This document shows, piece by piece, positions 1 through 64,000 of a DNA stretch of 64,000 nucleotides (position 1 is its first letter; each line of letters begins with the position of its first letter). Origin of the DNA: Hydrogenobacter thermophilus TK-6 (lineage in GTDB: Bacteria; Aquificota; Aquificia; Aquificales; Aquificaceae); NCBI RefSeq assembly GCF_000010785.1, contig NC_013799.1, positions 806,001 through 870,000 of the forward strand, given 5' to 3'. Position numbers and translations under genes: made by a program. The notes beneath the pieces were generated by a model. That model worked only from the letters and a program-made list of their open reading frames with translations. It searched no databases and was not told the DNA's origin.

Positions 1-392
1 TAGCCTGGGAACATCTTGGATTCAAGAATTATTTTGGCTTCTACTTTGTTTTCCTTGCAATTTATCTTCTGACCAGGCTTTGATATGGGTGGTGCTTCTA
101 TGCATGTATCACCCTCTACGCTCTCTATAACCTTTACTTCACCGTTCTCTATCCTAAATGTGGTCACACCCTTTTTACCCAGCACACTAAGATCCCTGTT
201 GTTTCCTCTGAGGGATAGCCTGTACTTTTCTTTACCTTGCGTTCTTATTACCACCTTCTCTTCCGCAGGTACCACCACATCTTCCACATACTCTTGCAAA
301 CCTTCCAGCTCTATAACTTTGAGCAAATTTTCCCTTGCCGTAGCTTCTTTGCCAGCCTCAACTTGCAGTGCATACCACTTAAACTCACCCAT
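1..392 (-). CDS. nusG: Transcription termination/antitermination factor NusG (5' part, cut by window edge)
   Basis: About 130 N-terminal codons are visible; the gene runs off the left edge. The N-terminal NGN domain is recognisable ([12 protein letters not shown] near the start, and MFPGY at the cut end). Between roughly residues 50 and 120 lies an extra beta-rich segment absent from E. coli NusG. Aquifex NusG is known to carry such an inserted domain here, which supports an Aquificales host. The start ATG at 392 overlaps the secE stop as TGATG, so the two are translationally coupled. The C-terminal KOW domain should lie outside the window. NusG binds RNA polymerase and links it to Rho or ribosomes. 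Confidence 0.93.
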
Positions 393-586
393 CAGCTACC
401 TCTCAAAGAAAGCAAAAGGTGTATCATCCTCGTAAAACCCACATCCAAAAGCCATAGGTATACACCTATGAGTAAAGAAAAAATTATAACACTTATGGTG
501 GCCTTTGTCACCAGTTTTCTATCGGGCCATGTTACGCGGTCCACCTCTTGTCTTACACCTTTGATAAAGCTCTTGATCCTCTCCAT
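392..586 (-). CDS. secE: Preprotein translocase subunit SecE
   Basis: A 64-residue protein starting [21 protein letters not shown], the conserved amphipathic helix of SecE, followed by one transmembrane helix (about residues 30-52). SecE clamps SecY in the Sec translocon. The open frame extends upstream to 658, but those codons read through tRNA-Trp, so the ATG at 586 is the start. It sits between tRNA-Trp and nusG, the usual bacterial secE-nusG order. The single-helix short form is normal outside the Enterobacteria. Confidence 0.95.
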
Positions 587-600
587 ACTTTTTCTCCATG

Positions 601-673
601 CGGGGCACGGAGGACTCGAACCCCCAACCGCGGGATTTGGAGTCCCGCGCTCTGCCAATTGAGCTAGTGCCCC
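601..673 (-). tRNA. trnW: tRNA-Trp (anticodon CCA)
   Basis: Cloverleaf with acceptor GGGGCAC/GTGCCCC, anticodon stem GGGACT-CCA-AATCCC and a T-arm containing GGTTCGAGTCC. The anticodon CCA reads UGG. The 3' CCA end is not encoded. Its first base is also the last base of the rpmG TAG stop codon, so it must be cut from the rpmG/secE transcript. Confidence 0.97.
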
Positions 674-831
674 TATTTTACCTCTCTGTGTAATGTATGC
701 TTTTTACACCACTTGCAGTACTTCCTTAGCTCCATCCTCTGTGGATGCTTCTGTTTGTTTTTGGTAGTAGAGTAATTTCTCCTCTTGCATTCGGTACATG
801 CAAGCATCACTATCTCTCTCACAGCTGCCAT
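673..831 (-). CDS. rpmG: 50S ribosomal protein L33
   Basis: A 52-residue basic protein beginning [20 protein letters not shown], which is L33. It keeps two CxxC pairs (Cys12/Cys15 and Cys39/Cys42), so it is the zinc-binding (C+) form. It lies 11 bases downstream of tuf and directly abuts tRNA-Trp. The order tuf-rpmG-trnW-secE-nusG is a classic bacterial arrangement. Confidence 0.95.
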
Positions 832-842
832 CTTTACACCTC

Positions 843-2060
843 TCAGTCAAGGATTTGGGTAACCACTCCTGCTCCCACCGTCCTGCCTCCTTCCCTTATG
901 GCAAATCTTAGCCCTTCTTCCATAGCCACAGGCTGTATGAGTTCCACCTCCAGCTCCACGTTGTCGCCTGGCATCACCATCTCTTGCCCCTCGGGTAGCT
1001 TTACCACTGTCCCCGTCACATCCGCTGTCCTAAAGTAAAACTGTGGCCTGTAATTGACAAAAAAGGGTGTGTGCCTGCCTCCTTCTTCTTTGCTTAACAC
1101 ATACACCTGTGCCCTGAAGCGCTTGTGTGGCTTTACAGTGCCCGGCTTTGCCAACACTTGTCCCCTCTCCACATCGTCTTTGCCTACTCCACGCAGCAAA
1201 ACCCCCACATTGTCACCAGGCAACGCTTCATCCAGTATCTTCCTAAACATCTCTATAGAAGTTGCCACTGTCTTGAGTGGTTCTTCCCTTATCCCTACTA
1301 TCTCCACCTCTTCCCCTGGCTTTAGCACTCCCCTCTCCACTCTACCTGTTACCACTGTACCACGTCCGGATATGCTAAATACATCCTCTATAGGCATCAA
1401 AAAGGGTTTGTCTGCTTCCCTTACAGGTGTTGGTACATACTCATCCATCGCTTTCAAAAGTTCTACTATGGCATTGCACCATCTGTCTGGTTTGCCTTGT
1501 TCAAGCTCCTGCAAAGCTCCCAGTGCAGAGCCTCTGATTACGGGCACCTCATCCCCTGGAAACTCATACTTAGAAAGAAGCTCTCTCACTTCCAGCTCCA
1601 CCAGGTCCAAAAGCTCTGGGTCATCCACCATATCACACTTGTTCATAAAGACCACTATGTAAGGGACATTGACCTGTCTTGCCAAAAGCACATGCTCTCT
1701 GGTCTGTGGCATGGGACCGTCTGCCGCAGACACCACCAGTATGGCACCGTCCATCTGCGCAGCGCCTGTTATCATGTTCTTGATATAGTCTGCGTGTCCT
1801 GGGCAATCCACATGAGCGTAGTGTCTTTTGGGCGTCTCATACTCCACGTGGGTGATGTTTATGGTGATGCCTCTTTCTTTCTCTTCTGGTGCTTTGTCAA
1901 TCTCTTCGTACTTGGTGCATTTGGCTTTGCCACCTGGCAACACACCTGCAGCTAAGACGCAGGTGATGGCAGATGTCAGGGTAGATTTGCCGTGGTCAAC
2001 GTGTCCTATAGTTCCCACATTCACATGCTCCTTCTCTCTTATAAACTTCTCCTTTGCCAT
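843..2060 (-). CDS. tuf: Elongation factor Tu
   Basis: A 405-residue GTPase of full family length. It has the P-loop GHVDHGKS near residue 19, the DCPGH motif of G3 and NKCDMVDD of G4, followed by the two beta-barrel domains. It delivers aminoacyl-tRNA to the ribosome. A strong ribosome site (GGAGGTAAAG) precedes the ATG, between tRNA-Thr and the gene. It is co-transcribed with tRNA-Thr upstream and rpmG downstream. Confidence 0.99.
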
Positions 2061-2077
2061 CGCTTTACCTCCAGTTA

Positions 2078-2150
2078 AGCCCAGGACCGGACTTGAACCG
2101 GCGACCTCACCCTTACCAAGGGTGTGCTCTGCCTACTGAGCTACCTGGGC
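2078..2150 (-). tRNA. trnT: tRNA-Thr (anticodon GGT)
   Basis: Acceptor GCCCAGG pairs with CCTGGGC. The anticodon loop CTTGGTAA carries GGT, and the T-arm contains GGTTCAAGTCC. No CCA is encoded. It lies 17 bases upstream of tuf and is the first product of this operon. Confidence 0.97.
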
Positions 2151-2160
2151 TGAAGGATAA

Positions 2161-2189
2161 ATTATACTAAAAAGTGATTATAAATGCAA
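2161..2189 (-). promoter_or_regulatory. Promoter of the trnT-tuf-rpmG-trnW-secE-nusG operon
   Basis: On the minus strand TTGCAT (2189-2184) and a perfect TATAAT (2166-2161) are separated by 17 bases. Transcription would start near 2153, just ahead of tRNA-Thr at 2150. This is a textbook sigma-70 spacing. It is inferred from sequence only. Confidence 0.75.
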
Positions 2190-2203
2190 AATTTTGATGG
2201 ATC

Positions 2204-2232
2204 TTGATCGGAAGGGGAAAAGGTTATAAAAT
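2204..2232 (+). promoter_or_regulatory. Promoter of tRNA-Lys
   Basis: TTGATC at 2204-2209 and TAAAAT at 2227-2232 with a 17-base spacer. The predicted start is about 2239, six bases before the mature tRNA 5' end. It is divergent from the tuf-operon promoter. Confidence 0.6.
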
Positions 2233-2244
2233 AATACACCTTTA

Positions 2245-2318
2245 GAGCCGGTAGCTCAGCTTGGTAGAGCAACGGACTTTTAATCCGTGGGTCGCGGGTT
2301 CAAATCCCGCCCGGCTCA
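2245..2318 (+). tRNA. trnK: tRNA-Lys (anticodon TTT)
   Basis: Acceptor GAGCCGG pairs with CCGGCTC. The anticodon stem-loop GGACTTTTAATCC carries TTT, and the T-arm contains GGTTCAAATCC. No full CCA is encoded. A decayed protein gene on the other strand ends exactly at its 3' end. Confidence 0.97.
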
Positions 2319-2724
2319 CATTAGATACTCTGGATTTGACATCCTTTCTGCGTCATCTGATATAACATCCGCTCTTTTGTTAACAGGCACGTAATGTGCC
2401 AAGTGTACAGGCTTTGAGTAAGAGGAAAAGAACTTGGCGTTTTTCAGTATACTTTATAAAAGTCTTGTAAGGAACATCATCAACAAGTATTGTAATTGTG
2501 CTGTCTTTCCTCAGGTAGGGTGAAACTCTGAGCTTTAGGGTCATCTTGCCTTCGGAAAGCTGGGTAAGGGTAGGGATGTAAAACTCGTACTTTGGATTTA
2601 CACCCTTGAGAAGTAAATCTTCCGAAAGCAGGTTAAGCTCTTGAAAGGTAAAGACCCTCTCCGCTGTTTTACCGACGCTCAAGAAAGATAGAAAGATTAG
2701 GAATAAAAACACCACTCCTCTCAC
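2316..2724 (-). pseudogene. Frameshifted remnant of a secreted, BcsB-like protein
   Basis: The first frame (2380-2724) encodes a signal peptide (residues 1-20) and a beta-rich stretch (EFYIPTLTQLSEGKMTLKLR, then ITILVDDVPYKTF). This resembles the N-terminal part of cellulose-synthase subunit BcsB, though the match is only suggestive. After an A5 run near 2450 the frame gives a nonsense tail, while the +1 frame continues sensibly (KNAKFFSSYSKPVHLAHYVP and so on) until a TGA inside the tRNA-Lys 3' end. A BcsB-type protein should be several hundred residues long. I read it as a truncated and frameshifted leftover. Confidence 0.45.
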
Positions 2725-2738
2725 GCTTTTGATTATAC

Positions 2739-2753
2739 TATAATAGTATCCTT
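2739..2753 (+). promoter_or_regulatory. -10 element of rpiB with almost no leader
   Basis: TATAAT at 2739-2744 is followed by nine bases and then the rpiB ATG at 2754. There is no Shine-Dalgarno sequence in between, and no good -35 box. The mRNA would be leaderless or nearly so. A second TATAAT on the minus strand (2732-2737) points the other way, toward the remnant gene. Confidence 0.45.
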
Positions 2754-3203
2754 ATGAAGATAGCTATAGGTTCTGACCATGCTGGGTATTTGCTCAAAGA
2801 GAAGATAAAAGATTTTCTTCTGTCTAAGGGGTGTCAGGTGGTAGATGTTGGGACTAACTCTACCGCATCTACAGATTACCCAATATTTGCGCGTGAGGTG
2901 GCTCTTGCTGTTCAGAGAGGGGAGGTGCAGCAGGGTATTTTGATATGCGGGACTGGTATAGGCATGTGCATAACTGCCAACAAGTTCAAAGGTGTTTATG
3001 CTGCTTTATGCACCAACGAATATATGGCAAAAGTTAGCAGACAGCACAACAATGCCAACATTCTGTGTCTGGGTGGGAGAGTCTTAGGCGACGCGCTTGC
3101 CATATCCATTGTAGAAGCCTGGCTCAGTGCAGACTTTGAAGGAGGAAGACACGAAAGAAGAGTGAGCTTAATTAAAAGCATGGAGGAGGACAGCAAACCA
3201 TGA
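2754..3203 (+). CDS. rpiB: Ribose-5-phosphate isomerase B
   Basis: A 149-residue RpiB/LacA/LacB-family protein, starting MKIAIGSDHAGYLLKEKIKD. It has the active-site cysteine segment ILICGTGIGMCITANK and the NILCLGGRVLG segment. It interconverts ribulose 5-phosphate and ribose 5-phosphate in the cytoplasm (pentose phosphate pathway). Length matches the family. Its stop overlaps the next start as ATGA. Confidence 0.96.
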   Translation: MKIAIGSDHAGYLLKEKIKDFLLSKGCQVVDVGTNSTASTDYPIFAREVALAVQRGEVQQGILICGTGIGMCITANKFKGVYAALCTNEYMAKVSRQHNNANILCLGGRVLGDALAISIVEAWLSADFEGGRHERRVSLIKSMEEDSKP

Positions 3204-3535
3204 GGTTTTACGGTATAGCTTCTGAAAGCAGGGTTACAGAGGTGCTGGAACATATAGAGGATGGCGTTTGGTTTTTTGAGGATACAAAAACTGGCTCAAG
3301 GGAAAGACTTGATGGTAAGCAAGTAAAAGAAAAACTGAGAGATATCTTAAAGCAGGTGGAGGAGTGGAAAGAAAAGCTGCATCTTATTCCTAAAAATACT
3401 GTTTTCGTTTTTGTGCACGAACCTTCAGACCCAAAAGCCTTTAAGATATACGATACTTCTTCCTTGGGGTGCGCATCAAGTCTCTCACCTCCCAGGTGGA
3501 AGATATACAAGGAAGGCGTGCAAATCAAAGACTGA
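3200..3535 (+). CDS. Small protein of unknown function, coupled to rpiB
   Basis: A 111-residue soluble protein with no family I recognise. The middle (residues 38-60) is a charged helix and the rest looks like alternating strands. It overlaps rpiB by four bases (ATGA), which indicates an operon. Its end overlaps convergently with the transporter gene that follows on the other strand. Confidence 0.6.
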   Translation: MRFYGIASESRVTEVLEHIEDGVWFFEDTKTGSRERLDGKQVKEKLRDILKQVEEWKEKLHLIPKNTVFVFVHEPSDPKAFKIYDTSSLGCASSLSPPRWKIYKEGVQIKD

Positions 3536-4652
3536 CAACTCTGCTTTTTCTAAAGATGATAAAGCCCAGCAGTGGAAAGACTATCATAAGCAGAGCGGAG
3601 AGTCTGTAGTTATCTCCTGTTAGATATAGTAGCAGTGACCATGCAAAGAGTCCACTGGTAGAGGCTATGCGTTCTGTCAAAGACAGGAAAGAGAGGCGTA
3701 CAGAGACCTGCGTTTGGGGAAAGTTCTCTATTACAAAGAGTCTTGAGGTGGTCCAGAGGTGTGCCAAAGAAAGCCCTGCTAAGAAACCTACAACAAGTGT
3801 AAGATGCTTTGGTGTAAAGTAAAGGAGTGCAAGGAAGAAGGACCAGAAGAAAAAGCCCATAGGGAAGAGTTTAGAAGCTCCCCATCTGTCGGCTAACTTT
3901 CCAAAGACCACACCCCCCACCACACCACCAAAAGCAGAAAGACCTATTATCCTGTATATCTGGGTGTCCTCAAATCCGTAGACTCTCTTTAGATATATAC
4001 CCATCATAGCTATTAGCGTGTTGGCAACTTCAGTAAGGGAAAGTATGGCAAGTATGGTCAGCAAAAACTTTCTGTCTTTGAGCACCTCTTTTATTTCTAC
4101 CCTCTCCCTCTGTGGGGGGTTAGGAAGGAGCAGAAGGGAAGGCAAAACCAAAAGGGCAAAGAGAAAAGAAGCTTGAAAAAACACATCCGGCACACTCATG
4201 AGTCTTGCCAAAAATACGAGAGCTATTGCTGAGCTTATGTATCCCACTGCAACACCCAATCCCGATGCTAAACCTCTACTGTCAAAAGAAAGAAGCATAG
4301 AGTTGTAAAAAACAAGAGCCTGCTGGTGGAATACAGCCATCATACAGTAAACTAAAAGAGCCAAGTATGGTAAGTTAGCAAAAAGGCTCAAAGACATGCC
4401 ACTAAAAGCTGTAAGCAGGCTGAAAATTACAAAAAGTTGCTTTCTCAGACCCTTTGTGTCTGCCAGCTTTCCAAGGTATAGAGCTAAGAAGAAAGAGATA
4501 AGGAAAGCTACTCCGTAAAGAGCAGAGTATGTCTTGGGGTCTATATACTTGGTTATAAAAAGAGGGAAGAAGGTGGAATAGATTAAGGCACCTAAAAGCG
4601 TTTCTCCCGCATCGTAGAGGGCAAATGATATAAGGTTAAGCTTTCTTCTCAG
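3525..4652 (-). CDS. MFS transporter, Atg22/UMF1-like, with a probable CTG start
   Basis: About 375 residues with roughly 11-12 hydrophobic helices. The segment ISFALYDAGETLLGALIYST near the N-terminus resembles the UMF1/Atg22 branch of the major facilitator family, and GKLADTKGLRKQ is the loop 2-3 motif. A 290-residue frame starting at an internal ATG (4397) would lose the first helices. In-frame coding continues upstream to a stop inside the end of gltB, with no ATG, GTG or TTG. The only plausible start is CTG at 4652, preceded by GAGGTGGAG. The start therefore overlaps the last codons of gltB. The substrate is unknown. Confidence 0.75.
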   Translation of the reverse strand: MRRKLNLISFALYDAGETLLGALIYSTFFPLFITKYIDPKTYSALYGVAFLISFFLALYLGKLADTKGLRKQLFVIFSLLTAFSGMSLSLFANLPYLALLVYCMMAVFHQQALVFYNSMLLSFDSRGLASGLGVAVGYISSAIALVFLARLMSVPDVFFQASFLFALLVLPSLLLLPNPPQRERVEIKEVLKDRKFLLTILAILSLTEVANTLIAMMGIYLKRVYGFEDTQIYRIIGLSAFGGVVGGVVFGKLADRWGASKLFPMGFFFWSFFLALLYFTPKHLTLVVGFLAGLSLAHLWTTSRLFVIENFPQTQVSVRLSFLSLTERIASTSGLFAWSLLLYLTGDNYRLSALLMIVFPLLGFIIFRKSRVVSL

Positions 4653-7600
4653 GCGTTATCTCCACCTCACACTCGTCAGTCTCACCGTAAACATCCCTTT
4701 TACACTGCTCAAGGGGAATAACTTTGTAAAACTTTTCCACATACATGTCCCAGTTATCAAGCAGGTGTTTTGCCCAGGCGCTACCTGTGTAAGTGTAGTG
4801 TTTGTTTATAAGAGACTTAAGCTCCTGCTCTTCCCTTTCGTGTCTTATCTTCCTTATCATCACATAGGAGGTGTTTATCTTCTTGCTTAGCTCTTGGTCC
4901 AGCACATAAGCATAACCTCCCGTCATACCAGCTCCCAAGTTAAAGCCTACGCTACCCAAAACTACAACTACACCTCCTGTCATGTACTCACAGCAGTGGA
5001 GTCCAGCACCTTCTACCACAGCTACAGCACCGCTGTTTCTTACAGCAAACCTCTCTCCCGCTCTTCCAGCTGCGTAAAGCTCCCCACCAGTTGCGCCATA
5101 TAGACAAGTGTTGCCCATAATTACATGGTTTTGTGTATCCTCAACGCCCTGAGCCTTTATCACTATTCTTCCTCCGTACATACCCTTCCCTACATAATCG
5201 TTGGCATCTCCTAAAAGGGTTAAAGATACACCTCTGTGATTAAAAGCTCCAAAGCTCTGTCCGGCAGTTCCCACAAATGTGAGGTTTATGGTATCCTCTG
5301 GAAGACCACTGTCTTTATACTTTAAAGCTATGTAGTAATTTATCCTCACAGGCACGCTTCTGTCGGTGTTTCTTATAGTGTATTCTCTGTATACTTTTTC
5401 ACCTCTTTCTATGTAAGGTAGTAGCTCCTGGACTATTTTCTGGTTGATGGAAGGTCTTGGGTTGTCGTTCCTGTGGACAGTGCACCTGCGCGGTTTGTCC
5501 GCCGGGTAGTCGTCTTTGAGAAACTTCTCCAACTTTATCCTCTTTGAACCAGGAATGTGGTCAAAGCTAAGAATGTCCAGAAGATCCCTCCTTCCTATTA
5601 TGTCATCAAGTTTTCTAAAGCCCATCTCTGAGAGTATTTCTCTGACTTCTTGAGCCACAGCCCTGAAGTATGCCATCACATCTTCTACTTTGCCCTTAAA
5701 CTTCTCCCTGTACTTGGGGTCCTGAGTGGCTACACCTGTAGGACACTGATTGGTGTGGCACATTCTTGCCATAACACACCCTTCCGCTATCATAGCAGCT
5801 GTACCAAAACCAAACTCTTCAGCACCCAAAAGCGCAGCCACTATAACATCTTTACCCGTTCTCATACCGCCATCAATCCTTATACGCACCTTGTCCCTTA
5901 GACCGTTTTCCATAAGCACCTTTTGTGTCTCTGCAAGCCCTATCTCCCAGTAGTTGCCTGCATTCTTTATTGAAGAGTAAGGGCTTGCTCCAGTGCCTCC
6001 CTCCGCACCGCTTATCTGCACTATATCCGCATAAGCTTTGGCAACACCCGCCGCTACTGTACCTACACCTGTTTCCGCTACCAGCTTTACGCACACTCTG
6101 GCATTGGGGTTTGCCTCCTTAAGGTCGTTTATGAGCTGAGCAAGGTCCTCTATGGAGTATATGTCGTGATGAGGAGGGGGTGATATTAATGTAACGCCAG
6201 GCTGAGCATGTCTGAGTTTTGCTATGTACTCACTTACCTTGTGCCCGGGAAGCTGTCCACCTTCTCCGGGTTTTGCCCCCTGCGCTATCTTTATCTCAAT
6301 GTCTTGAGCTGAAGCCAGGTAGGTGGGTGTAACTCCAAACCTACCGCTGGCAACCTGTTTGATGGCAGAGTTCTTGATGGTCCAGTATCTTTCTGGGTCC
6401 TCTCCTCCCTCTCCCGAGTTGCTCTTCATGCCAAGTCTATTACAAGCCTCTGCTATAGTCTCGTGAGCCTCCGGAGAAAGCGCTCCCAAAGACATGCCAC
6501 CAGTCACAAATCTTTTGAGAATATCCTCTACAGGTTCTACCTCCTCCAAAGGAACAGGATGAGGACCCTTCTTGTAGGTAAGAAGGTGTCTTATAAAGGT
6601 GGGGTGCTCGCCGTTGGCTATCTGAGAAAAGCTTTTGTAGTCCTGGTAATCTTTCGTCTCCAAAAATTTGTGTAATGCTCTCACCACAAAGGGTGACCAA
6701 GCATGCCATTCACCACCTTTTCTAAACTTCATATCACCGCCGTAATCCAACTGTGGAGTCTCTGCCTCGTATGCCATCTGATGCCTTTTTAGCATGCTCT
6801 CTTCTATCTCAAATATACCGTCGGACTCAACGGTGACAGGCGTATTGGGGAAGTATTCCTCTAGAAAGTCCCTGTTTAAACACACAGTATCAAAGATCTT
6901 AGCTCCCTGATAAGAGTTTAGCGTAGATATACCCATCTTGGACATGATCTTTAAAAGCCCGTCCTCAAGTGCTTTCTTGTAATTGAGAACTGCCTGATGG
7001 TAAGGGATGTTTATCTCTCCCTTTTTACAAAGTTCGTATATAGTCTCGTAGGCAAGATAAGGATATACTGCGGATGCTCCATAACCTATCAGACATGCCA
7101 TATGGTGAGTATCCCTTGCTTCCCCCGTCTCCACTATTATGGATACCTTTGTGGAAAGACCTCTGTCCGAGAGCCACTTAAAAACAGCCGATACAGCCAA
7201 AAGACTTGGCACAGCAAGTCTGTAGCGTGATGTATTTCTATCAGTAAGTATCACTATATGGGCACCTTCCCTTACCGCTTCCTCCACACGCCTGCAGACT
7301 ATCTCAACACCGAGCCTCAGGTCGCATATCTGAACACCTTCGTACATGGCATCGTACAGTATGTCCGTTATCCTCCTCTCTCCGGCAAGGTCCTGAAGCT
7401 CCACAACGCAGTAGCTTCTCTCTTTTGGGTAAGTCATGGGTATCTTAACTACCTTAAAGTAGGTCTGCTCCTCAATAGCTTTTATCTGATGGGGAAGGAG
7501 TATGGGACTTTCTATTTGAAAGCGCTTTGCGTGATCCTCTGTCTCTTTGAGGAAGTTTCTTTTGTGTCCTAGGTTCATCTTGAGGGACATAACTGCCTTT

Positions 7601-9138
7601 TCCCTTATGGGGTCTATGGGTGGGTTGGTGACCTGTGCAAATCTCTGCTTGAAGTATCTGAAAAGCAAAACGGGTTTTTCGGAAAGGGGAGGAAGAGGTG
7701 TATCGTCACCCATAGAGAAAGTCAGCTCCTTTCCCTCCTGAGCCATGTAAGATATGACATGCTTTATCTCCTCCTGAGTGTATCCGAAGAATATCTGTTT
7801 TCTGAGCCTTTCTTTATCCTCCGCAGGCTCAGGGATGGTATGCTCTTTTAATATGTCAGAAAGCCTAAGCAGATGCTTTCTTAACCACTCTCCGTAAGGC
7901 TTTTTTGAGGACAGTTCTCTGAGTATATCCTGCGTCTCTCTAACTGTGCCCTTTTGAAGGTCTACCGACAGAGTATCTCCGGGACCCAGCCTTCCCTTCT
8001 TCTTTATCTTTCTGCCCGAGAGGTCTATCATACCCACTTCGGAACCCAAAACCAGAATACCATCCTCTGTGAGTATGTACCTGGCAGGCCTAAGACCGTT
8101 TCTGTCCAGGTGTGCCCCTATGGTCTTTCCGTCGGTAAAAGCAACGGATGCAGGACCATCCCAAGGTTTCATAAGCAGGGACTGATACTCAAAGAAGTCT
8201 CTTACCTCTTGAGACATGTCTGGTACCTTTTCCCACGCAGGGGGAATGAGCATATTTATGGCATGTTCTGGAGAGTAACCTACCAGACAGAGAAGTTCAA
8301 ACACCTTGTCTAAGGATGCAGAATCACTCTCATCGTAAGACACCAACGGTTTAATGAGCTTTATATTATCGCCAAAAATCTCGTGCTGTAGCTCGCTCTG
8401 AAGAACAAGCATCCAGTTTCTATTGCCCTGTATGGTGTTTATCTCACCATTGTGAGCCAGATATCTAAAAGGTTGAGCCAGCTTCCAATTGGGAAAGGTG
8501 TTGGTGGAGTATCTCTGATGGAAGAGACAGAAAGAAGACTCAAGCCCACCCTCTTTGAGGTCTATGTAAAAATTATCTAGCTGGAGAGCCACCATCATAC
8601 CCTTATAAACCATGGTGCGGGACGAAAGGGAAGCCACATAAACTTTATCCCTGACCTTTGCATCTCTCTCTATCCTTCTTCTGAGCAGGTAAAGCTCAAG
8701 CTCTCTTTTGTCTTCTTCTATACCCTTTGCATCCAGAAGCAGGTGAAAAATTTTGGGCATGGTTTTTAGAGCCATCTCCCCAACAGCAGACCTATCAATG
8801 GGAACCTCCCTCCATCCCACCAAACGGAAGGGAGAGTTATTTATAAGCTCCTCTACAGGACCCCTTACATCCTCGTACAGGAATAACACACCTACGCACA
8901 GATTATCTATATGGGATAGATCAAGTCCTTCTTTTTGGATGTAATAGGAGAAGAAGGTTTTGGGTATTTCTACAAGTATGCCTGCACCATCTCCAGTCTT
9001 ACCGTCTCCACCTATGGCTCCTCTGTGCGTCAAATTTTTTACTGCCTCTATTCCCCATCTTACTATCTGCTCGCTTTTTTCTCCCCTTATATTACAAACA
9101 AACCCAACTCCACAGGAATCGTACTCTCTCATCTCCAT
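4636..9138 (-). CDS. gltB: Glutamate synthase, large (alpha) subunit
   Basis: About 1500 residues, the normal GltB length. An N-terminal class II glutaminase domain begins at CGVGF (nucleophile Cys after a short leader). It is followed by the central domain, the FMN-binding TIM barrel (around residues 830-1230) with the 3Fe-4S cysteines in CHTNQCPTGVAT, and the C-terminal GXGXG beta-helix. It transfers glutamine amide nitrogen to 2-oxoglutarate. I place the start at ATG 9138, spaced behind GAGAGGTGG, rather than GTG 9147. No small subunit (gltD) is in view. Confidence 0.97.
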   Translation of the reverse strand: MEMREYDSCGVGFVCNIRGEKSEQIVRWGIEAVKNLTHRGAIGGDGKTGDGAGILVEIPKTFFSYYIQKEGLDLSHIDNLCVGVLFLYEDVRGPVEELINNSPFRLVGWREVPIDRSAVGEMALKTMPKIFHLLLDAKGIEEDKRELELYLLRRRIERDAKVRDKVYVASLSSRTMVYKGMMVALQLDNFYIDLKEGGLESSFCLFHQRYSTNTFPNWKLAQPFRYLAHNGEINTIQGNRNWMLVLQSELQHEIFGDNIKLIKPLVSYDESDSASLDKVFELLCLVGYSPEHAINMLIPPAWEKVPDMSQEVRDFFEYQSLLMKPWDGPASVAFTDGKTIGAHLDRNGLRPARYILTEDGILVLGSEVGMIDLSGRKIKKKGRLGPGDTLSVDLQKGTVRETQDILRELSSKKPYGEWLRKHLLRLSDILKEHTIPEPAEDKERLRKQIFFGYTQEEIKHVISYMAQEGKELTFSMGDDTPLPPLSEKPVLLFRYFKQRFAQVTNPPIDPIREKAVMSLKMNLGHKRNFLKETEDHAKRFQIESPILLPHQIKAIEEQTYFKVVKIPMTYPKERSYCVVELQDLAGERRITDILYDAMYEGVQICDLRLGVEIVCRRVEEAVREGAHIVILTDRNTSRYRLAVPSLLAVSAVFKWLSDRGLSTKVSIIVETGEARDTHHMACLIGYGASAVYPYLAYETIYELCKKGEINIPYHQAVLNYKKALEDGLLKIMSKMGISTLNSYQGAKIFDTVCLNRDFLEEYFPNTPVTVESDGIFEIEESMLKRHQMAYEAETPQLDYGGDMKFRKGGEWHAWSPFVVRALHKFLETKDYQDYKSFSQIANGEHPTFIRHLLTYKKGPHPVPLEEVEPVEDILKRFVTGGMSLGALSPEAHETIAEACNRLGMKSNSGEGGEDPERYWTIKNSAIKQVASGRFGVTPTYLASAQDIEIKIAQGAKPGEGGQLPGHKVSEYIAKLRHAQPGVTLISPPPHHDIYSIEDLAQLINDLKEANPNARVCVKLVAETGVGTVAAGVAKAYADIVQISGAEGGTGASPYSSIKNAGNYWEIGLAETQKVLMENGLRDKVRIRIDGGMRTGKDVIVAALLGAEEFGFGTAAMIAEGCVMARMCHTNQCPTGVATQDPKYREKFKGKVEDVMAYFRAVAQEVREILSEMGFRKLDDIIGRRDLLDILSFDHIPGSKRIKLEKFLKDDYPADKPRRCTVHRNDNPRPSINQKIVQELLPYIERGEKVYREYTIRNTDRSVPVRINYYIALKYKDSGLPEDTINLTFVGTAGQSFGAFNHRGVSLTLLGDANDYVGKGMYGGRIVIKAQGVEDTQNHVIMGNTCLYGATGGELYAAGRAGERFAVRNSGAVAVVEGAGLHCCEYMTGGVVVVLGSVGFNLGAGMTGGYAYVLDQELSKKINTSYVMIRKIRHEREEQELKSLINKHYTYTGSAWAKHLLDNWDMYVEKFYKVIPLEQCKRDVYGETDECEVEITPEKKA

Positions 9139-9194
9139 GCGTACCACCTCTCAAAAAAGTAAAGGAGCTATTATTTTAACTTAATTAAAGCTAC

Positions 9195-9278
9195 TTAGAT
9201 GTCAAATCTTGTATAATTCACCTCAGACCATAAACCATCTTTGTATATGTATGCCTTGCCTATGTCTTCACGCTTCAT
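9195..9278 (-). CDS. Possible 27-residue peptide upstream of gltB
   Basis: ATG at 9278 opens a 27-codon frame (MKREDIGKAYIYKDGLWSEV...) with AAGGAAG seven bases upstream. It lies between the membrane-protein gene and gltB on the same strand. Its composition is protein-like, but it is too short to judge. It could be a small conserved protein or chance. Confidence 0.35.
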   Translation of the reverse strand: MKREDIGKAYIYKDGLWSEVNYTRFDI

Positions 9279-9289
9279 TTGAATCTTCC

Positions 9290-9721
9290 TTATTTTTGCG
9301 TATTCTTCTGGCGAAGCCAAAAACTTTTTGAGATGATCCTCTTCATCAAAAAACAGATAGAAATTCCTAAGCTAAGTGCTATTGCTTTGTCTGGTTTTAT
9401 AAATGCGCTACACACAGGGCATCTTGCACCTTCAGGCAGGACTATACTTACACCTGCCTTTTTTAGGGCGTGGCGAGTTATAATAACCATTACCAAAAAA
9501 GCTCCCAGGGTTATCAAAAAGGATACCTTCAGGGCGGTATCTCCCTTAAAAAGTAGGGACACTACAAAGGATATAAGGCTCAGAATTGTTACTGAAAGCA
9601 CCGCATAAATGTACTTGGCTGGGACACCTCTTATGGCAAAAAGTATTATTACCCCTATGTTGAAGAACTCCACAAGGCGGGCAAGGATAAAAAGCACTCC
9701 GTCAAGTACTGGTGTCTCCAC
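9290..9721 (-). CDS. Membrane protein of unknown function with a CPVC motif
   Basis: 143 residues starting at GTG 9721. There are three hydrophobic helices (about residues 15-30, 37-58 and 66-84), then a cytosolic-looking CPVCSAFIKPDK segment and a fourth hydrophobic stretch. The CxxC could hold metal or be redox-active. It follows pyrF by ten bases, so it is probably in the tlpA-ccdA-hisH-pyrF operon. I do not recognise the family. Confidence 0.6.
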   Translation of the reverse strand: METPVLDGVLFILARLVEFFNIGVIILFAIRGVPAKYIYAVLSVTILSLISFVVSLLFKGDTALKVSFLITLGAFLVMVIITRHALKKAGVSIVLPEGARCPVCSAFIKPDKAIALSLGISICFLMKRIISKSFWLRQKNTQK

Positions 9722-9731
9722 AGAAAATAAT

Positions 9732-10403
9732 TTAACTCTCCAACAGTTTAAGGATGCTCTCTGTCTTACTTATGGGGTCCTTATCCTCTACAATGTCCCT
9801 ACCTATAACGATTATGTCCGCACCACTCTCTATAGCTTCCTGAAGGCTCACACTTCTTATCTGGTCTCTTTTTGCACTACCGATGCTCACTCCCGGCACA
9901 ACTGCCAGAAATTCCCTTCTTATACCTTTTTTCAAAGAGCTTACCTCCCTTCCAGAGCATACGACACCGTCAAGCCCTTCCTGTATGCACATACTAGCGA
10001 GTTTGTAGACAAGCTCATCCGTAGAAGCTTCTATGCCCAGCTCTCTCAGAAAGCTCTCATCAAGACTAGTCAGAAGTGTAATACCCAAAAGCTTTATCCT
10101 CCCCTTTGCTTGGCTTGCCTCTCTTAGCGCAGTCCTTCCACAAAGAGCATGCACAGTGAGGTAATCGGGAGATAGCTCCGCTGAAGATATTACACCGTTC
10201 CTTACCGTGTTGGGTATGTCGTGCAGTTTTAGGTCAAGGAAGAGCTCAAAGCCACCATCTTTTATCAGGTCAGTTATTTGTCTGTGATGGCTTATGAAGA
10301 GCTTGTACCCAACTTTAAAGATGATAGGATAGCCTTCAAGAGCCTTAACTATATCTTTTGCCTTTGCATAATCCGTATCAAGAGCTACGCAGAGCTTAGC
10401 CAT
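9732..10403 (-). CDS. pyrF: Orotidine 5'-phosphate decarboxylase
   Basis: A 223-residue TIM-barrel enzyme. The catalytic array is in FELFLDLKLHDIPNTV (Asp-x-Lys-x-x-Asp), with VVPGVS and IIVIGRDIV near the phosphate site. It makes UMP from OMP. The start overlaps the hisH stop by eight bases. Length is normal for the bacterial group I enzyme. Confidence 0.96.
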   Translation of the reverse strand: MAKLCVALDTDYAKAKDIVKALEGYPIIFKVGYKLFISHHRQITDLIKDGGFELFLDLKLHDIPNTVRNGVISSAELSPDYLTVHALCGRTALREASQAKGRIKLLGITLLTSLDESFLRELGIEASTDELVYKLASMCIQEGLDGVVCSGREVSSLKKGIRREFLAVVPGVSIGSAKRDQIRSVSLQEAIESGADIIVIGRDIVEDKDPISKTESILKLLES

Positions 10404-11004
10404 AGACTATTCTCTTGAAGTTTTCAAGAAGTTTGAGCCCAAGCTTCTGGCTTTTCTCGGGGTGAAACTGAAGACCAAAAATTTTCTGGTATTCTACAGA
10501 GGAAACAAATTCAACGCCATAATCCGTAAGAGTGGCTATCACTTCTCTTCTTTTTGGCACCACATGATAAGAGTGGACAAAGTAGAAGTAATCGCCATCC
10601 TTTATTCCTTCAAAGAGAAGACTTTCTCTTGTCTTCCATATCTGGTTCCAACCTATGTGGGGTACTTTTACCTGTGGAGGCAGTAAAATTACCTCACCTT
10701 CAAGAATGCCAAAACCCTTCTCTTCTCCAAATTCATAGCTTTTCTCAAAGAGGAGTTGAAGTCCTAAGCATATACCAAGATAAGGCTTGACCTTTTCTAT
10801 GTGCCTTAATATGGCAGAGAAAAGCCCCAAGTTTTTCAAATTGCCAATAGCATCTTTAAAGGCTCCTACTCCTGGCACCACAAGAGCATCTGCTCTAAGA
10901 ACCGCATCGGGGTCCCTTGTTATGATAGGACTAAATCCTACCTTCTCAAGAGCCTTGCTGACGCTTCTTATATTACCCATGCCGTAATCTACAAGGACAA
11001 GCAT
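10396..11004 (-). CDS. hisH: Imidazole glycerol phosphate synthase, glutaminase subunit
   Basis: A 202-residue class I glutamine amidotransferase. It has the nucleophile Cys in LGICLGLQLLF and the His-Glu pair in LQFHPEKSQK, and begins VDYGMGNIRSV as HisH does. It supplies ammonia to HisF in histidine synthesis; hisF is not in this window. Its ATG follows the ccdA TGA directly. Confidence 0.96.
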   Translation of the reverse strand: MLVLVDYGMGNIRSVSKALEKVGFSPIITRDPDAVLRADALVVPGVGAFKDAIGNLKNLGLFSAILRHIEKVKPYLGICLGLQLLFEKSYEFGEEKGFGILEGEVILLPPQVKVPHIGWNQIWKTRESLLFEGIKDGDYFYFVHSYHVVPKRREVIATLTDYGVEFVSSVEYQKIFGLQFHPEKSQKLGLKLLENFKRIVYG

Positions 11005-11844
11005 TCAGACTCCCAAAAGAGCGGATATTTCGCTGAGCTTTCCGGTGGTGAGCAGAATACCTAAGATAATCAGTAGCAAACCTCCCACCATCTCCACTAC
11101 TCCAAAGAATCTGCTAAATCTCTTTACAAAGCCTAAGAAAGCGGAAAGAAGAGCACCTGCCACTATAAAGGGCAAACCCATACCCATTGAAAACACAAAG
11201 AGAAGCATTGCACCTTTTGTAACTGTCTCCTGTTGAGAGGCGTAAAGAAGGATAGACCCAAGTACAGGACCTATGCAAGGACTCCAGCCAAAGGCAAAAA
11301 ACACACCTACCAAAAAGGCTCCCAGTAGAGGCAGATCACTCTTTGCTTCCTTCCTCGTCTGTCTGTATAACATCTCATGAAAGCCAAATAGATACAAAAA
11401 CAGGCACACAAGCACTATACCCGCCAGGTCAAAAAAGAGCTTTTGGGATAATATACCAAGAAAGTAAAGGGAGGCTATTAATGAACCCACCCCAATGGCT
11501 TCCTTTAAAAAGTTCTCTCTCAGAAATACCCCGGAAAAGTGAAGTCCGAAGAAAACCACCAGGGCACCACCAAATTTGGCTATGATGGTTTGATAATCTC
11601 TTAGCACCTGACCCACAGCGCTGGCACCTGCCCCCAACAAGGTAAAGACCAGAGAAAACCCAAGCACAAAGAGTATAGACGCCAAAAGCAAACGCCAGCT
11701 AAAACTCCTCTTTTCCTCCCTTATCTCCTGTGCACCTATACCCGATATGTAGGATATGTACCCTGGTATTATGGGAAGTACGCAAGGAGATAAAAAGGCA
11801 AGCAGACCAGCGGTAAAAGCCAAAAGGAAGGATACTTCAAACAT
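11005..11844 (-). CDS. ccdA: Thiol-disulfide transport membrane protein CcdA (DsbD family)
   Basis: About 279 residues. The N-terminal segment FLSPCVLPIIPGYISYISG is the CcdA signature with one redox cysteine; the partner is in GWSPCIGPVLG further on. About seven transmembrane helices are visible. It carries reducing power across the membrane to periplasmic thioredoxin-like proteins for cytochrome c maturation. I use ATG 11844, preceded by AAGGTG, one base after the tlpA stop. The thioredoxin-like partner is the next gene upstream. Confidence 0.93.
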   Translation of the reverse strand: MFEVSFLLAFTAGLLAFLSPCVLPIIPGYISYISGIGAQEIREEKRSFSWRLLLASILFVLGFSLVFTLLGAGASAVGQVLRDYQTIIAKFGGALVVFFGLHFSGVFLRENFLKEAIGVGSLIASLYFLGILSQKLFFDLAGIVLVCLFLYLFGFHEMLYRQTRKEAKSDLPLLGAFLVGVFFAFGWSPCIGPVLGSILLYASQQETVTKGAMLLFVFSMGMGLPFIVAGALLSAFLGFVKRFSRFFGVVEMVGGLLLIILGILLTTGKLSEISALLGV

Positions 11845-11845
11845 G

Positions 11846-12361
11846 TTAGCACCTTTTGTCAGGACCAAGTAAACTCTGTATATCTTCCTTAACTTCCCTG
11901 TATACTCCCAACTTCATCTTATAAAGCCTTCCATCTCTGTCTATAAGGTAAGATGTGGGAAGACCTACAAGCTTGATATTGTCATTGCCCTCCAAGATAA
12001 TAAAGGAAGGTTTTAGTTCTTTGAGGTATCTGTCCCTTGCATCAGTGTTGGTGTCCATGCTTACCGCCAGGATCACAAATCCGTTCTTTTTACAATCTTC
12101 GTAAACCTTCTCAAATATTGGCATCTCCTCCCTACAAGGTGGACACCAGCTTGCCCAGAAATTCAGAAGCACTATCTTACCCCTAAAGTCCGAAAGGCGA
12201 TAAACCTTCCCATCAAGCCCTGTAAAGGTAAAGTCTGGGAGAGTCTGCTCGGAAGGAGTAATTGCGCTGTAGCCTTCTTCATCCTCTTTTTTGTGCATAA
12301 AGGCAAAGAAGAGCAAGCCACCTAAAAGCAAAAAAGCTAAGAGATAGGAGATCTTTCTCAT
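11846..12361 (-). CDS. Periplasmic thioredoxin-like protein, TlpA/ResA type
   Basis: 171 residues: an N-terminal membrane anchor (residues 4-21), then a thioredoxin fold with active site WCPPC in LLNFWASWCPPCREEMP and a cis-Pro in the GLPTSYLID segment. It likely reduces apocytochrome c or related thiols outside the membrane, using electrons from CcdA, whose gene follows at once. The upstream promoter leaves essentially no leader. Confidence 0.93.
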   Translation of the reverse strand: MRKISYLLAFLLLGGLLFFAFMHKKEDEEGYSAITPSEQTLPDFTFTGLDGKVYRLSDFRGKIVLLNFWASWCPPCREEMPIFEKVYEDCKKNGFVILAVSMDTNTDARDRYLKELKPSFIILEGNDNIKLVGLPTSYLIDRDGRLYKMKLGVYREVKEDIQSLLGPDKRC

Positions 12362-12369
12362 GTGCTTAT

Positions 12370-12397
12370 ATTATAATATTTAGGAAACGCTTGTCAA
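12370..12397 (-). promoter_or_regulatory. Promoter of the tlpA-ccdA-hisH-pyrF operon; leaderless
   Basis: On the minus strand a perfect TTGACA (12397-12392) and a perfect TATAAT (12375-12370) are separated by 16 bases. The tlpA ATG at 12361 is only eight bases past the -10 box, and there is no Shine-Dalgarno sequence. Transcription starting at about 12363 would give a leaderless mRNA. Confidence 0.75.
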
Positions 12398-12404
12398 GTG
12401 TCCA

Positions 12405-12492
12405 GGAGGGGTGGCCGAGTGGACGAAGGCGGGTGATTTGAAATCACCAGTGGGTTTACAGCCCACCGGGGGTTCGAATCCCTCCCCCTCCG
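12405..12492 (+). tRNA. trnS: tRNA-Ser (anticodon TGA)
   Basis: Acceptor GGAGGGG pairs with CCCCTCC. The anticodon loop TTTGAAA carries TGA, there is a long variable arm (GTGGGTTTACAGCCCAC), and the T-arm contains GGTTCGAATCC. It is the last host gene before the prophage. Confidence 0.97.
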
Positions 12493-12507
12493 ATAATATA
12501 ATTATAA

Positions 12508-12624
12508 TTTGACAAAAAAATGGGACACCCCACCCCTATAGACTTCTTGATTTTCAAGGCTGTGCAAGGTGTCCCGTCAAACAATTTTTAGCCCTCAAAA
12601 AAGTTTGACAAAAAATGGGACACT
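12508..12624 (+). repeat. Left-end transposase-site array
   Basis: TTTGACAAAAAAATGGGACA at 12508, running on through CACCCCACCCC to CTTGATTTTCAAG (12546). The same composite appears inverted at 43138-43188 with only a few differences over about 50 bases. A second direct copy lies at 12604 and a shortened inverted copy near 12567. Multiple subterminal sites in fixed orientation are what MuA-type transposases use. The binding itself is inferred. Confidence 0.75.
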
Positions 12625-12729
12625 TTATTGAGAATTTTTCGCATTAAAAGAATCTGCAAATTTGCAGGTTTTAGTATTGCAAAAAATTCTCATTTAGTGG
12701 GTTCCCTAAAGCGTTGTTGGTAGTGGGCG

Positions 12730-12770
12730 CACTGTCCGATTTTTGCAATTTTTGCAAATTTCGGACAGTG
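12730..12770. repeat. Perfect 10-bp inverted repeat
   Basis: CACTGTCCGA at 12730-12739 is mirrored by TCGGACAGTG at 12761-12770, with a 21-base AT-rich loop that contains a TGCAATTTTTGCA motif. There is no T-run after it, so a terminator is unlikely. It may be a protein-binding site or a hairpin in the TnpB guide-RNA region. Confidence 0.6.
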
Positions 12771-12880
12771 AGGGTGGGGGCTTCGTCAAAATCTGCAATT
12801 TTTGCAATTTTTGACATCTCAGACTTAGTCTTAGATCTGGCTGTCAGAAAAACACATCAAGCCATGCCGTTCCATTTTTC

Positions 12881-14467
12881 CTAACCATATTTATCCACCT
12901 GTAGGTATTTGGAAAGGGAACTCAGCTTAAGGTATGAGGTTTCAACGAGTTTGAGGTATGAGAGAAGCTGAGCGGGTGGAAGGATTGAAAGAAGAGCTCT
13001 CCCTTTCAGGTGAACGGTTCCCTGCGGGAACGGAAATCTCGCAGGACTATCCTCACCCCTATAGGGCTCGGATTTTGAACCGCTCACCCACTCTAAAGCT
13101 CTAATACCAATATTTACACTCGCATTGTAATCCCTGTCAAAACTCCCACACTCACATTCAAACTCAAGCCCCTTAGCCCTCCCTCTCCTCCCGCACACAT
13201 GACAAACCTGCGACGTGTAAAATGCAGGAACTTCTATAACCCTTATCCCTCTCCTCTGAGCTTTGTGTGCAAGTCTCTCTGAAAACTTCGAGTAAAACCA
13301 TGTCTCAAAGTATCTCCTCATCTTAGGATTCTTCCACCTCGGTGATGAAGAAAATTTAAGTGCCTCTATCGCTATTGCCTGACATCCATAGGCTCTTGCA
13401 TGCTCCACTACCAGATTGACAAATACCTCAAGAACCTGCTTCCTCAATTCTTTGAACTTTCTCCACCTTAACCTCTGCTCCGCATACAGGTGCCTGAGTC
13501 TCCCCTTCAGTTTCTCCCTGTGCTCCTCGCTCCCTGTAGAGTGTATCTGATCCGCTATGCGGTCTATCTTCCTCTCAAGGTTTGATATCTCCTTCAAAAG
13601 TCTCTCAAGCTTCTTTATCATCTTGCTCGCTCTGAAGAATATCGGTTTGGAATGTCCCTCTTTCGCAACTACAGTTCCAACTCCAAGTCTATTCTCCGAA
13701 GGAGACAGGTCTATTGCAAACATTCTATCCGCTTCCTTCTGAACCTCTACCTCAAGCTCAAGGGGAATAACAAGCTTGTAGATGGTGTATCCGCTCTTTA
13801 AGAACACTCTCTTTATAAGGGGAGAGCCTATCCCCTTAGCTCTGAAAATGTCCTTCTTGAGTCTATCGGGAATGAGCTTTTGAACCTTTATCCACCTCCA
13901 TCCCCTCCCATCGGGAACCTTTATCTCAAACTCTATAAACTTTCCATCTGTTTTGAGTTTCCTCATCTGTCCTCTACAAAGGGAGTCATCCGCTGAGGTT
14001 ATAACCACATTCCCCGAAAATGAGGGTCTTACAGCTCTTAGATAATCCTTTTCCACTTTTCCTCTTCTGAGTCCTTTCCTTACCTGTCTCTGAATATTCA
14101 AAACAAAGAGAGGAGAGGTTTTTAGTTCCTTTGCAAGGATGTTCTCGCTTATTATCGCTCTGCAGGGCTTTTCGAGTATGTATTCGTAAATCCTCTTCCT
14201 CTCTATCTGAGACCTTACTATCTGTCCCGAGAGTTCAAGAACATTTCTGTGGAACCTTGATGGAAGATGGGAGGGTCTCATAACTTCGCTCTTGAGAATT
14301 CCCACAGATGAACCTTTACCTTTTAGCTTCTCTATAGTTTCTTCATTCCACAGAGAGGAGAGGGTTCTGCGGACATTCCACTTGAATTCGCTAAATAATC
14401 TGTCCAGCTTCGGGTAGATATTCTGAGGGAGGGTAAGCTCGTAAGATACAACTACCCTATCCTTCAT
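12881..14467 (-). CDS. tnpB: RNA-guided endonuclease TnpB (IS607-associated)
   Basis: 528 residues. RuvC-type motifs are present: Asp in FAIDLSPSENRLG, Glu in AIAIEALKFSS and Asp in DRDYNASVNIG. The zinc-finger cysteines are in CHVCGRRGRAKGLEFECECG. TnpB proteins are ancestors of Cas12 and cut DNA using a guide RNA (omegaRNA) made from the 3' end of the gene. A tail of about 80 residues beyond the last Asp is longer than usual and may be read through the RNA region. It overlaps tnpA by 11 bases. All three acidic residues are kept, so it may be active. Confidence 0.92.
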   Translation of the reverse strand: MKDRVVVSYELTLPQNIYPKLDRLFSEFKWNVRRTLSSLWNEETIEKLKGKGSSVGILKSEVMRPSHLPSRFHRNVLELSGQIVRSQIERKRIYEYILEKPCRAIISENILAKELKTSPLFVLNIQRQVRKGLRRGKVEKDYLRAVRPSFSGNVVITSADDSLCRGQMRKLKTDGKFIEFEIKVPDGRGWRWIKVQKLIPDRLKKDIFRAKGIGSPLIKRVFLKSGYTIYKLVIPLELEVEVQKEADRMFAIDLSPSENRLGVGTVVAKEGHSKPIFFRASKMIKKLERLLKEISNLERKIDRIADQIHSTGSEEHREKLKGRLRHLYAEQRLRWRKFKELRKQVLEVFVNLVVEHARAYGCQAIAIEALKFSSSPRWKNPKMRRYFETWFYSKFSERLAHKAQRRGIRVIEVPAFYTSQVCHVCGRRGRAKGLEFECECGSFDRDYNASVNIGIRALEWVSGSKSEPYRGEDSPARFPFPQGTVHLKGRALLSILPPAQLLSYLKLVETSYLKLSSLSKYLQVDKYG

Positions 14468-15056
14468 CCCTCAGTTCCTTTACCATCTTCTTAATTTTAT
14501 TGGCTCTCATTCCGTAGAGCTTTCCTGCAAAGGATGTGAGAATTGCTATCAGGTCTTCCACAAGTTCCTTCTCAGGTTCTTTGAACTCTTTTCCGTTTAC
14601 CGCTATAATTTCAACACCGAGAGCTTTGAAAAACTCCACGAAGTAATCAAATCCAAACCTTGTAAGTCTATCGGGATAGGTTATGTAAATAGCCCTTATC
14701 TTCCTGAGCCGAGCGAGTTCTATGAGCTTGAGTAATCCTTTTCTTCCCTCCTTTATCCCACTTGCTATGTCTTTTACTTCATACACCTTTTGGTGCTTTC
14801 CTTCCACACACTTTCTCAAATACTCTAACTGTCTTTCGAGATCTTTTTTCTGATCCCTTGAGGAAACCCTTGCATATATGGCAACCGCATCAGCTCTTTT
14901 TTCTCCAAGGAGTTCCATAAGCTGTTCATAAGAGTATCTTCTTTCCTTTCCCACTCTGTAGGGTTTGAGTTTTCCCTCCCTTTCCCATCTCCTTAAAGTG
15001 CTGACAGATACGCCAAGTACTCTTGATGCTTCCCCTATCCGCAAACGTCTGTTCAT
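14457..15056 (-). CDS. tnpA: IS607-type serine recombinase TnpA
   Basis: About 199 residues starting MNRRLRIGEASRVLGVSVST. There is an N-terminal MerR-like helix-turn-helix (residues 5-50), then a small serine-resolvase domain with the catalytic Ser in AIYARVSSRDQK and conserved YPDRLTRFGFD. It catalyses excision and insertion of the element. The frame extends upstream to 15140, but homology starts here, and the promoter just upstream leaves no leader. Confidence 0.92.
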   Translation of the reverse strand: MNRRLRIGEASRVLGVSVSTLRRWEREGKLKPYRVGKERRYSYEQLMELLGEKRADAVAIYARVSSRDQKKDLERQLEYLRKCVEGKHQKVYEVKDIASGIKEGRKGLLKLIELARLRKIRAIYITYPDRLTRFGFDYFVEFFKALGVEIIAVNGKEFKEPEKELVEDLIAILTSFAGKLYGMRANKIKKMVKELRDEG

Positions 15057-15063
15057 GTAGATA

Positions 15064-15092
15064 AATATATAGTGGTATGGGTAGAAAATCAA
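15064..15092 (-). promoter_or_regulatory. Leaderless promoter of the IS607 element
   Basis: TTGATT (15092-15087) and TATATT (15069-15064), 17 bases apart on the minus strand. The tnpA ATG at 15056 is seven bases past the -10 box and has no Shine-Dalgarno sequence, which implies a leaderless transcript. Confidence 0.55.
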
Positions 15093-15169
15093 GGTTCTGT
15101 TAAAGACCCTCCAGAAAAGGCAACATAAGGTTTTTTGCAAGTTTGCAGGGCTTTTTTAACAAAATTTAG

Positions 15170-15376
15170 GCAAGAAGTCTCCATACTCTACAGGATGGAG
15201 ATGAATTGCCTATTGACGAAATGCAAAATAAGGAGTATACTCTATATTGCTTAGCGATAGCCAAGCTAAGCGTAGGGCTGGAACAGTCCGAACTTATGCC
15301 TGTGGAGGAGCGGGTAGCTCCGATGAAGCAGGAAGCTTCATGCTCTATAGCGTGGAGTGGTTCACAACAACCCTAA
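15170..15376 (+). pseudogene. C-terminal relic of a second TnpB (IS200/IS605 type) with right-end hairpins
   Basis: Reading plus from 15170, a 68-codon frame ends VGLEQSELMPVEERVAPMKQ then EASCSIAWSGSQQP. The 'LMPVE...MKQEAS' pattern is the usual C-terminus of IS605 TnpB proteins. The DNA folds into the hairpins GGAGC/GCTCC (15310-15330) and ATGAAGC/GCTTCAT, and stops at TGGTTCAC (15359-15366), a typical IS605 right end. Everything upstream of the C-terminus is lost. It overlaps the end of the MuF gene by about 15 bases. Confidence 0.6.
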
Positions 15377-16498
15377 CTCCCGCCTTCTTAAAAACCTTCC
15401 CTCTTCAAAATTAAACAAATCCACCAAGCTTAACCAGTTTTTCTCTGCATACTCTTTTAGCCATTTCGGAGCCCAGCTTTCTAAGGCTGATTCCGGGATA
15501 GTGGGCTTATCTTTCTCTTCCATCCCTTTCCGCCTCACTACAGGGACTAAATAACACATACAATGCGGGTGGGCTGGTAAGCGTGGTAGTTTGTCTTTTG
15601 GATGTACTCCTCTACCAAGCCCATAGTCTACTGTGGCGTAAACATCGCATATATCCGCTCTCGGATGGCTCCTTGAAAGCCTCCATTGATAGCCCACCAC
15701 CTCTTCCTCATCCTTCGTAAGTTCCACAGTTGCTTTCATATAAGCATGTGCCGTCTCTGTCCATGCAATCGTTTTTAGCCTGTAAAGTTGCTTATCATAC
15801 ACCCACCACTTGACCGCTTTATTCACGAGTTCCATTTTCCCTTCCCATAGTGCCTCTTCAATTTCTTTTAACAGTTGCCTGCCCGCATAGTATGTCCCTT
15901 CTTTGCTTCTTTTTTCTATATACTTCTCAACTTTCCTTTTGATTTTCTCCCACGCTTGCCTGCTTTCTGCGTTGACGAGTAGCCCTTTCGTGCTTTCCTC
16001 AAATTCTTTAAGCCACTTCGGGAGCTGTTCTTTAAGCACTATTGCAAACTCTTGCTGTTCTAAAGCCTCAATCGTGTATTGCATTTGATACATCAAAGCC
16101 TTCACGCCGTGGTCATATCGTATGCCTTCCATGATTGTGTTTTTTAGTCTTGCCATTGCCTGCTGTGAGAAGTCCCAGAAGCGTTCCGAGAGTTTAAGCC
16201 CATCATCCCATCGTTGATTGATAATCTCTTGTGCTATCTGCATTGCGAGGGCATCTTTCTGCAATTTTGCAGTTTTGTTTACTGCATCTACAACGTGCTT
16301 AATAAGTGCTGTGATTTTGTGATATAACTCTTCTGCGAGTTTTCTAAGCAGTGCTTCAGTCTGTTTGTCTATTTGATAGTTCTGTTCTTTCAGTCTGTCT
16401 ATAAGCTTATCCGTTTTCCCTGAAAAGTCTTTTTCGATCTCCTCCCACTCGGAGAGAAACCACTCCAGAAAAAGCCTACGGACATGTCCCCAGTTCAT
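15362..16498 (-). CDS. Phage head morphogenesis protein, Mu F/SPP1 gp7 family
   Basis: 378 residues. The N-terminal two thirds are helical. The C-terminal part has the MuF signature (HPRADICDVYATVDYGLGRG, then PAHPHCMCYLVPV), with His and Cys spacing as in PF04233. These minor head proteins go into the procapsid with the portal. It starts right after the dam remnant (TGATG overlap), downstream of the portal gene. Its end touches a TnpB relic, so the last few residues may have changed. Confidence 0.9.
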   Translation of the reverse strand: MNWGHVRRLFLEWFLSEWEEIEKDFSGKTDKLIDRLKEQNYQIDKQTEALLRKLAEELYHKITALIKHVVDAVNKTAKLQKDALAMQIAQEIINQRWDDGLKLSERFWDFSQQAMARLKNTIMEGIRYDHGVKALMYQMQYTIEALEQQEFAIVLKEQLPKWLKEFEESTKGLLVNAESRQAWEKIKRKVEKYIEKRSKEGTYYAGRQLLKEIEEALWEGKMELVNKAVKWWVYDKQLYRLKTIAWTETAHAYMKATVELTKDEEEVVGYQWRLSRSHPRADICDVYATVDYGLGRGVHPKDKLPRLPAHPHCMCYLVPVVRRKGMEEKDKPTIPESALESWAPKWLKEYAEKNWLSLVDLFNFEEGRFLRRRELGLL

Positions 16499-16690
16499 CT
16501 TTTAAGTTCAAGTCTGTATTTCTGTAAAACCGCAGGGTCGGGTTCGTAGTTAAACCACAGAACTTCTGTTGCCAACTGCACTATCCACATCTATTTCGTG
16601 CTCGGGAATAAGCTCCACGATAAGCTTAGCAAGGTGGTGTTTCCCACCGATATAGGGAAAGAATGTAAGCTTTTTCTTTGCGGGCTTCAT
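16495..16690 (-). pseudogene. Internally deleted DNA adenine methylase (dam) stub
   Basis: ATG 16690 opens KPAKKKLTFFPYIGGKHHLA, which is the N-terminus of a phage Dam-type methylase (FxPYxGGK motif I, SAM binding). The frame breaks after about 38 residues. A second frame, ATEVLWFNYEPDPAVLQKYR to the TGA at 16495, looks like the C-terminus. About 200 central residues, including the catalytic DPPY, are gone. The ribosome site and the coupling to flanking genes remain, so the deletion kept the operon reading. Confidence 0.7.
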
Positions 16691-17994
16691 GTTAAACCTC
16701 CTAATTCGTTTTTCATCTGATTATCCAAACCCTCTAACCCATCCACCTCGTTCTCTATTCTCTGCATTGTTGCGTCGTCAATCTCAGAACCAAGCAACAA
16801 CCTTGCTATGTATTTTTTCAGTTCTGCGTCAAAAGTGGCGGAGATGTTCAAGGTCAAGGCATCCATTGCCTTCTTCAGTTCTCTTTCTACATCCCTATAG
16901 CTGAAGTCTTTTTCATAGATAATCGTTCCTTTGAAGCCGTCCTTCCCTTCCCACTTTGCCACAAGGTCGGCTATTCTATACTCTGCTTGTTCAAGGTTTT
17001 GGGCTATTTGTGTCAATAGACTGTTCAAGTTCTGAAATTCAAACTCCAAAGCCACACCGCTCTTTTGCTGTTGCGTGCCCTTAATAAACTCCAAGTTCGC
17101 AAGGGAGTAAATCATGTCTATAAGGGTATTGATGTATTCAAGGTAAACTTTGGCTGGGCTTTCGGGCGGTGCAATGAAGTCAGGCTTTCCGCCCTTCTCT
17201 GGGTAGTATCCGATAAAGTTCTCTGTTCCGATGACGATGTTTCTTAGCTTCTCTTCAGAAATCTGGTCTGGAATGGGGATGGTCAAGATTGGAAATGTGG
17301 AGTTTCTCAAGATTTCTCTGAGTTCTGAAATGGCGTTGTAAAGGTCTTTGCTGACTCGTGCGATGTCGTGTATGAAAGGCGGGACTATCACATCGGTGGG
17401 CAGTATTGGGTCTGTCCAAGATGCTGCTACTACTGGTACCTCTCCGAATGGAGTAGTTCCTTCGTATGTTTCATTTCCTACCCGCACCTTCCATGTTCCG
17501 GGCGTAAATTCTCTCAACATATTTAGTTCAGAAAAAACGATTTTCTGAATTCTGCCGTAATCATCTATCTCAATCTCTTGTATCTGTGTGGGCAGGCGTA
17601 TGGTTGCGTAGGGTCTGATGCCTTGCAGTTTTTCATGTGCCTTTGTGGGTGCCTCTGCCTTGGGCTTATCCACAATCACAAACACGGTGCCGTAAATAAG
17701 GGTAAGCTTTGCAATGTTTCTCATAAAGTCGTCAATATCTGTGCCTCGTAGGTCTATGTTCTGACAGAACTCTGCGTATTCTGTGTTTGTTGCGAAGTCC
17801 CTCTGCGGTTCCACCCTGAAGAGGGCTCCCACATAAGTATCAACGATTTTCTTTACAAAATTCGGATAAATAGCAAGCTGTCTTCTGCGTGCGTATTTCT
17901 CGTCAGTCTCTCTTGGATACTTTACAAGATAAGAACCATCACTGAAGCCACCCAATCCCGTGTAGCTATCCCAACAAAGCTTGTAGTCTATCAT
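16687..17994 (-). CDS. Phage portal protein (DUF4055-like)
   Basis: 435 residues. The opening region (YLVKYPRETDEKYARRRQLA, then NFVKKIVDTYVGALFR) matches the portal group that includes DUF4055. Portals form the dodecameric DNA channel of the head. The C-terminal third is helical and acidic. It lies between terminase and MuF, as expected for a packaging module, and overlaps the dam stub by four bases. Confidence 0.8.
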   Translation of the reverse strand: MIDYKLCWDSYTGLGGFSDGSYLVKYPRETDEKYARRRQLAIYPNFVKKIVDTYVGALFRVEPQRDFATNTEYAEFCQNIDLRGTDIDDFMRNIAKLTLIYGTVFVIVDKPKAEAPTKAHEKLQGIRPYATIRLPTQIQEIEIDDYGRIQKIVFSELNMLREFTPGTWKVRVGNETYEGTTPFGEVPVVAASWTDPILPTDVIVPPFIHDIARVSKDLYNAISELREILRNSTFPILTIPIPDQISEEKLRNIVIGTENFIGYYPEKGGKPDFIAPPESPAKVYLEYINTLIDMIYSLANLEFIKGTQQQKSGVALEFEFQNLNSLLTQIAQNLEQAEYRIADLVAKWEGKDGFKGTIIYEKDFSYRDVERELKKAMDALTLNISATFDAELKKYIARLLLGSEIDDATMQRIENEVDGLEGLDNQMKNELGGLT

Positions 17995-18004
17995 GCTTCA
18001 CCTC

Positions 18005-19417
18005 CTACAACCATCTAAGCTTTAAAAACTTGTATGGGAAAGCCGTTGCCTTCTCTTCTAAAGCCATAACCGCATAGACGAGGGCGTCTACGATGTCGTC
18101 GTGGGCTGAAAAAGGAAACTCTAAAAGCTGTTTAATTGCCTCCTCTTGTCCTTTTGCAAAGTAGATTAGCCCACCCTCAAAAAACGGCACAAGCTTTTGT
18201 GCTCGCAGGACTTTGTTTGTGTGAGGTTTCACTCCTCGGATGGGCAAGCTTACTCCACGCTTGCTTGCTATCTCTTGTATAAGCTTTCTGTAGACTTCCT
18301 GAAAGGCTACCTCTTCAAAGACGATGAGGGAAGGCTTGAAAGTTAGCTGGATGGAGATGAGGGTGTCTATCAGTTCAGAGGGAGTGGCACGCTTGTTATA
18401 TATAAATAAGGAATATAGGTGCCCTGTCTCCCTGTCCCTGCCCAGAACCGCTATCGCTGTGTAGTCTCCCTTCTCCTTGCCCGTTGATGGGTCTACGCCC
18501 GCTACGATGTCAAGCTTGCTTAAATCTAACTTCTCCTCGTAATACTTTATCCACTCCTGCCTAAAAATCCTGTCCTCATCCGATAAAGGCTCGTTCATAT
18601 ACTCAGAAGCAAAAGCATAGCTTCCTATCTCCTGCTTCTTTTTCTCCAATGCCTCCAGCGTCCACAGGTGCGGATGCAAGGGTTTGCCCTCGTCGGTGAT
18701 CGCTTTGTATTTCTTTGCAAACCAGCCAAGCTCCTGCCCTCTCGTGATTAGTTCATTCAAAAGGCTATCGTAGTGAAGGATAGTTCCGATTACAAAAATT
18801 TTTGCATTTTGAGACAAGCCCATAACAACCCTGTAAAACCATTTTTTTAGTTTGTCTCTCAAAGATTTGGAGTTTGCGTGTTCTTCTGACTCTATGTCGT
18901 CAAGTATGACTAAGTCGGGTCTTTCTCCACGCTTGACTAAACCTCTTAGCTTTTGCCCTGCACCTCTGCTGATCACTGTCGTGTGCACTGTGTCTATCCT
19001 CTCCACCGTAGCCCGTTTGATGACTTCTCCGAAGTCTTGCAAAATTGCAGTGTTGTTTTCTAATTCCAGTCTGATGTCCTCTAACTGTTCCTTAGCCCTT
19101 TGCTCCGATGCTCCGATGCAAACGATGAACTTGTGTTTGCCGTAGAGGATAGACCACAGAACATAGCCCAAGTAAATCAAGCTTGTCTTTCCGTGTTCTC
19201 TGGGTGCTGCAACTACTACTCTTTTCATTTGTGGGTTCTCTAAAAAGCTGATTATTTCCAACTGAAAACTTGCAAAAGGTTTTCTGAAAATGTGCGGAAG
19301 GTATGTCTGGCAAAAGAAAGCAAAGTCGTTCCTTGCCCGTTCTTTTCTGTCTTTGTCTGCTTCTGATATAAGCACCCTCTCTAAAACTCTGCTGACTGCT
19401 TTTTCTTTATAGCTCAT
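18005..19417 (-). CDS. terL: Terminase large subunit
   Basis: 470 residues. ATPase motor: Walker A in VVVAAPREHGKTSLIY and Walker B in PDLVILDDIESEE. The RNase H-like nuclease has Asp in DIVAGVDPSTGKEKGDYTA and a late acidic motif in AHDDIVDALVYA. It pumps and cuts DNA into the head. It overlaps the small subunit gene by 11 bases. Confidence 0.93.
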   Translation of the reverse strand: MSYKEKAVSRVLERVLISEADKDRKERARNDFAFFCQTYLPHIFRKPFASFQLEIISFLENPQMKRVVVAAPREHGKTSLIYLGYVLWSILYGKHKFIVCIGASEQRAKEQLEDIRLELENNTAILQDFGEVIKRATVERIDTVHTTVISRGAGQKLRGLVKRGERPDLVILDDIESEEHANSKSLRDKLKKWFYRVVMGLSQNAKIFVIGTILHYDSLLNELITRGQELGWFAKKYKAITDEGKPLHPHLWTLEALEKKKQEIGSYAFASEYMNEPLSDEDRIFRQEWIKYYEEKLDLSKLDIVAGVDPSTGKEKGDYTAIAVLGRDRETGHLYSLFIYNKRATPSELIDTLISIQLTFKPSLIVFEEVAFQEVYRKLIQEIASKRGVSLPIRGVKPHTNKVLRAQKLVPFFEGGLIYFAKGQEEAIKQLLEFPFSAHDDIVDALVYAVMALEEKATAFPYKFLKLRWL

Positions 19418-19919
19418 GCTTTAGCTCCGCAATGATGCGTTTTGCTAACTCTTCATCTAAATGTTTTGCTAAAGTCTTTGCTACTTTCTCTAAGACTTTC
19501 TCTGTGTGTTCTATCAGTTGAGTTTTTGTCTTTTCTATGTATGCACTGCTCCGTGAGAGATTGCTTGCAGTATGCACAAGCCTCATGAGTGCATCTATCT
19601 TTGCATCTTCTACTTCTCCCTTCTCCTGCCATTCTGCAATAACCTCTAATAACAAGCCCGTTGCGAGAGTCGCAAGGGTTTGAGATTGCTGGAATGTGTC
19701 AATATCCTCATCAGACAAAAGTCCGCTTCTTTTTAGTTCCAGCAGAGGCCTTAGCTTTCTGATTAGCCTATGAATGGATGATCTGGATGCTTGGGCTTGT
19801 GGGAATTTGATTTTTATCTCTTGTTCTAATTCTCTAAGGGTTTTGCCTCTTTCGTATTCCTTCACTGCGTATTCCTTTGCCTCGGGGTGTCTATCAAGAG
19901 AATGTCTCCTTGCCATCAA
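19407..19919 (-). CDS. Small terminase-type protein, Mu gp27/DUF3486-like
   Basis: 170 residues. The N-terminal half has a helix-turn-helix pattern (KTLRELEQEIKIKFPQAQAS, then SSIHRLIRKL) and the rest is helical. Mu gp27-type proteins are placed just before the large subunit and are thought to be the small terminase. It overlaps its neighbours at both ends. Confidence 0.7.
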   Translation of the reverse strand: MMARRHSLDRHPEAKEYAVKEYERGKTLRELEQEIKIKFPQAQASRSSIHRLIRKLRPLLELKRSGLLSDEDIDTFQQSQTLATLATGLLLEVIAEWQEKGEVEDAKIDALMRLVHTASNLSRSSAYIEKTKTQLIEHTEKVLEKVAKTLAKHLDEELAKRIIAELKHEL

Positions 19920-20203
19920 ACTTCCTCCACCTGTTCGTCAATGAGTTCCTTCTCCATCAAAGCTTTGCCTTTGGCAGTTAGCCTGAGTTTTTGGATTTTT
20001 GTGTGATGAGTGGGTAGTTCAACTTCCAGCACTTCTATGTAGCCTTTGTCAAGTAAGTATTTGATGTTCTTCTCAAGTAGCTTTTTGCTGTCCGTGAATA
20101 TTCTCCAGTCTGCCAACAGGGCTTCTATCATCTTCACTGTTAGACTGTCGGGATACACTTGTTCTAAGAACTTCAGAATGAGATAATTGACTTGCTTTCT
20201 CAT
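19916..20203 (-). CDS. Winged-helix-like phage protein
   Basis: 95 residues. The pattern of helices followed by YLLDKGYIEVLEVEL and KLRLTAKGKALME reads as a winged-helix fold. It occupies the place of Mu gp26. The DNA-binding role is inferred. Four-base overlaps on both sides show tight coupling. Confidence 0.55.
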   Translation of the reverse strand: MRKQVNYLILKFLEQVYPDSLTVKMIEALLADWRIFTDSKKLLEKNIKYLLDKGYIEVLEVELPTHHTKIQKLRLTAKGKALMEKELIDEQVEEV

Positions 20204-20511
20204 TGCTTAGCCTCCAGCTTATGCAAAAGTCTTTCTATTTTTTCCTCCAGCTTTTCTAATCTCATCTCCATGCGTGCCTCTACTTTGTTTTGAAACGCTA
20301 AGAAGTCCTCTTTTCTCAGATACTCTTTAAGCATCAGCCTCTCAATTTCTGCGTTCTTTTCTTTTTCCTTCTGCAAGTCTTTCTGAACTTGTTCAAGAGT
20401 CTTAAGCATAGTCGCTACTGTAGTTTTGATTATTGCGTAGTTGATAGCTATTGCAACAAGTGAAGACAAGATGAAAACTATAATTGTAGGGTGTGATATA
20501 AGCTGTTCCAT
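20200..20511 (-). CDS. Membrane-anchored coiled-coil phage protein (Mu gp25/DUF2730-like layout)
   Basis: 103 residues: one N-terminal transmembrane helix (residues 8-28), then a long charged coiled coil to the end. Mu gp25-type proteins share this layout and position beside the terminase genes. The role is not established. Confidence 0.55.
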   Translation of the reverse strand: MEQLISHPTIIVFILSSLVAIAINYAIIKTTVATMLKTLEQVQKDLQKEKEKNAEIERLMLKEYLRKEDFLAFQNKVEARMEMRLEKLEEKIERLLHKLEAKQ

Positions 20512-20720
20512 TATTCATCTACCTCCAGAACCTTCTGCATCAAATCCTCTAAAGCTAAGCGGGCGTTTACACCCACCCCCTCGTATTCTGCATCTGTGAG
20601 TTGTATTGTCAGTACTATGAGTTTTTCCTTTTCAGACAGTCTCTCTGTCCGAAAACTGCAATTTTGCAGTTCTTTCATTCTGCGTAAAAACTCACATACT
20701 CGTTTAGCAGTAATACGCAT
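20511..20720 (-). CDS. Small phage protein of unknown function
   Basis: 69 residues. A basic N-terminal helix (VCEFLRRMKEL) precedes two strands. It contains a dispersed CTGCAATTTTGCAG site, read as LQNCS. No family recognised. Its stop shares a base with the next ATG. Confidence 0.5.
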   Translation of the reverse strand: MRITAKRVCEFLRRMKELQNCSFRTERLSEKEKLIVLTIQLTDAEYEGVGVNARLALEDLMQKVLEVDE

Positions 20721-20769
20721 AGAGATGGAATATAGAAGTTGTGTTTTCTATCTTTTCCTAATTTGCTTT

Positions 20770-21345
20770 TTACGGCAAGAAACCGTGCGTGCTGATATTG
20801 TAGAAGGCATAGTAATCGGGCATTGATATTTTTCTGTTGTATGTGCGTGTTCTAATTCTCAGCTTAGCTTGTGCGGGTTCTAATCTTTTTGTCTCTATTC
20901 TAAGCAAAGCGGATGCGTAATTGCTATTATCTGCAAAAATGCGTAAGCGGGCTTGAGGGCGAGGAGATGCTCGGAACGTCATAATATACAGCTTTGCTTG
21001 TGCGGGTCCTCTGGTTTCAATTCTCAGCTTAGCTTGTGCTTTGTTCTCTGTCTGTATTCTTAGCTTGGCTTTTATAGAGTTAGCTGTATGTATGCGAAGA
21101 AGGGCGGATGCGTAGTTGGTGTTGTTTACAAAGATGCGGAGTTTGGCGGATGCTGTGTAGGGGAAGTTGAAAGTGCTAAGTGGGTCAGTTGGGAAGTAGT
21201 ATTCAAGAACACTGTAGGCATACGGATATGCATATTCTGTTTGTGTTGTGTATCTACCGAGCAATGTATCGTAATAATAAACTGACCCGATTGGCTCTTC
21301 CCATGAGCTCTCTTTGAGTATGTAGTAAGGTAGTTTCAGACTCAT
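20770..21345 (-). CDS. Repetitive phage protein with eight AKLRI-type strands
   Basis: 191 residues. From about residue 65 to 170 there are eight copies of a motif like A-K/L-L-R-I-x-T, spaced 12-15 residues apart. A longer unit (LRIFVNNTNYASALLRI and LRIFADNSNYASALLRI) is duplicated. This would fold as regular beta strands, as in a beta-solenoid or fibre shaft. It ends the tail/baseplate run, where tail fibres often lie. A fibre or adhesin role is inferred from repeats and position only. Confidence 0.6.
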   Translation of the reverse strand: MSLKLPYYILKESSWEEPIGSVYYYDTLLGRYTTQTEYAYPYAYSVLEYYFPTDPLSTFNFPYTASAKLRIFVNNTNYASALLRIHTANSIKAKLRIQTENKAQAKLRIETRGPAQAKLYIMTFRASPRPQARLRIFADNSNYASALLRIETKRLEPAQAKLRIRTRTYNRKISMPDYYAFYNISTHGFLP

Positions 21346-22076
21346 TCTCCACTCCTTGTGTGTATAAACATAGCATAAGCACTGTTTGAGGTGGGCTGAA
21401 CGGTGTAAAGCGGATAAGAGATGCCATCTCTGCTACTAAGCAGTATATCTGCATGAGAAACATGGAGCGAGACTAAAACATTTTTTGTTTCACTTTCGCC
21501 TCCATACACAATGTCCAGCCCACTCAGCTGAGAGTCGTAGAAGTTGACCAATCTCTCTTTTCTGTTGTTGTATGCATTTTTTAAGTCTTCTTTGGTCGGG
21601 TGATAACCAAGGAGGGGGAAATCTACTTCATGCACCGCAAGGATCCATCTTTGATTAATAAACGCAAGTTGTAAAACAGAGAGAAACCTGGGTTGCGCAT
21701 CTTGAATCCCGTTTCTGCCATAGTAGCACGGTTGGTCGTATTTGATCTGTCTTAGCTCCGTGTTGACATAAGGGTTTGTTGTGACGGACTGGATTTGTGG
21801 GCATGCGTTTTTGTTGGGGAAATATTTCCACCCGAGCCAGATGGGTTCGCTGGCTGGGAGTATTTTTTTTACCCCGTCCCAATCGTGAAAATAGATATCC
21901 ATGTTGAAGGCAACGAATGATGGAAACAGGAGATCAATCCGAGGTGGGTAGATCACTGTCTGTGGGGGTTTTTCTTCTTGTTTCTCAGGTGGTTTCTCTG
22001 GCTCTGGTAAATAGGTCACGAATGGAATCATGTCTGGTGGCAACCTGCAGTCGTACGAAACTCCGCTTACACACAT
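21342..22076 (-). CDS. Phage structural protein of unknown function (tail tip region)
   Basis: 244 residues. There is a proline/glutamate-rich linker (PEPEKPPEKQEEKPPQ) near residue 30, then a globular part rich in aromatic residues. It lies between the baseplate hub-like gene and the repeat protein, with four-base overlaps. It is likely a tail-tip component. I do not recognise a family. Confidence 0.5.
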   Translation of the reverse strand: MCVSGVSYDCRLPPDMIPFVTYLPEPEKPPEKQEEKPPQTVIYPPRIDLLFPSFVAFNMDIYFHDWDGVKKILPASEPIWLGWKYFPNKNACPQIQSVTTNPYVNTELRQIKYDQPCYYGRNGIQDAQPRFLSVLQLAFINQRWILAVHEVDFPLLGYHPTKEDLKNAYNNRKERLVNFYDSQLSGLDIVYGGESETKNVLVSLHVSHADILLSSRDGISYPLYTVQPTSNSAYAMFIHTRSGE

Positions 22077-23360
22077 TTAGCTTACCTCCTCGATTATTGT
22101 CAAATCCGTTGTTGCCTCGTTTCTACTAATTCTGTGTGTGTATCCAACCACGCGAAAGGTTCTACCTTGAAAGTCTACGCGATGGTAAAGGTCTACATCT
22201 GGCAGGAGCACGCATTTGATGTGTCCCCGCTCTTGCAGATTGAGTTTGAAATGTTTCAGTAATCTGTTTATGTCTTCTGTGCTTTGTATGATCACATCTG
22301 AATTGTTGACTTCAAGCGTCGCAACAGGACAAGAATACGCATCTTTTGCTTTGACTGTATATCTCCAGCTCTCTCCCTCTGCTCTCATGGTGACAGAGAC
22401 TTGCCTCATCTTTGGCAGGCTGTAATCAAACACTACAGAGTCAGAAAGCACAAAAGTGTTTTGAATGTTGTCTACATCAGTACCAACTAGCTGACCGTTC
22501 TCGTCAACTTTGATGATGATATTCTGCGGAAACTTTCTCAACACTTGCACTATATCTCCCGCATCTTTCACAATGATCGGTCTGATGAATAAAGCACTGC
22601 TTGATGTGTTGAGTAATGCTCCGAGCGCTTGGAAAACATCTCTCGCCGTGATTGCGTTTGTGATCACTCTATACGATGTTGCGTTGGGAACTATTGATGC
22701 TGATGCGGTAGCGTAGCCGTATGAAGCTGGATTATTGCTGAACACATCTCTATACCACACATACGCAAGCCTGATGAATACGAGATCATCAGATGCATAC
22801 TTTGATGCTTCCATTCTTACTACAGTACTCAAAGCCCATTCCATGTTCGCAATCGAATAGAAATCGCGCCAGTTGGGTGGAGGCATATAGCCTGTTGCAA
22901 TTGACCCGGCAGGACCGATCACGTCATCGTAGAACAGGTAATACCTGATCGGACTTCCTGAAGCTTGACTGTCAACAAAAGATGGGGGGGCTTGCCATGG
23001 ATAACCTCCTATATCTACCGCAACCAACTGCGTGATGAGATCTCTCAATGATGACCATGTGAGCGCATTGAGAGCCCACGGTGTGAGGATCACGGTGGGG
23101 GGGATATCTGAACAGTTCAGACTTGTTTCGTAGTATGCGCTCACGCGTCCGCATGGCTTTTGCTGTGCGCTTTTGAGTCGTCCTCTGAAGAGAAATCCGC
23201 CAGCAGCACTAATAGCGAGTTCAGAAGGTGGAGTGTAGTTAATAAACTCAATGTTTGCAGATTTGAAGAAGCTATTTTCTCGTGCTTGTATCTCAACAGA
23301 GATTGTTTTGTCCTTTGGAACTCCGTCTATCAAGCAAGGAAAGAAATAGCTCGTGCTCAT
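22077..23360 (-). CDS. Putative baseplate hub/tail protein
   Basis: 427 residues. The C-terminal part (DLYHRVDFQGRTFRVVGYTH, then TTDLTIIEE) resembles hub proteins of the gp44/gpD type, which end in a strand pair of this form. The middle is beta-rich. Its position after the tape measure fits a tail-tip hub. The assignment is tentative. Confidence 0.5.
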   Translation of the reverse strand: MSTSYFFPCLIDGVPKDKTISVEIQARENSFFKSANIEFINYTPPSELAISAAGGFLFRGRLKSAQQKPCGRVSAYYETSLNCSDIPPTVILTPWALNALTWSSLRDLITQLVAVDIGGYPWQAPPSFVDSQASGSPIRYYLFYDDVIGPAGSIATGYMPPPNWRDFYSIANMEWALSTVVRMEASKYASDDLVFIRLAYVWYRDVFSNNPASYGYATASASIVPNATSYRVITNAITARDVFQALGALLNTSSSALFIRPIIVKDAGDIVQVLRKFPQNIIIKVDENGQLVGTDVDNIQNTFVLSDSVVFDYSLPKMRQVSVTMRAEGESWRYTVKAKDAYSCPVATLEVNNSDVIIQSTEDINRLLKHFKLNLQERGHIKCVLLPDVDLYHRVDFQGRTFRVVGYTHRISRNEATTDLTIIEEVS

Positions 23361-24127
23361 AATACTACGAACCTCACCGTTCCTTTGTAAATATCCACAC
23401 CCTGCCTTGTTCTCACCGCTACATCTACCATGTCCTCAGCCACATACTCAAGATTGACTTCAGTGATGAGAGCCTGAAAAGACACATCGCTGTCCGCTAT
23501 TATTGTTTTTGTTCCGAGCATGAGACCAAGTGCTCTTGCTTGTGCTGATGTGCATGTGTTGATGACGACTTCTTTTTCTGAGCTGTCTTTGTTTGTTGAT
23601 GTGGTGCTGTCTTCTTCTTCTGTCTCTATTGTAAGAGTGATCTGCCCTTCTCCAAAAGCAGTTCCATCCTCTTTACAGAACACATACTTCATCACATACT
23701 GATCGTATTCGTCTGTGATCTTCACTGTGATGATGTCTGATTCTGTGAGCTTGTAGAACTTCCCGTATATGTCTACTGCTCTGAATGTGAGCTTCTCCAT
23801 CTGCACGAGAATTGATACCGTTTCCCCCACTATAGCCTTCCCCGGTGACGAAGAAAACACCGATACGCCTCCAGAGGGTGGGAGTGGGTCAGATGGGACT
23901 GCAGAATTGCAGTTGATGATGTATTCAGTACCGTCTATTGCATAGATGACATTCTCTTTTCTCTTCTCTTCCTTGCTCTTTGCTGAGCACGGAGGAAGAA
24001 TAAGCGAGCTTATTTTCTTCGCGGTTGCTTTCTTTTTTATCACAGAATTGTCTTTTTGATATCTCCCACCCCATTTATTTTTTATCCAAGCATCATTAAG
24101 TGTGATGGTTCCTATCTGCACCGCCAT
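23357..24127 (-). CDS. Putative distal tail protein
   Basis: 256 residues, beta-rich throughout, with a low-complexity Thr/Ser/Glu insertion around residues 175-190. It directly follows the tape-measure gene, where distal tail proteins normally lie. It overlaps the next gene by four bases. No sequence signature is recognised. Confidence 0.5.
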   Translation of the reverse strand: MAVQIGTITLNDAWIKNKWGGRYQKDNSVIKKKATAKKISSLILPPCSAKSKEEKRKENVIYAIDGTEYIINCNSAVPSDPLPPSGGVSVFSSSPGKAIVGETVSILVQMEKLTFRAVDIYGKFYKLTESDIITVKITDEYDQYVMKYVFCKEDGTAFGEGQITLTIETEEEDSTTSTNKDSSEKEVVINTCTSAQARALGLMLGTKTIIADSDVSFQALITEVNLEYVAEDMVDVAVRTRQGVDIYKGTVRFVVL

Positions 24128-24131
24128 ATTA

Positions 24132-26789
24132 CTACCTCACGCTCAAAGATTCGCCCGTCTGAGAATTTACTACATCCGCATATATGACTATCCTTCTACC
24201 GTTCAGACTTTGTATTTGCGCCTCTGCGGCAGATAGGTCAAGCTCTATACGAGGTTTCAAATTTTCAAGTTGCATAATCATTTGAGAGATCTTGCTCACT
24301 TGCTGTGCGTAGAAGTTCTCAAGCTGTTGTGCTTGCTGTATGAAGCTGTCTGATACGCTTGCTTGCGTCTGTTGAAGTTGCTTCATCACATAATCAACAA
24401 AAGTTGCACCAAAGAGCCTTCCAAAATCCACCCCCACCGCAGTAGGTGTGCTCTGTAAAATTTCAGAAAGCTGAGAGACCATCTCTCTTGCTCTTTCAAA
24501 GCTTCCTGTGATGTCTGTAAACATTGATATGAGTGCCTGCTTGGGCGTGGAAATGAAGTTCTGGAAGGCTTGCGTTAAGTCTTCGGGCGTTAGCTGTTTT
24601 AAGCCGTTCCTGATTTGCTGGACTAAGTCTTGATACTGCATTTTGAGAATTTCTATCTGTTGCGGTGCTAAGCCTTGTGCGATTGCTTGCTGGATTTGAC
24701 CTGCGAGGTCTCTTGCCTGTTGGGCAAGGTTTAGGATGTTTGCTATCTGCGTGATTGGTTCCTGCTGTGTTGTAAATCCAAGCTTGATCTGTAGCTCTTT
24801 CGGAATGAATTTATTAAGCAGGTCTTGTCTTTCTTTCTCAAGCTGTGCGAGTAGATTGTTGCGTTCTCTTGTAAGTTCTGCTACCTTGCGTGCGTAGTCC
24901 TGTTCTTTGCTCCAAGCGTCCCTGAGGTACTCCTCTAATGCTTGTTTTCTTCTTTGATAGCCCTCCACAGTTGCTTGTGCAATCTCAAGTTCAGTCTGCA
25001 ATATTTCTCTCAACACTTGTTTGCGGGCTTCGTCTTCTAAGTTCTCTTTGAGTAAGCTTTGCAGTTCTCTAAGCTTTCCCTTTAGCGTGTCTATTCTGTC
25101 TTCTACATCTGAAGTGTCTAAAGACAGTTCAAGCTTTTGTGAGAATGCTTTAGTCTCATCCTGAAGTGCGTTCATAATGTCCTGAAGGGATATGCTGTCT
25201 TTAAGGTTTTGTTTTATCTCCTGCAATTTTGCAATTGTTTGCTCCTGATCCTTGAGGGACTTCAAAATCTCCTCTGCTTGCTGTTTGGAGACTTGTCTTA
25301 TAGCCTGTGCGGTTATCTGCCCTGCTTGGGTTATTTCTTCTGCGGCTTTTTGCTGTGTTTCTTTGTATTTCTTAGCGTCCTCTTCTGCCATGCTTCTCAT
25401 CCTTTCCATGTTTTTCAAACTCTCTTGAAGTTCTTCTTCAGAAATACCAAAAAGCCGTCCGAGAAGGGGGATTTTCCCAATCCATACCCTGATGGTGTTG
25501 ATCACTCCGACAATGTGAGTTTCAATTGTGATGAGCCATTTTGTGAATGCCCCTTTTGTTTGCTCATCCAGCCACTCCCGGAGCATCTCGCCCAAGTTCC
25601 AGCCTACCAATGCAGTAGCCACTATCACATTCAACCTTGAAAACATAGCGCCCAAGCCTGCTATCGCAGTCCCGCCCACCGTGCTGAGAGTTCTCAGGCT
25701 ACCGTTCAGGGCTTCAATAGCAGACTTTACAGCAGAGATTGCTTTCACTACGATGTATATCTCTAACGCTTTTATTATGAACCCGCCGAATTCTACCGTA
25801 AGAGTGCCCACCACCTTTACCAGCGTGCTTATGATGTTATAGAGATTTGTCAATGTTTCTGAAATCTTCTCTACGAGCTCCTGTCCCTCAACGCTTAACT
25901 CTATCTTACCGTCCTTGACGACTAAAAATTTTGCTATAAACTCATCCAAGTCTTTTTTGATAGCTTCAAAAACCTTCGCAGTAGCCATGCCTGCAAAGAC
26001 TTGGAAAATCTCTTTTACACGAGACAAAAGCCCTGTAAAGCTTCCTTCTACATCTTTACTCGCAAACTGAAAACCCTGCAGTCTTGCAGTTAGTTCTTGA
26101 AACAGTGTCCCCTGCTCCCGCCATCTATTGACCATCTCATTTGTTATTCCGAGAGACCTTGCCAATTGGGAGTTCATGTCAATAGTGCCCATTAAGAGGT
26201 CTCTCGTTTCTTGGACTACTTGGTTCATGGGTAGTCCGATAGCAGCAACTGCGTTGGACAACAACACCACGAAGCTGGAGAACTCTTTGAGATTTCCGCC
26301 TGCACTGAGGAATGGTGCCATTATCCCTTGTGCTATTTGCACCAAGTCTTGGAATGTGAGGACTGTTTGCAATCCTGCAACACGGAGTTCATTTAATAGT
26401 TGATTTGAAAGCTTGACTGCGTTTGCGTATTTCTCTGCACCCTCTACAAGTCTGCCTTGTTCATCTCTTATCTGTGCAATTGATGTGAGAATACCTGCAA
26501 AGCCAATCCTTGTTTGTTCTATCTGTTTATTGAACTCTATACCCTCTTTGATAAAGCCCACGAAGGGCAAGGACAACGCTATTGTTCTTATGGTTGATAC
26601 GATATGTTCAAACTGACTTGCAAGCTGTTTGGCGGACTGTGTGCTTTGTTCTATGTTTTTCTGCAAGTTTTCAGTCCATCTCGTGTCTATGCCCTGTAGT
26701 CTGTTTCTTATCTCTTCAATCTGCGTCTTGAGTTGCCCGACTTCCGCCCTGATCTCAAGAACTAACTGCTCACTGACCGCCATTGCCAA
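24132..26789 (-). CDS. Tail tape-measure protein
   Basis: 885 residues, mostly helical. Gln/Glu/Lys-rich coiled coils occur at about 1-60 and 480-760, and hydrophobic segments near 55-75 and 330-400. It lies just after the paired tail chaperone frames, as in lambda. From the rule of about 1.5 angstrom per residue the tail would be about 130 nm. It contains three of the dispersed TGCA palindromes. Confidence 0.88.
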   Translation of the reverse strand: MAMAVSEQLVLEIRAEVGQLKTQIEEIRNRLQGIDTRWTENLQKNIEQSTQSAKQLASQFEHIVSTIRTIALSLPFVGFIKEGIEFNKQIEQTRIGFAGILTSIAQIRDEQGRLVEGAEKYANAVKLSNQLLNELRVAGLQTVLTFQDLVQIAQGIMAPFLSAGGNLKEFSSFVVLLSNAVAAIGLPMNQVVQETRDLLMGTIDMNSQLARSLGITNEMVNRWREQGTLFQELTARLQGFQFASKDVEGSFTGLLSRVKEIFQVFAGMATAKVFEAIKKDLDEFIAKFLVVKDGKIELSVEGQELVEKISETLTNLYNIISTLVKVVGTLTVEFGGFIIKALEIYIVVKAISAVKSAIEALNGSLRTLSTVGGTAIAGLGAMFSRLNVIVATALVGWNLGEMLREWLDEQTKGAFTKWLITIETHIVGVINTIRVWIGKIPLLGRLFGISEEELQESLKNMERMRSMAEEDAKKYKETQQKAAEEITQAGQITAQAIRQVSKQQAEEILKSLKDQEQTIAKLQEIKQNLKDSISLQDIMNALQDETKAFSQKLELSLDTSDVEDRIDTLKGKLRELQSLLKENLEDEARKQVLREILQTELEIAQATVEGYQRRKQALEEYLRDAWSKEQDYARKVAELTRERNNLLAQLEKERQDLLNKFIPKELQIKLGFTTQQEPITQIANILNLAQQARDLAGQIQQAIAQGLAPQQIEILKMQYQDLVQQIRNGLKQLTPEDLTQAFQNFISTPKQALISMFTDITGSFERAREMVSQLSEILQSTPTAVGVDFGRLFGATFVDYVMKQLQQTQASVSDSFIQQAQQLENFYAQQVSKISQMIMQLENLKPRIELDLSAAEAQIQSLNGRRIVIYADVVNSQTGESLSVR

Positions 26790-27335
26790 ACTCCTCTATC
26801 AGCTCTTCTATGCTTTCTTCTTCTCCAAATACGCTGTCTATGTCTTCTTTTGAACCCCATACCGCAAGCTTGACAAGATAGATAAACTCCTTCCATTCCC
26901 GCATTTTTCTTTTGTAGTAAGCAGACAGCATCTCACGGAGGAAAGGAAGTGGATAGTCAAGAGCTTGATGGTTTGCACTGATGAGTTCTTCTACGACTTC
27001 TGAGAGAGTAGTTCGTTTGCTTTCTGAAGCAGTGCTTTCAGTTCTGTAAAAAAATCCGTATCCTCCTTCAGCACATCTATGCAAGCGTTGAAAATTTTCA
27101 GTGCATCTGAGGGTTTGAGTTCTTCTATTTCTCTTTGCGTTAGAGAAGTCATTGCGGACATAAAAGGGATAGCAGACTGCAAATATGCAGATGTGTTTAT
27201 GTGTCCTTTGAGGATATCGTTTAAAACTTGGGATATAAGTTCAGAAAAGCGTATGAAGTCCTTGAATGTTAGACTTCTCACTTGCACCTCTCTGCCATCG
27301 GAAAGCCTGACGGTTTTTACGGTTTCATACTTCAT
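26770..27335 (-). CDS. Tail assembly chaperone, long product by -1 frameshift (gpGT type)
   Basis: The short chaperone frame reads Thr-Asp-Phe-Phe over a run of seven T (minus strand; A7 at 27048-27054 on plus). A slip back by one base on T-TTT-TTT continues as Tyr-Arg-Thr-Glu and on to EVVEELISANHQALDYPLP and the TGA at 26770. The downstream frame has no good start of its own. The pair sits directly before the tape measure, as lambda G/GT does. The product would be about 188 residues. Frameshifting is inferred. Confidence 0.75.
26991..27335 (-). CDS. Tail assembly chaperone, short product (gpG type)
   Basis: 114 residues starting MKYETVKTVRLSDGREVQVR. GGAGGT lies eight bases before ATG 27335, which is why I drop the longer frame to 27383. 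The C-terminus is helical and ends QKS. Such chaperones coat the tape measure during tail assembly. The slippery heptamer lies about 20 codons before its stop. Confidence 0.75.
   Translation of the reverse strand: MKYETVKTVRLSDGREVQVRSLTFKDFIRFSELISQVLNDILKGHINTSAYLQSAIPFMSAMTSLTQREIEELKPSDALKIFNACIDVLKEDTDFFTELKALLQKANELLSQKS
27048..27054 (-). promoter_or_regulatory. Slippery heptamer T-TTT-TTT for -1 frameshifting
   Basis: Seven T on the coding (minus) strand, in the phase X-XXY-YYZ. Both tRNA-Phe can re-pair perfectly after a -1 slip. The overlap between the 0 and -1 frames runs from here to 26991. Confidence 0.7.
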
Positions 27336-27769
27336 AGATTGACCTCCAGAATGGCGTTGGTGGTGAGTATCCAGTCCTCCCATATGGCGGGCGCTTGTTC
27401 AGGTTCAAATATCCGTAGCCAAAAAGTCCTTGCGTTTGCTACTCCTCCAAGCACCTCTGTGCCGATGTCAATAGAGTTGTTTTGGGGGTTTGAGTTGAGG
27501 TCGTTTTGGTTGAGTGCTAAGACCCAGTAGGGACCGTTTGTTGCATCTGGCTGGTGGATGGCAGGATTGGTATCGTTTATTGTGATTGTGATCTGGTCTA
27601 CACCGGGATTGGATGCGGCTTGACATTTTTTAGAACTATCTATAGAGCCAAACCAAAGCTGAATATCCACATACGCACCCCCGCCCGCAGTGTTCAGCGC
27701 TATGTTAATAGACGTGTTTAGGTTGACAGGCTGAGTAAGATTAGCATCCAAATAAAACCCAAAAGCCAT
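27332..27769 (-). CDS. Phage structural protein of unknown function (tail)
   Basis: 145 residues, with beta strands throughout (TSINIALNT, YVDIQLWFGS, ITITINDT, FWLRIFEP), consistent with an Ig-like sandwich. It lies between tail tube and chaperone genes, with four-base and one-base overlaps. It may decorate the tail tube. No family recognised. Confidence 0.55.
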   Translation of the reverse strand: MAFGFYLDANLTQPVNLNTSINIALNTAGGGAYVDIQLWFGSIDSSKKCQAASNPGVDQITITINDTNPAIHQPDATNGPYWVLALNQNDLNSNPQNNSIDIGTEVLGGVANARTFWLRIFEPEQAPAIWEDWILTTNAILEVNL

Positions 27770-28500
27770 TATCTGACTCCTCTGGAGATTATCTGGGGCT
27801 TAGTTGTAAAGGTTCCTTCAAACTTCACAGATAGCCAGTCATCACCGATAAGCTTGAGTTCCCCGGAAGGAGTTAAGGACACATCTCCGATAATATCTAA
27901 GACCTGCCCTTTAGGTGGGTCGCCCTTAAACCAGAGCGTGCCCACAATTTGATATTTCTGCCCGCTCTGTAGAGTTATTTTAGTTAATGCATCATAAGAG
28001 TAGTCAATCTTCAGATTCGTGCCATTTGTGATGTTCCCGCCCGGGACTATGTATATAGCTCCCGCCTCATAATCTATTTCGTAGTCCGTGCCTTCCGTGT
28101 ATGTGGTTGGAGATGCTGCATCATTCGTGACAACAGGTGCTGGAGTGGTCTTTATTTTCTCATGTGCGAGCTTATACCAAAAACCTTGTTTTACAGCGTT
28201 AACAGGCTCATCCGCTACAGTGCCCGCTGTGATGTTTGCATCTGTTCTACTTGCGAGTGCGAACTTTTCAAGTGTCTCTGTTCTCAGTTCGTCAATCTCG
28301 AAGCTTACATTGAAGTCTTGAGATTTCACTATTTCTGCATCTTTGACTTTTATCCCCGATGCAGTGCTGTAGTGCTCAAGCTTTTCAGTTTTGACTGTCA
28401 AGCTGAAGTCTTTGACATTGCCGAAATCTTCAAAGCCCGTTTCTCCAACTGGCTTAAGAAACAACATTCCTCTGCCAAGTGTGTATACCTTAGTGCTCAT
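27769..28500 (-). CDS. Major tail tube protein
   Basis: 243 residues. The N-terminus (TLGRGMLFLKPVGETGFEDF then GNVKDFSLTVKTEKLEHYST) is typical of siphovirus tail tube proteins. The middle has Gly/Thr-rich strands. It is the first of the leftward tail genes, upstream of chaperones and tape measure. Confidence 0.75.
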   Translation of the reverse strand: MSTKVYTLGRGMLFLKPVGETGFEDFGNVKDFSLTVKTEKLEHYSTASGIKVKDAEIVKSQDFNVSFEIDELRTETLEKFALASRTDANITAGTVADEPVNAVKQGFWYKLAHEKIKTTPAPVVTNDAASPTTYTEGTDYEIDYEAGAIYIVPGGNITNGTNLKIDYSYDALTKITLQSGQKYQIVGTLWFKGDPPKGQVLDIIGDVSLTPSGELKLIGDDWLSVKFEGTFTTKPQIISRGVR

Positions 28501-28562
28501 GTAGTAAGAAGATATAAGAGACTGATTAGGCTAACTTCCCATTTTGCTTTTGAACGAAAGGA

Positions 28563-29021
28563 CTATCTATTGCAGATATAGTTGAAAAAGTAGCTATAAG
28601 ACATTTTACGGTAGCCGCTGGGGTCTCTCTTACCTTCTTGACACGCAACCTCACACAGTTCTGCTATCTTCAACGAAACACTGTCAAAGAAAGATCCAAG
28701 TGTCTCCCTGCCCACGCTGAAGGTAAAATTACGCATGCTAATACAAGAAATATTCCTGATGCCAGCGTCGTAGCATGCGGAGTATATGTTATAGAGAGGG
28801 GTGCAAAGCTTCAAAAACTCAGATCTTTTGTCCTTTGGCACAGAAGAGAACACATCAGGATAGGTTTCCGCAATTACAGGCTCGTATCCATCAGGACAAA
28901 CTGCTTTACCTTTTGTTTTTAATGTTAGGCTGTTTCCGTTCTTGTCTCTACAGGTTAGCACTTCCATGATTTCAACCCCGAAGGCTACAGAAAGTGATAA
29001 AAGCAATAAAAGCAGAAACAT
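28563..29021 (-). CDS. Secreted eight-cysteine protein next to the repressor
   Basis: 152 residues: a signal peptide (residues 1-16, ending SVAFG) and a mature part with eight cysteines, suggesting four disulfides. It is encoded between the repressor and the tail genes, a usual place for genes expressed in the lysogen. Surface change or exclusion of other phages is possible, but only inferred. No family recognised. Confidence 0.55.
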   Translation of the reverse strand: MFLLLLLLSLSVAFGVEIMEVLTCRDKNGNSLTLKTKGKAVCPDGYEPVIAETYPDVFSSVPKDKRSEFLKLCTPLYNIYSACYDAGIRNISCISMRNFTFSVGRETLGSFFDSVSLKIAELCEVACQEGKRDPSGYRKMSYSYFFNYICNR

Positions 29022-29032
29022 TTCCCCACCTC

Positions 29033-29740
29033 CTATGCTTCAAACTCTTTCAAAATTTTAACAGCTACTCCTACAATTCGCAAACCCTCTGCCTCCGCCT
29101 GTTGTGGAAAGATTGGAGGATATTTAGGATTATCTCCTGCCAACAAAACAGTGCCGTTCATCTTCAAAAGCCTTTTTACGAGCAACTCCCCGCTATGATT
29201 CCTGACTACAACTATTTTCCCATTTGGTATATCTGAGCCGTCTCCCTCGTATGTCTGAAATACGACATAGTCCCCCTCCGTAAGGGCTGGATGCATAGAG
29301 TCTCCAGACACCTGCACTGCAAAAATCTTGCCTTCCTTGAGATATGGGCTTTTACTAACAAAGACTACGCCTATAACTTCTATATCTGAGGGACTATGCG
29401 GGAACCCAGCCCCAGCTTTCCCAACCACAGGAACTTTTATCTTGCTTTCTAAAAGCTTTCTTTGTTCTCTTTCTATGATTTCCTCAAGGCTAAGCTTTTC
29501 CCTCCCCCACATCTCCCCCTGCCCTGTTTTTAGCCATTCATAAGAGACGCCGAAGGTGGAAGCAATAAGTTTTAGGGCGGTGTCGGGGATTTGAACTGTG
29601 CCAGCCTCCCAGTATTGTATAGTCCTTAAAGATTTCCCTATCCTTTCTCCAAACTCTTCCTGTGATAACCCCAAAGTTTTCCTTAGATATCTAAGCCTGT
29701 TGTGGATATTCCCTGCCTCTCCGCTGGTGCAATGTTGCAT
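29033..29740 (-). CDS. Phage repressor, CI/LexA type (HTH plus S24 peptidase)
   Basis: About 235 residues from ATG 29740. N-terminal Cro/C1 helix-turn-helix (GLSQEEFGERIGKSLRTIQY). C-terminal S24 autopeptidase: Ala-Gly cleavage site region VVGKAGAGF, the Ser in QVSGDSMHPALTEGDYVVF, and Lys in ELLVKRLL. It holds the prophage silent and is probably inactivated by RecA-stimulated self-cleavage. The start codon lies inside operator O1, so it should be autoregulated. The open frame reaches 29968, but that part runs through the divergent gene. Confidence 0.92.
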   Translation of the reverse strand: MQHCTSGEAGNIHNRLRYLRKTLGLSQEEFGERIGKSLRTIQYWEAGTVQIPDTALKLIASTFGVSYEWLKTGQGEMWGREKLSLEEIIEREQRKLLESKIKVPVVGKAGAGFPHSPSDIEVIGVVFVSKSPYLKEGKIFAVQVSGDSMHPALTEGDYVVFQTYEGDGSDIPNGKIVVVRNHSGELLVKRLLKMNGTVLLAGDNPKYPPIFPQQAEAEGLRIVGVAVKILKEFEA

Positions 29741-29783
29741 ACTTATTCCACCATACCCCTTGACTTTTGTGCAAAGTTGCGTA
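29727..29783. promoter_or_regulatory. Twin operators O1 and O2 of the lysis/lysogeny switch
   Basis: O1 is GTGCAATGTTGCATA (29727-29741) and covers the repressor start codon. O2 is GTGCAAAGTTGCGTA (29769-29783) and covers the spacer and first bases of the early -10 box. Both contain TGCAA-NN-TTGC palindromes. Their centres are 42 bases apart, which is four turns of DNA, so bound dimers would lie on the same face. Confidence 0.7.
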
Positions 29784-29787
29784 TAAT
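29760..29787 (+). promoter_or_regulatory. Early (lytic) promoter; leaderless
   Basis: TTGACT (29760-29765), 16 bases, then TATAAT (29782-29787). The cro-like ATG at 29795 is seven bases further on, with no Shine-Dalgarno sequence. O2 overlaps this promoter, so the repressor should block it. Confidence 0.7.
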
Positions 29788-29794
29788 ATTCCCT

Positions 29795-30109
29795 ATGGGT
29801 ATTAACCAGACCATAGGAGATATTGTAAAAGAAGCCTGTAGAAAAAGAGGACTTTCCCTCAACAGGCTTGCACTTAAACTTGGCGTTAATCCTATCTATC
29901 TGAATAATGTCCTTTACGGTAAGAAGTCCTCCCGACCTCTCATCTGCAAAATTGCAGAGACCCTTCATCTTCCTGACCTCCCGAATCAGTATGAGATTTA
30001 TTTAGCGTCAAGGCGTGTAGAAAACAAGTCGCACAAGCCTACACCCGTTAAAAAAGGTAGCAAAAAATCCAATAAATCCAATAAATCCCATAAAGGAGGT
30101 GTATCATGA
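29795..30109 (+). CDS. Cro/Ner-like DNA-binding protein
   Basis: 104 residues. HTH region LSLNRLALKLGVNPIYLNNV (residues 20-40), then a Lys/Ser-rich tail (KKGSKKSNKSNKSHKGG). It is the first gene of the rightward early operon and diverges from the repressor, the position of cro in lambda or ner in Mu. The dispersed site at 29945 lies inside it. It overlaps the next gene by four bases. Confidence 0.75.
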   Translation: MGINQTIGDIVKEACRKRGLSLNRLALKLGVNPIYLNNVLYGKKSSRPLICKIAETLHLPDLPNQYEIYLASRRVENKSHKPTPVKKGSKKSNKSNKSHKGGVS

Positions 30110-30570
30110 GACACACAAACTTTAGCTGGGTCTTCCGGGAGTTTCTCCGGAAGAAAAGCCCTTATCCTCTGGCAAGTAGGCTCCAAAGGAGCGAAAAGCT
30201 TATCTATGCTTGGTCTATGGATGAGGACAATCCCTTCCATAGGCGAGATCCCCTCAGCTATGCGATGGACACGCTACTCATTATCCACGAGCACATGCCA
30301 GAACTTGCCTACAGAGCTTTACAGGAAATAGTAAGCAGGCTCGGGTACAGATTGGAGCCCTACCCTGCGGAGAGAGAAGTACCATTTAAGGAGATTCTCA
30401 AAGAACTAAACGATGCTGAGGAAGCACTCGTGGATGAGGATAACAGCATAGAGGAGGACTTGAAAGAAGTTGAAGAAGCTATCTATAGCCTACTGCTCAA
30501 AAAAGCCGAGCTCAAAAAGAAGCTTGTAGAAAAAGCCGAGAGGGAGAGGAAACCCTCTCGGGGGAGGTGA
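30106..30570 (+). CDS. Early phage protein, possibly regulatory
   Basis: 154 residues. The N-terminal half (PLASRLQRSEKLIYAWSMDE) could be a degenerate HTH of the phage CII/CP76 type. The C-terminal half is an acidic and then basic coiled coil (residues 95-150). It is the second gene of the early operon. Function uncertain. Confidence 0.5.
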   Translation: MRHTNFSWVFREFLRKKSPYPLASRLQRSEKLIYAWSMDEDNPFHRRDPLSYAMDTLLIIHEHMPELAYRALQEIVSRLGYRLEPYPAEREVPFKEILKELNDAEEALVDEDNSIEEDLKEVEEAIYSLLLKKAELKKKLVEKAERERKPSRGR

Positions 30571-30574
30571 ACAA

Positions 30575-30799
30575 ATGATGCACACAGATAATAATATAAC
30601 ACTGAAGTTTGCAAGTGGCATAGTTTTCACTGTCTTAAACCTGCAATATTACAACTGGCGTTGGATAAAGCCTTGGGAGTTGATAGAGGTAGAGGTCAAC
30701 CGGGGAAAAGCAGTCTTTGAGGTCTACAAATGGGAAAGAGATGAGGACAAGCTGATTGCTGTTGTGGTTCCAGTTATCAAAAAGGAGGTGGGAGTATGA
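30575..30799 (+). CDS. Small early phage protein of unknown function
   Basis: 74 residues; beta-rich N-terminus and a charged middle. Preceded by GGGGGAGG, so well translated. Overlaps the next gene as ATGA. Confidence 0.5.
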   Translation: MMHTDNNITLKFASGIVFTVLNLQYYNWRWIKPWELIEVEVNRGKAVFEVYKWERDEDKLIAVVVPVIKKEVGV

Positions 30800-30954
30800 G
30801 GCTACCTGATAAAGATGGAGACTGGCAAGTGCTAATTAGTCTTCTGATGCTTGTCTGTTCCATTGTGCTTATTCTTATAGCCGAAGCCAAAAACAGACAG
30901 GCGGAGGCAACACTCAAGGAAATAAGCAAAACCATTAAGGAGGTGTGCAGATGA
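30796..30954 (+). CDS. Small early membrane protein
   Basis: 52 residues, starting MRLPDKDGDWQVLISLLMLV. One transmembrane helix (residues 12-30) and a charged helix after it. AAGGAGG lies ahead of the ATG at 30796, and its end overlaps the next gene. It could be an early superinfection-exclusion or anti-host peptide, but nothing proves it. Confidence 0.55.
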   Translation: MRLPDKDGDWQVLISLLMLVCSIVLILIAEAKNRQAEATLKEISKTIKEVCR

Positions 30955-31250
30955 ACGGGAACAAGTATCCTAAGCGGGAAGAACAACAGCCACAACAACC
31001 GCCACAACAACCGCAGGAGGCTAAGAGGGAAAGCGGAAAGTGGGTTGAGATTGTCAACCTCTACCATCAGGGTGGAAGCACATACAAAAAGCTCGGTGTG
31101 TATGTGTCCGACGATCTAAAGGTGATACTTTCCCTAACAGAGGGAGAAGCAAAGGGAGAATACATAAGGATCAACTTCCAGCTATCCGAGCAGGAACTCA
31201 TTTATTTAGCCGAGAAGTTAAGGCACTTGTTTTTTAGGACAGGGAAATAA
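30951..31250 (+). CDS. Small early phage protein with Gln/Pro-rich leader
   Basis: 99 residues. A Gln/Pro-rich stretch (residues 10-25) precedes a compact domain that ends EQELIYLAEKLRHLFF. I choose ATG 30951, behind AAGGAGG, rather than GTG 30945. The C-terminal part resembles small ssDNA- or replication-associated proteins only vaguely; no family recognised. Confidence 0.5.
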   Translation: MNGNKYPKREEQQPQQPPQQPQEAKRESGKWVEIVNLYHQGGSTYKKLGVYVSDDLKVILSLTEGEAKGEYIRINFQLSEQELIYLAEKLRHLFFRTGK

Positions 31251-31340
31251 GATGCTCCTCACTACTCCCTCGCCTCACCTCCCTCCTCTTTCGGTGCCAG
31301 CCCCGCCTTTTTACAAAGAGTCCTCCTTGTCAGTTGCCAA

Positions 31341-31375
31341 GTTTTTGGAAGGTGCAACGCCTTCCCGCTTTTTAC
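31341..31375 (+). terminator. Hairpin with T-run ahead of the ParB-like gene
   Basis: GGAAGG (31347-31352) and CCTTCC (31360-31365) form a 6-bp stem with a 7-base loop, followed after two bases by CTTTTTAC. A similar block (GGTGCCAGCCCCGCCTTTTTAC, split here around 31302) lies just upstream. It may stop or attenuate early transcription. The stem is short, so confidence is limited. Confidence 0.4.
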
Positions 31376-31407
31376 AAAAGCAAAAAACCAAAATGGAGGT
31401 GTAAAAC

Positions 31408-33066
31408 ATGATTGTAGAGCTTGAACTCAAAGACCTAACCATTCCACAAGGCTTGCTACCACGTGTCTTAACCGGCACGGTGGAAGAAAGGGTAGAAGAA
31501 TACAAAGAGATGCTGGAGCAAGGGGTAGAGTTTGACCCCATCACCGTGTGGAAACGCCTAGACGAGCAATACTGGATAGTGGACGGTGTGCATAGGACAG
31601 AGGCACATAAAAGAGCAGGGAGAAGCACGATAAAGGCAAAGATTGTGGAGCTAAAGGATGAGCTGGAATATCGGATTGAGGCAATCAGGGCTAACCTAAA
31701 GCATGGATTACCACTACAGAAAGAAGAGAAAATCCTACTCACGCAAACGCTTTACAAGCTCGGTGTATCTATCCCTGAACTAAAGAAACTTTTCGGGGTG
31801 GCGGAGAGGACGCTGTATTATTGGCTGGAACCGGTGAAAGAAAAAGAGAAGGAAGAGCTAAGGAAAAAGGCTTTGGAGCTTAGAGAACAAGGGCTCACAC
31901 AGGAAGAGGTGGCAGAAAGGCTTGGAGTTTCGCAGCAAACTATTTCAGTATGGCTAAATGAGAATTCTTCGCAATACCAAAAATTGCAAAAATTGCAAAA
32001 TTTAGTAAAAGACGGCACCCCCACCCCCGAAGGCTTTAAAGCGTTGTCCGAGTTTATAGAGGAACACGAAGAAGAGTTAAGGGAAAAGTCTTTTAATGAA
32101 GTAGTCAAAGACCAAGCCCTGCGGGACATCTTGAAATATCTTAACGAAGCAGTCAAAAGAGACTTCAAAAAGCTAATAGATGCCCCCAGCTATGATAAAG
32201 TGATAAACTACTTAAGTAGCATTTATCCATACAAGGAACTAAGCCTCCGAGCCCGCAAGATGTTTTTCAACAAAGCACAAACCTTGTGGGAGAGCCTAAA
32301 AAAAGAGCATGAGGAAAGAAAACAGTTTGAAAGCCTTGTCCTTGAAAAAGCGAAAGAGGTGTTATCGAAGCCCGATTATCAGTTCCACAGCTGGAGAACA
32401 TTAAGAGTGGATCTCTTCCGGATAACGGATCTTCAGATATTCGGGAAGGAGGAACTCATAGATGAGATACTAAGAGAACACGCAGATGAACTACTTGCTG
32501 TTTATAAACAGATAAAAGAGGCAACAGAGGATAGTCTCACAGAAGAAGAGCTAAGAGAAATCATTTTAGCTGTAGCACAGAAAGCTGAAGAGATAGATGT
32601 TAGATTTAGCCTTGACGAAGTAGAAAAGCGCATAATAGAAGCACTCGTACAAAAGTCCCTAAGAGCAGATTATAGCGTAGTGAACAAACTAAGAAAGAAA
32701 GCAGAAGAGCTTGCAAAACAGATGATAAAAGAGCATTCACTGATCATGACTTGGTGGATGCTGAACTATAGTCAGGAAGCACTTAAGAAGATAGATGAGA
32801 TTGACCTAGACATAGAGATCTCAGACGAGGACATCGAAGAGCTCAAGCAGATGTATGAAAACATGAAAGCTCCGCAAGCTGAAAAGAAAAAAGAAAAGAA
32901 AGAAAAGTCTTTACCCCCGGACATAGAGGACTGGTATAGGAAGCAGTTGGAACTTCTCCTTATGGACATGGGCATAAAGATCGGATGGGTAAAGGCATTT
33001 GAAATAGCGGATGAAATCTACCAAAAGGTTAGGGAGTATTCCCAGAAAGCTGTCCGAGGTTGGTAA
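31408..33066 (+). CDS. ParB-like protein with HTH, prophage early region
   Basis: 552 residues. A ParB/sulfiredoxin-type N-terminal domain has IVDGVHRTEAHKRAG (residues 50-65). Two HTH regions follow: VSIPELKKLFGVAERTLYYW and LTQEEVAERLGVSQQTISVW. The rest is a long helical, charged region. Such proteins bind DNA and, in the ParB family, use CTP. It lies directly before the transposase and may help DNA targeting or replication. That role is inferred. Confidence 0.75.
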   Translation: MIVELELKDLTIPQGLLPRVLTGTVEERVEEYKEMLEQGVEFDPITVWKRLDEQYWIVDGVHRTEAHKRAGRSTIKAKIVELKDELEYRIEAIRANLKHGLPLQKEEKILLTQTLYKLGVSIPELKKLFGVAERTLYYWLEPVKEKEKEELRKKALELREQGLTQEEVAERLGVSQQTISVWLNENSSQYQKLQKLQNLVKDGTPTPEGFKALSEFIEEHEEELREKSFNEVVKDQALRDILKYLNEAVKRDFKKLIDAPSYDKVINYLSSIYPYKELSLRARKMFFNKAQTLWESLKKEHEERKQFESLVLEKAKEVLSKPDYQFHSWRTLRVDLFRITDLQIFGKEELIDEILREHADELLAVYKQIKEATEDSLTEEELREIILAVAQKAEEIDVRFSLDEVEKRIIEALVQKSLRADYSVVNKLRKKAEELAKQMIKEHSLIMTWWMLNYSQEALKKIDEIDLDIEISDEDIEELKQMYENMKAPQAEKKKEKKEKSLPPDIEDWYRKQLELLLMDMGIKIGWVKAFEIADEIYQKVREYSQKAVRGW

Positions 33067-33084
33067 TTGGAAAGGAGGGTGGAG

Positions 33085-34515
33085 ATGGACGAAAAGAAGG
33101 CAGAAGCCCTGCGGTTGTATGGGTTAGGAGTTCCCATACGGCGTATTGCTAAGGTTCTCCACATCCCCCGCAGCACCGTCGCAAGATGGCTGAAAGAACC
33201 GATTGGGGTAATGGGGGAGAAAAAGGAAGAAAAACATCTTCAAGATGAGTTATGGGATAGGGTCTTAGGACTTCTCACATTCAGCAAGGAAGAGAAAGGA
33301 AGGACAAGGGTTTTATCTATAGCACAGACCTACAGGCTTTTTGAGGTAGAGTTGCAAACGAAAGGAATAAAAAGCGAAAGGACTTTTAGGAGAGTGCTGG
33401 AGCAGGTCATAAAACAGAGACTTGGCAGTTGGGAAGCTCTGGAGCTGAAACGAAGGGATAAGTCAGAAATTGCGGAGTATAGAAAATCGAAAGGCAAGCA
33501 AAGAAGAGAGAAGGGCGAGTGGGAGATAGACGCTACGGGCTACACTTTCAAAGGAGAAAGATATTTCATCCTTGCTGTGCGGGAGAGGTGGTCAGGAGCC
33601 TTTCTCTCCTGCATGGTTGCCAAGGTGAGAGAGGACACCCAAGCACAGCACTACAATAAAGCTTTCAATAGTTTAGACCTCGCACGCTTTCTGATATCTC
33701 TTTTCAAAGAATACGGACTGCCCGAACGCATCATAACCGATAATGAGGCAGTCCTAAAGGCAGAAATCATCACACGAGGGCTTGAACATTTAAACATCCC
33801 CATCACACGCACAAAACCTTATAACCCATCTCAGAAACTGATTGAACGGGCTTTCAGAGACCTCAAAGACCACTTGAGATATTTCACAAGCACGCACACC
33901 ACCTTTGAAGATGCCCTCAAAGCCGCGATAGAAAGCTACAATAAATCCGAGCACAAATACGAACACTTCAACGCACCAGTAATCCCCGAACATCTGCACG
34001 CTACGATTGAATACAAGCAAGTTAGCGAAGACGAACTCAGAAAAGCCTTTAGAGAACGGTTCATTAGAACAGTCAGAAACAATACCATTGTAATAGATAA
34101 CCTTAAATACGAGTTTGTATTCCCATTTGAGGAAAGGGCGGGAGAAATAGGGAGAAACAGAAAGGCTCCTACGGTGGTGTGCTACAGAGATATAGAGAAC
34201 GCCACCATCTTGGAAGTCTGGGATGAAAAAGAAACCCGCCCACTCGGAATAGCCCGCCTAATCTCTCAAGATGCCCCCAGCCTTGACCCCACCGAAATTA
34301 AGGAACTTAGGAACAAAGAGAAAAGGATAGAGAGAAGAAAGAGAAAGCTTAAAGAAGAACTCATTGAAATTGAACAGCAAGAACAACAAACACAAAACAC
34401 AGCAGACTTTTTTGAAGTCTTTAACCACGAGCCAAGCTCACAACCAGCTCAACCTCAGCCCGAGGGAGAGGAGCTGGATCCAATAAAACTCTTTTTAGGA
34501 GGTGAAGAGCAATGA
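33085..34515 (+). CDS. DDE transposase, MuA-like
   Basis: About 476 residues. N-terminal HTH (VPIRRIAKVLHIPRSTVARW), then an rve/RNase H-fold core with Asp in EWEIDATGYTF, Asp in PERIITDNEAVL and Glu in KLIERAFRDLKDHL. The C-terminal tail is a charged coiled coil rich in Gln, possibly contacting the MuB-like ATPase. I start at ATG 33085, six bases after AGGAGG, rather than TTG 33067. It should cut and join the prophage ends. Confidence 0.92.
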   Translation: MDEKKAEALRLYGLGVPIRRIAKVLHIPRSTVARWLKEPIGVMGEKKEEKHLQDELWDRVLGLLTFSKEEKGRTRVLSIAQTYRLFEVELQTKGIKSERTFRRVLEQVIKQRLGSWEALELKRRDKSEIAEYRKSKGKQRREKGEWEIDATGYTFKGERYFILAVRERWSGAFLSCMVAKVREDTQAQHYNKAFNSLDLARFLISLFKEYGLPERIITDNEAVLKAEIITRGLEHLNIPITRTKPYNPSQKLIERAFRDLKDHLRYFTSTHTTFEDALKAAIESYNKSEHKYEHFNAPVIPEHLHATIEYKQVSEDELRKAFRERFIRTVRNNTIVIDNLKYEFVFPFEERAGEIGRNRKAPTVVCYRDIENATILEVWDEKETRPLGIARLISQDAPSLDPTEIKELRNKEKRIERRKRKLKEELIEIEQQEQQTQNTADFFEVFNHEPSSQPAQPQPEGEELDPIKLFLGGEEQ

Positions 34516-35201
34516 CGCACGCAGAACAAGTCCTAACTGCAACTTTGCAAGCCCTAAGACGCCTTAGGGCAGAGCAAACCATGCCCCTACACGCTATTGT
34601 GTGGGGCAAGTGGGGGACAGGTAAAACTGTCTCTGCACAGAAGATAGCAAAAAAGGAACAAGACGTTTTCTATGTCAAAGCCCCCGACGGGGAGATAACA
34701 CGAGGCAGGCTTTACAGGTTAATAGGGTTTAGTCTTGGATGCGGTGCGAGATCTACTTATGAGGCTACTTTAGACCTTATCAAGCATCACATCTTATACT
34801 ACAACCTAAAGCCAATCATCATCTTTGACGAAGCACAGAGACTACTAAGAAAACAGCACATACTAAACGAACTCAAAGACCTGTCAGAAGATGAAGAATT
34901 AAGTTTCAGCTACCTCTTCCTCGGAGACCAGACCACTCCCAAGCTTCTTGCATCACATGACCACAGCTTATTTAAAAGGTTTGCAATAAAGAAAGAATTA
35001 CAGCCATTGACCCAAGAAACAATCGCCTTCCTCATCAAAGAATACCGCATCCAAACAGACCCAGCCCCAATATTCCACTTTGCGAAAGAGAGAGGCTGGA
35101 CTACATTGGACACAGCAATTTGTTTGCAAGCCATAAAGAACCAAAAGGTAGAGCCAACAGTAGAGGCACTGGGCAGGATAGCCAAAGCCCTCGGGAGGTG
35201 A
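34512..35201 (+). CDS. MuB-like AAA+ ATPase (target selection)
   Basis: 229 residues. Walker A in VWGKWGTGKTVSAQ and Walker B in IIIFDEAQRLL, with a sensor-like region YLFLGDQTTPKLL. MuB-type ATPases bind target DNA and activate the transposase. The four-base overlap with the transposase gene fits the A-B gene pair of Mu. Confidence 0.9.
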   Translation: MTHAEQVLTATLQALRRLRAEQTMPLHAIVWGKWGTGKTVSAQKIAKKEQDVFYVKAPDGEITRGRLYRLIGFSLGCGARSTYEATLDLIKHHILYYNLKPIIIFDEAQRLLRKQHILNELKDLSEDEELSFSYLFLGDQTTPKLLASHDHSLFKRFAIKKELQPLTQETIAFLIKEYRIQTDPAPIFHFAKERGWTTLDTAICLQAIKNQKVEPTVEALGRIAKALGR

Positions 35202-35207
35202 TAGAAA

Positions 35208-35726
35208 ATGACTGACGGGAAGATATGGGAAGCTATGCTAAAGCTTAGGGTTTTCACACCTTGGATGGTACTAAAAGAGCTAAACCCGCCGTCGTTCCTT
35301 AAGCAGTATGTCAAAGAGAAGATCAGGAGCCTCATAAACGCGCAGGTGAAAGCAGGAATTCTCGCAATCCTTAATGACAACCCCCCAGTTTTTGGCTTCC
35401 CGGGTGAGTCTGTAGAAAAGATCATGAGGGAATGCGGTATTTGTAGAAAGCTTTTTATCCCCGTCCAAGACAGCGACCAGCACTGCAGTGATGAATGCGA
35501 GAGAGAATACAGGAAAAGGTTTTTACGGAAGATGAGGAAAGAGAAAGGGATGGAAGAACGACGGAGGTATGAGAAGTGGGAAGAGGAACTCATCTGGGAA
35601 ACTCTTTCTAAACATGGGTGTAAATCTGCAATTTTGCAGGAACTTGCAAGAAAGCTAAACCGCCACCCTCAAGCCATCAAGAGCAAGTTCAAAAAAATGA
35701 AAAGGCAAAGGAGGGCTGTGGCATGA
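35208..35726 (+). CDS. Phage protein with zinc finger and HTH segments
   Basis: 172 residues. An N-terminal winged-helix-like part is followed by a C-x2-C...C-x3-C zinc-finger (CGICRKLF...CSDEC, residues 68-90). The C-terminal HTH-like stretch (AILQELARKLNRHPQAIKSK) matches Myb/GcrA-type helices. It is likely a DNA-binding regulator. A dispersed TGCA palindrome lies inside it at 35637. Confidence 0.55.
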   Translation: MTDGKIWEAMLKLRVFTPWMVLKELNPPSFLKQYVKEKIRSLINAQVKAGILAILNDNPPVFGFPGESVEKIMRECGICRKLFIPVQDSDQHCSDECEREYRKRFLRKMRKEKGMEERRRYEKWEEELIWETLSKHGCKSAILQELARKLNRHPQAIKSKFKKMKRQRRAVA

Positions 35727-36247
35727 CGGAGAAACAAATACTCAAGAAAATAGACAAAGCTTTAGCGTTGCTTATGCAAAAAGATATAAGGGGAGCGTTA
35801 AGGGTGTTGATGGAACTGAAGACAAGGCTTGAAATGGAAATGAAGGAGGAGGAAGAGACAAAAGGAGAAGGCAAGAAACTGCAACACCTGATGGGGTGGT
35901 ATATATCTATATGGAACAACCAGCCACCCGAGAGCTTTCGATTCACAGATTACAAATACATCATTGGGAAGCATCTTAGAGAACTTTTAGAAATATACGA
36001 AAGGAACGGAGAGGATATAGAAACCCTGAAGCGGGACTACGAGGCTTTTAAAAACTCACGGAAAGACTGGAACGGGATATTGCAATTTCGCCAGAACCTA
36101 CCAAACATCAAAAAAGCGAAAGGGAGCGAATGGAGCTCTCCAGAAAACCAACGAGGCAAAGACTACTACCTCAAGGGCTGGGGAGAGGAAAAGGAAGGGA
36201 AAAACAAACTTTGGGAGGACCACGATGATGAAATCCCGTTGGCATAA
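35723..36247 (+). CDS. Phage protein of unknown function
   Basis: 174 residues, charged and helical. The segment YKYIIGKHLRELLEIYERNG and the position just before a DnaC-like ATPase recall small replication-initiation partners, but there is no clear signature. Confidence 0.5.
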   Translation: MTEKQILKKIDKALALLMQKDIRGALRVLMELKTRLEMEMKEEEETKGEGKKLQHLMGWYISIWNNQPPESFRFTDYKYIIGKHLRELLEIYERNGEDIETLKRDYEAFKNSRKDWNGILQFRQNLPNIKKAKGSEWSSPENQRGKDYYLKGWGEEKEGKNKLWEDHDDEIPLA

Positions 36248-36515
36248 ACAAAATCTGAGAAGTAATAAACAAAATCTGATGAGAAGTGTGCTGTATAGGA
36301 TAGCGATGGAAGAACTTGTAGAAGATGCGAAAGAGGTAATAGAAATCAAGACGATCAACGGCAGGGACAACGAAAAGCTATACAAACTCGTCGTGCGTGT
36401 CAAAGACAAAGAAGGAGAATACATCGCACACGCTGTGATAAGACTAACCCCTCCGGCGAGCAATGAAGGGTACCTTTGGAAACTCGTAGATTTTTGGTGG
36501 GAGGAGGAAAAATGA
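36225..36515 (+). CDS. Small phage protein of unknown function
   Basis: 96 residues. The ATG at 36225 follows GGAGG by a good distance and overlaps the previous gene by 23 bases. The upstream DNA contains the direct repeat AATAAACAAAATCTGA-like unit twice. The protein part from residue 20 on looks like helix and then strands. Overlaps the next gene as ATGA. Confidence 0.5.
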   Translation: MMKSRWHKQNLRSNKQNLMRSVLYRIAMEELVEDAKEVIEIKTINGRDNEKLYKLVVRVKDKEGEYIAHAVIRLTPPASNEGYLWKLVDFWWEEEK

Positions 36516-37159
36516 AGGCTTTCAAAACAATAGAGGACATCAAAAAAGTCTACGGTGATGTGGAGGTAAACGAGGAGGCAGATGCATGGGTAGTGAGCAG
36601 AAGAGGACCGAGAGGTGCAGTGTTCTTTCTACCCAAACCATTACAAAAAGAAAGAATTGTTGAAATCATGACATCGAACAAGTTCCCTGAGAAGTATCTG
36701 AAGATAGCTCTCAATGGAGTGCAAGAGACTGAAGCCATCGGAAAAATTAGGGGGATAAAGAAGAAAGGCGCCATCCTTGACGGCAAGCCCGGTGTGGGAA
36801 AATCAATTGCCTGCACTTGGAAGATAGCTAAGCTTCTTCAGTATAGAGAAATCTCAAGCCCGCTTTATATCTCCTGCGTAGCCTTCCCAGACCTGAAAAC
36901 GCTTTATGCTACATACACAGAATACGATGCATATCTAATAGATGATCTCATTACTAACATACCACAACCCCGCCTTGAGCTTGTGCAAGAAATTCTCTAC
37001 TTTGCAGAATTGCAAGAGAGACATCTTTTCATCACTTCCAACAGCTTTACAGAGTTTGCAAAAGCTCTCCCGGAAGCCTTGCTTAGCAGATTAAGAAGCT
37101 ACTGTGAGCTTATCAAAATCAAAGAAAGCGAAGACTTGAGAATTCAAAAAACCTCGTAG
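36512..37159 (+). CDS. DnaC/IstB-like AAA+ ATPase
   Basis: About 215 residues from ATG 36512, behind GGAGGAGG. Walker A in AILDGKPGVGKSIACTW, Walker B in AYLIDDLITNIP, sensor 1 in HLFITSNSF, and Arg finger region LLSRLRSYCE. DnaC-like proteins load a replicative helicase. A second ATPase beside MuB is unusual and suggests it recruits host DnaB to the transposed ends. The 3' end overlaps the opposing regulator gene by 16 bases. Confidence 0.8.
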   Translation: MKAFKTIEDIKKVYGDVEVNEEADAWVVSRRGPRGAVFFLPKPLQKERIVEIMTSNKFPEKYLKIALNGVQETEAIGKIRGIKKKGAILDGKPGVGKSIACTWKIAKLLQYREISSPLYISCVAFPDLKTLYATYTEYDAYLIDDLITNIPQPRLELVQEILYFAELQERHLFITSNSFTEFAKALPEALLSRLRSYCELIKIKESEDLRIQKTS

Positions 37160-37377
37160 TTGTTCTTCCTGAGCAGAAACTCAACTAAGCTCTCTTTGTA
37201 AATAAGCCACTTTCCCGCAAACCTGACCCCAAAGATTTCTCCCTTTTTGCAATATTCAGTTATAGTCCTTTTTGAAACACCGAGCATGTCTGCTACCTCT
37301 TTCGCAGTCAAAAAAAGTCTGTCGTATCTTTCAAGCTCTTTTTCAATTTTCTCCACATACTCCAGATCGTACTGCAT
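37144..37377 (-). CDS. Excisionase-type HTH protein
   Basis: 77 residues. The segment LFLTAKEVADMLGVSKRTIT, then VRFAGKWLIYKESLVEFL, is the HTH_17/excisionase fold. It is the only minus-strand gene in the right arm. It starts next to the promoter region of the head genes, so it may regulate late genes rather than excision. Confidence 0.7.
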   Translation of the reverse strand: MQYDLEYVEKIEKELERYDRLFLTAKEVADMLGVSKRTITEYCKKGEIFGVRFAGKWLIYKESLVEFLLRKNNYEVF

Positions 37378-37380
37378 CAG

Positions 37381-37465
37381 CCCTTCCCTCTATAAATATA
37401 ATATAAACCACTGCGTAGGCAAAACAGGAAGGGTCTAAAACACACTTTTTATATCTTTCCATGCT
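37381..37465 (+). promoter_or_regulatory. Head-gene promoter region with inverted repeat
   Basis: TATATC (37450-37455) lies ten bases before the ATG at 37466, again with no Shine-Dalgarno sequence. GGAAGGG (37427-37433) occupies the -35 place, 17 bases upstream, and its complement CCCTTCC lies at 37381-37387. The -35 is poor, which suggests an activator. AT-rich TATAAT-like boxes on the other strand would serve the excisionase-type gene. Confidence 0.45.
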
Positions 37466-37711
37466 ATGCCCGAAGTTCGTAATATTCCCACGGACAAGCT
37501 AAAGTGGCTTGATAGAGAGAGTGAAAGACAAAAACTCCCAGAAGACTATTTCCTTGACCCGAAAAATCGCAGATATCCATACAAAAACAAAGACGGCTCC
37601 ATCAATTGCTACATGCTGAGGGCTGCAATCCGCCTTGCTGGTATGCACGGAGACGATAGCATCAAGGCAAAAGCTGAAGAATTTTTTCAGAAATATTGCG
37701 GAGGTAAGTAA
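37466..37711 (+). CDS. Small phage protein at the start of the head operon
   Basis: 81 residues. The segment RRYPYKNKDGSINCYMLRAA, then IRLAGMHGD, recalls short phage/protease-associated proteins of the capsid region (DUF6582-like), but this is uncertain. The last base of the stop codon is the first base of the next ATG. Confidence 0.5.
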   Translation: MPEVRNIPTDKLKWLDRESERQKLPEDYFLDPKNRRYPYKNKDGSINCYMLRAAIRLAGMHGDDSIKAKAEEFFQKYCGGK

Positions 37712-38307
37712 TGGAGGAAAGGCAAGAACAAAAACAACAAGAACAGCCTCAAACTCAGCAAACACAAACTCAGCAAACACAAACGCAAAAACAACAAGAA
37801 CAGAAAGCAGAAACTGTCAATGTAGAAGAACTCGTTAAAAAGCATCTAGACGAGCAGGCAAAATATCTCGGCTTTGAGAGCTGGGATGATATGCAAGCAC
37901 AGCTATTAGAGCAGAAGGGCAAACTCTATGAAGCTCTCGAGCAAGAGAGAAAGAAAGCAAAAGAGATAGAAAAGCAATACAAAGAACAACTCAAGCAACT
38001 GCAAAAAGAGAAAGAAGAACTTCTCATTGAATATCAAGTCAAAAGCAAACTTGCAGATAAAGCGATAGATGCAGACAAGGCTTTGAAGCTACTGAAAGCA
38101 GAAAAAAAGATAGAGATCAAAGACGGCAAAGTGCTTATTGACGGCGAGGATGTGGACACTGCTATTGAGAAGTTCTTAAACGAGAACCCGTTCCTTGTCA
38201 GAGCAGTTAGCGGTTCTGGTTCTCCTCACACCACCGAAAAAACAGAACCGCAAAGCCCAGAAGAACGCTTGAAACAAGCTTTGAAAAAACTTTTAGGAGG
38301 TGCATAA
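37711..38307 (+). CDS. Putative scaffolding protein
   Basis: 198 residues. A Gln-rich N-terminus (residues 5-35), a long coiled coil (about 80-120), and a small C-terminal domain ending LKQALKKLLGGA. It has the layout of phage scaffolding proteins and lies directly before the major capsid gene. Confidence 0.7.
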   Translation: MEERQEQKQQEQPQTQQTQTQQTQTQKQQEQKAETVNVEELVKKHLDEQAKYLGFESWDDMQAQLLEQKGKLYEALEQERKKAKEIEKQYKEQLKQLQKEKEELLIEYQVKSKLADKAIDADKALKLLKAEKKIEIKDGKVLIDGEDVDTAIEKFLNENPFLVRAVSGSGSPHTTEKTEPQSPEERLKQALKKLLGGA

Positions 38308-38309
38308 AC

Positions 38310-38351
38310 ATGGCAAAGAAACCTAAAAAACCTAAAGGAGGCATGAAATGA
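38310..38351 (+). CDS. 13-codon leader ORF coupled to the major capsid gene
   Basis: ATG 38310 encodes MAKKPKKPKGGMK and stops in ATGA, overlapping the capsid start. AGGAGG precedes it, and a second AAGGAGG inside it serves the capsid ATG. It could raise capsid translation by coupling. The peptide itself may have no role. Confidence 0.45.
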   Translation: MAKKPKKPKGGMK

Positions 38352-39226
38352 GCGTTTTGAAGGTTTTAGCTGGCAGGCTTTCTGCAGAGACAACAGAAAG
38401 GGCAGTCATTGAGTATATGGCGGACAAGGATGAGCTATTTGCCCTACTGCCTTTTACCAAAAGTCAGACTAATATTTACAGCTGGTATAGGACGGGAGAT
38501 GTGCCTACGGCGTCGGTAGTGGATCCCTACGGGACCATCCCAGAGGTAGATGTGTCTGGTACTGTGATGCAAAATAGGGTTTCTATGATCGCTGCGGATG
38601 TTGTAGTCTATAACTTTGAAGCTACCGCAGTAGAACAACTTGTAGACCGTGTGCTTGAAAAGACACTTGCAGCATCTGAAGCGATCACGAGAGCCTTCAA
38701 AAGACTGTTCATCACAGGAAACAGTGCAAACCCAAACGAGTTTGATGGCTTGGATAGGTTCGTGGATGCGAGCATGATAGTTGACGCTGGTTCAGGCGGT
38801 GCTCCTATATCGTTCCAGCTACTTGACCAGCTTTTAGAGAAGTTCCCTGCCGGAGCAGAACCCACCGCAATCATAGTGCACCCGAGGACATACCTAAGCA
38901 TTAAAGCACTACTTAGAACTCTCTATGTAAATCCCGAACAAGTCATGTTGCCCAACTTTGGAAGACCTGTGATGGCTTATAACGGAATCCCAATCCTCAG
39001 AAATGAATACATCCCCATCACAAACAATCTAACCTCTGTGTATGCAGTCAGATTGGGGCAAACCGCAGTGCATGGCGTGTATATGGGAGACAACGCAGGT
39101 GTGGTAATAGAAGAAGTGGGTAAGGTTCAGGACAAGGATGCGAGAAAATGGAGACTAAAGTGGTATGTGAGCATGGCATCTAAGAACAAGTGGGATGTAG
39201 CTAAGATAACCAACATTAACAATTAA
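38348..39226 (+). CDS. Major capsid protein (HK97 fold)
   Basis: 292 residues. Typical features include the phage capsid segment TAIIVHPRTYLSIKALL, FGRPVMAYNGIPILRNEYIP, and a C-terminal strand KWRLKWYVSMASKNKWDVAK. This resembles major capsid proteins of the P22-coat/encapsulin-like branch of HK97. No N-terminal delta domain is seen; the preceding gene may scaffold instead. Confidence 0.82.
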   Translation: MSVLKVLAGRLSAETTERAVIEYMADKDELFALLPFTKSQTNIYSWYRTGDVPTASVVDPYGTIPEVDVSGTVMQNRVSMIAADVVVYNFEATAVEQLVDRVLEKTLAASEAITRAFKRLFITGNSANPNEFDGLDRFVDASMIVDAGSGGAPISFQLLDQLLEKFPAGAEPTAIIVHPRTYLSIKALLRTLYVNPEQVMLPNFGRPVMAYNGIPILRNEYIPITNNLTSVYAVRLGQTAVHGVYMGDNAGVVIEEVGKVQDKDARKWRLKWYVSMASKNKWDVAKITNINN

Positions 39227-39228
39227 TC

Positions 39229-39456
39229 ATGAAGAGAGTGAAAATCCCTTGGCAAGGCAATAGCCCCCTCTACTTCCCCGGGGGCGTGATCAATTTCAAA
39301 GATGGCGTATCCGTAGACCCAGTGCCAGAGCAACTCTTGAGGAGACTTCTTGCTATATACGGCAATCAGATAGAGGTTATTGACGATGAAGATAGAACTG
39401 AAGATCAAGAAGCTCCCGCAGATACTACAAACAAACGCAGTAGAAAAAAGTCTTAG
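39229..39456 (+). CDS. Small phage protein after the capsid gene
   Basis: 75 residues. The N-terminal half is strand-rich and the tail is charged (DEDRTEDQEAPAD, then RSRKKS). It may be a head fibre or decoration protein by position. Its 3' part overlaps the next gene in another frame by 71 bases. Confidence 0.5.
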   Translation: MKRVKIPWQGNSPLYFPGGVINFKDGVSVDPVPEQLLRRLLAIYGNQIEVIDDEDRTEDQEAPADTTNKRSRKKS

Positions 39457-39826
39457 GAGAGCAATCATGATAGCATCAGAAACGTATGTGAAAGACATTC
39501 ACGATTGGATAGACAGCGGGCGGGCGTTCAAACCACGCACGGGAAATCTTCAGAGGTCTATCACATGGTATATGTCAACAGAGAACTCCGCACGCATCAT
39601 AGCACAGGCGGATTACGCAAAGTATGTAGAGTTTGGCACTAAACCGCATACTATACTACCTAAAAGAAGAAAAGCACTAAAAATCCCAACCGCAGAGGGA
39701 TACATATTTAGAAAGAAAGGCAATCACCCCGGAAGTAAACCATACCCTTATTTCTTTGCAAATTTGCAGGATAGAGCCAAAAGGGTAGCCCTTGAGTTCA
39801 TGAGGGCTTTGGAGGGAGTGATATGA
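39386..39826 (+). CDS. HK97 gp10-like neck/tail completion protein
   Basis: 146 residues. FKPRTGNLQRSITWYMS, then DYAKYVEFGTKPHTILPK and HPGSKPYPYFF, are the HK97_gp10 signature. These proteins sit at the head-tail joint. I start at ATG 39386 rather than TTG 39380. It overlaps its neighbours on both sides. Confidence 0.85.
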   Translation: MKIELKIKKLPQILQTNAVEKSLRRAIMIASETYVKDIHDWIDSGRAFKPRTGNLQRSITWYMSTENSARIIAQADYAKYVEFGTKPHTILPKRRKALKIPTAEGYIFRKKGNHPGSKPYPYFFANLQDRAKRVALEFMRALEGVI

Positions 39827-40167
39827 GCTTTGTGTTTATCACGAGTGCCGACTTTGCAGATGAGCCCATAAGCCCAAGTGATACTGATATAAGCTTCGCA
39901 AATATATACACAGAAAGAACGCTATCTCTGTACGGAGTCCAGCCCGCAGACCTAAACTCCGCAGGGCTGGAGTGGGCAAAAGAATATACAAAAATCGTAG
40001 CACTGAGAAGACTATATCTGAGGCTTGCACAGTCTGAAGACAGCAAATACTACGAGAAATCTGACATGTATTTAAAAATACAAAACGAGCTTAAGGGACT
40101 TTTCAACAGACAAACAATGACCACCACTGGAGCAAGTCCTCAAAGCTACGAGGTGAAAAGAGCATGA
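39823..40167 (+). CDS. Putative head-tail connector
   Basis: 114 residues, mostly helical after residue 25 (SAGLEWAKEYTKIVALRRLY), as in gp6-like connector proteins. It lies between the gp10-like gene and the next small gene with four-base overlaps. Assignment by fold pattern and order. Confidence 0.5.
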   Translation: MSFVFITSADFADEPISPSDTDISFANIYTERTLSLYGVQPADLNSAGLEWAKEYTKIVALRRLYLRLAQSEDSKYYEKSDMYLKIQNELKGLFNRQTMTTTGASPQSYEVKRA

Positions 40168-40511
40168 GGCTTGTAGAGTTGTATGCTGAACTGCAAACAC
40201 TTTTCCCAGACCACACGCATACAATCGGCTACAAAAGCCCCGAGGAGTTAAGAGCTGATGTGCAAAAGCTTATGAGTGTATTTTTAGAGAGAGAACAGAT
40301 AGACAGAAACAACACAATCTCAAGCTTTGTTATCATCGTAGCACACAAAAAGAAGCTTTCTCAGTTTGACGAGTTTCAATCTGAAGTGGATGCAATTTTG
40401 CAGAAGCTTTACGCCAAGCTACCGCTCACGGACTTCTCTGTTGAGTATGCAAACAACGACATCTATCTGTTTGCATTGATCAAAGCCCAAGCCAAAAGGA
40501 GGCTGCTATGA
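40164..40511 (+). CDS. Putative tail terminator/neck protein
   Basis: 115 residues with alternating helix and strand (LRADVQKLMSVFLEREQ; SSFVIIVAHKK; DIYLFALIKAQ). Tail terminator proteins have this size and place. It contains one dispersed site (40391). Tentative. Confidence 0.45.
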   Translation: MRLVELYAELQTLFPDHTHTIGYKSPEELRADVQKLMSVFLEREQIDRNNTISSFVIIVAHKKKLSQFDEFQSEVDAILQKLYAKLPLTDFSVEYANNDIYLFALIKAQAKRRLL

Positions 40512-40795
40512 GCTACGAGTATAGACCGCTGCACCAAGAGACTTTAAGAAGAATAATAAGGACAAGGGCTATAACTGTTAACGGTAGAGTGCAGATAAAC
40601 CTTGACCCGGAAGCGAGGTGGGTGATTATTCAGAATGTGTCTGATGCAGAGGTCTACATCGGAAACAGCACAGTAGATAACACGAACGGCTTTAAGCTTT
40701 CACCCGGGGACAGTCTTGTTTTTAACTTCCTGCCCGGGTTTGAGATTTATGCATATGCAAACAACAAAGAAATCAGAGTCATGGAGGTGGAATAA
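40508..40795 (+). CDS. Small beta-rich virion protein
   Basis: 95 residues. WVIIQNVSDAEVYIGNSTVD followed by FKLSPGDSLVF reads as a short beta sandwich, like head decoration or 'jelly-roll' proteins. The role is inferred from position. Confidence 0.5.
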   Translation: MSYEYRPLHQETLRRIIRTRAITVNGRVQINLDPEARWVIIQNVSDAEVYIGNSTVDNTNGFKLSPGDSLVFNFLPGFEIYAYANNKEIRVMEVE

Positions 40796-41353
40796 ATGAG
40801 ACACAAGCTTCTAAGAGTTTTTAGAAAGTTAATACTACCCGAGGCGGAGCTTTTGGTGGTTGGAAGTAAGCTTTATGCAAAGAAAACAACAAGAAATGGA
40901 GAAGTGATTGACTACGGACTGCAAAGTCAAAAACTCATCACAAACAGAGGGATGATCACGCTTCTAAAGACGCTAGGAGGATTTTATGCAGATGACAACG
41001 ATTTCAGTGTGTTCTACGCATGGAACACAGCAAGAGGGCACACTTCTGGAACAGGGACAAACCCAGAGAGCTTCACTGATACTAACTTACAATCCCCAAT
41101 TCAAACTTCACCCGTCACAGCCGCGACTTACAACTACTTTTTTGATACAACAAGTCAAGTCTATAAACTGCGTTCTATTGCTACGCTTTCATACTCCTTA
41201 CCCGCCACCGTATCAGAGCACGCGGTGTGGTCGTTCCACCCCGGTAATGCTACTTGGCACTTCTTTGATCGTTCCGTGCTTGCTACTCCGATTTCAGTTC
41301 TGAGTGGAGATACTATCACATTTACTTACATATTAGAGATCTCAAGAGCATGA
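40796..41353 (+). CDS. Virion protein of unknown function (beta-rich, fibre-like)
   Basis: 185 residues. After a basic N-terminus come Thr/Ser-rich strands (FYAWNTARGHTSGTGTNPES; SVLSGDTITFTYILEISRA). The C-terminal part resembles short tail-fibre or head-fibre domains. The function is a guess from composition. Confidence 0.45.
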   Translation: MRHKLLRVFRKLILPEAELLVVGSKLYAKKTTRNGEVIDYGLQSQKLITNRGMITLLKTLGGFYADDNDFSVFYAWNTARGHTSGTGTNPESFTDTNLQSPIQTSPVTAATYNYFFDTTSQVYKLRSIATLSYSLPATVSEHAVWSFHPGNATWHFFDRSVLATPISVLSGDTITFTYILEISRA

Positions 41354-41366
41354 AGGGAGTGTGAAT

Positions 41367-41564
41367 ATGCAGTATGTGTTTGTGATTGAGAACAATCAAG
41401 TGAAAGATGCTTACGAGTTTCATCCAGAGCAAGGCTTTATGGCAAGAAAAGAAGAATGGATAGGCGTTGCAGTGGGAGAGATAGAAAACAGACTTAAAAC
41501 TCAATACGCAAGCGTGAGTAAGCTAAGAGAGATAGCAAACGAGATAGTCTATGAGGTGAAGTGA
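41367..41564 (+). CDS. Small phage protein of unknown function
   Basis: 65 residues from ATG 41367, behind AAGGGAG. The text MQYVFVIENNQVKDAYEFHP resembles fibre-assembly or chaperone peptides, without proof. The stop overlaps the next ATG. Confidence 0.45.
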   Translation: MQYVFVIENNQVKDAYEFHPEQGFMARKEEWIGVAVGEIENRLKTQYASVSKLREIANEIVYEVK

Positions 41565-41752
41565 TGGCAAACTACAATGTGCAAATCACGAGAGGGTTGA
41601 GGTTCTCAGCTAATCGGAAAGCGAATGATGTTGTAGTCAAAAGAGGCTTGAGATTTTTAGCTAAAAGAAGGCGGGACGAGTGGATACAAAACTTTGGCGG
41701 TGGCAGTGGTGCCGGGAGCACAAAAAGAAGAGTGAGGTTTAGGTTCCAATGA
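41564..41752 (+). CDS. Small very basic phage protein
   Basis: 62 residues with a duplicated unit, ITRGLRFSANRKANDV and VKRGLRFLAKRRRDEW. It is strongly positive, so it may bind nucleic acid or lipid. No family recognised. Confidence 0.45.
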   Translation: MANYNVQITRGLRFSANRKANDVVVKRGLRFLAKRRRDEWIQNFGGGSGAGSTKRRVRFRFQ

Positions 41753-42090
41753 GTTGGGTTTTGTCTTTTACTATGCTGGTAGCATGCGGGCTTTTGTCAG
41801 CTGGCTTGCTCATTGAACGCAAAATGCATCTACAGACAGCTGAGAGACTATCTCAGTGCAAAGCAGAACTGAAAGCCACACAAGAGAACCTTGTCAAATA
41901 CACAGATCTTTATTCTGAACTAAAAAGCAAGTGTGAGCTTGATAAAAAGAAGATAGAGCAGAGATATACTGTGCTTCTCAAGAAAGCTACAGAACCTATC
42001 CCACAAGTGAGCATCCCACCACATACAGACGAGTGCAAAGCACTGAAGGAGATGATCAATGAAGCGAGCTCTTATTTTTTTAGTAAGTAG
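41749..42090 (+). CDS. i-spanin (Rz-like)
   Basis: 113 residues: an N-terminal transmembrane helix (residues 4-22) followed by a periplasmic coiled coil and a Pro-rich joint. The next gene, in another frame, starts inside it and encodes a lipoprotein. That is the Rz/Rz1 layout, which joins inner and outer membranes at lysis. Confidence 0.7.
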   Translation: MSWVLSFTMLVACGLLSAGLLIERKMHLQTAERLSQCKAELKATQENLVKYTDLYSELKSKCELDKKKIEQRYTVLLKKATEPIPQVSIPPHTDECKALKEMINEASSYFFSK

Positions 42091-42301
42091 CTTTTTGTTT
42101 GCCTGCGCTACTAAGCCACAAGTGATAGAGAAAGAAGTTATTGTGAAATGCCCTGTCCCTGATATCCCAAAAACAGAACGCCCCACAATCAAACCAGACC
42201 AGCCAGCCACTGAAAAATTGCAGTCTTTACTCAATTACATGTTTAGACTTGAGAGAGAAAATGAAATTCTGCGGGAGGTGATTAACACATGCAAGCAATA
42301 G
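42059..42301 (+). CDS. o-spanin lipoprotein (Rz1-like)
   Basis: 80 residues. A lipoprotein signal peptide ends LVSSFLFAC with Cys at about residue 16, then a Pro-rich segment (CPVPDIPKTERPTIKPDQPA). It overlaps the i-spanin gene by 32 bases, as Rz1 genes commonly do. Confidence 0.7.
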   Translation: MKRALIFLVSSFLFACATKPQVIEKEVIVKCPVPDIPKTERPTIKPDQPATEKLQSLLNYMFRLERENEILREVINTCKQ

Positions 42302-42567
42302 AGTTGCTAAGAAGAATACTGAAGCATTACAGCATTGATATAGCCCTTGCAGTTGTGTTTATGCTTGTAGCTTTTGCCTATGTTTATGATCAGCCCACGC
42401 TTCTAAGTGCAATAGCCAGAAAAGTAGCTTTAGCCAGTGCGGGACTTGTCTATTACTACATTACGAGAGTGCTCAAGGTGGGATTCATTGACTGGAGAGA
42501 CCCTTATGACAAGGTTTACACTATTGCTTTGCTTATCTATATCGGGCTTGTCTTTGCTCTGGGCTAA
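42289..42567 (+). CDS. Putative holin
   Basis: 92 residues with three hydrophobic helices (17-35, 45-62 and 75-91) and a charged N-terminus. It lies between the spanin pair and the endolysin, which makes a holin the best reading. It overlaps the endolysin gene by 62 bases. Confidence 0.65.
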   Translation: MQAIELLRRILKHYSIDIALAVVFMLVAFAYVYDQPTLLSAIARKVALASAGLVYYYITRVLKVGFIDWRDPYDKVYTIALLIYIGLVFALG

Positions 42568-43111
42568 TCCAAGATGCCTAAAGCTTGAACCTGCCATACA
42601 GGAAGCAACAGAAAGATACATAGCAAAAGACTACCCTACGCATTACAACATAGCCACCGCCGAGAAGGAAACGAGATGCCAATGGAGGAATAGCTTAGAC
42701 GGATACAGCTCAGTCGGATATTTCCAGCTGACTCCTAAGTTCTTAGACCCACTGCTTAAGCCTTTGTTCCCTGACTACACTAAGCCATACAGCAAAGACC
42801 ATTTCTATGCCTTCGCATATTATTTGAATACGCTTATCAAAAGCAACCCCACCCCGCAACTGTGGATTGTCTATCAGAGATACAACGGTGGGAACTGGGT
42901 TATTCAAGAGTGCAAACTTGCAAAATCGTGGGAGTGGGAGAAATGTCTGCAATTTTGCAGAAGGGGGCAGGTGTGCGTATGGAAGGTAGGGACTGAATGC
43001 AAGCAATACAGGAGTGCCTGCGAGATCAACTACCTATATTCCTTATATATATATAGATATGCTGAGAGATACCGCCGGAGGGAGGATGGAAGGTGGAGAT
43101 ATTGGTTCTAA
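42506..43111 (+). CDS. Endolysin, SLT-type transglycosylase with signal peptide
   Basis: About 201 residues from ATG 42506: a hydrophobic signal/SAR-like N-terminus (MTRFTLLLCLSISGLSLLWA), then a lysozyme-like domain with Glu in TAEKETRCQW and SVGYFQLTPKFLD, typical of soluble lytic transglycosylases. Five cysteines follow. The longer frame to 42437 runs inside the holin. It would degrade peptidoglycan. Confidence 0.78.
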   Translation: MTRFTLLLCLSISGLSLLWANPRCLKLEPAIQEATERYIAKDYPTHYNIATAEKETRCQWRNSLDGYSSVGYFQLTPKFLDPLLKPLFPDYTKPYSKDHFYAFAYYLNTLIKSNPTPQLWIVYQRYNGGNWVIQECKLAKSWEWEKCLQFCRRGQVCVWKVGTECKQYRSACEINYLYSLYIYRYAERYRRREDGRWRYWF

Positions 43112-43114
43112 AAG

Positions 43115-43390
43115 TTTGACAAAAGCATGGGACAAATCTTGAAAATCAACAAGTCCAGAGGGGTGGGGTGTCCCATTTTTTTGTCAAATTCTAACCCGAT
43201 CCAAAATGCCATGAAAAAGTGTCCCATTTTTTTGTCAAAAAAGTTTGACAAATGAGTGGGACACCCCCAGACTGCAATTTTGCAGAAAACCCCACCTTCT
43301 AAAGTCCTTGATTTTCAAGCGTCCCAGAAAGTCCCAAAAAGTCCCTCTATGTCCCGGAATTCAAAAAAGGTGTCCCATTTTTTTGTCAAA
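43115..43390. repeat. Right-end transposase-site array
   Basis: TTTGACA-N6-TGGGACA-type sites: direct at 43115 and 43244; inverted and exact (T7 core) at 43168, 43219 and 43370. The block 43138-43188 is a near-perfect inverted copy of the left end 12508-12558. The outermost exact copy (43370-43390) shares TATAAT before it with the left end, so I place the border there. Confidence 0.75.
43321..43355. repeat. Four GTCCC units in exact 10-bp phase
   Basis: GTCCC starts at 43321, 43331, 43341 and 43351. The unit is part of the end-site core (TGTCCC). The 10-base step puts all four on one face of the helix. It lies between two end sites. Confidence 0.7.
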
Positions 43391-43469
43391 TTATACTTGC
43401 CACCATGTTAAAAAGTGTTAAATTATGTTTCCATGAAGGGAGAGATTGGGAAAAGTGAAAAAGCGTTCA

Positions 43470-43504
43470 CCCCCCCCCCGATTCTGAAGTGCTTGATTTT
43501 CAAG
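43470..43504 (+). repeat. C10 tract and CTTGATTTTCAAG palindrome before the GGDEF-EAL gene
   Basis: Ten C in a row (43470-43479), then CTTGATTTTCAAG (43492-43504), 32 bases before ATG 43537. The palindrome is shared with the prophage ends, so this could be prophage DNA or a degraded end. The C-run may change length during replication. Confidence 0.6.
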
Positions 43505-43536
43505 CATTTTATTGTTAACAGGAAGGGGGAGGATTT

Positions 43537-46140
43537 ATGAAACTTCTGAGCTTTTTCAGGGCTTTGTACGCTTCTGAAGGCAACATAAATGACCTCTTAA
43601 AACTCTGCGCACAGTTTCTGAATGCGGAAAGGGTGAGCCTCTGGACTGTGAAGGAAGAGATACTTTTTTGTGAGCACATGTACATAAAAAGCACTGACGA
43701 GTTTATGGGTGGACTTTTGCTAAGAAGGGAAAAATGCCTTGAACTTTTGCATACGCTGGAGAAAGAGGGTGTCTTTCTGGCGCAGAGGCTTCAGGGTCAA
43801 ATGCTGAAGGATTGTATGGGAGAGTACCTTAGCTTTGTAGATACTAAGGCTCTGGCAATAGTCCCCCTCTTGCAAGAGGCAAAGCTGGATGGGTTTATTA
43901 TGTGCGAATCTCAGCACGAGAGGTCTTGGGATGCTCAGGATATAGGGATACTTCTCTGCGCCTCCACTCATATAAGAAATCTGTACGAGAAGCAGAGTAT
44001 CTCCTTTATGGTCAATATGTACAGGACGCTCTCTTTGGTAAATCAGACGCTGATAAAGGCAAAAAGCAGGGAGGAGATATTTGGAGAAATATGCAGGATT
44101 GCGGTTGAGGCAGCGGGCTTTAGGATGGCTTGGATAGGTCTTCTTGACGATGCGGGAAACATAAAGCCAGTTTCTTGGTATGGACATGTGGAGAACTATC
44201 TTGAAAGCATAAGCATAAACATTTACAGCGAAAAGCTAAACAAAGGTCCTTCCGCAAGGGCGGTTTTGGAAAAGAAGGTGCAGGTCAACAACGATACGGA
44301 GACTGAGCCTTCCGTGCTTGAGTGGCGCACCCAGATGTTAAAAAGAGGGTATCTCTCCAGCTGTGCCTATCCCATAAGACTAAAGGATGAAGTTATAGGC
44401 ACTCTCAACCTCTACTCAGACAGAAAGGGCGCCTTCACCCATGAGGTGGTAAAGCTTGTGGAAGAGATAGGGGAAGGCCTATCCTTTGCGCTGGAACATA
44501 TAGACCTTCTTAAAAGCATGGAAATGATGTACATGGCTACAGAGCAATCCTTTGAGTGGGTAATGATAACTGACAAAAGCGGTAATATTATGTATGTAAA
44601 CCCGGCAGTAGAGAGGATAAGCGGATACACAAAAGAGGAGCTTCTGGGTAAGAACCCTCGCATATTCAAGTCTGGCCTTCACAGCAGGGAGTTTTACAAA
44701 AACCTCTGGGATACGATACTTTCTGGAGAATCCTTCAGAGCTGTTTTTATAAACCGCAGGAAGGACAAGAGTCTCTTTTATCTTGATGCAATAATCAGCC
44801 CGCTAAGAGATGAAACGGGAAACATAACAGCCTTTGTCTCAACAGGTAGGGACATAACACAGGTAAGGCAGATGGAAGAGAGCCTCTACAGGCTTGTCAA
44901 CTACGATGCTTTAACAGACCTGCCCACAAGAGTTTACTTCCTGAGGCAGCTGGAAGAGACTATAAAAGAAAAATCCCACAGCAACATAGCGGTGCTTTTG
45001 ATGGACATGCACAACTTAGGGGGTATTAACGCCGTTTATGGATATGAGTTTGGTGATAAAGTCCTGAGAGCTTTTGCGCAGAACCTCAAGATTCTTCCAG
45101 CGTTTTGCGCTCGCTACGGGGACGATGAGTTTGTCCTTTTTAAGGAGATGAAAAGCGCCGAGGACATTTATGAACTTTTAAAGAGCGTATTTAACGCTTG
45201 CAACCTGAGCATAGAGGGAGAATCGTACAAACTGGGGATTCACATAGGTGTATCCTTCTATCCCACCGATGGACAGAGAGCCCAGGAGCTTGTAAGAAAC
45301 GCTGAGATAGCCCTCAAAAAGGCAAAGGTGAGTGTGCCGGGAAGCTACGAGTTTTACAACCCGGAGGAAGGAAAGAAAGTTTTCCAGTGGGTAAAGATGG
45401 AGCAGGAGCTAAGGTTAGCTTTGGAAAGGGGGGAGTTTTTAATATACTTCCAGCCTGTTTACAGAACCTCTGACCTTAAAGTTGTAGGAGCGGAGGAGCT
45501 TTTAAGGTGGAACTCCAGGAGTCTGGGTCTTGTGCAGGCAAAGGACTTTGTGCCAGTGCTTGAAAAAACCGGGCTAATACTTGATGTTAGTGACTATGTT
45601 TTTAAAAAGTGCATACAGTTTATTAAAGAGTACCATATAAAAGTTCCCATATCCATAAACCTATCACCTGCTCAGCTAAGGCAAAAGGATCTTGCGGAAA
45701 AGCTCTGCCATGTGGTGAAGGCATCTGGCATATCTCCCGAGCTTTTAAATGTGGAGATAACTGAGGAAATGCTTATAGAAGACCTGGAAGGGGCGAGCAG
45801 AAAGATAAGTGAGCTCAAAACCTGTGGATTTTTGATAACCCTCGATGACTTTGGAGTAAGATACTCCTCCCTGTCTTACCTGGCTAACCTTCCCGTGGAT
45901 TACATAAAGATAGACATGTCTTTTATAAAGCTCATTGACCAAGATGAGAAGACCTTGAAAGTAGTGCTCGCCATTATAAACATGGCAAAGTCACTAAAAA
46001 TAAAGACTGTGGCGGAGGGGGTAGAAAGAAAAAGCCAGCTGGAAATCCTGAAGGACCTGGGATGCGACTATGTGCAGGGATTTTATCTTAGCAAACCACT
46101 GCCAGTGGAGGAGTTTATTTCCATTTTAAGCATATCCTGA
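43537..46140 (+). CDS. GAF-GAF-PAS-GGDEF-EAL signalling protein (c-di-GMP)
   Basis: 867 residues. GAF-type segments lie at about 1-150 and 170-320. A PAS domain with PAC is at about 330-450 (VMITDKSGNIMYVNPAVERI). The GGDEF domain is at about 455-610, but the active-site signature is RYGDDEF, so the second Gly is Asp and it is probably inactive or regulatory. The EAL domain is at about 625-865: AEELLRW, NLSPAQL, EITEEML, LDDFGVRYSS and VAEGVE keep the metal and catalytic acidic residues. It most likely degrades c-di-GMP. No membrane segment, so it is cytosolic. The gene adjoins the prophage right end. Confidence 0.9.
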   Translation: MKLLSFFRALYASEGNINDLLKLCAQFLNAERVSLWTVKEEILFCEHMYIKSTDEFMGGLLLRREKCLELLHTLEKEGVFLAQRLQGQMLKDCMGEYLSFVDTKALAIVPLLQEAKLDGFIMCESQHERSWDAQDIGILLCASTHIRNLYEKQSISFMVNMYRTLSLVNQTLIKAKSREEIFGEICRIAVEAAGFRMAWIGLLDDAGNIKPVSWYGHVENYLESISINIYSEKLNKGPSARAVLEKKVQVNNDTETEPSVLEWRTQMLKRGYLSSCAYPIRLKDEVIGTLNLYSDRKGAFTHEVVKLVEEIGEGLSFALEHIDLLKSMEMMYMATEQSFEWVMITDKSGNIMYVNPAVERISGYTKEELLGKNPRIFKSGLHSREFYKNLWDTILSGESFRAVFINRRKDKSLFYLDAIISPLRDETGNITAFVSTGRDITQVRQMEESLYRLVNYDALTDLPTRVYFLRQLEETIKEKSHSNIAVLLMDMHNLGGINAVYGYEFGDKVLRAFAQNLKILPAFCARYGDDEFVLFKEMKSAEDIYELLKSVFNACNLSIEGESYKLGIHIGVSFYPTDGQRAQELVRNAEIALKKAKVSVPGSYEFYNPEEGKKVFQWVKMEQELRLALERGEFLIYFQPVYRTSDLKVVGAEELLRWNSRSLGLVQAKDFVPVLEKTGLILDVSDYVFKKCIQFIKEYHIKVPISINLSPAQLRQKDLAEKLCHVVKASGISPELLNVEITEEMLIEDLEGASRKISELKTCGFLITLDDFGVRYSSLSYLANLPVDYIKIDMSFIKLIDQDEKTLKVVLAIINMAKSLKIKTVAEGVERKSQLEILKDLGCDYVQGFYLSKPLPVEEFISILSIS

Positions 46141-46228
46141 TATTGAAATACTCGCTATTTTCTCATTGAAAATTTCAAAGTAAAAAGAGAGCTTGAAGTT
46201 GTAAATTATCAATGAGGAGGTAGAAGGC

Positions 46229-49200
46229 ATGGAACTCACGAGGCGAAGCTTTTTAAAGTTTTCGGGAGCTTCAATAGGCGCTGGGCTTGTGGGGGGTCTT
46301 GGCTTTGACCTCAAGCCTGCCTACGCAAGAGTTAGAGAGCTTAAGATAGCCAAGGCTAAGGTTGCTAAAAGTGTTTGCACTTACTGTTCCGTATCCTGCG
46401 GAGTTCTTGTATACAGTTTGACAGATGGTGCTATGAATGTAAAGCCAAGAGTTATACATATAGAGGGTGATCCAGATGACCCTGTAAACAGAGGTACTCT
46501 TTGTCCTAAAGGCGCAACCCTTAAAGACTTTGTAAACTCACCTCAAAGGATCACCAAACCTCTCTACAGAGCACCCGGAGCTAAAGAGTGGAAGGAGATA
46601 AGCTGGGATGAGGCGTTAAATAGGATAGCCAGGCTCATAAAGGACACAAGAGACAGAACCTTTATAGAAAAGGATCAGGAGGGAAGGACGGTAAACAGAT
46701 GTGAGAGCATCTTCTGGCTCATGGGATGCACTATGGAAAATGAGCCAGGCTATCTTGGGGTGAAGCTGGGAAGACTGCTGGGTTTAGTGGCGCTGGAAAC
46801 TCAGGCACGAGTGTGACACGCTCCAACGGTGGCCAGTTTGGCCGCAAGATTCGGAAGAGGAGCCATGACCAACTCCTGGAATGACATAAAGAACGCGGAC
46901 CTGGTTTTTGTTATGGGGGGAAATCCTGCGGAAAACCATCCGTGTGGCTTCAAGTGGGCAATTAAGGCAAGGCAAGAGAGAGGAGCAAAGATAATAAGCG
47001 TAGATGTGAGATATCACAGAACCGCAGCTGTAGCCGATATGTTCGTGCAGATAAGACCGGGTTCTGACATAGCCTTTATGGGTGGTCTTATAAACTACGT
47101 GATACAGAACAAAAAGTATGATGAGGAGTATATAAAGCACTTTACCAACGCTACCTACATAGTAAAAGATACCTACAATTTTGACCCTACAGTGGGGCTC
47201 TTCTCCGGTTATGACCCCGAAAAGAGGAAGTACGATACAAAGCTGTGGGACTATGAGAGGGACGAAAAGGGAATGGTCAAGAAGGATATGACCATGGAGC
47301 ATCCCAGATGTGTCTTCCAGCTTCTGAAACAGTTCTACTCCAGGTACACTCCGGAAGTGGTGGAAAAGATAACAGGAGTTCCCAAAGAGAAGTTCCTTGA
47401 AGTGGCAAAGCTCGTAGCGGAAACTGGAGTGCCAGACAAATCTATGACCCATCTTTACGCCCTTGGCTGGACGCACCATTCCTGGGGTACTCAGGTGATA
47501 GGTTCTATGGCCATACTCCAGCTCCTACTTGGGAACATAGGCGTGCCAGGCGGTGGTGTAAATGCCCTCAGAGGACACGCTAACATACAGGGAATGACGG
47601 ACCTTGCGGGAGAGGGCAGGTTCTTGCACGGCTACCTCAAGCCTCCTACTCCCGAACAGCAAACCCTAAAAGATTACATAGAAGCGAACACTCCAAAACC
47701 GTGGGACGAGGGTTCCATGAATTACTGGTCTAACTACTCTAAGTTCATAGTTTCTCTGCTTAAGTCCTACTTTGGAGACAACGCAACACCCGAAAACGAT
47801 TTCTGCTACTCTTACCTTCCCAAACAGGACAAGGTCATCTCGTGGGATGAGGCCGTGGACAGGATGTTCAGAGGCAAGATGGAAGGCGTGGTATCCATAG
47901 GTGTTAACTTGCTGGCAAACACCCCCAACGCCAAAAAGACCGCGGTTGCTCTTTCTAATCTCAAGTGGATGGTAGTGATGGACCCCTTTGAAACGGAAAT
48001 GGCTGCCTTCTGGCAGCATGTGGAAAATCCAGAAAGCATAAAAACGGAAGTGTTCTTGCTTCCATCCGCCGTCTTTGCGGAAAAGGAGGGAACCAAAACC
48101 AACAGCGCCAGAACCCTAAAGTGGCAGTATAAGGCTGTAGAGCCGCCCGGAGAGGCAAAGGAAGAACTCTGGTTTATTGGAAACCTTTACATGAAGCTCA
48201 AAGAGCTGTATCAAAAGGAGGGTGGTGCTTTCCCAGACCCTATACTGAAGGCAAGGTGGCCATTCCAGAACCCATACCATCCTACCGCGGAGGAGGTCTT
48301 GGCGCTTGAAATAAATGGTGTTGCTCTGGATGACATAAAGGATGACAAGGGCAATGTGGTGGTCAAAAAAGGTGAGAGACTGCCAGGCTTTATATACTTA
48401 AAGGATGATGGCACTACCTCCTGCGGTATGTGGCTCTACTGCGGAGTGTTTCCTCAATCGGGCAACAGAGCAAAGTCAGCAGACCTAACGGATCCTTCAG
48501 GATTGGGCATCTACCCCAACTACGGCTACTCATGGCCTGCCAACAGGAGAATACTTTACAACCGCGCTTCCGCAGGACCAGACGGAAATCCCAGGTCCCC
48601 AAAGAAAAAGCTCGTGTGGTGGAATGCCAAAGAGCAAAAGTGGGTAGGTTATGATGTGCCCGACATAAAACCGGACTTACCTCCTGAGTATGGACCTTTC
48701 ATCATGCTACCTGAAGGAAGAGGGAGGCTATACTCTCAGTTTCTGGTGGATGGTCCATTCCCAGAACATTATGAACCTTACGAATCGCCCGTTGAGAATG
48801 TGCTACATCCCAAAACACCCCATAACCCGGTGGTGAAGGTCTACAGGTCAGATCTAGACCTTCTTGGAACGCCCGACAAGTTTCCATATGCTGCAACCAC
48901 CTACAGAGTTACGGAACACTTCCACTACTGGACAAAACATATTTATGGCACCTCCGTGCTGTTCCAAAAGATGTTCGTGGAGATACCCGAAGAGCTTGCC
49001 AAAGAGCTGGGTATAAAGGAGGGAGAGAAGGTGAGAATAGTAACAGCGAGAGGCTCGGCGGAAGCCTATGCTCTTCCCACAAAAAGGATAAAGCCTCTTA
49101 CTGTAAACGGTAAGAAGGTCTATACCGTCGGAATACCCATTCACTGGGGCTTTGAGGGAATAGTTAGGGGTTCGCTGGCAAACCTTACTACCCCCTTTGT

Positions 49201-49270
49201 ATGGGACCCCAACTCCCAAACGCCGGAGTTTAAGGGCTTTTTGTGCAGGATAGAAAAGGTGAAAACTTAG
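46229..49270 (+). CDS. fdoG: Selenocysteine-containing formate dehydrogenase, catalytic subunit
   Basis: About 1013 residues when the in-frame TGA at 46814-46816 is read as selenocysteine, matching FdnG/FdoG length. Tat signal (TRRSFLKFSGASIGAGLVGG). A 4Fe-4S site is in CTYCSVSCG near residue 50. The Sec context is QARV-U-HAPTVASLAARFG, as in E. coli FdoG, followed by molybdopterin domains. It oxidises formate to CO2 outside the cytoplasmic membrane. The two open frames (46229-46816 and 46829-49270) are in the same phase, so this is recoding, not a frameshift. A SECIS-like hairpin follows and selC lies in the same operon. Confidence 0.96.
46814..46850 (+). promoter_or_regulatory. SECIS element after the selenocysteine UGA
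   Basis: TGA at 46814. Twelve bases later GGTGGCC pairs with GGCCGC around the loop AGTTT (46829-46845), giving a 6-bp stem. Bacterial SECIS hairpins lie at this distance and bind SelB. The loop differs from the E. coli GGUCU loop. Confidence 0.7.
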
Positions 49271-49282
49271 AGGAGGTTAATC

Positions 49283-50167
49283 ATGAGCACGGTTACCACA
49301 GAAGGAACGGTAGGACTTGGGTTAAAGAGGGTATCCGCTTCCAAACTTCCTGACCAGAATGTAAAGAGAGCGGATACCTTAGCCATACTGGTGGATATAT
49401 CAAGCTGTATAGGCTGTAAAGGTTGTGAGGCAGCTTGTACTCAGTGGCACGACCTTAAACCCCCACTATTTAAAGAGGGTCAGGACTTTGTAGGTTATCA
49501 GTCTTACCCTGACCTGATGCCAAATCTGTTTATGATAATGAAGTTCAAAGAGGGAGAAACAGATAAGGGTATAACTTGGTTTATCACCAAGTACCAGTGT
49601 ATGCACTGCGGAGACCCTGGCTGTCTAAAAGCCTGTCCTTCCCCCGGAGCTGTAATTCAGTACGAAAACGGTATAGTGGACTTTGACCACTCCAAGTGCA
49701 TAGGCTGTAAGTTCTGCCTCTCTGGCTGTCCTTTTGATATTCCGAGGTATGATGCCAACAACAAGCCTTGGAAGTGCAACTTCTGCGTAGACAGGGTTTC
49801 CGCCGGACTTGAACCTGCCTGCGTAAAAACCTGTCCCACCAACGCGCTTCACTTTGGTGTAAAGAGCGAAATGCTAATGAGAGCCAACAAGATAGTAGAA
49901 GGGTTAAAGAAGAGGGGCTTTGAGAAGGCTACTGTCTATGATCCTCCCGGTGTTGGTGGTACGGGATACATATATGTTCTGCCGCACGGAGACAAGCCTG
50001 AGATGTACGGACTTCCCAAAGAGGCGAGCATATCACCATGGATAAGCCTTTGGAAGGGTCCTTTGAAGGTCTTTGGTGCTGTGGTTCTTTGGGGTACATT
50101 GCTGGGAGCTTTCTTACAGCTCATACTCTTTGGACCCATAAAGGTAGGTAAGAAAAAGGAGGGCTAA
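49283..50167 (+). CDS. fdoH: Formate dehydrogenase iron-sulfur subunit
   Basis: 294 residues. Four Cys clusters (CIGCKGCEAAC, CMHCGDPGCLKAC, CIGCKFCLSGC, and CNFCVDR with CVKTC) bind four 4Fe-4S centres. One C-terminal transmembrane helix (about residues 255-285) anchors it. It passes electrons from FdoG to the cytochrome b subunit. Starts 12 bases after fdoG. Confidence 0.96.
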   Translation: MSTVTTEGTVGLGLKRVSASKLPDQNVKRADTLAILVDISSCIGCKGCEAACTQWHDLKPPLFKEGQDFVGYQSYPDLMPNLFMIMKFKEGETDKGITWFITKYQCMHCGDPGCLKACPSPGAVIQYENGIVDFDHSKCIGCKFCLSGCPFDIPRYDANNKPWKCNFCVDRVSAGLEPACVKTCPTNALHFGVKSEMLMRANKIVEGLKKRGFEKATVYDPPGVGGTGYIYVLPHGDKPEMYGLPKEASISPWISLWKGPLKVFGAVVLWGTLLGAFLQLILFGPIKVGKKKEG

Positions 50168-50169
50168 CC

Positions 50170-50802
50170 ATGGAAGAGACAAAAAACCTTGAAGAGTTGG
50201 AGATAGAGAGGTTTAGCAGGTTTGACAGAGTGGTGCACTGGGTGGTTGCCATAACCTTCATTTACCTCTTCCTCTCCGGGCTTGGCATATACTCACCCAA
50301 GTTCGCCTGGCTTCTCCCTGTGCTGGGAGGTCTTGATTTTGCAAGGTGGCTACACCCTTGGGCTGGTCTGGTATTCTCCGTGGGAGTTTTGCTTATGTTC
50401 CTAAAGTGGTCAAAGGACTTTCTCCTCACATCCGATGATATGGCTTGGCTCAAAAGCGTTAAGCATTACATAAAAGGAGAGGAGGAAAAACTGCCGGAGG
50501 TGGGCAAGTACAACGCTGGGCAGAAAGTCTTTGGCTGGTTGGTGTTTTTAGGATGCCTTGTCTTTTTGATAACTGGCATACTCATGTGGTTCCCCGGAAA
50601 CTTTCCCATAACGCTTACGAGGATATCCATAGTGCTTCATGACCTTGCCTTTATACTGGTAGGTGCCGGGTTCATAGTCCATGTCTACATGGGAACGGTG
50701 GGAGTTCCTGGCTCCCTCTCGGGTATGATAACTGGCAAAGTTTCTGCTCTTTGGGCTATGAGGCATCACCCTAAGTGGTTCAGGGAGGTGGTGAGGAGGT
50801 GA
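50170..50802 (+). CDS. fdoI: Formate dehydrogenase cytochrome b556 subunit
   Basis: 210 residues with four transmembrane helices. Haem-ligand histidines are visible in FDRVVHWVVAI, WLHPWAGLVFS and in the later helices (SIVLHDLAFILV, GFIVHVYMG). It hands electrons to quinone. It follows fdoH by two bases, and its end overlaps the frame before sodC. Confidence 0.94.
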   Translation: MEETKNLEELEIERFSRFDRVVHWVVAITFIYLFLSGLGIYSPKFAWLLPVLGGLDFARWLHPWAGLVFSVGVLLMFLKWSKDFLLTSDDMAWLKSVKHYIKGEEEKLPEVGKYNAGQKVFGWLVFLGCLVFLITGILMWFPGNFPITLTRISIVLHDLAFILVGAGFIVHVYMGTVGVPGSLSGMITGKVSALWAMRHHPKWFREVVRR

Positions 50803-50807
50803 GTGTC

Positions 50808-51332
50808 ATGGGGGGGCTTAGCTGTTTGAGCAGTGGGATGGCGCTGTGCGCCGTCCTCTTCTCTTTTTCAATAGCACAGGAACTCAAAGCACACGCAGAC
50901 ATAGTGAACCAGAAGGGCGAGAAGATAGGCAAAGCTGAGCTTATACAGACCAACAGCGGAGTTCTCATAAAGCTTGAAGCCTCAAATCTACCACCCAACG
51001 CTGAGCTTGCCTTTCACATCCATGAGCTTGGCAAGTGCGACCCTCCTGACTTTATGTCCGCAAAGGGACACTTCAACCCCTTTAAGAAGAAGCACGGACT
51101 TTTAAACCCCGATGGACCTCATGCAGGAGACATGCCCAATGTATTTACCGACGCTAACGGAAATCTTAAAGTGCATGTGCTTAACACCTTTGTAACGCTG
51201 GAGCGTGGAAAGGAAAACAGCCTACTAAAAGATGGAGGTACGGCGCTTATGATACATCATCACAGGGATGACTACAGAACGGACCCGGCTGGTGATGCGG
51301 GAGCAAGGATAGCCTGCGGAGTTATAAAGTGA
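50808..51332 (+). CDS. sodC: Periplasmic Cu/Zn superoxide dismutase
   Basis: 174 residues from ATG 50808, placed after GAGGAGGTG. Signal peptide ends at about residue 26. Metal ligands: His in LAFHIHELGKC, His in AKGHFNP, His/Asp in GPHAGDMPN, and His in MIHHHRDDY; the disulfide Cys pair is present. It removes superoxide outside the membrane. Placed inside the formate dehydrogenase operon, it may protect the oxygen-sensitive Fe-S/Sec enzyme. Confidence 0.93.
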   Translation: MGGLSCLSSGMALCAVLFSFSIAQELKAHADIVNQKGEKIGKAELIQTNSGVLIKLEASNLPPNAELAFHIHELGKCDPPDFMSAKGHFNPFKKKHGLLNPDGPHAGDMPNVFTDANGNLKVHVLNTFVTLERGKENSLLKDGGTALMIHHHRDDYRTDPAGDAGARIACGVIK

Positions 51333-52090
51333 GCCTGATAAAGTTAAGGGAAAGGGAGTATCATCTGGAGAGGTTGATAGTGCTGAAAAAGAGGCATCCC
51401 GAAGTTTCCCATGTGCTGGACTTTCTCCACAGTACCATGAGCTTCCAGAAGGAAGTTTACGAAAGATTGAAGGACTGCGATTGGAAAGGTCATATAAAGA
51501 AAATCTACCAGCTGCTTGATATATGCCGGGACTATGGAAGTCCGCTCATTCAGGAAAAGGTGCAGGAACTTAGGAAGCTTGATAAAGAAGCACTTATCCG
51601 TAAGGTGGATAGCTTTCTGAAGGATAAGGATGCACCTGATGAAGAGAGGTTTATCTTTCTTACTTTTTTAAACCCCTTCTTTTCCAAGGGTTCCGAAGAG
51701 ATGGATATTAAGAAAGATCAATGGCTTAAAAACAGGTGTCCCGTGTGTGGCTTCAAACCTTGCGTTTCTTACATCGCGGATGGTGAGGATGTAGAAGGTG
51801 CAAGATACTTAGTTTGTGTCCTTTGCAACACCGAGTGGCTCTATAACAGAACGCAGTGTGTGAGATGTGGCAACAACGAGGATAACACCCTTGAGTATTA
51901 CTACGACCAGGGAGAAAGTTATGCCATTCTGCAGGTTTGCAAGAAGTGTGATACCTACATGAAGGTCATAGACATGAGAAAGGATGGTCTTGCTGTGCCA
52001 CACCTTGATGATATAGCCACCCTCTCCCTTGACCTTTGGGCAAAAGAGAGGGGATTTTTAAAGTTTGAGAGAAATATCATAGGCTTATGA
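51329..52090 (+). CDS. fdhE: Formate dehydrogenase accessory protein FdhE
   Basis: 253 residues, starting at GTG 51329 that overlaps the sodC TGA. Two zinc/iron rubredoxin-like CxxC pairs: CPVCGFKPC, CVLCNTEW, CVRCGNNED and CKKCDTYM. FdhE helps assemble or activate the periplasmic formate dehydrogenase. Position in the operon agrees. Confidence 0.93.
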   Translation: MSLIKLREREYHLERLIVLKKRHPEVSHVLDFLHSTMSFQKEVYERLKDCDWKGHIKKIYQLLDICRDYGSPLIQEKVQELRKLDKEALIRKVDSFLKDKDAPDEERFIFLTFLNPFFSKGSEEMDIKKDQWLKNRCPVCGFKPCVSYIADGEDVEGARYLVCVLCNTEWLYNRTQCVRCGNNEDNTLEYYYDQGESYAILQVCKKCDTYMKVIDMRKDGLAVPHLDDIATLSLDLWAKERGFLKFERNIIGL

Positions 52091-52611
52091 TAAGCAGGCG
52101 TGATGTCTTAAAGTTTTTTCTAAGCTCCTCCCTTTTTTCATGGGCTAAAAAGATGGAAGACATAGTGATAAAAGGGTGTGTGGTAAAGAGAGACAGGCTC
52201 TATCGTGTAAACGAAGATAGGATGCTCTTTCAGTGGGTTAAAGAGGAGGGAAGGGGTGTTTACTCGGTAGGCTTTATGTCCATACTGGCATCCTTGGCTT
52301 ACCCCCTTTACTCCATAAAGATAAAGCCTGTTGGGACAGTGCTTGAGTACGATGATAACCTGGCTGTAATTGAAGCGGGCAAGAGAGTCTCTACATTTCC
52401 CACACCCATAGGTGGGAAAGTGGTGGAGATAAACGCTTCTCTTGAGAAAGACCCATCACCGATAGTGAGCAGTCCCTACGAGACTTGGATAGTTAAAATA
52501 GCATCCTCGGACGTTGAAAGTTTAAAAAGGCTAAAGACAGCTGACGAGATAGCAAAGGTCGTAGAATCTATAATAATCAGAGAAGGCATAGAGTGTCTTC
52601 CCAAGAGGTAG
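52087..52611 (+). CDS. GcvH-like lipoyl-domain protein with a twin-arginine-type leader
   Basis: 174 residues. The body matches the glycine-cleavage H fold. The lipoyl-Lys region is EAGKRVSTFPTPIGGKVVEI; the Lys lies eight residues before the Pro of the hairpin, as in GcvH. The N-terminus, MISRRDVLKFFLSSSLFSWA, looks like a short Tat leader, which true GcvH lacks. No glycine cleavage genes are near. It overlaps fdhE by four bases, and its TAG stop shares its last base with selC. It could be an exported or membrane-bound lipoyl carrier linked to formate dehydrogenase, but that is inference. Confidence 0.75.
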   Translation: MISRRDVLKFFLSSSLFSWAKKMEDIVIKGCVVKRDRLYRVNEDRMLFQWVKEEGRGVYSVGFMSILASLAYPLYSIKIKPVGTVLEYDDNLAVIEAGKRVSTFPTPIGGKVVEINASLEKDPSPIVSSPYETWIVKIASSDVESLKRLKTADEIAKVVESIIIREGIECLPKR

Positions 52612-52710
52612 GGAGAGTTTGGCTGGCTGGTGCCGCCCCGGGACTTCAAATCCCGTGGGGGGTCGCTACAGGCGACCTCCGGAGGGTTCGATTCCCTTAC
52701 TCTCCCGCCA
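52611..52710 (+). tRNA. selC: tRNA-Sec (selC, anticodon TCA)
   Basis: 100 bases. The long acceptor GGGAGAGT pairs with ACTCTCCC (8 bp), the mark of tRNA-Sec. The anticodon stem-loop GGGACTTCAAATCCC has TCA. The extra arm is long (GGTCGC/GCGACC), and CCA is encoded at 52708-52710. It decodes the UGA of fdoG in the same operon. Confidence 0.96.
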
Positions 52711-52734
52711 AAACATGATATCAAACAGACAAAT

Positions 52735-52778
52735 CTCCTCAGGAAAGAGTTAAATTTTCTTAAAAGCCTTTTGAGGAG
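52735..52778 (+). promoter_or_regulatory. Inverted repeat covering the ribosome site of the dehydratase-like gene
   Basis: CTCCTCA (52735-52741) pairs with TGAGGAG (52772-52778), which is the Shine-Dalgarno sequence of the gene starting at 52787. The loop is 30 bases. In RNA this would hide the ribosome site, so translation could be controlled. The stem is only seven pairs. Confidence 0.4.
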
Positions 52779-52786
52779 GGTAAATC

Positions 52787-54292
52787 ATGGAGGTGCTTGA
52801 TTATAGAGCATACAGACCCAGAGCTTTTACAAAAGAGGAGAGGTCTAAGACAACCATCCTCTTTGGGGGACTCACCTGGAAGCACGAAAGGCTCATACAA
52901 GCCTCTCTTGAAAACATGGGATACAGAGCAAAGCCCCTGCCGGAGATAAGGAGGGTGGACCTGGACATGGGTAAAGAGTTTATAGATGTGGGTGCCTGCT
53001 GTCCTACCACCTTTACCGCAGGAAACCTTGCCAGAGCGCTCATGCAGATAGAAAAGAGTGAAGGAAGGGAACGGCTCAAGGATAACTATGTGTTTGTTAC
53101 CATAGGAGCCTGTGGACCATGCAGGTTTGGTCAGTATCATGAGTCTTACGAGCGCGTGCTTGAGGGATTAAACCTCAGAGATTTTAGGCTGTTTCTTCTT
53201 GACCTTCTTCAGATGGAGCAGTCGGTGGAGGGTGGAGGTCTTGAAATAAGCATGCCTCTGACCTTAGGACTCGTTTATGCCATGTTCATAGGAGATCTCC
53301 TTACTGACATGGAGTACGCAACAAGACCCTACGAGGTTGAAAAGGGGAAAACAGATAGAGTACTGAGAGATAGCGTAGAGCTCATTTACGAAAAGCTAAG
53401 GAAAAGACCCATAAGAGGTAAAAAGCTTGGTTCTCTGCTGTGGCATTTAACTACTGACTACTTTACAAAGGCTTTGAAAGAAGTTAAAGAGCTGTGGGAT
53501 GAGATAGAGGTTGACAGACTTAGAGTGAAACCTACAGTGAAGATAACAGGTGAGTTCTGGCTTCAGACTCACGAAGGAGAGGGCAATTACAACATAAAGA
53601 GATGGTTGGAGCAGGAAGGCGCACAGGTGGTGCCTCCCCCCGTAGCTGTATGGATGGATTACCTTATAAACATGGAGCTGTTTAAATTGGAAGACAAGAG
53701 AGAATTTGTCAAAATGTACCCTCTGAAGAAAGCCATCATCTCTCTATTTGCCTGGCTTTACAGATACACCTACAACAGACTCAGAAATGCTCTTAACGAC
53801 ATTCCAAACCCTCTCCCAGACCAGAGAGCTTTAAAGGAACTTGCCAGACCTTACTTTTATTACAGACTCACCGGCGGTGAAGGACATATGCTCATAGGTA
53901 AGGCTCTTTATGCTTACAGAAACAAACATGCTCACATGATATGCGAGCTCTCACCTTACGGATGCCTTCCCAATACCATGTCCGTAGGTGCCATGGCAAA
54001 GGTGCTGGGGGATTATCCGGACCTGCTTTACGCTCCCATTGAGATAAAGGGTGATGCTGAAGTTCACGCTCTTTCAAGGTGTCAGATGATACTGACCGAG
54101 GCGAAAAGGAGGGCAAAGGAGGAGTTTGAAGAAGTGCTACAGAGGACAAAACTGAAAATTGAAGACATAAAAGAGTTTGAAGCTAAAAAACCCGAGATAA
54201 GAAGGGCTACTTACAGGATACCCCACTACGGATACGCAGGAACATCTGCCAACTATGTTATGCATGTAGCAAAGCTTATGGGAAGGGTTTGA
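52787..54292 (+). CDS. 2-hydroxyacyl-CoA dehydratase-like protein (HgdB/DUF2229 type)
   Basis: 501 residues. Cysteines likely to bind an Fe-S centre are in DVGACCPTTFTAGNL, TIGACGPCRFGQY and CELSPYGCLPN. This is the D-component family that works with BadF/HgdC activases. In many bacteria the same domains are fused in one giant protein. Here the partner activase is the next gene. The true substrate is unknown: these homologues in Aquificales are not assigned to a pathway I can name. Confidence 0.8.
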   Translation: MEVLDYRAYRPRAFTKEERSKTTILFGGLTWKHERLIQASLENMGYRAKPLPEIRRVDLDMGKEFIDVGACCPTTFTAGNLARALMQIEKSEGRERLKDNYVFVTIGACGPCRFGQYHESYERVLEGLNLRDFRLFLLDLLQMEQSVEGGGLEISMPLTLGLVYAMFIGDLLTDMEYATRPYEVEKGKTDRVLRDSVELIYEKLRKRPIRGKKLGSLLWHLTTDYFTKALKEVKELWDEIEVDRLRVKPTVKITGEFWLQTHEGEGNYNIKRWLEQEGAQVVPPPVAVWMDYLINMELFKLEDKREFVKMYPLKKAIISLFAWLYRYTYNRLRNALNDIPNPLPDQRALKELARPYFYYRLTGGEGHMLIGKALYAYRNKHAHMICELSPYGCLPNTMSVGAMAKVLGDYPDLLYAPIEIKGDAEVHALSRCQMILTEAKRRAKEEFEEVLQRTKLKIEDIKEFEAKKPEIRRATYRIPHYGYAGTSANYVMHVAKLMGRV

Positions 54293-54304
54293 GAGGCTAG
54301 TGCC

Positions 54305-56458
54305 ATGCTGTTGGGTATAGACATAGGGAGCACCACATGCAAGTATGTACTTGCGGATGATAGTGGCAAAATAATAGATAAAGCTTACGAAAGGCACAAC
54401 ACCAGGCAGGCGGAGAAGGTACTGGAGTTTCTTATAAAGCTTGAGGAATTATACGGGCTCAGAGCTGGAAGAGACAGGGTTTATCTAACAGGTTCGGGCG
54501 CAGGGCAGATAACCAAACTCATAGGCGGTAAGTTTATCCAGGAGGTGGTTGCTGTAAGCGTTGCAGTTGAAAGGCTCCATCCGCGCGTGAGGTTCGTAAG
54601 CGAAATAGGAGGGGAGGACATGAAGACCATCTTCATAAAGGAGGAGGGGGGAAAGAAAAGCAGGCAGGTGTATATGCAGAATGTGTGCGCAGGTGGTACT
54701 GGTACCTTCATAGAGAAGTCTGCAAGGAAGCTGGGAATTGACCAGCAAAAACTCTCCAGTATGGGATACAGAGGCTACACACTACACAGGATAAGCTCCA
54801 AGTGCGGTATATTTGCGGAAGCGGATGTCAACTCTTTGGTAAAGGCGGGGGTTCCAGTGGAGGAGATCATTGCCTCCCTGTTTGAGGCTGTGGTCTATCA
54901 GAACCTGTCCCAGCTCACAAAGGGAAACACACCCCTCCCCGAGGTGCTTCTCCTGGGAGGTCCAAACCTGTTTTTCAGAGGTCTTCAAGAGGCATGGAGG
55001 CACCACCTTAAAGAGCTCTGGAAAGTCAGAGGTGTAGGAGACTTTTCTGAAGAGGAGATGCAGAAGCTGGTTTATGTGCCGGAAAACTCCCTCTTTTATG
55101 CCAGTCTTGGGTGTATATACACCGCTATGGAAGAGGAGGAGGGAGGTGTTTATCAAGGAAGGGAGAAGTTAGAGTGGTGGGTAAAGGAAGGACAGTACGA
55201 GGAAAAGCTCAAAGAGGGCAAGAGAGGACTTGTAAGCTCGGAGGAGGAGCTTGAGGCTTTTATGAGGAAGTACTCGCATAGCGTAGGCAAAAGGATACAA
55301 CCCAAAAAAGTGCCGGAGGTGATAGTAGGCTGTGATTTTGGTTCCACAACGGCAAAAGCGGTTTGCATAACTCCCGAGAAGGAGCTGGTCTTTTCCTGCT
55401 ACACCATGAGCAAAGGAAACCCAATAGAGGATGCAAAGGAGATATTCAGGCAGATAAAGGAGTATCTTGGCAGTGGGAAAGTCCTTAGTCTTGGAATCAC
55501 GGGCTATGGTAAGGACCTGCTTAAAGATATCCTCGGAGCGGATGTTGCTATAGTGGAAACAGTTGCTCATGCTACCGCAGGACTGCATTTTTTCCCCGAT
55601 GCGGACTGTATATGCGATGTGGGTGGAGTAGATGTAAAGATCATGATACTCAGACAAGGCTCTGTGGTAGACTTTAGATTAAACTCCCAGTGCTCTTCGG
55701 GAAACGGCGCCTTTCTGCAGGGAGTGGCGGAGAGGTTTAACATACCACTTAGCCAGATAGCGGAAAGAGCCTTCTTGGCAAAGGCTATACCTAACTTCAC
55801 CATGGGCTGTGGAGTCTTCTTACAGAGCGATATAGTAAACCAGCAAAGAAAAGGCTGGCAGGCGGAGGAGATACTGGCGGGTCTGTGCTATGTTCTACCT
55901 CTAAATGTCTGGATATACGCAGGAAACATAAACAACCTGGCGCAGGTGGGTAGGAAGTTCATACTTCAGGGTGGGACGCACAGAAACCTTGCGGTGGTAA
56001 AGGCTCAGGTGGACTTTATAAAGTCCAGGGTCCCCGATGCGGAAGTTTATGTACACCCATACTCCGGTGAAGCTGGAGCTATAGGCGCAGCGCTGGTAGC
56101 TCTGGAACACTGGCGGAAGACTAAAAGCACAAGGTTCAGAGGTTTTCAAACCGTAGAGAATCTGGAGTATGTGGCTACCACATCAAAGGACACTGTTTGC
56201 CACTGGTGTCCCGTGAACTGTCAGAGGACCTTTATAGATGTTAAACTGCAGGAAGGCGAGGGAAGACCCTGGAGTAAAGTACCCCTTCCAAAAGGCTGGG
56301 TGAGGCTCATCGTAAACAACTCCTGCCCGAAGGGTCTTGTGGAGGATGAGAAGGAGCTAAGAGTTATAAAAGAGAGGATGGAAAAGGTGAAAAGCTCTTT
56401 TCCCAACATATCCGATTTTGTGAGAAAGGAAGCTTTCAGGAGGCTCACTCGTACCTAA
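54305..56458 (+). CDS. Tandem BadF/HgdC-type activase ATPase (two domains)
   Basis: 717 residues. Domain 1 (about 1-290) begins LLGIDIGSTTCKYVLA and has Cys in NVCAGGTGTF and SSKCGIFAEAD. Domain 2 (about 335-610) begins IVGCDFGSTTAKAVC and has Cys in NSQCSSGNGAF and TMGCGVFLQ. In HgdC such cysteines hold a 4Fe-4S bridging a dimer; here one chain could supply both halves. The tail adds CHWCPVNCQ and NSCPKG. It should use ATP to push a low-potential electron into the partner protein encoded just upstream. Confidence 0.85.
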   Translation: MLLGIDIGSTTCKYVLADDSGKIIDKAYERHNTRQAEKVLEFLIKLEELYGLRAGRDRVYLTGSGAGQITKLIGGKFIQEVVAVSVAVERLHPRVRFVSEIGGEDMKTIFIKEEGGKKSRQVYMQNVCAGGTGTFIEKSARKLGIDQQKLSSMGYRGYTLHRISSKCGIFAEADVNSLVKAGVPVEEIIASLFEAVVYQNLSQLTKGNTPLPEVLLLGGPNLFFRGLQEAWRHHLKELWKVRGVGDFSEEEMQKLVYVPENSLFYASLGCIYTAMEEEEGGVYQGREKLEWWVKEGQYEEKLKEGKRGLVSSEEELEAFMRKYSHSVGKRIQPKKVPEVIVGCDFGSTTAKAVCITPEKELVFSCYTMSKGNPIEDAKEIFRQIKEYLGSGKVLSLGITGYGKDLLKDILGADVAIVETVAHATAGLHFFPDADCICDVGGVDVKIMILRQGSVVDFRLNSQCSSGNGAFLQGVAERFNIPLSQIAERAFLAKAIPNFTMGCGVFLQSDIVNQQRKGWQAEEILAGLCYVLPLNVWIYAGNINNLAQVGRKFILQGGTHRNLAVVKAQVDFIKSRVPDAEVYVHPYSGEAGAIGAALVALEHWRKTKSTRFRGFQTVENLEYVATTSKDTVCHWCPVNCQRTFIDVKLQEGEGRPWSKVPLPKGWVRLIVNNSCPKGLVEDEKELRVIKERMEKVKSSFPNISDFVRKEAFRRLTRT

Positions 56459-57659
56459 GAGCATCCACAGGGTTTAGCTTTGAAGCCTTGTAAGCGGGAT
56501 AAAAGCCAAAGATAACACCCACCAGAAAGGAAAAGCTGAAAGCTACGAGTATGTGAAAGGGTGATATGACAACAGCCCAACCAAAAGCCCTGGAAATGGA
56601 ATAAGATGCTATGACTCCCACAGCTATACCTACCATGCCTCCCAGAGTGGAGAGTATAAGCGCCTCCAAAAGGAACTGTCCCCTTATGTCCCAGACTCTG
56701 GCACCTACAGCCATCCTTATGCCTATCTCTCTGGTTCTTTCTGCTACAGAGACCAGCATGATGTTCATGATGCCTATACCACCCACCAGAAGGGATACGC
56801 ATGCCACTGAAAGAAGGAGCAGAGACATAACCCTGGCAGACTCCTGCTGAACTTGCAAAAACTGTGATAGGTTTCTTACGGTAAAGTCCTCCTGTCTGTG
56901 CCTCTGAAGTATGGTTTGCTTTACCTCTTTTTCTGCATCCTCTATGCTGTTAGGTCCTAGAGCCTGCACCATCATCCTGTCTATCTGACCCGGAAAGGCT
57001 GTGCCAAAGAGAAACCTCTGAGCGGAGGATATGGGGACTATGACCGTATCGTCCTGGTCCTGACCCATGGGTGATTGCCCCTTCCTCTCAAGCACGCCTA
57101 TTACCATGAAAGGCATGCCCTTTATCCTTATAACCTTCCCCACCGGGTCATCCCCCACAAAGAGGTTTTCCACCACCGTCTGTCCCAGCACCGCCACCTT
57201 AGAGGCGCTTCTCACATCCTCCTCACCAAAGACCCTTCCCGATACCACCTTCCAGTCTCTTATCTCAAAGTAGTCCTGCGTGGTTCCCACCACACCCGTT
57301 GACCAGTTCATACTACCATAGACCAACTGGGCTACACCGGCCTTTATGGGTGCCACGCGCAGAACGCTGGGACACTCCCTCACAACAGCCTGAGCATCTG
57401 TCAGAGAAAGGGTAGGCTGTGTTCCCAAACCCATCCTGACACCTCCAGCAGTGGTGCTTCCTGGTAAGACTATCAGCAGATTACTACCTATGCTGGCTAT
57501 CTGCTCCTGAATCTTCCTGCTGGCACCCTCTCCCACCGAAAGCATGGCAATAACCGCGGACACTCCGATGACTATGCCAAGAGTGGTCAAAAAAGACCTT
57601 AACTTATTTGCCCTGAAGCTTCTTATGGACATCCAAAAAAGGTCGTAAATGCCCATCAT
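56445..57659 (-). CDS. ABC transporter permease, MacB/LolE type
   Basis: 404 residues. Opening ANKLRSFLTTLGIVIGVSAV is the FtsX/MacB helix 1. Then a large outside domain, and three C-terminal helices (about 285-400). It works with the ATPase and adaptor encoded next to it as a MacAB-like efflux or lipoprotein transport machine. The stop converges on the activase gene with a 14-base overlap. Confidence 0.9.
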   Translation of the reverse strand: MMGIYDLFWMSIRSFRANKLRSFLTTLGIVIGVSAVIAMLSVGEGASRKIQEQIASIGSNLLIVLPGSTTAGGVRMGLGTQPTLSLTDAQAVVRECPSVLRVAPIKAGVAQLVYGSMNWSTGVVGTTQDYFEIRDWKVVSGRVFGEEDVRSASKVAVLGQTVVENLFVGDDPVGKVIRIKGMPFMVIGVLERKGQSPMGQDQDDTVIVPISSAQRFLFGTAFPGQIDRMMVQALGPNSIEDAEKEVKQTILQRHRQEDFTVRNLSQFLQVQQESARVMSLLLLSVACVSLLVGGIGIMNIMLVSVAERTREIGIRMAVGARVWDIRGQFLLEALILSTLGGMVGIAVGVIASYSISRAFGWAVVISPFHILVAFSFSFLVGVIFGFYPAYKASKLNPVDALRYE

Positions 57660-58327
57660 TCCACCAGAAGGCCGTCCTTTATCCTTACAACCCTTTTGCA
57701 GTAAGATGCTACCGCAGGTTCGTGCGTGACAACTATCAGTGTTGTCCCTAACCTTTCGTTGAGGGACAGGAGCAGATCCATTATCATGTTGCCCGTTGCA
57801 GTGTCCAGGCTTCCTGTCGGTTCGTCCGCAAGGATTATGGGGGGATTGTTGGCTATGGCTCTGGCTATGGCAACCCTCTGTTGCTGTCCTCCCGAAAGCT
57901 GGCTGGGATAGTGGTAAATTCTGTCCCCAAGCCCAACCATCTTTAAAAGCTCCACAGCCCTTTTTTTCCTCTCCCTTCTCCCAACACCCGCGTATATCAT
58001 GGGAAGCTCCACATTTTCAAGAGCGGTAAGGCGTGGTATGAGATTAAAACTCTGGAAAACAAAGCCCACCTTTGTATTCCTAACACGCGCTATCTGGTCC
58101 GTGCTCATGTTTTTGATAGATACACCGTCCAGTATGTATTCTCCCTCCGTAGGCACATCAAGACAGCCTATGATGTTCATGAGGGTGGACTTTCCAGAGC
58201 CAGATGGTCCCATGATAGCCAGCACTTCCCCCCTTTCTACACTCATGCTTATACCCTTAAGCACATGCACCTCTACATGGTCCAGCCTGTATGTTTTCTT
58301 AACTTCTCTTAGCTCTATAAGAGCCAT
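57656..58327 (-). CDS. ABC transporter ATPase, MacB/LolD type
   Basis: 223 residues. Walker A in IMGPSGSGKSTLMN, signature LSGGQQQRVAIARA, Walker B IILADEPTGSLD and the switch His in VVTHE. All motifs are intact. Overlaps both neighbours. Confidence 0.95.
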   Translation of the reverse strand: MALIELREVKKTYRLDHVEVHVLKGISMSVERGEVLAIMGPSGSGKSTLMNIIGCLDVPTEGEYILDGVSIKNMSTDQIARVRNTKVGFVFQSFNLIPRLTALENVELPMIYAGVGRRERKKRAVELLKMVGLGDRIYHYPSQLSGGQQQRVAIARAIANNPPIILADEPTGSLDTATGNMIMDLLLSLNERLGTTLIVVTHEPAVASYCKRVVRIKDGLLVE

Positions 58328-59550
58328 CAGAAGAACCTCGGCGATGCAGGCTTTTTCCTCTCTTCTCCCAAACCTACTATAACCTTATCCCCTTCCTTCA
58401 GGTCTCCTGCAACAACCTCCGTGTAAGTGCCATCGCTTATGCCGGTCTTTACAGGAACTCTGACGGGTCTGTTGTCCCTTAGCACCCATACACCCGCTCC
58501 CTGCTGTTTCTCTCCCCTCAACCTTACCCTGAGTGCCACATTGGGAACTCTAAGAACACCAGTCTTCTTAGCTACCAGAAAGGACACATTGGCAGTCATG
58601 CCCGGTTTTAAAAGCATGTGGCTGTTATCCACAGGGATTATAACCGTGTAAGTTATCACATTCTGAATGTTTACGGGTGAAAGTCTTACCTGAGATACCC
58701 TACCCCTAAAGACTCTGCCAGGGTATGCATCCACAGTGAATTCCACCTCCTGTCCCTCTTTTATCTTACCAATATCCGCCTCAGAAACCGTTGCCTCCAC
58801 CTGCATCTTGGAAAGGTCCTTGGCTATCAAAAACAGGGTGGGTGTTTGAAAGCTTGCTGCCACAGTCTGCCCTACTTCCACATTTTTTGTAATAACAATA
58901 CCGTCAACCGGGGAAACTATCTTGGTGTATCTCAGGTTAGTTTCCGCAATGCTCATGTTAGCCAGAGCTTGCTTTAGCTGGTTTTCTGCAGACTTTATAG
59001 CTAAACGCTGAGCCTCTATCTGAGCCTTTATTGCTTCCACATTTGCTAAAGCGCTCTTGTAGCTCTGCTGTGCCACATCCATATCGCTCTCGGACAGCAA
59101 ACTCTTCTCATACAGATACTTGGCTCTCTGAAGGTCCCTCCTTGCCTTTTCCAAAACCGCCTGCGCCCCTTCTAAGTTTGCCTCCAGAACCTGCATGGTC
59201 CTTCTCTCCTTTTCAAGATTTGCCTTTGCAGTTTCTACAGAAGCCCTGCCCTGCTGGAGCTGTGCCAGAAATAAGGATGGGTCTATCTCCGCAAGCACCT
59301 GACCTTTTCTGACCCGCGAGTTATAGTCCGCGTATATAGCCACAATTTTGCCCGAGACCTGAGAACCCACTATCACCGTAGCTACAGGATTTATAGTCCC
59401 CGTTGCGGAAACCTTTGAAACTATATCACCGCGCGAGACCCTCTCTATCTTAAACTCACTCTCTGCATCCTTGGTCCTGTGTGTATAAAACCACAGAAAA
59501 GCGCCCAAGGAGGAAGGCAGTATGAAGGCAAGAAGTATAACCCTACTCAT
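58327..59550 (-). CDS. Periplasmic adaptor protein, MacA/HlyD type
   Basis: 407 residues. N-terminal membrane anchor (residues 3-20), lipoyl/barrel half (VSATGTINPVATVIVGSQVS), a long coiled-coil hairpin (about residues 85-200), then beta-barrel and membrane-proximal parts (SPVDGIVITKNVEVGQTV). It would link the permease to an outer-membrane channel. No TolC gene lies in the window. Confidence 0.92.
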   Translation of the reverse strand: MSRVILLAFILPSSLGAFLWFYTHRTKDAESEFKIERVSRGDIVSKVSATGTINPVATVIVGSQVSGKIVAIYADYNSRVRKGQVLAEIDPSLFLAQLQQGRASVETAKANLEKERRTMQVLEANLEGAQAVLEKARRDLQRAKYLYEKSLLSESDMDVAQQSYKSALANVEAIKAQIEAQRLAIKSAENQLKQALANMSIAETNLRYTKIVSPVDGIVITKNVEVGQTVAASFQTPTLFLIAKDLSKMQVEATVSEADIGKIKEGQEVEFTVDAYPGRVFRGRVSQVRLSPVNIQNVITYTVIIPVDNSHMLLKPGMTANVSFLVAKKTGVLRVPNVALRVRLRGEKQQGAGVWVLRDNRPVRVPVKTGISDGTYTEVVAGDLKEGDKVIVGLGEERKKPASPRFF

Positions 59551-59562
59551 ACTACACTTATA

Positions 59563-60087
59563 TTACCACCAGCCAATTAACTTAGAATGAACGAGCCTCT
59601 CACAGAGTTTGTAGGAAAGCGCACCTATGGTGGCACCGGCAATAACATCAAGGGGAAAGTGTGCGCCTATGTAAATCCTGCCGTAAGCTATCAAAAAAGC
59701 GTAAGCCCACAAAAGCACCCTAACAAGAGGCGGGGACACTGGAAAGAAGAAAGAGGCAATAAGAAAAGCCATAGCAGTATCCCCTGATGGGAAAGATCTG
59801 TGATACAGAGGCTCAAGGAGATAAACATCTGTGAGCATGCTGGCAGGTCTTGGTGCATCAAAGCCAAACTTCAGAAGGTGTACAGTGGCACTCTCTACCG
59901 CCACAGAGAGCAGGAAAAGTTTCCACCTTCTGTTTTTTGAAACTATCAGAATAAAAGCTATGGGAATTAGCACATAGCCCTTCCCAAGCAGGTAAAAGTA
60001 GCCAAAGAAAGTATCCAGAATAGAGCTTCTTGCGTGGTTGATAAGGTAAAAAAGCTCCACATTCAAGGGGAAGTTTTCTATGTTCAT
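59563..60087 (-). CDS. PAP2-type membrane phosphatase
   Basis: 174 residues with five to six membrane helices. Motifs: KFGFDAPRP (motif 1), YHRSFPSGDTAMAF (motif 2) and RIYIGAHFPLDVIAG (motif 3). Such enzymes remove phosphate from undecaprenyl pyrophosphate or phosphatidic lipids. Overlaps the next gene by four bases. Confidence 0.9.
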   Translation of the reverse strand: MNIENFPLNVELFYLINHARSSILDTFFGYFYLLGKGYVLIPIAFILIVSKNRRWKLFLLSVAVESATVHLLKFGFDAPRPASMLTDVYLLEPLYHRSFPSGDTAMAFLIASFFFPVSPPLVRVLLWAYAFLIAYGRIYIGAHFPLDVIAGATIGALSYKLCERLVHSKLIGWW

Positions 60088-60509
60088 ACGTACTTGTATA
60101 TTATCCTTCCCCTTTCCACGTTCTCAGGTATCAAGGTTATCTTTTCATCACTCATAAAGGATACAAAACCCTCTATGAGACCTGCAAAAAAGTATATAAC
60201 GGGAGATTCTATGAGGTTTCCGTTGGTTATGGCATCCGTAAATATGTCCTCTTCTATCCTTACTTCCGAGTCTGCTCTCTCTATCTTCTTGGCAAAGCCC
60301 AGGTCCTCAAGTATTATGCATGCCCTCCTAAGCGCCTCTTCTTTTGGAAGCACCTCCGGAAAGCGTCCTATAAGACTCTCCAAGAGTTTTGGACCGGATT
60401 GCCTTCCTGCATCTCTAAGAACCGCCTTTGCACCTTTATCCCCTATTAAGCTCTTGACACCTTCCGCCATGTTAACTATGGCAAGCAGAAGTATATCGGA
60501 GTCTACCAT
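60084..60509 (-). CDS. V4R-like small protein
   Basis: 141 residues from ATG 60509, behind GGAGGG. The C-terminal half (SPVIYFFAGLIEGFVSFMSD) recalls the V4R domain, which often binds hydrocarbons or small ligands; its usual cysteines are missing here. Linked to the PAP2 gene by overlap. Tentative. Confidence 0.45.
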   Translation of the reverse strand: MVDSDILLLAIVNMAEGVKSLIGDKGAKAVLRDAGRQSGPKLLESLIGRFPEVLPKEEALRRACIILEDLGFAKKIERADSEVRIEEDIFTDAITNGNLIESPVIYFFAGLIEGFVSFMSDEKITLIPENVERGRIIYKYV

Positions 60510-60589
60510 TGCACCCTCCACCTTCCAATTTTACCACCTTAACACGCTTTAACTATAAAAACTTTTTATCCAAGTATAAGCAGGCTTTA

Positions 60590-61954
60590 TCAACCTACCA
60601 CCTCGTAAGGTCTGAACCTGAACTTGGCACCCAGCAACTCGGCCAGCTCTTTAGTCTTCTCTATGTCAACACCTTGGTAATCCACGGCGGTAGCTATAAC
60701 TTCAAAGCCTTCTTTTAAAGCAGTTTTTATGAACTCCATAACCTTTTTGAAAGCCTCTTGCTGAGCCGGTCTGCAAACTCTGTTGTAGGTTTCCTCGTCC
60801 TGTGCGTTCAGGCTAACAGACCACACATCCACAAGACCTTTAAGTTCTTTGATCTTTTCTCTGGGAAGGAAGGTAAACATGAGACCGTTGGTATCAACGC
60901 GTACCTTTCCTCCTTTACTCTTTACATATCTGGCTATCTCTTTGAGAGCTGAAAGCCTGAGCGTAGGCTCTCCGTATCCGCAAAAAACTACTTCTTCGTA
61001 TTTTGTAGGGTCTCCTATCTCCCTTATGACCTCCTCTACGCTTGGGTCTCTTGTTGTCCACACCCAGTAGCCCTTTATCATAAAGTTCCTCTCCCTCTCC
61101 CTCTGACAGAAGGCGCAGTGGAGGTTGCACTTGTTGGTGAGGTTAATGTAGAGTTTGTTGTTTATCACATAGGTTATAGTGTCCTTTTTCCCGTTGTTTC
61201 CTATGTTGAAAAGTAGCTTGGCATTTTCTGAGGTCATACGGTCTATATCCTCAAGCGAGGAGTTAGGGATAAGACCTGCCATTACCTTTGCTGTGTACCA
61301 TACATTTAAAGGCTTGTTGGGTTTTCCCCTCACTGGCTCAGGAGCCAAAAAAGGACTGTCCGTTTCTAAAAGTATTCTCGTTGTGGGCGTTTTTTTGACC
61401 ACTTCTCTGAGAGCGTCTGCGTTTTTATAAGTTATGATGCCCGAGTAGGATATGTAAAAGCCAAGGTCCACGCACTTTTTCATAAACTCGTAGCTTCCGG
61501 TAAAGCAGTGCATGACGCCACCCACCTCGTAAGCTCTCTCCTCCCTGAGTATTTCAAGAGTTTTTGCTTCCGCATCTCTGCTGTGTATAACCAGCGGTAG
61601 CCCCAGCTCTCTGGCTATGCTTATCTGCTTTCTGAATATATCCTCCTGCTTCTTTCTGTCAGAATAGTCCTTATAAAAATCAAGCCCCATTTCACCAAGA
61701 GCCTTCACCTTAGGGTGCTTTTGTGCCAAGTCTTTGAGCCAGAGGAGGTCCCCGTCTTTTACCTTGTCAGCCTCGTGGGGATGGAAACCTATGGCGCAGT
61801 ATACACGCTCCTGCTCCTGGGATAGCTTTATGGCATTTTCAATGGTTTTACTGTCATAACCTACAGTAATAAAGTACTCAAGAGAGCTATCTTTTAAACT
61901 ATCTTCTAAGTCCTCCTTTTTTAGAAGGTCAAGGTGGCAGTGGGTGTCTATCAT
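60590..61954 (-). CDS. TatD-family nuclease fused to a radical SAM domain
   Basis: 454 residues. TatD DNase part (1-255): MIDTHCHLDLL, GFHPHEAD, GEMGLDFY, VIHSRDA, CFTGS and ETDSPFLAP keep the metal ligands. Radical SAM part (260-454): Cys in NLTNKCNLHCAFCQRE (CxxxCxxC), then VVFCGYGEPTLR and RVDTNGLM. In most bacteria these are separate neighbouring genes. The radical SAM function is unknown. Confidence 0.9.
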   Translation of the reverse strand: MIDTHCHLDLLKKEDLEDSLKDSSLEYFITVGYDSKTIENAIKLSQEQERVYCAIGFHPHEADKVKDGDLLWLKDLAQKHPKVKALGEMGLDFYKDYSDRKKQEDIFRKQISIARELGLPLVIHSRDAEAKTLEILREERAYEVGGVMHCFTGSYEFMKKCVDLGFYISYSGIITYKNADALREVVKKTPTTRILLETDSPFLAPEPVRGKPNKPLNVWYTAKVMAGLIPNSSLEDIDRMTSENAKLLFNIGNNGKKDTITYVINNKLYINLTNKCNLHCAFCQRERERNFMIKGYWVWTTRDPSVEEVIREIGDPTKYEEVVFCGYGEPTLRLSALKEIARYVKSKGGKVRVDTNGLMFTFLPREKIKELKGLVDVWSVSLNAQDEETYNRVCRPAQQEAFKKVMEFIKTALKEGFEVIATAVDYQGVDIEKTKELAELLGAKFRFRPYEVVG

Positions 61955-61974
61955 AGCTTATAAAATATACGCCT

Positions 61975-62118
61975 TTATCTGCTCAGATGGTATTGCTTTC
62001 TGAACTCTTCCCACTTTTTCTCCCTTGCCTCCTTTGAGGAGAAGGCAAGCACGCCCAAGAGGTATGATACAGCTATCACAAATAGGAAGAATAAAAGCAG
62101 AAAAGCGTTTTTACTCAT
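61975..62118 (-). CDS. Small membrane protein next to cytochrome oxidase
   Basis: 47 residues (MSKNAFLLLFFLFVIAVSYL...). One transmembrane helix (residues 5-27) and a charged cytosolic tail. A strong AAGGAGGAG precedes the ATG. It ends 42 bases after coxA, so it may be a small accessory subunit of the oxidase, like the CoxIV/CbaD type. This is inferred from position. Confidence 0.6.
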   Translation of the reverse strand: MSKNAFLLLFFLFVIAVSYLLGVLAFSSKEAREKKWEEFRKQYHLSR

Positions 62119-62160
62119 AACTCCTCCTTTTTTTTAAAGGGGGGCAAAGCCCCCATTACT

Positions 62161-63777
62161 TCATGTATGTTGAGGTTTGTGATGAGCGTAATCGTAAGGG
62201 TCCCAGCCGGCAGGCAGTTCTGGTATACGGTCAAAGTTGTGGGGAGGTGGAGGAGAGGGTATCTGCCACTCTAAGGAGTTGGAACCCCAGGGGTTTGAAC
62301 CCGCTTCCTTACCTTTTACAGCGGAGACTATCCAGTTTATAAGGCTCAAAAGGATTCCTACTGCCAGTATAAAGGCTCCTACTGTTTGTATGTGCTGGAG
62401 CTGTATGAATTCAGGTATAGGTGGGTAGTCTGCGTACCTTCTTGGCATACCCTCAAGTCCTATGATGAACTGGAAGAAGTAAAAGAGGTTAGAGCCTATC
62501 ATAATTATCCAGAAGCTTAGCTTTCCGAGTTTTTCGTTGTACATCTTACCCGTTAATTTAGGAAACCAGTAGTATATACCGCTGAAAGCTCCAAGAGTTG
62601 TAGCCATGCCAAGAACATAGTGGAAGTGCGCCACTACAAACTGCGAATCCTGCGCGTTTATGTCAAAGGCAGGAAGTGCCAGGGGAATACCCGTCAGACC
62701 ACCTATGAGGAACATGAATATACCACCGAGGGTAAAGAGCATGGGAGTGGTGTACCTTATAGAGCCTTTGTATAGAGTTGCCACCCAGTTGAATATCTTT
62801 ATGCCTGTTGGCACACCTATAAGAACAGTGGTGTAAGAGAAGATGATCCTCACCCAGTCAGGTATGCCAGAGGTAAAAAGGTGATGCACCCAAACCATGA
62901 AGCCAAGAAGAGCAATAGCCCATATGGCAAAGACCATGGTGATCTGTCCAAAGATGAGCTTTCTTGAAAAAGTGGCTATGACCTCAGAGAACACACCAAA
63001 GGCTGGAAGGATCATGACATAAACCGCCGGATGGGAGTAAAACCAGAACACATTCTCGTATATGAGAGGGTCACCCCCTAAGTTAGGATTGAAGAAGTTA
63101 GTACCGAGGTACTTATCAAGGAACAGCATGGTAACAGCACCCGCAAAGGAAGGCACACCTAAAAGCTGTATGACATTGGCAGCCATTATTCCGTGTAATA
63201 TGAGATTCATATTTTTGAGCGTTACTCCTGGTGCCCTCATTCTCAGCGTGGTGGTTATGAAGTTTACAGCGCCCATGATGGAGGATGCGCCTACAAGGTG
63301 TACTATAAAGACATATAAGGCTGTAGTGCCAGCGTCATCGTTCAGTGAGAAGGGAGGGTATCCTGTCCACATCATTCTTATGTGATTGGAAGGCACAAGT
63401 GTTAAAAGCACCAGCACACTTGCTGCAAAGAAGGTCCACCAGCTCAGAGCGTTAAGTCTTGGAAAAGCCACATCCCTTGCTCCTATCATTAGAGGAATGA
63501 GGAAGTTGGCAAAGGCACTCCACACACCTATCGCCCACCAGAGAAGCATTACAACACCGTGCGCTGTAAGCAGGTAGTTGTATGTTTCAGCTGACATAAA
63601 CTGAAGGCCCGGCTCCCAGAGCTCCAGCCTTATACCCAGAGCCATAAGACCCGCGACCAGAAAGAAAAGCAATGTGGTCACGCCGTAAAAAACCGCTATC
63701 TTCTTGTGGTCCGTTGTAAATATCCATTCCCTGATACCTGCACTGTACCAGGGTCTGTGAACGCCTATGGCTGCCAT
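62161..63777 (-). CDS. coxA: Cytochrome c oxidase subunit I (aa3 type, class A2)
   Basis: 538 residues, about 12 helices. Haem/CuB ligands: LTAHGVVMLLW, SHPAVYVM (His-Tyr pair), VWVHHLFTSG and VVAHFHYVLG. The YSHPAVY motif lacks the Glu of HPEVY and has Tyr-Ser, which is the A2 subclass. The D-channel Asp in IGARDVAFPRLN is kept. ATG 63777 lies after AAGGAGGTG and overlaps the coxB stop (TGATG). Confidence 0.95.
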   Translation of the reverse strand: MAAIGVHRPWYSAGIREWIFTTDHKKIAVFYGVTTLLFFLVAGLMALGIRLELWEPGLQFMSAETYNYLLTAHGVVMLLWWAIGVWSAFANFLIPLMIGARDVAFPRLNALSWWTFFAASVLVLLTLVPSNHIRMMWTGYPPFSLNDDAGTTALYVFIVHLVGASSIMGAVNFITTTLRMRAPGVTLKNMNLILHGIMAANVIQLLGVPSFAGAVTMLFLDKYLGTNFFNPNLGGDPLIYENVFWFYSHPAVYVMILPAFGVFSEVIATFSRKLIFGQITMVFAIWAIALLGFMVWVHHLFTSGIPDWVRIIFSYTTVLIGVPTGIKIFNWVATLYKGSIRYTTPMLFTLGGIFMFLIGGLTGIPLALPAFDINAQDSQFVVAHFHYVLGMATTLGAFSGIYYWFPKLTGKMYNEKLGKLSFWIIMIGSNLFYFFQFIIGLEGMPRRYADYPPIPEFIQLQHIQTVGAFILAVGILLSLINWIVSAVKGKEAGSNPWGSNSLEWQIPSPPPPHNFDRIPELPAGWDPYDYAHHKPQHT

Positions 63778-64000
63778 CACTGCACCTCCTTTGAGTTGCT
63801 TGCTAACTCAAGTTTAGACTGGCTTACACCAGCCTTTACCCATTTATCAAAATCTTCCTGCGGAACGACTTTTATAATAGCCACCATGTGTGAGTGCTGT
63901 GTCCCACAGTACTCCCTGCAGAAAGCCCAGTACTCACCGGGTTTGTTTATCTGAAACCACAGGTGGGTTATCCTTCCTGGCACTGCATCCTCCATCACCT
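63777..64000 (-). CDS. coxB: Cytochrome c oxidase subunit II (3' part, cut by window edge)
   Basis: The C-terminal 73 or so codons are visible. The CuA site is in AFCREYCGTQHSHM (Cys-x3-Cys-x3-His-x2-Met). The gene continues past 64000. It takes electrons from cytochrome c and passes them to subunit I. Confidence 0.93.
   Translation of the reverse strand, partial: VMEDAVPGRITHLWFQINKPGEYWAFCREYCGTQHSHMVAIIKVVPQEDFDKWVKAGVSQSKLELASNSKEVQ

Follow-up and report, generated by a model that had tools for sequence, protein, structure and literature searches.

The stretch of DNA analysed here (the window) comprises 64,000 nucleotides of the Hydrogenobacter thermophilus TK-6 genome. On its forward strand, at 52087–52611, lies a complete ORF of 174 codons that ends a fdoG-fdoH-fdoI-sodC-fdhE operon and is located between fdhE and selC (Table 1). 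This is the formate dehydrogenase (FDH) operon in which the initial annotation, made from the sequence alone, had placed the gene. The start ATG overlaps the fdhE stop codon as ATGA, an arrangement shared by 11 of the 12 loci that make up the window's subgroup. The product matched Pfam GCV_H with 107 bits (cut-off 22.2), and its scores with the NCBIfam GcvH models were below the cut-offs (73 versus 117 bits and 54.8 versus 115.85). We refer to the gene as LbpA-like for the reasons given below.

The AF2 model of the product (pLDDT 85) had the H-protein fold, and all significant PDB matches found by Foldseek were H-proteins or GcvH-like proteins, including 1onl (E=5.5e-11). The conserved lipoyl-lysine position claimed by the initial annotation was confirmed, as K99 (EAGKR in the window gene) was invariant in 23/23 orthologues; in the model it occupies the turn joining strands 91–97 and 100–105. 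Cys31 was present in all 23 orthologues and Cys170 was aligned in every one of them.

Table 1. Features of the fdo operon and of the LbpA-like gene (positions in the window).
Feature	Position	Strand	Basis or remark
fdoG, catalytic subunit with Tat leader	46229–49270	+	In-frame TGA (Sec) at 46814–46816
fdoH, Fe-S beta subunit	49283–50167	+	TIGR01582, 442.6 bits
fdoI, cytochrome b subunit	50170–50802	+	TIGR01583, 247.8 bits
sodC, Cu/Zn superoxide dismutase	50775–51332	+	Pfam Sod_Cu; optional, 14/23 loci
fdhE, formate dehydrogenase accessory protein	51329–52090	+	Pfam FdhE_central/FdhE_C; synteny 23/23
LbpA/GcvH-like gene, H-protein fold	52087–52611	+	174 aa; Pfam GCV_H; 23 orthologues
N-terminal twin-arginine leader MISRRDVLKFFLSSSLFSWAKK	52087–52152	+	RR in 23/23, varied codons, purifying selection, ATGA-coupled start
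Invariant twin arginines R4-R5	52096–52101	+	23/23 orthologues
N-terminal Cys31, LbpA hallmark	52177–52179	+	Invariant; LbpA definition PMC6067878
Lipoyl-acceptor Lys99, E-[AS]-G-K-[RK]	52381–52383	+	Invariant in orthologues
C-terminal Cys170, LbpA hallmark	52594–52596	+	Conserved; LbpA definition PMC6067878
selC, tRNA-Sec	52611–52710	+	ARAGORN; shares one base with the stop codon of the LbpA-like gene

The Sec codon TGA of fdoG occupied an identical position in 18 of the 19 other loci read. The nineteenth, L066 (G017:C50), has a TAG in frame at codon 79; this codon precedes the Sec position and reflects either a sequencing error or a decaying gene. Over fdoG-fdoH (46229–50167) the window is 91–97% identical to the congeners L041 and L042 and 81–87% identical to L040, and the genes downstream of fdoGH are about equally distant from all three; a recombination of fdoGH within the genus is probable from these identities.

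Several other features of the window were recorded. Beside selC in the genus, 52787–56458 holds a gene pair resembling the activator and component of 2-hydroxyacyl-CoA dehydratase, made up of a BcrAD_BadFG ATPase and a 501-aa protein without a Pfam or NCBIfam match. The region 15362–42301 contains mostly short genes, with terminase-, portal- and tail-like ORFs recognized by eye, and looks like a prophage or Mu-like element. A TnpB/serine-recombinase-like pair lies at 12881–15140.

Co-occurrence with FdoGHI in the Aquificaceae

A search of 112 Aquificales genomes yielded 23 full orthologues, all from Aquificaceae, with identities of 51–100%, below which there was a sharp fall to paralogues at 38% identity or less. 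No orthologue outside Aquificaceae was found among 136 Aquificota genomes. Matches in a plasmid search were just ordinary GcvH-like proteins of about 30% identity, and a scan of 84,980 species, limited to close relatives, gave two loci, both from Aquificaceae. The family may be wider than the Aquificota genomes covered by the profile search.

All 23 orthologues were located directly 3′ of fdhE in a fdoGHI(-sodC)-fdhE operon, and selC followed directly in 22 of these loci, the exception being G039. In that genome the locus L044 (G039:C18) has no adjoining selC after 14361, though its fdoG retains the TGA Sec codon, and the selC of G039 must be located elsewhere in the genome. We had expected sodC to be an obligate partner; this was rejected, since it was present in the operon at 14 of the 23 loci and missing from nine, with the LbpA-like gene missing from none.

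The initial annotation had called for a survey of the fdo operons of Aquificales. When FdoH was searched separately at E≤1e-70 across the 112 genomes, the genomes encoding it were exactly the 23 with a full LbpA-like orthologue, and no others. The nominal chance of this perfect co-occurrence is 2e-24, a value that assumes independent genomes, which they are not. Co-occurrence and co-loss span five genera, and in G048 and G041, which have no FdoH, a 5′-truncated copy consisting of only the 3′ half is followed by selC, indicating that loss of the LbpA-like gene accompanied that of the operon. These two remnants, each in front of a tRNA-Sec gene in a genome without fdoGHI, are located at L067:9553–9940 and L068:3842–4167. 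In pairwise comparisons, identity of the LbpA-like protein correlated with FdoH identity (r=0.92) and with FdhE identity (r=0.90). The gene is thus linked exclusively to the Sec formate dehydrogenase, and among the factors tested FdoGHI was the only one on which its presence depended.

Relationship to LbpA and GcvH

Lipoate is known from the 2-oxoacid dehydrogenases and glycine cleavage and, since 2018, also from sHdr sulfur oxidation. LbpA proteins are defined by a lipoyl lysine together with two cysteines, one near each end, which GcvH lacks, and LbpA has been proposed as a sulfur carrier for the Hdr-like complex (Cao et al. 2018, PMC6067878). In a tree of 66 sequences (LG+C20+F+G4) the fdo-linked proteins formed one clade (100/100) on a long stem branch of 1.92 changes per column, and this clade grouped with LbpA1 (97/97) and apart from GcvH. 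An AU test of a placement on the GcvH side gave p=0.18, which is no formal rejection, and descent from LbpA1 is therefore likely and not proven. In the segment from Tyr to the conserved Trp, compared by eye, the fdo-linked family and LbpA1 were four residues longer than LbpA2. The initial annotation had hinted at LbpA, and both the two diagnostic cysteines and the grouping with LbpA1 instead of GcvH bear this out. Its remark that glycine-cleavage genes are absent nearby was extended to all 23 loci, where none was found near the LbpA-like gene; the genuine gcvH of the window's genome is located at C1:1398404, beside gcvPA.

All 23 orthologue genomes also carry LbpA1. In the window's genome, LbpA1 and LbpA2 are encoded elsewhere, as members of the shdr cluster, which also contains LipS1 and a LipS2-like gene. 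Across the 23 loci the LbpA-like gene was always in the fdo operon and never in or next to the shdr cluster; hence we class it as a paralogous LbpA offshoot and not as the sHdr LbpA. The window's genome encodes lipoate-ligase-fold genes besides lipS1/lipS2, so that a route to lipoylation exists. The lipoyl-site context GKW.GP of LbpA is altered to GKR..FP in the fdo-linked protein, which makes recognition by the LbpA ligase uncertain.

A further LbpA2-like paralogue was observed outside the shdr cluster (L062:8746–9192; C1:1171.7 kb in the window's own genome). In several genera it is preceded by a class II aldolase gene, and in the window's genome it converges on selA-selB; at six related loci of other genomes, the short flanking sequences contained no selA match.

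The Aquifex aeolicus gcvH1 annotation

In A. aeolicus, aq_1052 (gcvH1, O67151) is listed with 16.2 kDa under glycine synthesis, fdoI is aq_1049, and aq_1052 was undetected in soluble-fraction proteomics (PMC10052474). The orthologue L057 of G001 lies directly after fdoGHI-sodC-fdhE and before selC. Read from an upstream GTG, its frame encodes 175 aa (19.9 kDa) and includes both a leader, reading RRTFLE, and the first Cys; a start at an internal TTG gives 143 aa and 16.18 kDa, matching the listed 16.2 kDa. Gene order and this mass match make aq_1052 very probably identical to L057. The annotated start of aq_1052 probably removes the leader and the first hallmark Cys and, judged from the reading frame, appears to be a misannotation. 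The present analysis corrects this annotation of gcvH1.

A conserved twin-arginine leader

The initial annotation had described a leader of the Tat type at the N-terminus and had left its conservation open. We found that R4 and R5 were invariant in 23/23 orthologues, encoded by three and five different codons, respectively, and the surrounding residues were variable yet kept within a hydrophobic pattern. Between close pairs the leader was under purifying selection, with pS far above pN (for example, 0.63 versus 0.12). The ATGA coupling, the varied Arg codons and the excess of pS rule out a chance or non-coding origin, and the N-terminus MISRRDVLKFFLSSSLFSWAKK is, on these sequence comparisons, real coding sequence. 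The motif RR-x-[FLVI]-[LIF] was found in all 23 orthologues, with a Lys four positions past the second Arg in 14 of them; it reads mostly RRRxF[LI]K in one subgroup and mostly SRRx[LV]L in the other. Conservation of the leader was thus confirmed, and neither of the two observations that the initial annotation had named as contrary to its reading, an unconserved leader or an association with glycine-cleavage genes in other genomes, was made.

Among 73 non-overlapping ORFs of the window, RR-x-hydrophobic-hydrophobic occurred together with an uncharged run of 11 or more residues in FdoG and the LbpA-like ORF only. The window's genome encodes TatC. The leader, made up of the N-terminal 20–25 residues, was peculiar to the fdo-linked paralogue; GcvH, LbpA1, LbpA2 and the orphan LbpA2-like protein start at the domain. 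Residue 23 is a Met in 17 of the 23 orthologues and falls where LbpA proteins without a leader naturally begin; this Met may be a relic or may serve as an alternative start. We also considered a lipoprotein with 'GC' as the lipobox and rejected it, as the Cys has charged residues before it and also occurs in the leaderless LbpA paralogues.

The uncharged or hydrophobic stretch after RR was short (8–13 residues) and no conserved A-x-A cleavage site was found among the 23 orthologues, so that export of the protein may not occur. The invariance of both arginines favours recognition by TatC over binding by a chaperone, which would act through the hydrophobic segment.

A proposed role in formate dehydrogenase maturation

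FDH activity requires a sulfido ligand on the cofactor, and FdhE is restricted to periplasmic FDHs (PMC10609526). Of the roles considered, one at the active-site sulfur or selenium of FDH fits best with the ancestor proposed to carry sulfur, this sulfido need, the neighbours fdhE and selC and the dependence on FdoGHI. Likewise, the LbpA ancestry and the place beside fdhE and selC favour sulfur/selenium chemistry of the enzyme over the C1 chemistry raised by the initial annotation. The export-type leader acquired by this LbpA relative and its restriction to genomes with the Sec formate dehydrogenase suggest that in the heat-loving Aquificaceae it is an unstudied helper in building or protecting that enzyme. 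Our literature search found no account of its function.

We propose that a diverged LbpA-family protein, related to LbpA1, has become a dedicated partner of the Sec formate dehydrogenase FdoGHI in Aquificaceae. Its N-terminus would serve as a Tat-type targeting peptide, in which case it is most likely the folded, already modified protein that is given to the Tat translocon, either alone or alongside FdoGH. Acting at the membrane or the periplasmic face, the dihydrolipoyl arm and the two cysteines would act as a carrier, of the dithiol or sulfane-sulfur type, through which FdoG acquires or regains its Mo/W sulfido ligand and its selenol. The protein would have no part in glycine or C1 transfer. 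The family, fold, operon, exclusive co-occurrence and co-loss, the translated leader under selection and the invariance of K99, C31 and C170 follow directly from the comparisons above; lipoylation, export and the maturation or repair role are inferred. This reading, of a Tat-targeted, LbpA-derived lipoyl/dithiol carrier that matures or repairs the sulfur/selenium active site of FdoGHI, is put forward tentatively, at close to but somewhat short of an even chance. The narrower claim, that the carrier folds and receives its lipoyl group in the cytoplasm before Tat exports it to mature or protect the Sec/Mo(W) site outside the membrane, is plausible at about one chance in three. We know of no lipoyl protein outside the cytoplasm, and a literature search for extracytoplasmic lipoyl proteins found none. 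This, the altered lipoyl-site context and the failure of soluble-fraction proteomics to detect aq_1052 weigh against the proposed reading.

The short hydrophobic stretch and the missing conserved cleavage site are compatible with a leader that mimics a Tat signal. The protein would then be a cytoplasmic maturation factor that docks on FdhE, FdoG or TatC and delivers sulfur or electrons to FdoG before translocation. The overlap of its start codon with fdhE, which suggests translational coupling, points the same way, as do the leaderless LbpA relatives, which are partners of a cytoplasmic system (PMC6067878), and the chaperones of related Mo enzymes, which bind the Tat leader or its remnant (PMC10609526). 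However, the presence of both arginines in 23/23 orthologues is a better fit to TatC than to chaperone binding through a hydrophobic segment, and we regard a mimic as rather unlikely, at little more than one chance in four. Alternatively, the protein could be an extracytoplasmic redox or sulfur carrier that has no role in FDH assembly and links the oxidation of formate with either sulfur compounds or an antioxidant system (SodC). Its LbpA ancestry, the presence of sodC at 14 of the 23 loci and the nature of the hosts, sulfur oxidisers with LbpA1, are in keeping with this. We consider it improbable, as sodC is missing from nine loci and the LbpA-like gene from none, and across the 23 loci the operon lacks a conserved cytochrome or reductase partner.

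Co-transcription by itself is no proof of function, and a duplicate merely carried along in the operon, with no part in FDH function, would fit the fast divergence seen in the stem branch (1.92). The strict co-occurrence and co-loss in five genera, together with purifying selection and invariant functional residues, make such a passenger very improbable. Least credible, and barely so, is a GcvH of the reductive glycine pathway fed by formate from FdoGHI. It would agree with the gcvH1 annotation and glycine synthesis listing of A. aeolicus (PMC10052474) and was not strictly rejected by the AU test (p=0.18), but the two LbpA cysteines are foreign to GcvH, the indel is that of LbpA1, the scores are under the GcvH cut-offs and the grouping with LbpA1 has 97/97 support. 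Moreover, a true gcvH is encoded next to gcvPA in the genome, and an RR leader would be senseless for a cytosolic C1 carrier.

If the proposed maturation or repair role in FdoGHI is correct, an FDH-dedicated lineage of lipoate carriers with an export-type leader would represent a further role of lipoate and, should export hold as well, possibly the first case of lipoate as a cofactor outside the cytoplasm. It would also bear on how the Mo/W-sulfido and selenol ligands of Sec-FDHs are kept up in oxygen-respiring hosts.

Comparison with known systems

FdhD is the known sulfurtransferase for FDH, and fdhD is also present in the genome (C1:1532154). A second sulfur carrier is therefore not obviously needed, and the LbpA-like protein would supplement the known sulfuration route, not replace it. 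It resembles FdhD and FdhE in its genetic link to a periplasmic FDH and in a possible role with active-site sulfur; their folds are unrelated to its own, and FdhD uses loop cysteines, not lipoate. With GcvH it shares the fold and the lipoyl lysine, and differs in the LbpA cysteines, the leader, the genomic context and the scores below the GcvH cut-offs. A title cited in PMC11376134 reports a role of lipoyl-H-protein in [FeFe]-hydrogenase maturation, and maturation roles of such carriers thus have a precedent. It also resembles LbpA1 and LbpA2 of the sHdr system, which have the H-protein fold, the lipoyl Lys and the N- and C-terminal Cys in common with the LbpA-like protein (PMC6067878). In contrast to these, it carries a twin-arginine leader and E[AS]GK[RK] in place of the LbpA ESGKW.GP, is encoded in the fdo operon instead of the shdr cluster, and forms a long separate branch (1.92).
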